From a virus, in the IMG/VR virus record IMGVR_UViG_3300046507_000633, positions 1 through 26,986 of that record: DNA of 26,986 bases. One strand, given 5' to 3'. A program made the translations under genes and the position numbers. The notes beneath the pieces were generated by a model that saw only the letters and a list, made by a program, of their open reading frames with translations, ran no database searches and had not been told where the DNA came from. Positions 1-26,986 of this stretch are shown here, piece after piece (position 1 is the first letter of the stretch; each line of letters opens with the position of its first letter).

Positions 1-40
1 GCGCCGTGGCGTGATCACGCGCATTCGCTAGCCAGGGAGA

Positions 41-65
41 GCGTCGTGAAACCACGGCGCTTTTT
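41..65 (+). terminator. Rho-independent terminator at left edge
   Basis: An 8-bp stem (41-48 with 53-60, one T-G wobble) closes a 4-base loop and is followed by five T residues (61-65). A longer-range pairing of 1-9 with 52-60 is also possible, with a perfect 12-bp palindrome (9-20) in its loop. It would end rightward transcription entering from outside the window. Confidence 0.6.
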
Positions 66-287
66 CTGCGCACCTGGTGATGCCACGGAGATCCAAGGCG
101 GCCCAGGGTAAACCATGGCTCGGGAGCCGCGGGAGGATATCCTCCTTACCGCCGGTCCAGTGTCGCCTCGGCCAGGCCATGGTCTCCCCTTCCCCAGGCC
201 TTCCGCCGACGCGCGCCTTCCTCGTCCGTTTGCATGCCGTAACGAATTCGCTAATATGCTAATTAGCGAAACGAAAGAGAGACGCAA
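66..287. other. GC-rich non-coding leader with palindromes
   Basis: No convincing gene. The stretch holds a perfect 14-bp palindrome at 132-145 (GGAGGATATCCTCC), a GGCTC/GAGCC hairpin at 117-128, and a segment at about 176-203 resembling 2402-2432 (shared TGGTCTCCCC...CCAGGCC). It ends with a family-A repeat just before the first gene. Confidence 0.4.
243..273. repeat. Family-A repeat A1
   Basis: Two opposed half-sites, CGAATTCGCTAA and TTAGCGAA, separated by ATATGCTAA-like sequence. It lies immediately upstream of the ribosome binding site of the gene starting at 288. Confidence 0.75.
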
Positions 288-599
288 ATGACACAGATCA
301 GCAAAGACCTCTATGACGAACTCGTAAGCGCCGACATGCAAGAGGCGTTCGAGCTCTTCGTGCAGCAGCGCGCCTACTTCGAAGTGCTCAATGTCACAGC
401 CGGCATCGTTGGCCGCGTCGATCGTTGGAGCGACAGTCTGTTCTACAATGCCTCTGATTATTTCGATCATGATGGCAAGCAGTATGCCAGCGTCAAATAC
501 GCTCATCGCATCACCAGCGAATACCATCGCTTTGAAAGCCACGACGAAGCACGCGCCTTCGCCATGACGCTTCTCGCCGACATCGCTCACGACGTCTGA
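288..599 (+). CDS. Hypothetical protein (103 aa)
   Basis: I do not recognise this family. The ATG at 288 follows a purine-rich ribosome binding site (GAAAGAGAG). The protein is soluble, rather acidic, aromatic-rich in the middle (YFEVLN, WSDSLFY, YHRFESHDEA) and has no membrane segment or obvious motif. It stands alone between two family-A repeats, with a repeat upstream that may control it. Its composition is closer to ordinary phage genes than the GG/CC-depleted island further right. A 191-codon antisense frame overlaps it and is taken as a shadow. Confidence 0.7.
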   Translation: MTQISKDLYDELVSADMQEAFELFVQQRAYFEVLNVTAGIVGRVDRWSDSLFYNASDYFDHDGKQYASVKYAHRITSEYHRFESHDEARAFAMTLLADIAHDV

Positions 600-643
600 T
601 CCTCCGCCACATGCGAATTCGTGCCGTCACTCGCCAGATTGCA

Positions 644-664
644 CGAATTCGCTAATTCGCTAAA
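644..664. repeat. Family-A repeat A2
   Basis: Tandem CGAATTCGCTAATTCGCTAA, with a partial copy (GCGAATTCG) at 613-621. It lies 35 bases upstream of the ATG at 699, which is why the shorter start is chosen for the next gene. Confidence 0.8.
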
Positions 665-698
665 ATCAAAGCGTCAACAACGACAGAGAGAACCGAAA

Positions 699-878
699 AT
701 GCTTTATCCAGCTCCTACGACCATCATCCACGTCAAGCCGATGACGCGCACGACCAAAGACCGCCGGCGTCATATGCTCGACCTTGCTGTGACCGTCGCG
801 CATGAAGCGCTCTCTGCCCTGGCGCTCGTCACCTTCGTCTCTGCGATCACGACGATCGCCTTGATCATCCACCACTAG
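699..878 (+). CDS. Small single-span membrane protein (59 aa)
   Basis: The frame is open from 621, but the ATG at 699 is preferred: it follows a GAGAG-type ribosome binding site, and the extra 26 codons would be encoded by a family-A repeat. The N-terminal half is basic (RTTKDRRRH) and polar. The C-terminal part, from about residue 36, is a hydrophobic run (ALSALALVTFVSAITTIAL) ending in IIHH. This suggests one membrane span with the basic segment inside the cell. Function is unknown; small phage inner-membrane proteins of this type include superinfection-exclusion and lysis-control factors, but nothing here chooses between them. A strong terminator follows directly. Confidence 0.65.
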   Translation: MLYPAPTTIIHVKPMTRTTKDRRRHMLDLAVTVAHEALSALALVTFVSAITTIALIIHH

Positions 879-901
879 AGCAACCAGCCCTCCCCACCTA
901 G

Positions 902-936
902 CCAGCCGCGCCTCACCGCCGGCTGGTTTTCTTTTT
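902..936 (+). terminator. Rho-independent terminator after small membrane gene
   Basis: CCAGCCG (902-908) pairs with CGGCTGG (920-926), with an 11-base loop, followed by TTTTCTTTTT. It ends the rightward unit 288-878. Confidence 0.8.
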
Positions 937-1039
937 GCCAACCTGAAACCATGGCGTATAAATCGGGGAACCAAGGCGCATGGCGTGTCGATTCGCCGTC
1001 CTCCGCCGACTCCCGCGCCGCCCGCCTCGCCTATTTGGT

Positions 1040-1101
1040 TAGTCAGTCTAGCTGATCATGCGTATGCTGATAGTCAGTCACACTGATCATTCGTATGCTA
1101 A
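1040..1101. repeat. Tandem 31-bp direct repeat (family C)
   Basis: Two abutting 31-bp copies (1040-1070 and 1071-1101) match at 26 of 31 positions. Shared blocks are TAGTCAGTC, CTGATCAT and CGTATGCT, and each copy carries TGATCA. The pair sits exactly at the left border of the GG/CC-free island. It could be an operator pair, origin iterons or a recombination scar. Confidence 0.75.
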
Positions 1102-1143
1102 CGATGTTACGCGATTCAATCGCATTCGATCGATCATGCACGC

Positions 1144-1169
1144 AAAAAGCGCGCTATCTCTAGCGCGCT
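1144..1169 (-). terminator. Bidirectional terminator ending the minus-strand pair
   Basis: Two copies of AGCGCGCT (1148-1155 and 1162-1169), each self-complementary, form a stem around a 6-base loop. On the minus strand it is followed by five T (complement of 1144-1148); on the plus strand by CGTTTT. It ends transcription of the two minus-strand genes to its right. Confidence 0.8.
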
Positions 1170-1187
1170 CGTTTTCAGTGTGTCGCG

Positions 1188-1364
1188 TCACTCTGCTAGC
1201 GCTTGCTCGCGATAGTTGATGAGCGCGCGAACTTCGTGCGTCTCATAATCGTCATCCAACTCTAAGAGTGCAATGACGTCGCTTTGCGTCATAGAGTTGA
1301 GTGCGATTTTCTCGCGCATTTGCTCGCGCTCGCGACGTTCGCGCTTAGACAGATGAATTCTCAT
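1188..1364 (-). CDS. Hypothetical 58-aa protein without Gly, Pro or Trp
   Basis: A short minus-strand gene. The ATG (1364-1362) follows the leader ACGAAAGCGA, which is also found before the next upstream gene on this strand and supports both starts. The protein is charged and probably all-helical: an N-terminal basic stretch (KRERREREQMREK), then an acidic central part (LLELDDDYETHE). It has no Gly, Pro or Trp, and its coding strand has a single GG, at one codon junction. A strong terminator lies 18 bases past the stop. The arrangement resembles a small DNA-binding or regulatory protein, but I recognise no family. Confidence 0.7.
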   Translation of the reverse strand: MRIHLSKRERREREQMREKIALNSMTQSDVIALLELDDDYETHEVRALINYREQALAE

Positions 1365-1401
1365 AGCATGTTCGCTTTCGTGTCTGTGACTGTCTCTGTG
1401 T

Positions 1402-1429
1402 CTGTGAGCGTGCTTTCACACGCTCACAG
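1402..1429. other. 11-bp stem-loop between the two island genes
   Basis: CTGTGAGCGTG (1402-1412) pairs perfectly with CACGCTCACAG (1419-1429) around a 6-base loop. No T-run follows on either strand, so it may be an RNA-processing or attenuation hairpin rather than a terminator. It abuts a family-B site. Confidence 0.65.
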
Positions 1430-1443
1430 TCAATATTGATTGA
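1429..1443 (-). promoter_or_regulatory. Family-B site B1
   Basis: TCAATATTGA core plus TTGA flank, oriented with the minus-strand genes. It lies between the stop of the 187-aa gene and the 58-aa gene, next to the stem-loop. Confidence 0.6.
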
Positions 1444-2007
1444 TTATGCGAAGCGCGCAGCGATTGCGCTCATAATCTCGTTATCGTTCACAGTATACTT
1501 GTCTTTCGACACTGCTTTAAGCAAGTTCAAAGCGAGCAAAGCGCGCATGTTCATTGAAGTGTGACGCTTCGCAGAGTCATATGCATCTTTACGACGAAAG
1601 TAGAGATGCGCGCGCGACTTGTCGACTTTGATATCTTTATCAAGCGCGATCTCAATATCTTTCGCTTCGAATTGTTCATTGTTCTTGTAGAAGTTCACAA
1701 GCGTGCGCAACACTTCTTCGACGTTGCTCTTAAGCTTGCTCACGTCGCGCTTGTTCACTGCGAATTCGATCATGTGCGCAGTGTTTTCGAGCGCTTTCAT
1801 GTCAAACATGTAGTTAGCGATTTTCTTGTCTTCTGCGAAAGTCTTTGCAACTTCGCAACGTTCAAGCATTGCAGCAACGTCGCTGTTTTGAACAACAAGC
1901 GCGCACTTCGATATGAAGTTAAGAGAGTTTGCGCTCTTGTTGTTCTTCACTTCTACGTCATAGCGATCAGAGAGAGACTGTGCGTATGCGTTGATTACAG
2001 TAGTCAT
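1444..2007 (-). CDS. Hypothetical 187-aa protein without Gly, Pro or Trp
   Basis: The frame is open to 2058, but the ATG at 2007 is preferred because it follows ACGAAAGCGAG, the same leader as the downstream 58-aa gene. The protein is lysine/asparagine/alanine-rich and predicted mostly helical, with a leucine-rich C-terminal region (MRALLALNLLKAVSKDKY) and a central charged helical part. It contains no glycine, no proline and no tryptophan in 187 residues, because GGN, CCN and TGG codons are absent together with every other GG or CC, including across codon junctions. I recognise no family. Base use is unlike the GC-rich genes around it (about 46% GC, very rich in GCGC), suggesting different ancestry or a special DNA-level constraint. 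Confidence 0.75.
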   Translation of the reverse strand: MTTVINAYAQSLSDRYDVEVKNNKSANSLNFISKCALVVQNSDVAAMLERCEVAKTFAEDKKIANYMFDMKALENTAHMIEFAVNKRDVSKLKSNVEEVLRTLVNFYKNNEQFEAKDIEIALDKDIKVDKSRAHLYFRRKDAYDSAKRHTSMNMRALLALNLLKAVSKDKYTVNDNEIMSAIAARFA

Positions 2008-2086
2008 GATGTAACTCGCTTTCGTGTGTTGTTGAGTTGTCGTTGTTGACATGCTCACTAAACGCTTGTTCGCATCGAATGTAAAT

Positions 2087-2110
2087 AGCTAATTCGCTAA
2101 TTCGTGAATT
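2087..2110. repeat. Family-A repeat A3
   Basis: AGCTAATTCGCTAATTCG followed by TGAATT. It lies 80 bases upstream of the minus-strand start at 2007, in the probable promoter region of the island genes. Confidence 0.75.
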
Positions 2111-2532
2111 ATTTTTAGGATAATTGTGTGTGCTGCTATTTGACTCACACAAGCGCAAGGGCGCGCGTTCATGCGTGCGCAGTGTCACACAACGCGCAGC
2201 GCTAGGGATCGCTCGTATGACGCTCTGTGTGTCAGTGTGTGCGCATAGAGTTTGCGAGCGATGCGAAGTCTTAGAGAAAATCGAGCGTGTCGAACGGGAT
2301 GCCTTCTGGCGCCTGAGCAACTCCCGGATCGGACTACCCTTCCTCGTCTCCGGTCGAGACGGACAGCACTCCCTGGGTAGGATCTGTCAACATCCGTCAA
2401 CCTGGTCTCCCCTCCCCTGCTCCAGGCCCGAGGTTCCGGTCTCCCGGTCGTGCTTAGCGAAAGGACGATATCGCTAATTCGCTCCCCAGGCAGATCCTTC
2501 CAGGTTTCCACTACCCATCCTGCATTCAGGCG
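2111..2532. other. Structured non-coding spacer
   Basis: No supported gene in this spacer between divergent units. The first 180 bases retain the GG/CC-poor, GCGC-rich style of the island; from about 2295 the composition switches abruptly to GC-rich. The GC-rich half holds a GTCTC/GAGAC hairpin (2346-2360) and a pair of inverted arms (2372-2386 and 2491-2504, sharing CCTGG..AGGATCTG) about 100 bases apart, which enclose a family-A repeat. An untranslated RNA is possible but not demonstrated. Confidence 0.4.
2471..2483. repeat. Family-A repeat A4
   Basis: TCGCTAATTCGCT, a single short copy in the spacer upstream of the 178-aa gene. Confidence 0.6.
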
Positions 2533-2555
2533 TTCAATCAATATTGACTTATCAT
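2533..2555 (+). promoter_or_regulatory. Family-B site B2
   Basis: Full-length copy: TTCAATCAATATTGACTT followed by ATCAT. It lies about 48 bases upstream of the ATG at 2603 and is one of the best matches to the family consensus. Confidence 0.7.
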
Positions 2556-2602
2556 AATCGCCTGGCTAAGTTCGGCGCGTCATCAACACCCAAGGAACTC
2601 AC

Positions 2603-3139
2603 ATGCAAATCAAGGTCACGCCCGTCGGCATGGTGCACTTCAACAAGTCGGCCATCGACGCTCCTGCCATTCTCGCCCTCGTTCCGACCCGCACCCGCGT
2701 CTACGACGAGGATTTCAGGCTCCACGGAGGTTTTGTGGTGCTGACGGGAAGCGGCGTCGCCTATCGCGACGAAGCAGGCAACGAGGCGCTCTACGCCATC
2801 GAGTCGGTCACGGCCGAGCAGGATCGGATCCGCTTCGACATCGTGCTCGACGCGCTCACCTTCGCCGAGACCCCTGCCAGCGAGGAAGCGGTCTACGGCG
2901 AAGAACCCGCCTGCGAGGCCTGTGACTGCGAACAGGGCTATGTCGGCGAAGAGGTTCAGGTCGAGGAGATCGACGAGGAGCCCCTCACCGTCACCGTCTG
3001 GTATTCGGACGTGGAATATCTGGCTATCAACGACGTCATCGACATCGACGATGAGGACGGCACCCTCGAGCTCTACACGGCAGACGGCTCGCTGATCGTG
3101 CCGAAGCAGGGCTGGACCCACTACGCAATCGCTGAATAG
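2603..3139 (+). CDS. Hypothetical acidic protein (178 aa)
   Basis: The ATG at 2603 has a good ribosome binding site (AAGGAA, spacing 6). The protein is strongly acidic, with Glu/Asp-rich segments in the middle (about residues 90-130) and again near residues 145-155 (DVIDIDDEDG), and a CEACDC cluster near residue 110. The N-terminal part looks beta-rich (MQIKVTPVGMVHF; GGFVVLTGSGVAYRDEAG). No family is recognised. Highly acidic phage proteins can be DNA mimics, but that is speculation here. It is the first gene of a rightward group and is preceded by a family-B site. Confidence 0.75.
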   Translation: MQIKVTPVGMVHFNKSAIDAPAILALVPTRTRVYDEDFRLHGGFVVLTGSGVAYRDEAGNEALYAIESVTAEQDRIRFDIVLDALTFAETPASEEAVYGEEPACEACDCEQGYVGEEVQVEEIDEEPLTVTVWYSDVEYLAINDVIDIDDEDGTLELYTADGSLIVPKQGWTHYAIAE

Positions 3140-3151
3140 CCGTTTCTGGCT

Positions 3152-3174
3152 TTCGCTAATCCGCGAATTCGCTA
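3152..3174. repeat. Family-A repeat A5
   Basis: TTCGCTAATCCGCGAATTCG then CTA. It lies between the 178-aa gene and the P-loop gene, 46 bases before its ATG. The adjacent bases form a small GCTACG/CGTAGC stem. Confidence 0.7.
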
Positions 3175-3219
3175 CGGCAACCCTGTCGTAGCGAGCCTAC
3201 CGTAACCAGGAACGCCCGA

Positions 3220-3783
3220 ATGCCTACCCTTCCCCGCTTTGTCGCCCTCTGTGGCAATCCTCGCGCCGGCAAGTCTGAAGCTCAGAAGATCCTTCAGGAA
3301 GCCTACGGCTACGAGCCGGTCGATGATGGCATGCCACTGCGCGAGATCGCCGTGGAGAAGTTCGGGCTCTCCTGGGAGGACGTGACGACACAGGCAGGCA
3401 AGCTCCGGTATACCGAGATCGCCGGCAACTCGCGCCAGAACCGGGATATCCTCGGTTCGCTCGGCGTCGGGCTCGAGGAACAGTTCGGTGAGATGATCCT
3501 GCCCTTCCTCGCGACCCGCAAGCTCGACCCGGCCAAGCGCTATTCGTTCGGCTCGGTGCGCAAGGTTCAGGGGCACTACTACAAGCAGTTCGATGGCGTG
3601 GTGCTCGAGATCGTCAATCCTGACGCCGGACCCTCGCCATACGCCTTCGACGTCTACGACAAGTCGGCGATCGACGCCCGGATCTTCAACAACATGCTCC
3701 ACCACGGCTTTTCGCCAGAGGTGGCCCGCAAGGATCTGGCAAACAAGCTCCAGTTCGCCCTCGAGGCCTTGGCGGCTCGCTGA
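3220..3783 (+). CDS. P-loop NTPase, possible deoxynucleotide kinase
   Basis: 187 aa, start supported by CAGGAA upstream. Residues about 8-18 form a Walker A loop (LCGNPRAGKSE) straight after the first beta strand, as in phage deoxynucleoside-monophosphate kinases and related P-loop kinases. The remainder is helical and charged, with no ABC signature or helicase motifs. Known role of that family: supplying dNTP precursors, sometimes for modified nucleotides. The exact substrate cannot be read from sequence, so the kinase call is tentative while the P-loop is clear. The stop overlaps the start of the following gene (TGATG), so the two are probably translationally coupled. Confidence 0.7.
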   Translation: MPTLPRFVALCGNPRAGKSEAQKILQEAYGYEPVDDGMPLREIAVEKFGLSWEDVTTQAGKLRYTEIAGNSRQNRDILGSLGVGLEEQFGEMILPFLATRKLDPAKRYSFGSVRKVQGHYYKQFDGVVLEIVNPDAGPSPYAFDVYDKSAIDARIFNNMLHHGFSPEVARKDLANKLQFALEALAAR

Positions 3784-4127
3784 TGCAGGTCTGGTATCAC
3801 GGCAAGCTTCAGGGCGATCTGCACGGCACCCTCAAGATCGTCAATGGCATCGCGTGGTTCGCGGTGATCGAGGATGATGCCATCTTTAACGAATTCGCTA
3901 TTTCGCTAAATACCAGAAATCACGAATTCACTGGCTTCGACAACATGAACTCTGGGCTGGATCCGGAAAACTACATCCTCAAGGAGCTTGGCCTGAAGCC
4001 CGGCGAATACGAGAAGATGACGTTTTTCAACCGCGACGCCTTGCGGGTCACCTGGAGGATCCTCGAGCCACAGAACAACGAGGAGCTCGAGTTTCTCTTC
4101 GACCTGCCGGGGTTTGAGCCGCTATGA
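3783..4127 (+). CDS. Hypothetical protein with in-frame family-A repeat (114 aa)
   Basis: The start overlaps the previous stop by one base (TGATG). No family is recognised. It begins with a beta-rich section (MQVWYHGKLQGDLHGTLKI) and ends acidic (NNEELEFLFDLPGFEPL). The segment NEFAISLNTRNHEF (about residues 36-49) is encoded by a family-A repeat cluster at 3888-3931 that is AT-rich and out of style with the surrounding codons, as though the repeat had been inserted and tolerated in frame. The gene is probably co-transcribed with the P-loop protein. Confidence 0.7.
   Translation: MQVWYHGKLQGDLHGTLKIVNGIAWFAVIEDDAIFNEFAISLNTRNHEFTGFDNMNSGLDPENYILKELGLKPGEYEKMTFFNRDALRVTWRILEPQNNEELEFLFDLPGFEPL
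3888..3931. repeat. Family-A repeat A6 inside a gene
   Basis: AACGAATTCGCTATTTCGCT and then AAAT, followed by CACGAATTCAC at 3921-3931. The cluster lies wholly within the 114-aa coding region. Confidence 0.75.
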
Positions 4128-4280
4128 GCCGGCCTTGCCAATACGACCGAAAAGTGAGACATCACCGTCAGGCGCGGTCCTAGATAGCTCTCTTTCGGGA
4201 AAGTCTGTCGTTGTTGACGCAAATGGGCCGCGCCAACCCTCCCACATCCTAATGGTTTTTTAACCAGACTCCTGCTATAG

Positions 4281-4296
4281 GCGAATTAGCGAATTC
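4281..4296. repeat. Family-A repeat A7 in the parA leader
   Basis: GCGAATTAGCGAATTC ends 20 bases before the parA start codon, with another TTAGCGA at 4311-4317. This is the place expected for an autoregulatory operator or centromere of a par operon. Confidence 0.75.
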
Positions 4297-4316
4297 CCGA
4301 AAAGTAGGATTTAGCG

Positions 4317-4961
4317 ATGCCTCATATCATTTCCTGCCTGTCCCAGAAGGGCGGCGTTGGCAAATCCACCTTATCCCGGCTTGTGGCCCGCACCTTCGCG
4401 TCGAATGGCTGGTCGGTGAAGATCTGCGACTTCAACACCCGGCAGCTCACGTCCGTCGACTGGGTGGCGATGCGCATGCAGGCCGGCATAGAGCCGGCGA
4501 TCGACGCCCAGCCGATGACCTCGATCAAGAGGCTCAACAAGGAGCCCTACGATATGCTGGTCATCGACGGAGCTCCGGACTCCGATCAGAACTCACTCGA
4601 GGCCGCCAGGATCTCGCACCTGGTCGTAATCCCGACCGGCGTGACGGTCGACGACCTGAAGCCCCAGGTAGGCTTTGCCAACGAGCTCGTCCACAAGGGC
4701 GTTCCGCGCGAGAAGCTGCTATTCGTCCTCAATAAGACCGGTATCAGCGATGTGCCGGTGCGCGAGGCGACCCAGTTCCTCCGGGCGCAGGGCTTCCTGG
4801 TGGCTGATACCGATATTTCGACCAAGGATGGCTATCAGATCGCCCAGAACTCGGGTCATGCCATCACCGAGACGAAATATCCGTCGCTGAACCAGCGCGC
4901 TGACGCCTTGGCGACCGAGATCGGCGCCCGGTTCCAGATCTTCATGGATATCGCAGCATGA
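4317..4961 (+). CDS. parA: ParA-family partition ATPase (type Ib)
   Basis: 214 aa. Deviant Walker A KGGVGKST at residues 11-18 with the signature lysine K11, a Walker A'-like CDFNTRQ near residue 38, and Walker B VIDGAP near residue 84 identify a ParA/MinD-class ATPase. Its short length and lack of an N-terminal helix-turn-helix match type Ib ParA proteins, which partner with small ribbon-helix-helix centromere-binding proteins. The next gene, overlapping by ATGA, is exactly such a protein. In the known systems the pair segregates low-copy plasmids or plasmid prophages over the nucleoid. The leader carries a family-A repeat, a candidate operator. The start follows TAGGA. This suggests that the element can exist as an extrachromosomal prophage; the ATPase assignment itself is firm. 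Confidence 0.92.
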   Translation: MPHIISCLSQKGGVGKSTLSRLVARTFASNGWSVKICDFNTRQLTSVDWVAMRMQAGIEPAIDAQPMTSIKRLNKEPYDMLVIDGAPDSDQNSLEAARISHLVVIPTGVTVDDLKPQVGFANELVHKGVPREKLLFVLNKTGISDVPVREATQFLRAQGFLVADTDISTKDGYQIAQNSGHAITETKYPSLNQRADALATEIGARFQIFMDIAA

Positions 4962-5236
4962 GCAAGACCCCGAAACCCTTAGCACCGTCGAGCGCAATCG
5001 TGCCTCCGCCGCCACAGAAGACCGCGTTCAAGTCGCTTGTCGGGCTTGAAACGAGGGCTGAGCAGCCGATCGTCAACGACAACATGAAGAAGACCAACTG
5101 GGCCGACCTGAACTTCAAGGTCGATCCGGAGTTCAAGGTCGAATTCAAGACGGTCGCAGCCTCGCATGGGCTGTCGATGAAGGAGCTGCTTGAGGAAGCC
5201 TACGACCTCTGGAAGAAGAACAAGGCCGCGAAATAA
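4958..5236 (+). CDS. Ribbon-helix-helix partition protein, ParB-like
   Basis: 92 aa, start overlapping the parA stop (ATGA). Residues 1-45 are proline-rich, basic and likely disordered (PKPLAPSSAIVPPPP), the type of tail that stimulates ParA in type Ib systems. Residues about 48-86 follow the RHH pattern: a beta strand (ADLNFKVDPEF), helix 1 (KVEFKTVAASHG), turn, and helix 2 (SMKELLEEAYDLWKK). RHH dimers insert the strand into DNA. Known partners ParG/ParR-type proteins bind the centromere and repress the par promoter. The likely targets here are family-A repeats, by inference. A bidirectional terminator follows immediately. Confidence 0.85.
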   Translation: MSKTPKPLAPSSAIVPPPPQKTAFKSLVGLETRAEQPIVNDNMKKTNWADLNFKVDPEFKVEFKTVAASHGLSMKELLEEAYDLWKKNKAAK

Positions 5237-5240
5237 CGAA

Positions 5241-5266
5241 AAAGGGCGCTAATGCGCCCTTTCTTG
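5241..5266. terminator. Bidirectional terminator between convergent units
   Basis: AAAGGGCGC (5241-5249) pairs with GCGCCCTTT (5254-5262) around TAAT. T-rich tails exist on both strands, so it serves parA/RHH from the left and the helicase pair from the right. Confidence 0.88.
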
Positions 5267-5276
5267 CATTCGTGCT

Positions 5277-5298
5277 TTCGCTAATTCGTTAATCCGCG
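5277..5298. repeat. Family-A repeat A8
   Basis: TTCGCTAATTCGTTAATCCG then CG. It overlaps the 3' end of the small minus-strand gene and lies just beyond the par operon terminator. Confidence 0.7.
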
Positions 5299-5480
5299 GT
5301 TTCGAGAAGGCCGCGCTTCAGGGCACGTTCGACCAGCTTCTCCAGGCGATCGCGCTCGGCCTCGAGCACCTGGATGCGCTCCAGCAGATAGACCTCGGTG
5401 TAGGCCGAAAGGCCACAGGTGTTGAAGAAATGCACCGGATCGGCCAGGCGCGGGGAGGGGGTGGCTTGCTGGACGGTCAT
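5289..5480 (-). CDS. Small coiled-coil protein (63 aa)
   Basis: The ATG at 5480 overlaps the helicase stop (ATGA) and has a strong ribosome binding site (AAGGAAAG), so it is preferred to the longer frame starting at 5513. The C-terminal half is a heptad-like charged helix (YLLERIQVLEAERDRLEKLV, then ERALKRG), likely a coiled coil. The N-terminal part is short and proline-containing. No enzymatic motif. Tight coupling to the helicase gene suggests a helicase partner or oligomerisation factor, but this is context only. Confidence 0.7.
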   Translation of the reverse strand: MTVQQATPSPRLADPVHFFNTCGLSAYTEVYLLERIQVLEAERDRLEKLVERALKRGLLETAD

Positions 5481-7078
5481 GCTGCTTTCCTTTGCTGAGC
5501 GAAGATGGACCAATCGAAGTCCTGGTTGGCCGGCAGAATGCCCTCCTTGAAGCCAGGGGTGCTCTCGACGACCTTGCGGCGCGATCGGGTGTGTTCGGCA
5601 AGCGAGATGTTGTTGCCGCAGGTGTAGTCGGCGATGAAGCAGACGTTCGGGACGTCGCCCTTCTTGGCGCGCAGCCCGCGGCCGATACGCTGACGAAGGG
5701 CAACTTCGGCTTTTCCGCCACCGCAGAGCTGGACCAGGCCGAGGGCAGGGACGTCAACGCCGACGTCGACGATGGTCGAGCCGATCAGAACGTCGATTTC
5801 GCCTGCAGCGAGCTGTCTGAGGGCTTGCTTGCGCTCATTCTGCTTGTCCTCGCCTCTCAGGAAGACGACACGCAGCCCCACGCGCTCCATTTTCTCCTTC
5901 AGCTTGTCGCCGTGCTCCATGCGGGTGACGAGAGTGAGCACCGGCAGCCCGTAGCGCTTCGCCATCAGGGCATCACGGATGATGTCCTTGTGCATGTAGC
6001 CGTTCTCGACGTAGCCGAGCTGGAAGGCACGCTGCCAGGGCGAGGTCCGGAACAGCTTGTCGTGGTGCTTCGAGGTGACGAACTTGAAGATCGGCCGGGC
6101 GAGAATGCCGCGGTTGATCAATTCCTCCTCGGTGATGCGGATCAGCACCGAACCGAAGGCTGCCATCAGGCGCATGTTGTCTTCGGCGCTGTCACGCATG
6201 AACGGAGTGGCGGTCAGCGCAACGCGCACCGCGGCGTTCTTGCAGTGACGCAGGATCTCGTAATAACTGTTGCCGCCAGCCTCGTGGGCTTCCTCACCGA
6301 TGACGACCTCGATCATCTCGAGGAACTTCAGATAGCGATTTCGCCTATTCGTCTTTTCGCTAAATCGCTCTTCCGCGATTTTGCGAACTTCCTCCTTCGA
6401 CATGTTGGCGTTTTTCTTCTTCGACCGGTGAATCGACTTCACGACAGCGCGGATCTCCTCGTCGAGCGAGGTCTCCTTGAGGGCCGCCACGAAGGTCTGG
6501 ACCATGCCGAGGTTGACGCCCTTAACCATCTTCTCCTCGCCATCGCCGACGACGCCGGTGTTGATGCCGATGGCGTCGACCTGATCCTTCATCTGATACA
6601 TCAGAACGCCGCGGGTGGTCAGGAAGAGGGTAGGGCGCCGGTAGCGAGCCATGATCAGCTTGGCAATTTTCGATTTGCCGCCACCGGTCGCTACTTGAAC
6701 GATCCCTCTTCCGTGCTTCTCAACCTGACGGAGCGCCTTGAGCTGGAAGTCATAGCGCGGATCGTCATTGCCGAACTCGTCAACGATCGGACTTTCGGGG
6801 CCAAGGGGGAGGGGAGGGGCCTTTCGGATCAGGTCGACCTTGTAGCCGGCGCGGGTCAGCTCCGAATGGATCATGTAGACGAAGCCAGCAGGGAAGCTGT
6901 CGCTGCGTGTCTCGTAGAAGGTCGAGCGGCCGTCCCAGGAGCCCTGGTTGAAGGCGAAGGTCTGTTCGGCGCCGGCAACCATATAGGAGAGCTTTTCGCT
7001 GACCAGCGTGGCAACGTCGGCCGGCGGGTCGATGAGCTTTGCGTTCACGGCGTTATGGGCAAGTCGGATAGTTTTCAT
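5477..7078 (-). CDS. SF2 DNA helicase (DEAD/DEAH-like, UvsW type)
   Basis: About 533 aa from the ATG at 7078, which has GGTAA/GAGA upstream; an in-frame ATG at 7102 would add 8 residues but has no ribosome binding site. Helicase motifs run in order: motif I TGGGKS near residue 130, a GEEAH motif II (variant of DEAH) near 265, motif III TATPF near 290, and motifs V-VI with IGSTIVDVGVDVPAL and RQRIGRGLR near 445-490. The N-terminal domain before motif I resembles the accessory region of phage recombination helicases. Expected role: branched-DNA remodelling or replication restart, with ATP hydrolysis in the cytoplasm. A family-A repeat lies inside the coding region at 6333-6369, and a family-B site upstream is shared with the divergent ParB-like gene. 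Confidence 0.88.
   Translation of the reverse strand: MKTIRLAHNAVNAKLIDPPADVATLVSEKLSYMVAGAEQTFAFNQGSWDGRSTFYETRSDSFPAGFVYMIHSELTRAGYKVDLIRKAPPLPLGPESPIVDEFGNDDPRYDFQLKALRQVEKHGRGIVQVATGGGKSKIAKLIMARYRRPTLFLTTRGVLMYQMKDQVDAIGINTGVVGDGEEKMVKGVNLGMVQTFVAALKETSLDEEIRAVVKSIHRSKKKNANMSKEEVRKIAEERFSEKTNRRNRYLKFLEMIEVVIGEEAHEAGGNSYYEILRHCKNAAVRVALTATPFMRDSAEDNMRLMAAFGSVLIRITEEELINRGILARPIFKFVTSKHHDKLFRTSPWQRAFQLGYVENGYMHKDIIRDALMAKRYGLPVLTLVTRMEHGDKLKEKMERVGLRVVFLRGEDKQNERKQALRQLAAGEIDVLIGSTIVDVGVDVPALGLVQLCGGGKAEVALRQRIGRGLRAKKGDVPNVCFIADYTCGNNISLAEHTRSRRKVVESTPGFKEGILPANQDFDWSIFAQQRKAA
6333..6369. repeat. Family-A repeat A9 inside the helicase gene
   Basis: Degenerate iterations: TAGCGATTTCG, CTATTCG, and TTTTCGCTAAATCGCT. 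On the coding strand they encode the segment around EERFSEKTNRRNRY, between motif I and motif II. Confidence 0.55.
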
Positions 7079-7114
7079 TTTTCTCAGATTACCTGTTGCC
7101 AAGTGGTAAGGCGT

Positions 7115-7134
7115 TCAGTAAATATTGATTGAAC
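7115..7134. promoter_or_regulatory. Family-B site B3 in divergent spacer
   Basis: TCAGTAAATATTGATTGAAC sits in the 85-base spacer between the divergent helicase and ParB-like genes, so it may control either or both. Confidence 0.65.
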
Positions 7135-7163
7135 GTAGCCAACTATGCAAGGCCAACCATCCA

Positions 7164-7880
7164 ATGACATACCCCAAGGGGATCGACCTCGATCCGCGTG
7201 TTCTGAAGCCCAATCCGTGGAACACGAACATCATGACGCCGGAGAACGAAGCCAAGCTGGAGGCTTCTGTTCGACGCCTGGGTTTCTTTCGTCCGGCTGT
7301 CGTTCGCGAATTCGCGAATGGGCAAATTAGCGAATTCCAGATCCTCGGCGGCCAGCATCGCGTCGAAATCGCCATCAAGATCGGGCTCGCCACCATCCCG
7401 GTCGTCAACCTCGGCCCGATCGATGATCTGAAGGCCAAGGAGATCGGCATTGCCGACAATGCCCGATACGGCGTCGACGACACGCTCGCCTTCGCAGAAC
7501 TCCTCAAGGAGATGGGCAATGCGGATCAACTGGCAGACTTCCTTCCCTACACGCAAAGCGACTTCGACGGATATTTCGCGTCTGCTGAAATAGACTTGGA
7601 TTCATTGGAGTTTGAAGAAAACTTCGACCGTCACGAAGAAAGCCAGGCGGAGCCCGACCCGGAGCTTCCGAAGGCGCCCAAGACCCACACCATCGTCCGC
7701 TTCAAGGTTGCCCTGAAAGACGCCGAAGAGATCACAGCCCTCATCGAGCGCACCAAGAAGACCCACGGATTGACGACCTCGGACGAACTCACCAACGCCG
7801 GTGACGCCCTGGTCCAGCTTCTCTTCTCCGCCGGCACCTCGAACGAGCTCGAGGATCTCGAACTCGGGGAAGATGAATGA
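7164..7880 (+). CDS. ParB/Srx-fold domain protein 1
   Basis: 238 aa from the ATG at 7164; an upstream TTG at 7125 lies within the family-B site and is rejected. The N-terminal 110 residues match the ParB N-terminal (sulfiredoxin-like) domain, with ILGGQHRVEIAIKIG (GGQHR at residues 62-66) in the place of the usual GHRR/GERR box and a following IADNARY. The C-terminal half is acidic and lacks the canonical ParB helix-turn-helix, so it is probably not a chromosome-type ParB. Phage ParB-domain proteins often sit next to DNA-modification or terminase genes and may be nucleases or CTP/ATP-binding switches. Residues 48-58 (REFANGQISEF) are encoded by a family-A repeat. The stop overlaps the next small gene (ATGA). 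Confidence 0.8.
   Translation: MTYPKGIDLDPRVLKPNPWNTNIMTPENEAKLEASVRRLGFFRPAVVREFANGQISEFQILGGQHRVEIAIKIGLATIPVVNLGPIDDLKAKEIGIADNARYGVDDTLAFAELLKEMGNADQLADFLPYTQSDFDGYFASAEIDLDSLEFEENFDRHEESQAEPDPELPKAPKTHTIVRFKVALKDAEEITALIERTKKTHGLTTSDELTNAGDALVQLLFSAGTSNELEDLELGEDE
7303..7337. repeat. Family-A repeat A10 inside the ParB-like gene
   Basis: TTCGCGAATTCGCGAA, a short GGGC interruption, then AAATTAGCGAATTC. It encodes REFANGQISEF within the ParB domain without breaking the frame. Confidence 0.75.
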
Positions 7881-8056
7881 CCGCTCCGAAGTTCGAGGAC
7901 TGCCGGTCCTGCATCTACTTCTCCAAGAAACGTCGCAATCCGATCTGCCGCGAGTGCGACTACGGCGAGTTCTTCGAGGGTCGCACCTCCTGCCGAGAGA
8001 AGAACAACGACGAACTGATGAAACTCTACAGGGAACTCTCCGATCATGACGAATAA
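7877..8056 (+). CDS. Cys-rich zinc-finger-like mini-protein (59 aa)
   Basis: A short gene bridging two ParB-like genes. It starts at an ATGA overlap with the first and ends 11 bases inside the second, so all three are coupled. Cysteines are at residues 9, 12, 24, 27 and 39 (CRSC, then CREC), the spacing of a four-cysteine zinc knuckle with one extra Cys. The rest is charged (KKRRN; EKNNDELMKLYREL). It is comparable in size and style to Mu Com, a small zinc protein that controls mom translation, but I see no sequence similarity beyond paired CxxC motifs. A regulatory or DNA/RNA-binding role is inferred. Confidence 0.8.
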   Translation: MTAPKFEDCRSCIYFSKKRRNPICRECDYGEFFEGRTSCREKNNDELMKLYRELSDHDE

Positions 8057-8705
8057 GGCCGTCGAGCTCATCGATATCGGGCTCATCAAGCCCTATCCAA
8101 ACAACGCCAAGAAGCACGCCGACGAACAGGTTGAGCGTCTGTCGAAGCTGATCACCCGCTTTGGCTGGACACAGCCGATCGTCGTTGACGCCGACTACGT
8201 CATCATCGCCGGTCACGGCCGCCGGCTCGCAGCCCTCAAGATGGGTCTCCAGAAGGTGCCGGTCATCGTTCGTGACGACCTGACGCCGGAGGAAGCCAAT
8301 GCGCTGCGCCTGGCTGACAACCGCGTCGCCTCGACCGAATACGACCTCGGCATGGAGCAGGCGGAGCTTGCCTCGCTGTTCGACGCCGATCTCGGCTTTG
8401 ATCTGACGGATCTCGGCTACACCGAGCGCGAGCTTTCCTTCGCCACTGACGATCTTGGCTCGATGGACGACACGATCTTCGTCGAGGACATCTCCGCAGC
8501 CGTCGAGGAGCAGAAGACCGCCAACAAGGAAAAGGTCGCCGAGGTCGACGATATCGCAGCTCCGGTCGCCGATGCCCTCGGCTTCAAGCGTGTGACGATC
8601 GCCGAGAGTCGGAAGATCCGCGAGCTGATGGCGAAGGTCGAGCAGCGCGCAGGCAAGAAGGGCGTCGATGCGCTGATCTACGTCCTCGAAAGCCAGGCTG
8701 CATGA
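8046..8705 (+). CDS. ParB/Srx-fold domain protein 2
   Basis: 219 aa. The N-terminal domain is a clear ParB/RepB-type domain: IGLIKPYPNNAKKH, then GWTQPIVVDADYVIIAGHGR (GHGRR at residues 56-60), LKMGLQKVPVIV and LADNRVA. This is the form commonly found in phages and near DNA methylases, and it is more canonical than the first copy. After about residue 110 come an acidic linker (IFVEDISAAVEEQKTANKEK) and a basic helical tail. No chromosomal-ParB helix-turn-helix is obvious. It probably binds a nucleotide and DNA; whether it is a nuclease cannot be told. It overlaps the Cys-rich gene by 11 bases and the following gene by ATGA. Confidence 0.85.
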   Translation: MTNKAVELIDIGLIKPYPNNAKKHADEQVERLSKLITRFGWTQPIVVDADYVIIAGHGRRLAALKMGLQKVPVIVRDDLTPEEANALRLADNRVASTEYDLGMEQAELASLFDADLGFDLTDLGYTERELSFATDDLGSMDDTIFVEDISAAVEEQKTANKEKVAEVDDIAAPVADALGFKRVTIAESRKIRELMAKVEQRAGKKGVDALIYVLESQAA

Positions 8706-9124
8706 GCGACGAAAAGGTCATCGACATCAAGTCGCGCCGGCCCTACGCGGTCGCCAAGGCTGAAGAGGCCAAGCAGCGCCGGGCCGCCAAGCGCCAGGCC
8801 AAGAAGCAGTGGTCTGAGGTGCGCGAAGAGCACAAGTCGGTGCTCCTCGAGGTTCTCGACCAGGTTCGCGCGCGCGTCGCCGACGGCAAGCTCGAGGGAC
8901 TGATCCTTCTCGCCCGCGAGCCCACGACCAAGCTCTTTCTGACCGAAGTCGTTCTCGACGACCGGCTCATTCCGCCGAACGACCTGCATTCCTACGTCGG
9001 CTGCATGGAGACGCTGAAGATCGAGTTGGCCGACGGTGCTGCCATGGCGCCGGCGCTGCTCAACGATGGCTCCGTCATCGATCCATCCGAGCAGATCGAC
9101 GAAGAATACGACGGATACGAGTGA
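8702..9124 (+). CDS. Hypothetical protein in ParB-ABC cluster (140 aa)
   Basis: The start overlaps the stop of ParB-like 2 (ATGA). The N-terminal about 45 residues are very basic and helical (AKAEEAKQRRAAKRQAKKQW), suggesting nucleic-acid contact. The central part is mixed, with LEGLILLAREPTTKLFLTEV, and the C-terminus is acidic (DPSEQIDEEYDGYE). No family recognised. Tight spacing on both sides places it in the same transcript as the ParB-like and ABC ATPase genes. Confidence 0.75.
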   Translation: MSDEKVIDIKSRRPYAVAKAEEAKQRRAAKRQAKKQWSEVREEHKSVLLEVLDQVRARVADGKLEGLILLAREPTTKLFLTEVVLDDRLIPPNDLHSYVGCMETLKIELADGAAMAPALLNDGSVIDPSEQIDEEYDGYE

Positions 9125-9128
9125 GATC

Positions 9129-9782
9129 ATGACCGAATACACCGTCAACTGCGCCTTCACATCCTCCGTCGAGCGCACGCCGCGCGTGCTGGAGCTGGCG
9201 GAAGGCTTCGGCCTGGGACTGACCGACAAGAAGTTCGTCATCTATGACGGCCTGAAGCTCGAGATTCGCCCGGCCGACATCGTCTACATCCTCGGCCAGT
9301 CCGGCTCCGGCAAGTCGCTGCTGCTGCGCGACCTGGTGCGCCAGATGAGGGAAGAGGGCAAGAAAGTCGCCGACCTCAACGAGATCGAGCTCGAGGATAA
9401 GCCGGTTATCGAACTCCTCGGCAAGACAACGGTCGAGGCTACCAATCTTCTCGCGAAAGCAGGCATCTCGGATGCCTGGATCTACATCCGTAAGCCCTCG
9501 GAGCTCTCCGACGGCCAGCGCTATCGCCTGAAGCTCGCGAAGATCATGGAAATGGATGCCGATGTCTGGGTCGCCGACGAGTTCGGCGCCGTGCTGGACC
9601 GGGCCACCGCCAAGATTATCGCCTTCAACATCCAGAAGGTTGCCCGCGAGCGCGGTCGCACCCTGATGGTCGCAACCACCCACACCGACCTCGAGGCCGA
9701 ACTTGGGCCGACGCTGAGCATCCACAAGCGCTTCCGTGAGCGGGTCGACATCAAGCAAGGAACAGACAATGGAGCAGTTTAA
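9129..9782 (+). CDS. Soluble ABC-type ATPase
   Basis: 217 aa from the ATG at 9129, four bases after the previous stop; the longer frame from 9036 runs over the preceding gene and is rejected. Walker A GQSGSGKS (residues 56-63), ABC signature LSDGQ (126-130), Walker B DVWVADE (145-151) and switch histidine H185 (TTHTD) are all present, so it is a complete ATPase. No membrane partner or membrane segment exists nearby, so it is unlikely to be a transporter. Stand-alone ABC ATPases next to GNAT-fold and ParB-domain genes are what comparative genomics has linked to phage DNA modification (recalled, not checked). The Tad2-like gene starts inside its last 14 bases. Confidence 0.88.
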   Translation: MTEYTVNCAFTSSVERTPRVLELAEGFGLGLTDKKFVIYDGLKLEIRPADIVYILGQSGSGKSLLLRDLVRQMREEGKKVADLNEIELEDKPVIELLGKTTVEATNLLAKAGISDAWIYIRKPSELSDGQRYRLKLAKIMEMDADVWVADEFGAVLDRATAKIIAFNIQKVARERGRTLMVATTHTDLEAELGPTLSIHKRFRERVDIKQGTDNGAV

Positions 9783-10080
9783 TTTCGGCAAGGCGATCGA
9801 GCTGGTGAAAGCCGGCAAGAAGGTCGCCCGCATCGGCTGGCACGGCAAGCGGATGTTCGTCTTCCTCAATCCTGGTGCAGCGCCGGCCTCTACTCAGGTC
9901 GAATGCCGCGAGGACATGGACCGGATCTCCGGTATCAATGCCCTGCTGTTCGAGACCAGCGACGAGGGCTCGACGGTTCGGCTGCCGAACATCAACCTGA
10001 AGCTTCCCGACGGCTCCATCGTCACCGGCTGGCTTGCGAGCCAGAACGACTTGCTCGCCGAAGACTGGGTCGAAGCATGA
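9769..10080 (+). CDS. tad2-like: DUF2829 / Tad2-like anti-Thoeris protein
   Basis: 103 aa, ATG at 9769 behind AAGGAAC. Family hallmarks are visible: the start FNFGKAIELVKAGKKVARIG followed by WHGKRMFVFL, and the C-terminal DGSIVTGWLASQNDLLAEDW. This is the DUF2829 pattern, and its length is typical. Phage DUF2829 members include Tad2, which binds the cyclic ADP-ribose-derived signal of Thoeris defence and so blocks abortive infection. The assignment to the family is strong; sponge activity and ligand are inferred. It overlaps the ABC ATPase by 14 bases and the HAD gene by ATGA. Confidence 0.88.
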   Translation: MEQFNFGKAIELVKAGKKVARIGWHGKRMFVFLNPGAAPASTQVECREDMDRISGINALLFETSDEGSTVRLPNINLKLPDGSIVTGWLASQNDLLAEDWVEA

Positions 10081-10394
10081 GTGATCACGGCTGGATCGGC
10101 GTCGATCTCGACGGAACGCTTGCCTACTACGATCGCTGGCGTGGCATCGAGCATATCGGTGAGCCGGTCCCGCTGATGCTCGACCGGGTGAAGACCTGGT
10201 TGGACGAGGGCCAGGAGGTGAAAATCTTCACGGCCCGCGCCTGTGAGCCGGTCGCGGTCCCGTTCATCGAAGCCTGGTGCGAGAAGCATGTCGGTCGCCG
10301 GCTCGAGGTGACCAACGTCAAGGACTTCCGAATGGTGGTTCTCTGGGATGACCGGGCGATCCGCGTGGCAGCCAACACTGGTCAGGTGGTCTAG
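10077..10394 (+). CDS. HAD-family phosphatase
   Basis: 105 aa, starting at an ATGA overlap with the Tad2-like gene. Motif I is VDLDGTLA, with nucleophile Asp10 and Asp12. A serine/threonine motif II position is FTARA (about residues 51-55), and the C-terminal part carries VKDFRMVVLWDDRAI, giving the lysine and the acidic motif III/IV residues. Its small size matches capless phage HAD hydrolases, usually nucleotidases or sugar/nucleotide phosphatases. Substrate unknown. Coupling to the anti-Thoeris candidate raises the possibility of nucleotide-signal breakdown, but that is conjecture. Confidence 0.82.
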   Translation: MSDHGWIGVDLDGTLAYYDRWRGIEHIGEPVPLMLDRVKTWLDEGQEVKIFTARACEPVAVPFIEAWCEKHVGRRLEVTNVKDFRMVVLWDDRAIRVAANTGQVV

Positions 10395-10504
10395 TGCGGA
10401 TTTCGCTTATTCTTGCTTTCGCTATTTCGCTCTGTGTGAGCTCATGCTCTGCGACAGCACCCGCATACGCAAAACTCGACGGAGCGCGCTGTGAGCGAAA
10501 CTGA
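10394..10504 (+). CDS. Possible 36-aa lipoprotein-like peptide
   Basis: GTG at 10394 overlaps the HAD stop and follows AGGTGG. The product would start RISLILAFAISLCVSSC, a short signal peptide with a lipobox-like VSSC, followed by a 19-residue mature part (SATAPAYAKLDGARCERN). It overlaps the start of the acyltransferase gene. The caution is that much of the hydrophobic run is encoded by a family-A repeat (10400-10431), which yields FAISL-type peptides in any suitable frame, so it may be fortuitous. Confidence 0.3.
   Translation: MRISLILAFAISLCVSSCSATAPAYAKLDGARCERN
10400..10431. repeat. Family-A repeat A11
   Basis: Degenerate run ATTTCGCTTATTCTTGCTTT then CGCTATTTCGCT. It is the right-most family-A copy and lies between the HAD and acyltransferase genes. 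Confidence 0.6.
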
Positions 10505-11360
10505 GACGATTGTGACGCGCTCTGATAACGCGCGAGCGCGCTTTGCGCTCGCTGACGACATGTGGGTCGAACGGGGCACGAAAGCCGACTGGGAGCTGCT
10601 CCACGATCTGCACTACAAGGCCGAGGGTCTGCCACTGGGTCCGCGCTTCTGGCGCCTGGATCTGCACGGCGAGACGATCGGCGTCCTGGTCACCGGCAAT
10701 CCGAAGGGCATGCTGCGCGAGCGCCACATGGTGTTTCCGAAGCTGAAGCCCGGCGGCAAGGAGACCAAGATGACGAACACCAACCGGTTCAACTTCATCA
10801 ACGGCAATTTCCGCGTGGTCTCGAGGTTCGTGGTCGACACCATGTATCGCGGGATCGGCGCCGGCTACCGGATGATGAACCTGGTGTCGCGCATCGAGGG
10901 CAACACCTTCATGGAGATTCAGTCCTCCATGTCGAAGTTCAACATCTTCGGGCAGAAGGCAGGCTTTAACTTCGTGGCGCCGACCAATGCCAACAAGTAT
11001 GAGGCCGGGCTCAAGTTCTTCCGCAAGAATTTCGCTGCCAATCCCCAGGACTTCGAGGCGATCGTCGCCGAGATCGAGGGATCGCCGGCGCGTGAGACGC
11101 TGATCGAGGGGGCTCGCGAATTCTACATGCGCAACTCGGCGCTCGAGAACACCGGCGCTGCGCGTGAGAAGGCCGAGGGCAGGGTGGCTGCCATGACCGC
11201 CCGCGACCTGGTGAAGGGCATTCAGCAGATCGCGCTTGCCTCGCCGATGTATGGAATCTGGCAGTGTCCGGACAAGAAGGGCACGGTTCCGGAGCGGCTT
11301 CCGCTGCTCGCATTCGATTGTCAGGGCGCGCGCGAGCCCTTGAAGTGGAAGCCGGAATGA
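10491..11360 (+). CDS. GNAT-fold acyltransferase, possibly Mom-like
   Basis: 289 aa, GTG start at 10491 with GGAG six bases upstream. Residues about 106-160 carry the GNAT core: beta strand FRVVSRFVVDT, acyl-CoA loop YRGIGAGYRM (residues 119-128), then FMEIQSSMSKFNIFGQKAGF, the typical strand and NxxGxxxGF-like end. Mu Mom, which makes the modified adenine of phage Mu, is also GNAT-fold, and ABC ATPase/ParB neighbours favour DNA rather than protein as substrate, by inference. The first 24 codons are GG/CC-depleted and unlike the rest of the gene. The C-terminal 100 residues are helical with a final beta-rich section of unknown role. It overlaps the next gene by ATGA. Confidence 0.75.
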   Translation: MSETETIVTRSDNARARFALADDMWVERGTKADWELLHDLHYKAEGLPLGPRFWRLDLHGETIGVLVTGNPKGMLRERHMVFPKLKPGGKETKMTNTNRFNFINGNFRVVSRFVVDTMYRGIGAGYRMMNLVSRIEGNTFMEIQSSMSKFNIFGQKAGFNFVAPTNANKYEAGLKFFRKNFAANPQDFEAIVAEIEGSPARETLIEGAREFYMRNSALENTGAAREKAEGRVAAMTARDLVKGIQQIALASPMYGIWQCPDKKGTVPERLPLLAFDCQGAREPLKWKPE

Positions 11361-11593
11361 GGCGTGCTCCAAAGCAGACGCAGATCGCCGAGGTGATCCT
11401 GTCGGCGGCCGACCGCGGCGAGTATCTGAACGTCACTCAGATCCACGCGGGGCTGCCCTACAAGTGTGCCTATGGGTCACTAAGGAAAACGCTGAAGGTC
11501 TTCGAGGACCGGAACCTGATCACTAAGGTTAGGACCGGTATGTGTGTAACTATAAAGCCTAACCTGACACTGTATCATTGGTTCCGGAGCTAA
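11357..11593 (+). CDS. Winged-helix-like DNA-binding protein (78 aa)
   Basis: The start ATGA overlaps the acyltransferase stop; the longer frame from 11264 runs over that gene and is rejected. The sequence reads as helix (TQIAEVILSAA), short turn, helix (NVTQIHAGL), then a recognition helix (YGSLRKTLKVFEDRNLI) and a beta wing (TKVRTGMCVTIKPNLTLYHW). That is the order of a small winged helix. It probably regulates the adjacent cluster or the virion operon that follows; the target is unknown. Confidence 0.68.
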   Translation: MRRAPKQTQIAEVILSAADRGEYLNVTQIHAGLPYKCAYGSLRKTLKVFEDRNLITKVRTGMCVTIKPNLTLYHWFRS

Positions 11594-11612
11594 GGATCCG
11601 GAGCCGTGTCCC

Positions 11613-11660
11613 GTCTATATTATCTACTTACTTACTTAGAAGAAGATAATAATAATAGAC
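11613..11660. other. AT-rich imperfect hairpin before the virion module
   Basis: GTCTATATTATCT (11613-11625) can pair, with a bulge, with AGATAATAATAATAGAC (11644-11660). The loop contains TACTTACTTACTTA. Flanking CCGTG and CACGG can extend the stem. It is by far the most AT-rich spot near the terminase genes, and there is no T-tail to call it a terminator. Confidence 0.5.
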
Positions 11661-11703
11661 AGCGCACGGTTCCGGAAACTGGACCGGTTCCTCTTACCGT
11701 GTC

Positions 11704-11727
11704 ATAATCAATAAACATTGATTGAAC
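11704..11727. promoter_or_regulatory. Family-B site B4 before terminase
   Basis: ATAATCAATAAACATTGATT then GAAC. It lies 10-33 bases upstream of the small-terminase ATG at 11737; the TTG within it (11722) is not the start. Confidence 0.65.
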
Positions 11728-11736
11728 GTGAAAGCC

Positions 11737-12405
11737 ATGACAGACACTGACACAGCTCCGGTTCCGCAAGACGCAGCACCGGAAGAAAAGACGAAACGGC
11801 TCACCGACGCGGAATATGCGGAGGCAAAGGAGCTGTATGAGCTGGGTCAGATGCGCCTGGCCGAGCTGGGCGACAAGTTTGGTGTCTCCCGGCAGGCATT
11901 GTCGCGTCGGTTCAAGGACGATGGCGTCAATTTCGGCTCACGAGCGCACGAGGTGCAGGCCGCGGTCGCGCAGGGTGTCAAGGCAGCGGCGACGACGAAC
12001 GCGACCCAGCAGGCTGCCCTGCAGATGGAACGCTACGCCGACAAGCGCCTCGAATGGATCGAGGAGACGCGCGTCAACGGCTACAAGGCGCTGAAGCAGG
12101 CCGACATCCTCGCCAAGACCATCATCAAGGACGTGCTGCAGAAGAAGGCGCCGGTCGCAACCGCCGACGACGACCTGAAGGCTGTCCACCGCTTCCAGAA
12201 GATCCTCACCGAAAACGTGCTGACCAGGCTCGACATTCTGCGCGCCAACGACGTGATCGACGAGAACGACCTGCCGGAGATCCACTTCGAGGATCTGACC
12301 GACGAGGACATCCTCTCGCATCACCGTGAAAACGGTCTGATCGACGAAGATACCGACCCGAACGAACTACTCGCCGAGATCAACAGCGTCGAGGTCTCGA
12401 CGTAA
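11737..12405 (+). CDS. terS: Terminase small subunit
   Basis: 222 aa. Residues about 22-60 hold a helix-turn-helix (MRLAELGDKFGVSRQALSRR) that would recognise the packaging site. A long helical central region follows, suited to oligomerisation, and then an acidic C-terminal tail (DLTDEDILSHHRENGLIDED) that would contact the large subunit. The stop overlaps the large-subunit start (TAATG). The family is defined by position and layout more than by conserved residues. It opens the virion module behind a family-B site. Confidence 0.8.
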   Translation: MTDTDTAPVPQDAAPEEKTKRLTDAEYAEAKELYELGQMRLAELGDKFGVSRQALSRRFKDDGVNFGSRAHEVQAAVAQGVKAAATTNATQQAALQMERYADKRLEWIEETRVNGYKALKQADILAKTIIKDVLQKKAPVATADDDLKAVHRFQKILTENVLTRLDILRANDVIDENDLPEIHFEDLTDEDILSHHRENGLIDEDTDPNELLAEINSVEVST

Positions 12406-13679
12406 TGCCGCAGCCAATCCTCCTGAAGGCGCACCGCGGGCAGAAGATCGTCTTGAAGGACGGTCGCCGCTTCAAGGTGATCGTCGCCGGCCGACGCTGG
12501 GGCAAGACGCAGATCTCCAAGATCGCGCTGATCAAGGCTGCCGTCTCCCGGAAGAACCAACTCTGCTGGTATGTCGCGCCGACCTATCAGATGGCCCGGC
12601 AGATCCTTTGGGAAGACCTGAAGCGCTCGATCCCGAAGAAGCTGATCGTCTACAACGGCATCAACGAAACCCGGATGACGATCAAGCTGATCAACGGGTC
12701 TCGCATCGAACTCAAGGGCGCCGACAACCCCGACTCGCTGCGCGGCGTCGGCATCAACTTCCTCGTCCTCGACGAAGCCCAGGACATGCGCCCGGAAGTC
12801 TGGGAAGAGGTTCTGCGCCCGACGCTCGCCTCGACCGGCGGCCAGGTGATCTTCATCGGCACGCCGAAGTCGTTCAACTGGTTCTACGACCTCTATGTGC
12901 TCGGGCAGCGCGGCGACACCTACAAGGACGACAAGGACAAGGTCGTCATCAACCAGTGGAAGAGCTGGCAGTTTCCGACGATCATGTCGCCCTTCATCCC
13001 GCGTGCCGAAATCGAGCATGCACGCCGGGAAATGGATCCGAAGACCTTCCGCCAGGAATTCGAGGCGAGCTTCGAGACCATGTCGGGCCGCGTCTACTAC
13101 GCCTTCAACCGCAAGGCCCATGTTGGCGAGTATCCGTTCAACCCGAACCTCGACATCATCGTCGGCCAGGACTTCAACATCGACCCAATGAGCTCCGTCA
13201 TCATGCAGGTTCAGCCGAATGGCGAGATCTGGGTGGTCGACGAGGCAATCCTGTTCGGCTCCAACACCCAGGAGACGGCAGACGAGATCGCCAGGCGCTA
13301 CTATCGCCAGATGAACCGCACGACCTTCTATCCCGACCCGGCCGGCAACAACCGGTCGCATGGGCGAGGGGAGTCCGACCTTGATATCCTGCGAGACGCC
13401 GGCTTCAAGCGGATCATCTTCCATCGCAAGCACCCGCCGGTCGCCGACCGCGTCAACTCGGTCAACCGTCTGCTGATGTCGGCCGAGGGCACGATCAAGA
13501 TGAAGTTCGACCGCAAATGCAGGCATACGATCGCGGCGATGGAGCAGACGATCTACAAGGCCGGCACGCGCGACGTGGACAAGACGATGGGCGTCGAACA
13601 CCCGGCCGACGCGCTCGGCTACTACGCGCACTACGAGTATCCGGTCAGGAAGATCGAAATTCTCGGCGTGTCTTTGTAG
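12405..13679 (+). CDS. terL: Terminase large subunit
   Basis: 424 aa, the usual length. ATPase: Walker A GRRWGKT (residues 29-35) and Walker B FLVLDEAQ (Asp123, catalytic Glu124), with coupling motif FIGTPKS after it. RNase-H-fold nuclease: GQDFNIDP (Asp256), YPDPAGN (Asp311) and HPADALGY (Asp402) give the three acidic metal ligands. It packages DNA into the prohead and cuts the concatemer at the portal. All catalytic residues are present. It is coupled to the small subunit and followed by a family-B site before the portal. Confidence 0.95.
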   Translation: MPQPILLKAHRGQKIVLKDGRRFKVIVAGRRWGKTQISKIALIKAAVSRKNQLCWYVAPTYQMARQILWEDLKRSIPKKLIVYNGINETRMTIKLINGSRIELKGADNPDSLRGVGINFLVLDEAQDMRPEVWEEVLRPTLASTGGQVIFIGTPKSFNWFYDLYVLGQRGDTYKDDKDKVVINQWKSWQFPTIMSPFIPRAEIEHARREMDPKTFRQEFEASFETMSGRVYYAFNRKAHVGEYPFNPNLDIIVGQDFNIDPMSSVIMQVQPNGEIWVVDEAILFGSNTQETADEIARRYYRQMNRTTFYPDPAGNNRSHGRGESDLDILRDAGFKRIIFHRKHPPVADRVNSVNRLLMSAEGTIKMKFDRKCRHTIAAMEQTIYKAGTRDVDKTMGVEHPADALGYYAHYEYPVRKIEILGVSL

Positions 13680-13688
13680 TTGCCGATC

Positions 13689-13708
13689 AGTCAATATTGA
13701 CTTATCAT
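13689..13708 (+). promoter_or_regulatory. Family-B site B5 before portal
   Basis: AGTCAATATTGACTTATCAT, with a perfect 14-bp palindrome at 13689-13702. It lies 27 bases before the portal ATG. Confidence 0.7.
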
Positions 13709-13734
13709 TGAGCCGTTACAGCAAAGGCCTTTCG

Positions 13735-15318
13735 ATGGATCAGTATCTGCTTCGCTCGTTTTTCGACCGCCGGCACCCGGATTATCACCGGTCGGTGAGC
13801 CATTGGCGTTTTCTGCAGAAGACCTACGAGGGCGGCCGCGCCTGGTTCGAAGAGCACGTCTTCCAGTATCACAAGGAAGGGGAGAAGGAGTTCAAGGACC
13901 GCAAGGCTCGAGCTTACCGCTTCAATCACACGCGCGAAGTCGTCGACCTCGTCGTCAAGTATCTCTACAAGGGCGACATTACCCGCAACGTTGACGCCGC
14001 ACCCCAGGTCGTGAAGGACTTCTGGGATAACGCGACGTTGCAGAACATGGGTATCGGGCAGCTCATGCGCACCGGCTCGACACAGTCCTCGATCAAGGGC
14101 CGCGTCGCCATGGTGGTCGACAACAACGTGCGCCAGGGCGCCGTGTCGATCGCCGACGTCAAAGCTTCCAACATGCGCATCTATGCCTATCCGGTCGACG
14201 CCATCGACCTGCTCGACTACGCCTTCGACGAAGACGGCGACGGCGGGCTGCTGTGGGTGATGATCCGCGAATATGTCCGTGATGACGCCGATCCGCTCAC
14301 CAGCTCCGGTGATGTCGAGGTTCGCATCCGCGTTTGGGATCGCCAGGGCTGGCGCCTGTTCGGCGAAGTCTCCGGCAACATCGTCACCACGACGCCGAGC
14401 GGCCGCAAGAAGGTCCAGCGCCAGGTCGAATTGATCAGCTCCGGCGAGCACGGTCTCGGTCGCGTGCCGGTGGTCTTCCTCGATCACCTGATCACCGACA
14501 ATCCTTACCATACGCCGGGCCTGATCGACGATATCGCCTATCTCGACCGCGCGATCGCCAACTATCTCTCCAACCTGGATGCGATCATCCAGGATCAGAC
14601 CTTCTCGCAGCTTGCCATGCCGGCGCAGTCCCTGCTGCCGGGCGAGGAGACCTACAACAAGCTCGTTGAAGCCTCGACCAAGCGTGTCTTTGTCTACGAC
14701 GCTGCCAATGGCGCAAGCGCAAAGCCCGAATACATCTCGCCCGACCCCAAGCAGGCGAGCGTCATCATCACGGTGATCAACAAGATCATCAACGAGATCT
14801 ACAACACCGTCGGTCTGGCCGGCGAACGCACCAAGGAAGACAATGCCGTCGGCATCGACAACTCCTCCGGCGTCGCCAAGGCCTACGATTTCGAGCGCGT
14901 GAACTCGCTTCTGACCGCCAAGGGTCAGGCGCTGGAGCGCTGCGAGAACGAGATCGTCACGCTGGTTTGCCTCTGGGCCAAGCAGCCTGTGCCGAAAGAC
15001 AAGCTCGTGAAGTATCCCGAGACCTACGACGTCATGCGTCTGGTGGACGATCTGACGATCTCCGAGGCTCTCGCAACGATTGATGCGCCGAAGGAAGTCC
15101 GTCGCGAGCAGTTGCGCGCGATGGTCGACAAGCTCTTCCCGCGCCTCAAGGCCGACATCCGTAAGAAGATCGAGGCAGACATCGACAAGTGGCTGGAGGG
15201 TGCTGACCTTCTGACTGCTCCGACAACCTTTGGGACGAAGACTCCGACATCAGCGGTCAAGGCCACGCGCCAGGGCCAGGTGACGAAGGACACTCCCAAG
15301 AAGAAGGCCGCGGCGTAA
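13735..15318 (+). CDS. Portal protein
   Basis: 527 aa from the ATG at 13735 (AAAGG, spacing 7); an upstream TTG at 13708 belongs to the family-B site. Size, position after the large terminase, and the layout (N-terminal FDRRHPDYHRSVSHWRFLQK, a central beta-rich wing, then the helical stem/crown segment with VINKIINEIYNTVGLAGERT and ANGASAKPEYISPD) fit an SPP1 gp6-type portal, which forms the dodecameric DNA channel. The C-terminal tail is basic and low-complexity (TPKKKAAA). No deletion seen. Confidence 0.88.
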   Translation: MDQYLLRSFFDRRHPDYHRSVSHWRFLQKTYEGGRAWFEEHVFQYHKEGEKEFKDRKARAYRFNHTREVVDLVVKYLYKGDITRNVDAAPQVVKDFWDNATLQNMGIGQLMRTGSTQSSIKGRVAMVVDNNVRQGAVSIADVKASNMRIYAYPVDAIDLLDYAFDEDGDGGLLWVMIREYVRDDADPLTSSGDVEVRIRVWDRQGWRLFGEVSGNIVTTTPSGRKKVQRQVELISSGEHGLGRVPVVFLDHLITDNPYHTPGLIDDIAYLDRAIANYLSNLDAIIQDQTFSQLAMPAQSLLPGEETYNKLVEASTKRVFVYDAANGASAKPEYISPDPKQASVIITVINKIINEIYNTVGLAGERTKEDNAVGIDNSSGVAKAYDFERVNSLLTAKGQALERCENEIVTLVCLWAKQPVPKDKLVKYPETYDVMRLVDDLTISEALATIDAPKEVRREQLRAMVDKLFPRLKADIRKKIEADIDKWLEGADLLTAPTTFGTKTPTSAVKATRQGQVTKDTPKKKAAA

Positions 15319-15439
15319 TCGACCGCTGAACTATCAAGAAACCGTCGAGACACTGACGGCCTGAAGACGTGCATACCCGAACGGCCAAGACACCGGCCAA
15401 CCCAAACGATCGCCCGAGATACTGGGCAAGGAGTATGAA

Positions 15440-16363
15440 ATGAAGAAAGTTCTTGAAACTACGCGCCGTTTTTCCTCGTTCGGCGCATTCGCATCGGCAC
15501 CCATGTATCCCGGCGCACCCCGGATCGCCTTTGCCCCTGATAATGAAGGTGGTGCAGGTTCCTCTGATGATGATGGCGATGGTGCTGGCGACGATGATGT
15601 CTCTGGCGACGACGACAACGCTGGTGGTAGCGACGAAGGCGATGACGACGCCGGCGGTGATGACGCCGAAAAGAACAAGTCGAAGGACACGGAGAAGCTT
15701 CTCCGCGACGTCATGGCGAAGAAGGCCAAGCTCAAGGACGCAACTGCCCAGATCGAAGCTCTGAGGGCCGAGATCAAGAAGTTCGAAGGTATCGACGCCG
15801 ACCAGGCGCGTCAGCTTGCCAAGGACAAGCGCGATGCCGACCTCGCCGCGGAAGAAGCCAAGGGCAACTTCGAGCGGGTCAAGACGATGATCATCGAGGA
15901 GCACAAGAAGGAAACCGAAACGCTCGCCGCCCAGGTGGCCGAGCTCAAGGGTCTTCTGGCGACCAAGGACGGCACGATCAACGAGCTGACCATCGGCCGG
16001 TCGTTCTCCGAGTCCAAGTTCATCTCCGAAAAGCTTGTGGTTCCGCCTTCCAAGGCTCGCCAGCTCTACGGCCCGCACTTCGAGATCGTCGATGGCGGTG
16101 TGGTCGGTTACGACAAGCCGGCGGGTGCCAGCGAGCGCACGGTTCTGACCGGCGGCGACGGCAAGGCACTGTCTTTCGAGGCTGCCATGCAGAAGCTGAT
16201 CGAGTCCGATCCGGATCGCGAACGTCTGATCAAGGCGGGCGTGACAGCCGGCGCTGGCTCCAACACCCACAAGGTCAAGGACGACAAGACCCAGGAACAG
16301 CCCGGAAGCAAGGAGCTCTACGGAGCTTCGCGAATCGCTTTCGCGCTTCAGAAGGGCAAGTAA
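15440..16363 (+). CDS. Capsid scaffolding-like protein
   Basis: 307 aa, ATG at 15440 behind AAGGAG. Residues about 35-80 are an extreme Asp/Gly-rich disordered stretch (DDDGDGAGDDDVSGDDD). About 85-180 is a long charged coiled coil (KLLRDVMAKKAKLKDATAQI and on). The C-terminal third is mixed, with YGPHFEIVDGGVVGY and a basic end. This acidic linker plus coiled-coil plan, just before the major capsid gene, is typical of scaffold proteins that guide prohead assembly. No protease motif is visible. Confidence 0.72.
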   Translation: MKKVLETTRRFSSFGAFASAPMYPGAPRIAFAPDNEGGAGSSDDDGDGAGDDDVSGDDDNAGGSDEGDDDAGGDDAEKNKSKDTEKLLRDVMAKKAKLKDATAQIEALRAEIKKFEGIDADQARQLAKDKRDADLAAEEAKGNFERVKTMIIEEHKKETETLAAQVAELKGLLATKDGTINELTIGRSFSESKFISEKLVVPPSKARQLYGPHFEIVDGGVVGYDKPAGASERTVLTGGDGKALSFEAAMQKLIESDPDRERLIKAGVTAGAGSNTHKVKDDKTQEQPGSKELYGASRIAFALQKGK

Positions 16364-16392
16364 AACCCTCTTTTTGGCTTATCGGCAACGGT

Positions 16393-16410
16393 AAGTCAAT
16401 ATTGATTGAA
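16393..16410 (-). promoter_or_regulatory. Family-B site B6 (inverted)
   Basis: AAGTCAATATTGATTGAA. Its reverse complement matches the full consensus, so it faces left. It forms an inverted pair with B7 upstream of the major capsid gene. Confidence 0.65.
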
Positions 16411-16430
16411 GTTTTCTCTTGAATAAGGCT

Positions 16431-16485
16431 CAGCCGTCGGGCACAATTATTGTCAATCAATATTGACTGATCCCGACGGCTGTTT
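16431..16485 (+). terminator. 11-bp stem-loop carrying a family-B site in its loop
   Basis: CAGCCGTCGGG (16431-16441) pairs perfectly with CCCGACGGCTG (16472-16482) and is followed by TTTCT. The 30-base loop contains family-B site B7. It would stop or attenuate transcripts arriving from the scaffold gene, whereas RNA starting inside the loop would lack the left arm. Confidence 0.6.
16452..16471 (+). promoter_or_regulatory. Family-B site B7 before major capsid
   Basis: GTCAATCAATATTGACTGAT, rightward orientation, 31 bases before the capsid ATG and within the hairpin loop. Confidence 0.7.
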
Positions 16486-16502
16486 CTAAAAGGAGAAAAA
16501 CG

Positions 16503-17405
16503 ATGCCGCTGCTTATGGATGAAGCCGCCAAGCTGTCCCAGGAGGACAAGGCCCGCGGCGTTATCGAAGAGATCATCGACCGCGATGAGCTGTTCGCCCT
16601 GCTGCCGTTCCAGCATGTGAACGACAAGGTTTTCACCTACGTCCGCGAAGGCACGCTGTCCGAAGGCGACTTCCTGGATGCCTACGACCCGGTTCCGGAA
16701 GGCGCTGCAACCTTCAACGAAGTCACGACCAAGCTCAAGGTTCTGGCTGGCGACGTTGATATCGACAAGTTCACGGCTGCTGTCCAGTCTGGCCTCAACC
16801 CGCAGGTCGCGATCCAGATCGCTGCCAAGGCGAAGGCTCTCGGCCGCAAGTTCCGCCGCACGATCGTCAATGGCGATTCCACGGCGAACCCGAAGTCGTT
16901 CGACGGCGTCAAGACGCTGACCCCTTCCGCTCAGACCCTCGTGGCTGGTGCGAACGGTGCAGCCGTTTCCGCTGAAATGCTCGATGAGCTCCTCGACGCC
17001 GTTACCCTCGGCGCTGACGTTCTCATGATGCGTCGTGGCACCTGGCGTGCGATCCGCGCGATCATGCGCTCCTTCGGTGGCAACACCGGCGACATGATCC
17101 AGATCCCGAACTTCGGCAAGCCGATCCCCGGCTACGACGGTATCCCGGTCATCATCAACGACTACATCACTGCCGACGAAGTGCAGGGTTCGGCAACCGC
17201 AACGACCTCGATCTACGCTCTGCGTCTGAACGAAGCCGACGGTTTCCACGGCATCTACGGTGGTCCTTCTGCTGGTATCCAGTTCGAAGACATCGGCACG
17301 ATCCAGAACAAGGACGCCTCGCGCTTCCGTGTTAAGTGGTATTCGGCAACCGCTCTCAAGGCGACCCACAGCGTCGCCCGCCTGAAGGGCATCCTTAACG
17401 TTTAA
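16503..17405 (+). CDS. Major capsid protein (HK97-fold)
   Basis: 300 aa, ATG at 16503 behind a near-perfect ribosome binding site (AAGGAG, spacing 7), as expected for the most abundant virion protein. The N-arm is helical and acidic (EAAKLSQEDKARGVIEEIID). The middle shows P-domain features (LDELLDAVTLGADVLMMRRG, TWRAIRAIMRS) and the A-domain run GYDGIPVIINDY. The C-terminal SRFRVKWYSATALKATHSVA is the usual closing strand. Codons are cleaner and more uniform than in neighbours. A family-B inverted pair and hairpin precede it and a terminator follows. Confidence 0.88.
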   Translation: MPLLMDEAAKLSQEDKARGVIEEIIDRDELFALLPFQHVNDKVFTYVREGTLSEGDFLDAYDPVPEGAATFNEVTTKLKVLAGDVDIDKFTAAVQSGLNPQVAIQIAAKAKALGRKFRRTIVNGDSTANPKSFDGVKTLTPSAQTLVAGANGAAVSAEMLDELLDAVTLGADVLMMRRGTWRAIRAIMRSFGGNTGDMIQIPNFGKPIPGYDGIPVIINDYITADEVQGSATATTSIYALRLNEADGFHGIYGGPSAGIQFEDIGTIQNKDASRFRVKWYSATALKATHSVARLKGILNV

Positions 17406-17412
17406 TATTGAT

Positions 17413-17436
17413 GATCAATCAATATTGACTTATTAT
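17413..17436 (+). promoter_or_regulatory. Family-B site B8
   Basis: GATCAATCAATATTGACTTA then TTAT. It follows the capsid stop and abuts the terminator at 17438. A partial extra copy, TAATATTGAT, is at 17403-17412. Confidence 0.7.
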
Positions 17437-17437
17437 T

Positions 17438-17467
17438 GGGGCAGGGCAATCCTGCCCCTTTGCTTTT
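17438..17467 (+). terminator. Rho-independent terminator after major capsid gene
   Basis: GGGGCAGG (17438-17445) pairs with CCTGCCCC (17451-17458) around a 5-base loop, then TTTGCTTTT. It would limit capsid-level transcription into the next genes. Confidence 0.85.
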
Positions 17468-17475
17468 GGTGACCT

Positions 17476-17727
17476 ATGAAGACCATCGAGATCTACGGCC
17501 AGAAGGGATGCGGCTTTTGCAGCAGGGCCGTCGAGTTCTGCCAGAGCGCAGAATACGCCTTCGTCTACCGCGACATCGCGGATGCCCAACATCGCTCCGA
17601 AATGTTCGCACGCAACCCGCAGGCCAAGACTGTTCCGCAGATCTTCGTCGGCGACACACTGGTCGGTGGCTTCGATGACCTGAAAGCCCTGCCGACTTCG
17701 CAACTCCAACAGATGATCGGTGAATAA
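17476..17727 (+). CDS. grx: Glutaredoxin
   Basis: 83 aa. Active site GCGFCS with Cys12 and Cys15 in a CGFC motif, the cis-proline loop TVPQIF, and the GGFDDL glutathione-site motif near the C-terminus show a complete dithiol glutaredoxin. It reduces disulfides using glutathione in the cytoplasm, commonly as electron donor for ribonucleotide reductase. Its position between capsid and head-joining genes is unusual; it may have hitch-hiked there or serve virion-protein folding. The ribosome binding site is weak. The stop overlaps the next gene by 8 bases. Confidence 0.92.
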   Translation: MKTIEIYGQKGCGFCSRAVEFCQSAEYAFVYRDIADAQHRSEMFARNPQAKTVPQIFVGDTLVGGFDDLKALPTSQLQQMIGE

Positions 17728-18613
17728 CTTGAACTACCTCAAGATCGTTTCGAAAGGATGGGCAGGCTACAATGGTCAGCTCAACATCATCACCTTCAAG
17801 GATGGCGTCTCTACCGAGCCGGTTCCTCCGCTCATTGCGGATCGCATTGCTGCATGCGTCACTGTCGTTGCCTGCAACGAAGACGGCAGCGAGGGCGAGA
17901 CTGAGGCTCTCGTCGGCATTCAGCATCGTCTCGTCACCGAGACCGCCTCGCGCGCCCCAATCGCAAAGCCTCTGCCTCGCATGAGCGATGCCGACCGGGA
18001 GCTCGAGAAGAAGGTTGAAGCGGCCCGCGCGCTCGAACAGCCGACGGACAAGCTCTTCACCCGCCTCGATCTGGAGCAGGTCGCTGACAAGTCCGGCATC
18101 AAGGGTCTGCGCGAGATCGCTTCCGGCTGGCAGATCAAGGCGCGTTCCATTCCCGATCTGATCAACGAGATCCTCGCTGCTCAAGGCAAGTTCCTGGCTC
18201 AGCGTCAGGCGCTCCTCGACAGTGCCGGCGGCGCTCTGCGCACGGCGACCCTTCCGGCAGATGCGCCGGCAGCGGCCGAACCTCAGCCCGAGGAAGTAAT
18301 TACCGCATCTGGTTTCGAGGGTATGCCTGAGAAGTATACCGGCGCAGAGGGCGTCTCGTTCCCGGCCGCGCGCCTGGTCGATCTCGCCCTGCGCAACTCC
18401 GGCATGTCGCTCACCGGCTGGAACAAGCTCCTCGACGCTGATCGCGCCAAGCTGATCACGCAGGAAGCAAGTGTCCTTGGTGTCAGCCCTGTGCTGCCGG
18501 AAGAGCCAGTCAAAACTCCTGCCGAGGATACGCCGGCTCCGGAAGGGGAGGGCGAGAGCGAGAGCGACGGTCAGTCCCAGCCCGAGGGCGAACCCCAGTC
18601 CCAGGAAGCCTAA
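17720..18613 (+). CDS. Virion-region protein with HeH/SAP-like segment (297 aa)
   Basis: GTG at 17720 overlaps the glutaredoxin end; a TTG at 17729 is an alternative start. Three parts are visible. An N-terminal beta-rich domain (about residues 1-75) with YLKIVSKGWAGYNGQLNIIT. A central helical segment with FTRLDLEQVADKSGIKGLRE, then IASGWQIKARSIPDLINEIL, resembling the short HeH/LEM-SAP-type helix-extended-helix found in phage structural proteins. A C-terminal Glu/Pro/Ser-rich tail (EGEGESESDGQSQPEGEPQS). Likely a minor head or decoration-type protein; that is inferred from place, not homology. Confidence 0.65.
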   Translation: MNNLNYLKIVSKGWAGYNGQLNIITFKDGVSTEPVPPLIADRIAACVTVVACNEDGSEGETEALVGIQHRLVTETASRAPIAKPLPRMSDADRELEKKVEAARALEQPTDKLFTRLDLEQVADKSGIKGLREIASGWQIKARSIPDLINEILAAQGKFLAQRQALLDSAGGALRTATLPADAPAAAEPQPEEVITASGFEGMPEKYTGAEGVSFPAARLVDLALRNSGMSLTGWNKLLDADRAKLITQEASVLGVSPVLPEEPVKTPAEDTPAPEGEGESESDGQSQPEGEPQSQEA

Positions 18614-18616
18614 GCC

Positions 18617-19408
18617 ATGCTCAAGCTCTACCCCGAGAACTATGACGTCTCCGTCGATGTGCTCTTCACCGATCTCAATGGCGACCTGATCACGGTCACC
18701 GGCGTCTCCGCTGCGCTCTACGACGGCGACGACGAACAGGTGGTCGACTTCGGAAGCCTCCCGTTCGACTTCACCGAAGGCAAGAAGACGGTGGTCATCC
18801 CGGCCTCCTTCAACGTTCTCGAGGTAGACGAGCTCTCCACCACCCGGATCCTTCGGGTGGTTCTCTCCACGCTTGCCGGCGACGTGCACCGATCCTTCGG
18901 TTACATCATCGAGGGCGAGACTCGGCTGGAGATCCTCAACAACACCTTCGTCACGCTCGAGGCTGCAGAGGCGCTGCTTCGCGACATGCCGTCGCTGAAA
19001 GCCTACCAGGCAGCCAGCGATGATCAGAAGGCGGCCGCCCTCATCAACGCCTATACCAGGATCGCGCGCGTCCAGGTTCGTTTCGAACAGGAGCCGCCGA
19101 TCGGCACGAGCTGCCGGCGCGAAGTCACCATCCGGCCGGGCGGCTGGAGCGAAATCACGAAGGATGAATTCCTCGGATACCCGAAGAGCTTCCGCAAGGC
19201 ATTGCGCCTGGCGCAGCTCAACGAGGCAAACGTCATCCTGACCGACAGCCCGATCGCGGCCCGCCAACGTGACGGTATCATCTCCGAGACCGTCGGTGAA
19301 AGCTCGGTCATGCTGAAAACCAGCAAGCTCGATCTCGGTGTCGATCGCTCGACCCTGCAGTTCCTCTCCGGCTACGTCTACTACACGATCAGGCTCGGCC
19401 GCGCATGA
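18617..19408 (+). CDS. Head-tail connector-region protein (263 aa)
   Basis: ATG at 18617, three bases after the previous stop. The N-terminal about 110 residues are beta-rich (LYPENYDVSVDVLFTDLNGD) and resemble an Ig-like or decoration domain. From about 112 on there is a helical region (EAAEALLRDMPSLKAYQAAS, INAYTRIARVQVRF) that looks like a head-tail adaptor fold. No catalytic motif. The position after the capsid and before HK97 gp10-like and tail-terminator genes supports a connector role. The ATGA end overlap couples it to the next gene. Confidence 0.65.
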   Translation: MLKLYPENYDVSVDVLFTDLNGDLITVTGVSAALYDGDDEQVVDFGSLPFDFTEGKKTVVIPASFNVLEVDELSTTRILRVVLSTLAGDVHRSFGYIIEGETRLEILNNTFVTLEAAEALLRDMPSLKAYQAASDDQKAAALINAYTRIARVQVRFEQEPPIGTSCRREVTIRPGGWSEITKDEFLGYPKSFRKALRLAQLNEANVILTDSPIAARQRDGIISETVGESSVMLKTSKLDLGVDRSTLQFLSGYVYYTIRLGRA

Positions 19409-20178
19409 TCCCGACGCTGCTGACGCAAAAGGCCGACCAGGCATCCTTCCGCTACGGGCTGTTTGTGGAATCGCTCCGCTCGCTGTTCCAGCAGTCGCTG
19501 GCCAGCTCGAGGTTCGGCACGCCAGCTCTCGTTAACGAGGTCTATGCCGAGGCCATTCAGCTTGGGCTCGATTTCAACGCCATCGAGGCGGAACACTTCG
19601 AAGCCGACATGAACGAGATTGCGCTACAAGCGCGCACAGCGACGTTGAATGAAATCGAGAGCATCGACACGCACGAGCTCACGGACGCAGCCCTTGAGCA
19701 TCTGAGCGAGTCTCTCGACTATCTTCGCAGTGAATTGCTCGCTCAGTCGTCGCGCGATATCGCAACACTGCGCAAAGGCCTGCAGCGCGTCGCGCTTGAG
19801 GTGAACATTTCGGCGCGTTCGCACGGACGTCCGCAGCGCTCGGCGCTCATGGAATACCTGGTCGGCAACAAGGCTGGCATCGAATTCTTCTTCCATGATC
19901 GGGCGTCGCGCAAGTGGGAGTCGAAGACCTTCGTTCGGTCGATCTGGCGCCACACCCTGCTGTCGGTCTACAACGAGGTCGTTCTCTTCACACTCGCCGA
20001 TCACGGCATCACCCGCGCAGCCGTCGAGCATGTCTCGCCGGGCGCCGAGTGGCGCGACTTTGTGATCGCACTCTCCTCCGGTTCGGAACTCCCGACCTAT
20101 TCGGAGATCCGCGACAAGATCTTCCATCCGAATGCCTACGCCTACCTGCGCATGGAGACCCCAGATGTTTCAGCCTAG
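19405..20178 (+). CDS. Minor head protein-like (Mu gpF-type, tentative)
   Basis: 257 aa. The N-terminal half is helical and acidic. The C-terminal part has SIWRHTLLSVYNEVVLFTLA, DHGITRAAVEHVSPGAEWRD and IFHPNAYAYL, reminiscent of the C-terminal domain of phage Mu F-like minor head proteins, with HPN near the end. The match is by eye and tentative. The stretch 19606-19776 has only two GG/CC occurrences in 171 bases and uses GCG/ACG rather than GCC/ACC codons, unlike the rest of the gene, suggesting a patch of different origin. The end overlaps the next gene by 14 bases. Confidence 0.55.
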   Translation: MIPTLLTQKADQASFRYGLFVESLRSLFQQSLASSRFGTPALVNEVYAEAIQLGLDFNAIEAEHFEADMNEIALQARTATLNEIESIDTHELTDAALEHLSESLDYLRSELLAQSSRDIATLRKGLQRVALEVNISARSHGRPQRSALMEYLVGNKAGIEFFFHDRASRKWESKTFVRSIWRHTLLSVYNEVVLFTLADHGITRAAVEHVSPGAEWRDFVIALSSGSELPTYSEIRDKIFHPNAYAYLRMETPDVSA

Positions 20179-20506
20179 CCTGACCTGCCAGCTCCTCCGG
20201 CGCACCGGTCGCGACATCCACGGACAGGAGCGTCTCGCCGACCCGGTGACGATCGCCTATTCGCCGGTCTCGATGGTCCGGCAGATCGAACAGACCTCTG
20301 TGCGCACCGACAGCTCGGCGTCCCGCGGCCAGGCAGAGCAGACGACCTCCAAGACAAAGATCCTGGTGCTGCCGAATGTCAGCCTGGGCACGGATGATCG
20401 CCTGGTCATCGACGGGCTCACCTATCGCGTTTCGATGGTTCATCCGCGGCGCACCGTGTTCGGCGTGCTCGATCACCAGGAGCTCGATCTCGAGGTGCTG
20501 CCGTGA
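20165..20506 (+). CDS. Head-closure-type protein (113 aa)
   Basis: ATG at 20165 behind GGAGA; the longer frame from 20132 overlaps the previous gene and is rejected. A short beta-rich protein with LTCQLLRRTGRDIHGQERLA, VRQIEQTSVRTDSSASRGQA and the C-terminal RLVIDGLTYRVSMVHPRRTV. Its size, beta pattern and place between a minor head protein and an HK97 gp10-like protein fit a head-closure/stopper (SPP1 gp16-type) protein. The overlap with both neighbours (14 bases and GTGA) indicates coupled translation. Confidence 0.65.
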   Translation: MFQPSLTCQLLRRTGRDIHGQERLADPVTIAYSPVSMVRQIEQTSVRTDSSASRGQAEQTTSKTKILVLPNVSLGTDDRLVIDGLTYRVSMVHPRRTVFGVLDHQELDLEVLP

Positions 20507-20943
20507 AGATCGAGATGAAGGTCATCGGCAGCAAGGAGGTGATCCTGAAGCTGCGCAACATGGGCGACCGGGTGCAGGAGAACGCCCGCAAGACCATGCA
20601 TCGCTCGGCCGACCGCATCGTCAAGACGGCTCAGAAGATGGCGCCGGTCGATCAAGGCAACCTCGAAGCCGCCATTCAGAAGCAGGTCGGCTACGAGAGC
20701 TACCGCGGGCGTCTGAAGATCGACGTGGTCGTCGTTGATAGCGTCAATGGTGTCGATGTCTCGCGATACGCCGAGCAGATGCACTATGGGCACTACAAGC
20801 TTGGTGAGAAGAGCCAGCTCAAGCAGGACGGCCAGAGCGAAATCGTCGGGCCAGGCTTCCTCACCAGGGCCGCCGCGCCTGAAGACGACAAGCTCAACAG
20901 GCAGATGGTCGAAATGATCGCGCAGGAGACGAAAAACGTATGA
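20503..20943 (+). CDS. HK97 gp10-like neck/tail-completion protein
   Basis: 146 aa, GTG start overlapping the previous stop (GTGA). Hallmarks are the N-terminal MKVIGSKEVILKLRNMGDRV, the conserved AQKMAPVDQGNLEAAI block (residues about 44-59), and near the end the YAEQMHYGHYK and GPGFLTRAA elements. In HK97-type phages this protein lies at the head-tail junction and helps tail attachment. No cofactor. It is coupled to the following gene by ATGA. Confidence 0.82.
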   Translation: MKIEMKVIGSKEVILKLRNMGDRVQENARKTMHRSADRIVKTAQKMAPVDQGNLEAAIQKQVGYESYRGRLKIDVVVVDSVNGVDVSRYAEQMHYGHYKLGEKSQLKQDGQSEIVGPGFLTRAAAPEDDKLNRQMVEMIAQETKNV

Positions 20944-21347
20944 TCTGGGACATCATTCAGAAGAAGATCGAAGACGCTGGGCTGGCTGTTGGTGGCGAGA
21001 CGCTCTTCCTGCAGAACTTTCCGGGCGACGTCTCGGTTGGTATCGGCATGTTCGAGCCACTCGAGGGTGTCCATATCGACCCCTATATGCCAGGCCTCCA
21101 CAAGCCGGACCTCAAGATCATCGTCCGGCACTCCAATGTCGCTGATGGCGCTGCCCTCGCGCGCCAGGTGATGAACCTGCTGACGATCACGGCCGAGGAA
21201 GCCTATGCAGCGACCGCCGATCGTGGAGCTGTGATGCTGAAGGTGTTCTATCCGCGCTCTCTGCCGATCCAGTTTCCGGCCCTTTCGGGCAACGGGATCG
21301 AGTGGGCGCTGGTCTTCCAGACCGCGTTTACGATCCAATCCGCGTAA
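20940..21347 (+). CDS. Tail terminator-like protein (135 aa)
   Basis: Start at an ATGA overlap. An alpha/beta protein with MIWDIIQKKIEDAGLAVGGE, central HKPDLKIIVRHSNVADGAAL and a C-terminal strand (IEWALVFQTAFTIQSA). This plan, with a helix opening, an R/H-rich middle and a closing strand ending just before the tail tube gene, fits tail-terminator or minor-capsid family proteins that cap the tube. The assignment rests on place and fold pattern. The module then pauses at a family-B pair. Confidence 0.7.
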   Translation: MIWDIIQKKIEDAGLAVGGETLFLQNFPGDVSVGIGMFEPLEGVHIDPYMPGLHKPDLKIIVRHSNVADGAALARQVMNLLTITAEEAYAATADRGAVMLKVFYPRSLPIQFPALSGNGIEWALVFQTAFTIQSA

Positions 21348-21379
21348 ACTTTCGCTTCTAGCGGCATCCGAGGCAGTTT

Positions 21380-21400
21380 GTCAATCATTATTGATTGATT
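21380..21400 (-). promoter_or_regulatory. Family-B site B9 (inverted)
   Basis: GTCAATCATTATTGATTGAT then T. Its reverse complement matches the consensus, so with B10 it forms an inverted pair before the tail-tube gene, like the pair before the capsid gene. Confidence 0.6.
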
Positions 21401-21426
21401 TCACCTTGGCTGTCGCGGTATCATTA

Positions 21427-21449
21427 TTCAATCAATACTGACTGCATCA
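21427..21449 (+). promoter_or_regulatory. Family-B site B10 before tail tube
   Basis: TTCAATCAATACTGACTGCA then TCA, ending just before the ribosome binding site of the tail-tube gene. Confidence 0.65.
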
Positions 21450-21462
21450 AAGGAGAAAACTG

Positions 21463-21984
21463 ATGCCGACGACTTCCAATACCGAGAACGTGAAGCTCGG
21501 TGTCTGCAGTGTCCTTTTCGACGACAACGATCTTGGCTTTACCAAGGGCGGCGTTGAAGTCGAAGTTCAGACCAACACCCACGTCGTGAACGTCGACCAG
21601 TTCGGCGAAACCCCGATCGACGAACTTATCACCGGCCGCACGGTCCAGGTGACGGTTCCGATGGCCGAGACCACGCTCGAAAACCTCGTGCGCATCATGC
21701 CTGGCTCGGTTCTGATCACCGACGCAACCGACACCACGAAGAAGAAGGTCACGGTCTCGACCGGCACCTCGATCTCGCTGCTGTCGCTCGCCAAGGAACT
21801 GAAGCTGCGTCCGAAGGGAACGACCGGCGCCGACGACTTCACCATTCCGAAGGCCATGACCGCCGGCGCGATTCAGTTCGCCTACCAGACGGACAAGGAA
21901 CGCGTCTTCAACGTCAGCTTCAAGGGCTACGCCTCCGACGACGGTTCGCTGTTTACCGTTGGCGACGACACCGCGCACGCCTAA
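21463..21984 (+). CDS. Major tail tube protein
   Basis: 173 aa, ATG at 21463 with a strong AAAGGAG ribosome binding site. It is beta-rich throughout (VKLGVCSVLFDDNDLGFTKG, VEVEVQTNTHVVNVDQFGET, TVQVTVPMAETTLENL) and ends with FNVSFKGYASDDGSLFTVGD, the usual tube-protein beta-sandwich pattern. No sheath gene lies before it, so the tail is probably non-contractile. Position before the chaperone pair and tape measure confirms the call. A family-B inverted pair lies upstream and a hairpin downstream. Confidence 0.88.
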   Translation: MPTTSNTENVKLGVCSVLFDDNDLGFTKGGVEVEVQTNTHVVNVDQFGETPIDELITGRTVQVTVPMAETTLENLVRIMPGSVLITDATDTTKKKVTVSTGTSISLLSLAKELKLRPKGTTGADDFTIPKAMTAGAIQFAYQTDKERVFNVSFKGYASDDGSLFTVGDDTAHA

Positions 21985-22010
21985 TGGCTTGCGCTGACAA
22001 ATAATATCCG

Positions 22011-22028
22011 TCAATATTGACTGATCAT
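22011..22028 (+). promoter_or_regulatory. Family-B site B11 before tail chaperones
   Basis: TCAATATTGACTGATCAT. Its right half forms the left arm of the hairpin at 22017-22049, and a partial copy (GTCAGTCAAT) is at 22041-22050. Confidence 0.65.
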
Positions 22029-22056
22029 CGTAACCCGGTGGTCAGTCAATCTCGTT
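22017..22056 (+). terminator. Hairpin overlapping family-B site B11
   Basis: TTGACTGATCA (22017-22027) pairs with TGGTCAGTCAA (22039-22049), with one T-G wobble and an 11-base loop, followed by TCTCGTTTT. It is a possible weak terminator or attenuator between tail tube and chaperone genes. Confidence 0.5.
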
Positions 22057-22071
22057 TTCAGGGAACCTCGC

Positions 22072-22425
22072 ATGTCCAACACCAAATACCTCGACCTCGA
22101 TGCTGTCAGCGGTAAGGTCGATTTCACCGTCAAGCTCGGCGGCGTCGAGCACAGGGTCAAGGAGTCCTCGATCCAGGACTTCATCGATAATGCCACGATG
22201 CTCGAAGGACTGGCGCTCCAGGCGACGGTCAAGGAAGAGCTCGAGGTTACGATCAAGATCATTCAGCGGGCTCTGCCGACGGCTTCGGAAGCTGATCTGC
22301 GGAACCTCAGCTTCACCCAGCTCGACGCGATCCGCAACTTCGTCATGACCGCCAACGGCGAGAAGGCTGAAGAAGAAAAGGTCGGAGGCGCGCCGGCCGA
22401 GGGAAACGTTCCGGCGGCAGACTAG
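22072..22425 (+). CDS. Tail assembly chaperone (G-like)
   Basis: 117 aa, ATG at 22072 with AGGGAA upstream. It begins with a small beta/helical domain (TKYLDLDAVSGKVDFTVKLG) and ends acidic and Ala-rich (EKAEEEKVGGAPAEGN). It occupies the lambda G place between tail tube and tape measure. The next frame is entered by a -1 frameshift, producing a longer GT-like form. The chaperone coats the tape measure during tail assembly and is absent from the virion. Confidence 0.85.
   Translation: MSNTKYLDLDAVSGKVDFTVKLGGVEHRVKESSIQDFIDNATMLEGLALQATVKEELEVTIKIIQRALPTASEADLRNLSFTQLDAIRNFVMTANGEKAEEEKVGGAPAEGNVPAAD
22401..22407 (+). other. -1 programmed frameshift site GGGAAAC
   Basis: In the G-like frame the heptamer is read G_GGA_AAC, a canonical X_XXY_YYZ slippery site differing only in its last base from lambda's GGGAAAG. 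The -1 frame is open from 22371 (after a stop at 22368-22370) to 22802, and the G stop follows 16 bases later. A small AGCCG/CGGCT stem at 22427-22443 may assist. Confidence 0.85.
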
Positions 22426-22802
22426 AAGCCGTAGACTTCGGCTATCTGTTCTGTCGCATCGTCAAAACCTACGGCCTCAGTCATGAGGCCGTGCTCGCAA
22501 TGCCAGCCAAGCGCTTCTGGTTCTACAACAACCAGGTCGAGCGAATGATGGCCGAGCAAGACCTCCGGACCCTCGAACTGCTGGCACTCAGCCATAGCGG
22601 GGAGGGGATCCAGAAAGCATTTGAGCGGCTTGTCGCCGAACGCGGACAAATCTTCGTGTATCAGCCGATCGAAAAGCAGCTCAACCTCGATGATGACAGC
22701 CTCGATCCCGAATTCAACCGGGACGGTCTCGCCGCACTCAAGGCCGCTCATTGTCGCCCAAGCAAAGCAGTCAACATTGATGGAACGAAGGTAGGGCAAT
22801 GA
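22401..22802 (+). CDS. Tail assembly chaperone T-part (expressed as GT fusion)
   Basis: The frame is -1 relative to the G-like gene and has no good start or ribosome binding site of its own (a GTG occurs at 22491), as in lambda T. The coding-quality sequence starts immediately after the slippery site (LEAVDFGYLFCRIVKTYGLS, MPAKRFWFYNNQVERMMAEQ), far upstream of that GTG, showing that it is normally translated as the C-terminal part of a GT fusion (22072-22802 with a shift at 22407). The T part binds tail-tube subunits in lambda. Its last codons are written within a family-B site, and its stop overlaps the tape-measure start (ATGA). Confidence 0.82.
   Translation, partial: GKRSGGRLEAVDFGYLFCRIVKTYGLSHEAVLAMPAKRFWFYNNQVERMMAEQDLRTLELLALSHSGEGIQKAFERLVAERGQIFVYQPIEKQLNLDDDSLDPEFNRDGLAALKAAHCRPSKAVNIDGTKVGQ
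22769..22786 (-). promoter_or_regulatory. Family-B site B12 before tape measure
   Basis: AGTCAACATTGATGGAAC, matching the consensus as its reverse complement. It lies inside the 3' end of the T frame, 12 bases before the tape-measure ATG. Confidence 0.5.
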
Positions 22803-25800
22803 CGGCAATTAAGGTTGAACTGGAACTCGTGGATGGCTCGTTCACCACTCGCATGTTGCATGCGGGCGAGACGATCGAACAGTTCAACCGAAATGTCTCG
22901 CGCTCTTCTCCGGAACTGCGCAGGCTGGCCGAAAGCGGCCAGTTTGTTATCCGTTCGATGGATAAGGCCGAGGGTAGCTCCCGCAGCTTCCTCGGCACGC
23001 TCCGCGACGTCTCTATCGTCGTCGGTCTCGTTTCGCTTGGCTTCCAGAAGTTCATCGGTCTCCAGGATGGCATGATCGGTAAGATCGTCCAGGCGAACGC
23101 AGCGTTCGAACGCCTGGTCTATCAGATGCGCGCCATGAGCGGTGCATCCGATCCGATCAAGGACGCTGCTCAGAATGTCAACTATCTGCTCGAGTCCGCC
23201 AAGAAGTCGCCATTCTCCCTCGACGCCCTGACCAAGAGCTTCACCAAGCTGAAGTCGACCGGCACGGACCCGATGAAGGGCTCGCTCGACGCGCTTCAGG
23301 ATGGCGTCGCGGCCTTCGGTGGTAGCGACGAAGTCTTCGACCGTGCAACCCTCGCCATCACCCAGATGTCCGGTAAGGGCGTCGTTCAGATGGAAGAACT
23401 CAGGCAGCAGCTCGGCGAAGCCATGCCACAGGCCGTCGGTCTGATGGCCTCTTCCATGGGCGTCTCCATGGCAGCATTGATCAGCAAGATCTCCTCCGGA
23501 CGTCTTGCTGCCAAGGAATCGCTCGACCTCTTCTACGCCGAACTCGACCGGTCCTTCGGTGGCACCGCGCAGCGCATGATGCAGAGTTTCAACGGTCAGT
23601 TGGCAGCCAACAGGACCGCCTGGCAGCAGTTCTCGCTGACCATCGGCGATATCGATAAGGAAACGGGTGTCGCCAACAAGGGCGGCTTCTTCGCGACGCT
23701 TACCGACCAGCTCCGCGACTTTAACCAGGCGCTGACGAGCGTCGATGGCACCAATCTCGCCAAGTCGATCGGCAATGGCCTGACCGAGGTCATTCAGTGG
23801 CTGCGTTCGGCCGCCGATACCGCATACGAGTTCCGCGCGGCCATCGGTGACTTTGCGATGTTTGTCGGCGGTGTTGCTGCGATCAAGCTCTTCGTTGGCG
23901 GGCTGAAGTCGCTGCGGGATGCCTACACTGGTGTCGTCCAGTCGTTGCAGATCGCCCGCGCTGCTTTCGCTGCTGCCGATACTGCTGCTGCCGCCCATGC
24001 GCGAGCGCTGAACAACGTCGCGACGAGCATTGAGGAAGTCGACCGGCTCGGTCGTGTGGCGGCTTCGCAGGGTCTGCGCGCCATGCTTACCTCAATGGTC
24101 CGCTTCGCTCCGGCTGCCACGATTATCGGTCTGGCAATCTACGAGATTGCTGATGCCTTCGACGTCTTCGGTCACCGCGGCAAGGAGGCGATCGAAACGC
24201 TGCGCGAGTTTGGCCGTATCGCCCAGGACCAGGTCGGCAAGGCTCAGAAAAACATCACCGACCGTCAGGAAGAACTGAACAAGCAGATCGCAGAGATCCG
24301 CCGCAACGCCGGCAATATGATCAGCTTCAAGCAGGGCGATGCGCGCAAGAAGGCTATTCAGGAAGAGATCCAGGCGGAGTTCGAGAAGCAGGGCATCCTT
24401 GAGCAGCAGAACCAGATCCTCAAGGATCAGGCCGCCCTCAACGAGAACAACCGCCGGCAGGCCGAAGAGAATGCTCAGCGCGAGTCCGACATGCGCCTGC
24501 AGCCGCTTCAGGCTTTGCAGGAAGGTGAGGAGCGCGAATATCGCCTTCAGCGCGAGCGCATCCAGAGGGAGCACGACGACCGCATCCAGGCGGCCAAGAC
24601 CACTGGCGAGGATCTCGACGCGATCGAAAAGGATCGTCAGGAGAAGCTTTACGAGAACGCCAAGACCTTCCTCGACCAGCAGGCCAAGGACGTCAAGCAG
24701 CTTCAGGACTCCCTCAACGAGACGAACAACAAGAAGCAGGGTCCGTGGACCCAGACCGATCTGTTGCTCGGCGACAAGCTCGCCAAGAAGCTCGATGAGA
24801 TCCGTGAAAAGCAGCAGAACCTGAAGCCGTTCGGCGCGCTTCCGGATATCGGTCAGACGTCGAATTCGGAAAAGAACTTCGAAAAGGGCGAGAAGCTCCT
24901 CGACAAGACCAAGGAACAGGTCGAATCCCTGAAAGAGCAGCTTTTCAGCGCCAACAAGGAGCTCGACGACTTCCATGCGAAGTTCGCAGCCGGCGCCTAT
25001 GGCAACACGTCTTCGACCCAGGTGCAGGAACTTGGCGCGGAGATGGAAAAGCTCCTCGTCCAGAAGAAGGCCCTCGACGACGTCCTCGACGGCAAGAAGG
25101 ACATCGAGCAGGATCTCGAGCATGCCCGGATCAAGCTGATCGAAGACCGCATGGCCCTCGAGGAGAAGGCCAACGGCAAGACGCTGACCGAGGGTGAGAA
25201 GATCATCACCCGCATCAAGGAGGGTTACTACAAGGGCTTTGGCCCGAACTCTCCGACGATCCAGGGCATCAACGCGACGACCGACGGCCTGATGCTGCAG
25301 GGCAGGGCCTCGACCTCTGCCGGCAATCAGTTGCGCAACGCATTCGGCCAGCAGACGGTCGGAAAGATCGTGACGCTGACCGACCGGCTGAAGGACATGC
25401 TCAACGTCCTCACCGGTATCGGCACCTCTGTCGGCGCGATCAAGTTCGACGGCATGGGCACGCCGGGCGCGCTCGCTGGCGGCTTTGCCGGTCAGCCCGG
25501 CCTGGTCCAGAACGTTCAGCCGACCCGAGACGCTGAAAACCTGATGGCGACGGCCCTCCAGCACCTGATGGAAAAGGGCTGGAGCCAGGTCGCGGCATCC
25601 GGCATCGTCGGCAACCTGATGGGTGAGAGTGGTCTCAACGTCAACGCTCGCGCTGTGGGCGACGGTCGCGACGGCTCGGACTCGATCGGTATTGCCCAGT
25701 GGAACTCGGATCGTGCGCAGAAACTGATGGGCTATGCCCAGTTGGGCGGCAAGAACTGGAACGACCTTTTCACCCAGCTCGACTTCCTCGACCATGAACT

Positions 25801-26986
25801 GCGCACGTCGCACAAGTCGGCAGGCGATGCGATCATGGGCTCCTCGACCGCGTCGGGCGCTGCCTACCAGTTCATGAAGCTCTTCGAGCGGCCCTCCGAT
25901 CACGCGATGGCAGTCTCTGGCCCGAAGCGCGCCGGTTTCGCTGAGCATGCTTATTCGATGGGCAACACTTCCGGCCCGACGATCCAGCGTGACCAGCCGC
26001 TGTCGAAGCAGGCGCTGCCCTCCGACGCCGGCACGGATGCTGATCCGACCCTGCAGCAGGAAGTCATCGCCTTCAAGGAACGCCAGATCCAGCTTCAGGA
26101 CCAGTATCTGAAGAAGGCTGCCGAGATCGACGCCGGCCAGAAGAAGCTCAACGAGGATCAGAAGGCGCAGGCGGCCACGGACTACAAGTCCGGGCTCCTG
26201 ACCAAGATCGAGACCGCCAAGGAAAGCCTCGACGGCTTCGATAAGAACTATCGCGCCACGATGCAGCTCATCACCAAGGGCGAATTCGGCTCGAAAGATC
26301 CGACGACGGAGAACAACAAGGCGCTCCTCGATATCGCCAAGCAGCTCGACCAGGTCGAGAAGGAACGCGGCGACCGCAAGGAAGCCTCGAACCGGATCGA
26401 CAGCGCCGAAAAGAAGCTCAAGGAAGACGAGCTCAATATGGAGCGCCAGATCGCCGACCTGAAGGCGAAGGCGAAGGATCCGAACGCTCGTCTCGACACC
26501 TCTGCCCTGATCTCGCTCCGCGATCAGATGACCAAGTATGTCGATGACGTTGAACTCGTCTACAACAAGGACAGTGACGAGTATAAGGCCGCGGTCGCCC
26601 GTAAAGCCTCGGTGCTGAAGTCGTTCAACCAGCAGCAGCTCCTCGAGGAGACTGTCGCCGGCAACGAAGTCACGCGCGCTCAGCAGGCCTCGATGATGAC
26701 CGAGGCTCAGCAGCGCCAATATTACATGAACCAGGAGCTGGATGCGGTCGACAAGCGCGTTGCCTACTACAAGCAGGCAGGCGTGCTCGACGTTCAGGCG
26801 ACCCAGGCGGCCGAAGCCCAGAAGGCAGCGATCCGCCAGAAGTATACCCAGCAAAGCCCGATCACCAAGCAGCTCAAGGAATGGGGCGATCTGCAGGGCA
26901 ACCTGGAGAAGGCCGCGACCGGCTGGATGGACTCGATGGTGGATGGTATCGCCGGCCTCATCACCGGGACCGGCGACCTGCGCTCC
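22799..26986 (+). CDS. Tape measure protein with embedded lysozyme-like domain (partial)
   Basis: ATG at 22799 (ATGA overlap with the T frame); the frame is open for 1396 codons to the window end, so the C-terminus is missing. N-terminal about 400 residues: a TMP-type region with hydrophobic stretches (SIVVGLVSLGF; FAMFVGGVAAIKLFVGGL; AATIIGLAIYEI). About 450-800: long charged coiled coil (EKQGILEQQNQILKDQ). About 917-1060: a domain with GIVGNLMGESGLNVNARAVG and SDSIGIAQWNSDRAQKL, matching phage tail-lysozyme domains; Glu943 is the probable catalytic acid. This would cut peptidoglycan during DNA entry. After that, more coiled coil. Length sets tail length. Confidence 0.92.
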   Translation, partial: MTAIKVELELVDGSFTTRMLHAGETIEQFNRNVSRSSPELRRLAESGQFVIRSMDKAEGSSRSFLGTLRDVSIVVGLVSLGFQKFIGLQDGMIGKIVQANAAFERLVYQMRAMSGASDPIKDAAQNVNYLLESAKKSPFSLDALTKSFTKLKSTGTDPMKGSLDALQDGVAAFGGSDEVFDRATLAITQMSGKGVVQMEELRQQLGEAMPQAVGLMASSMGVSMAALISKISSGRLAAKESLDLFYAELDRSFGGTAQRMMQSFNGQLAANRTAWQQFSLTIGDIDKETGVANKGGFFATLTDQLRDFNQALTSVDGTNLAKSIGNGLTEVIQWLRSAADTAYEFRAAIGDFAMFVGGVAAIKLFVGGLKSLRDAYTGVVQSLQIARAAFAAADTAAAAHARALNNVATSIEEVDRLGRVAASQGLRAMLTSMVRFAPAATIIGLAIYEIADAFDVFGHRGKEAIETLREFGRIAQDQVGKAQKNITDRQEELNKQIAEIRRNAGNMISFKQGDARKKAIQEEIQAEFEKQGILEQQNQILKDQAALNENNRRQAEENAQRESDMRLQPLQALQEGEEREYRLQRERIQREHDDRIQAAKTTGEDLDAIEKDRQEKLYENAKTFLDQQAKDVKQLQDSLNETNNKKQGPWTQTDLLLGDKLAKKLDEIREKQQNLKPFGALPDIGQTSNSEKNFEKGEKLLDKTKEQVESLKEQLFSANKELDDFHAKFAAGAYGNTSSTQVQELGAEMEKLLVQKKALDDVLDGKKDIEQDLEHARIKLIEDRMALEEKANGKTLTEGEKIITRIKEGYYKGFGPNSPTIQGINATTDGLMLQGRASTSAGNQLRNAFGQQTVGKIVTLTDRLKDMLNVLTGIGTSVGAIKFDGMGTPGALAGGFAGQPGLVQNVQPTRDAENLMATALQHLMEKGWSQVAASGIVGNLMGESGLNVNARAVGDGRDGSDSIGIAQWNSDRAQKLMGYAQLGGKNWNDLFTQLDFLDHELRTSHKSAGDAIMGSSTASGAAYQFMKLFERPSDHAMAVSGPKRAGFAEHAYSMGNTSGPTIQRDQPLSKQALPSDAGTDADPTLQQEVIAFKERQIQLQDQYLKKAAEIDAGQKKLNEDQKAQAATDYKSGLLTKIETAKESLDGFDKNYRATMQLITKGEFGSKDPTTENNKALLDIAKQLDQVEKERGDRKEASNRIDSAEKKLKEDELNMERQIADLKAKAKDPNARLDTSALISLRDQMTKYVDDVELVYNKDSDEYKAAVARKASVLKSFNQQQLLEETVAGNEVTRAQQASMMTEAQQRQYYMNQELDAVDKRVAYYKQAGVLDVQATQAAEAQKAAIRQKYTQQSPITKQLKEWGDLQGNLEKAATGWMDSMVDGIAGLITGTGDLRS

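Follow-up and report, generated by a model that had tools for sequence, protein, structure and literature searches.

The locus described here raises the question of why one operon of a phage is written almost without the dinucleotides GG and CC, and what process would penalize them in that place only. The window (the whole analysed stretch of 26,986 nt, IMG/VR record IMGVR_UViG_3300046507_000633) is a contig of a RHEph10-like Rhizobium phage (about 116 kb). It is syntenic with Y2_11, with 76.7% nt identity across 46% of the query.

A transcription unit free of GG and CC

The original prediction was an island of 1079 bases with one CC and no GG. The recount of positions 1039-2117 agreed with it, as GG is absent and the only CC is at 1256-1257, where base composition predicts 57 CC and 57 GG. 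The predicted uninterrupted stretch of 860 bases (1258-2117) was found as a run of 862 bp, which has a probability of about e^-120 given the rate outside the island; the next longest GG/CC-free runs in the window are 219 bp, also inside the island, and 90 bp. The island is not simply poor in G and C, as was also foreseen: its GC content is 46%, and the dinucleotides CG and GC are each at 1.76 times the expectation. Mononucleotide shuffles of the island (n = 20,000) had 113 GG/CC on average and 75 at minimum. With the protein fixed and phage codon usage applied, 49.8 ± 5.3 GG/CC are predicted for gene 1 and 16.4 for gene 2, against 0 and 1 observed, and codon usage as the cause was ruled out. 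A dinucleotide-preserving null is unusable as a test, because the count is fixed by it. A weaker depletion extends to position 2295, with five GG/CC in 2118-2295. The depletion is real, and its reach is far larger than first noted. Mild GG depletion was also seen in the neighbouring genes (window 288-878), and it is mild in Y2_11 too.

The following features were recognized at the locus (window positions):
1039-2117, no strand: GG/CC-free island, delimited by dinucleotide counts, run lengths, and shuffles, with the weakly depleted flank beside it
1148-1169, no strand: terminator-like hairpin AGCGCGCTA-TCTC-TAGCGCGCT at the end of the unit, kept in all relatives
1188-1364, minus strand: second island gene, 58 aa, carrying the sole CC/GG of the island; its position is kept in relatives
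1402-1429, minus strand: intergenic hairpin between genes 1 and 2 with a GG/CC-free stem
1444-2007, minus strand: core island gene P0001, 187 aa without Gly, Pro, and Trp, predicted to be helical in its N-terminal part and to end in a winged-helix domain; orthologues in RHEph10-like phages are 69-72% identical
2008-2117, minus strand: leader/promoter region within the island, its promoter elements identified by eye
2264-2273, minus strand: TAAGACTTCG element upstream of the unit, from locus comparison and genome counts
2296-2303, minus strand: GGCATCCC element at the outer island edge; similar GC(A/G)TCCC elements flank the islands of relatives

P0001 and the 58-aa gene form a minus-strand operon, and the hairpin stems hold only GC/CG steps. 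In most single-gene islands, GG/CC reappear 7-32 nt past a GCGC-only terminator-like hairpin. In X66-type phages, the last GG/CC upstream of the gene is a CC some 100 bp ahead of the ATG, where the -35 box is predicted; promoters, including this box, were read by eye. Islands carry one to three genes, and their length grows with gene number. The island is one transcription unit, which runs from a promoter through its one to three genes to a GCGC-only hairpin. The TAAGACTTCG element sits immediately upstream of the unit in directly read loci, and of the 23 genomes counted, 13 have exactly one copy.

Another intergenic motif, built around CGAATTCGCTAATTCGCTAA, recurs at window positions 237-260, 645-665, 2085-2105 (inside the island leader), 2465-2485, 3150-3175, and 3890-3908, and may be a phage promoter or operator. 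In RHEph10 (L004, NC_034248), the RefSeq genes gp097 and gp098 at 19106-19786 and 18945-19109 are plus-strand shadow ORFs over the island, the true genes being on the minus strand, as conservation shows.

Distribution of the islands

A UvsW-like helicase, a ParB-like pair, an ABC ATPase, phrog_886, TerL, and portal place the window in the SSU5/RHEph10/Nickievirus lineage. Among the core genes of the window are:
5477-7102, minus strand: UvsW-like helicase, the synteny anchor
7125-7880, plus strand: ParB-like protein that opens the core cluster common with SSU5-type phage-plasmids
10491-11360, plus strand: orthologue of the core gene phrog_886 "ABC-type ATPase fused to acetyltransferase", assigned by synteny

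The orthologous locus is an island in RHEph10, RHph_Y2_11, N1_10, N1_15, and one IMG/VR phage, and in complete genomes of the RHEph10 group it is the sole one per genome. Every relative checked in two more clades of Rhizobium phages and among the Nickievirus Pseudomonas phages also has exactly one island per genome. The island proteins of Rhizobium phages X66, V1VFA-S, and B1VFA are 28% identical. The islands of Pseudomonas phages nickie and hairong are about 1.1 kb long, yet no match to P0001 was obtained for them by plain protein search. GG/CC counts over genomes and relatives thus gave one island per complete genome, kept across clades, and the original prediction was not contradicted by relatives having conserved DNA with normal GG/CC, as relatives with 70% and even 28% identity retain the island.

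For a wide scan, the lineage helicase was used as anchor and 107 loci were taken from virus and bacterial contigs. Syntenic islands were found about 1.5 to 9 kb past the helicase in about 45 distinct elements of alpha-, beta-, and gammaproteobacteria with genomic GC of 0.41 to 0.66, in a scan that rests on helicase similarity and would overlook related islands in other places. No island was found in the relatives SSU5, Cyrano, pJN2-26, and ANB28 and in elements of Paracoccus, Magnetospirillum, and Xenorhabdus; the whole conserved core is present also in island-less relatives.

Island elements L221-L223, L229, L235, and L244 are from bacterial assemblies (Faunimonas, Ancylobacter, Phyllobacterium, a Methylocystis MAG, Chitinibacter, and a Piscirickettsiaceae MAG). 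Several of the contigs are about 103-118 kb long, which suggests phage-plasmids or co-sequenced phages. A DUF2829 gene, coding for a Tad2-type anti-Thoeris domain, lies in L003 (20987-21289) between the ABC ATPase and phrog_886 core genes, and a similar gene is in RHEph10. A CobT/CobS-like pair of VWA and AAA+ proteins (Y2_11 64190-68032), adjoining a phage sigma factor, is conserved lineage-wide.

About 13,800 GG/CC are present elsewhere in each island-bearing genome. Depletion is confined to the island, and genome-wide depletion of the word, as in restriction-site avoidance, was not found. Gene 1 of the window differs from its orthologues by 157-178 substitutions; 25% of random changes make GG/CC, but only 0-1 of these did. 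The absence is therefore kept by strong purifying selection, and neither chance nor recent descent explains it.

The core protein and the avoided word

Island proteins form one family, to which the nickie-type proteins are weakly attached; L100 and L141 were excluded from the alignment, as the automatic choice of the island ORF was wrong. According to the family search, nearly every island phage checked has a paralogue about 2-3 kb off, coded on ordinary DNA with normal Gly/Pro/Trp and GG/CC. Profile comparison of the island family with the paralogue set gave a probability of 99.8 and an E-value of 4e-29 over 181 columns. Island-less relatives have a homologue with 13-18 glycines at the island position. 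As the paralogue is normal in Gly/Pro, the protein itself does not require the bias, and a protein need for the absence of Gly/Pro/Trp was ruled out by the normal paralogues and the island-less homologues. The original prediction was right that the constraint acts on DNA and not on protein, crossing codon junctions and spacers: besides the normal paralogue, the three non-coding pieces of the island have 0 GG/CC against about 33 predicted.

For both the island protein (pLDDT 92) and the paralogue (pLDDT 93), AlphaFold predicts helices in the N-terminal part and a winged-helix domain at the C-terminal end. Matches to wHTH proteins are weak, with a best Z of 7.0 (VIA-align, where all matches listed were of wHTH type), and the C-terminal part of the paralogue matched wHTH folds in Foldseek with probability 0.93-0.99 but E-values above 0.2. 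The island protein is plausibly a DNA-binding regulator, weakly ArsR/MarR-like in its model. Sequence searches in Pfam, PHROG, NCBIfam, PADLOC, and PDB gave no function for it. The 176-aa CxxC/wHTH family was rejected as its homologue, with an hhalign probability of just 4%. The product of the phrog_5235 core gene (Y2_11 101584-102450, SSU5 76559-77494) may be a distant third relative (E-value 5e-4 to 3).

The avoided word varies with lineage. It is GGN in most of them, and GGV and GGB classes also occur. In the GGV class, GGA/GGC/GGG were counted 8 times against 201 expected and TCC/GCC/CCC 22 times against 201, while GGT (47 against 61) and ACC (63 against 96) are tolerated. In the Chitinibacter element L235, of the GGB class, GGC/GGG/GGT/GCC/CCC/ACC are absent against about 51 expected, while GGA/TCC are tolerated (24 against 18). 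A GGC-only class is possible, its expected counts being low. The third-base rule is mirrored on both strands, the trace expected of an enzyme that reads double-stranded DNA, which speaks for such a reader and is difficult to reconcile with a reading of RNA or codons. Class labels change 13 times on the helicase tree of 51 elements, also between the near-identical helicases L119 and L123.

In most lineages, CC on the sense strand is avoided as fully as GG. Leaky members still avoid GG on the sense strand; in G007, two GG were observed against 30 expected, and 28 CC against 60. This ties the harm to transcription and fits events on the template strand hurting most. In G007 (IMG/VR 3300046474_000274), the island at about 93360-94100 is GG-free on the sense strand only.

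Possible marking of the DNA, alternatives, and known systems

A modification system that reads GG/CC, one of the causes named in the original prediction, is the best surviving idea. With a chance that we put a little under even, GG-type sites on the phage DNA are marked or lesioned and block transcription, and the island is an early unit that is still readable. Incoming or intracellular phage DNA would carry a base modification or a lesion at these sites, RNA polymerase would be unable to read usefully through them, and the island, without a GG-word on either strand, would be the sole unit readable in the marked state. It would deliver, in immediate-early time, a recoded duplicate of the winged-helix regulator, and the regulator copy on normal DNA would be expressible only later. 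We hold somewhat more tentatively that a putative marking, switchable between GGN, GGV, and GGB, silences the phage's own genome, that infection starts from the unmarkable regulator unit, and that the normal copy stays silent for as long as the block lasts. The single island per genome across clades, the near-absence of GG/CC among the substitutions between orthologues, the boundaries at unit edges, the strand-mirrored words, the normal paralogue, the persisting avoidance of sense-strand GG in leaky members, and the match of GGC with a target of the CAjan deazaguanine system support marking; the search for a modification enzyme, in which none was found, and the core common to island-less relatives count against it.

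In that search, a TGT-fold transglycosylase (PF01702) as in DpdA-type systems was found in 0 of 25 genomes and in 14 of 14 control genomes, by a domain search that could miss a strongly divergent DpdA2. C5 methylase (PF00145) was absent from the scanned island-bearing phage genomes, G011 excepted. No gene was found whose presence or absence tells island-bearing relatives from those without an island. The 176-aa CxxC/wHTH gene was rejected as a discriminator, being present also in G007, ANB28, Paracoccus, and Magnetospirillum, and so was an HNH gene, which is of a homing-type family with non-orthologous hits. The ParB-like pair, the ABC ATPase, and the ATPase-acetyltransferase phrog_886 are no more than candidates, as they also occur in relatives without an island. 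The quick switching of specificity would need frequent replacement of the enzyme or a host-encoded one, which counts against marking; a host-encoded enzyme is possible and would fit the rapid changes.

A frequent-cutting or nicking nuclease, either from a restriction system of the host or the enzyme with which the phage itself degrades host DNA, could instead act early at GG-type sites, the island serving as intact template until protection is made, as T5 first-step-transfer DNA does. Its strand-mirrored and lineage-switching specificity of 2-3 bp would resemble restriction, Nickievirus has T5-like long terminal repeats (PMC11256456), and among the annotated genes is one of A1 type. We nevertheless consider it unlikely, as one spared kilobase would be insufficient among so many remaining GG/CC unless the rest is protected, the boundaries track the transcription unit rather than a DNA segment, and avoidance in leaky members is strand-asymmetric. 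It is quite improbable that the target is mRNA, such that an RNase or RNA-binding factor would act on transcripts at GG and spare the message of the island. The island does coincide with a transcription unit, and sense-strand GG is the strictest avoided word in leaky members, but the word set is mirrored in antisense (TCC/GCC/CCC avoided where ACC is tolerated, and ACC avoided where TCC is tolerated), and sense CC is avoided as completely as GG in most lineages.

The mutator of the original prediction, a CC-targeting deaminase, or another local process such as biased repair or gene conversion removing GG/CC here only, would agree with the lower GC content of the island (46% vs. 59%). It is very improbable, however, given that GG/CC are wholly missing over 0.75-1.5 kb in dozens of lineages, with edges at promoter and hairpin, that motif classes vary among lineages, and that fresh GG/CC should linger between mutations, whereas the 157-178 substitutions left just 0-1. 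Escape from CRISPR is hardly credible: GG/CC serve as PAMs in some systems, but they are retained in all other phage genes, islands occur in phages of many host genera, and neither the GGV/GGB classes nor the limit to one transcription unit is explained. The packaging constraint also proposed found no support.

In a literature search of partial coverage, no earlier report of such an island was found, and we regard the GG/CC-free transcription unit in phages as novel. It is a footprint, visible in sequence only, of a hidden DNA-level process: one operon was recoded, its main protein was stripped of Gly/Pro/Trp, and this is kept in dozens of phage lineages on diverse hosts. If confirmed, marking would be a new type of phage DNA marking or a transcription control through DNA marks, and a computational route would be opened to find such systems and infer their specificity from the genome alone.

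SSU5-type phage-plasmids have core genes in common with the island phages, including helicase, two ParB, ABC, and phrog_886; the difference is that SSU5, Cyrano, and pJN2-26 are without an island. The first-step-transfer or pre-early region of T5, about 10 kb long, is similar in the siphovirus type, the long DTR in Nickievirus, the A1-type gene, and early genes handled apart; we know of no dinucleotide-free operon in T5. A long DTR was reported for Nican01 of Nickievirus (PMC11256456). The deazaguanine system of phage CAjan with DpdA targets GA/GGC motifs, as cited in PMC8306585. A GGC-type short word is targeted there, and GGC is the core avoided word of the islands; the system has the TGT/DpdA domain not found in the 25 genomes examined here. 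To our knowledge, no unmodified island has been described for it. Phages avoid restriction recognition sites (PMC6286503), where short DNA words are missing because an enzyme reads them, strand-symmetrically, as would be the case in the island. Restriction-site avoidance is, however, genome-wide and concerns words of 4-8 bp, whereas the island concerns a 2-3 bp word in one transcription unit, with thousands of copies elsewhere.
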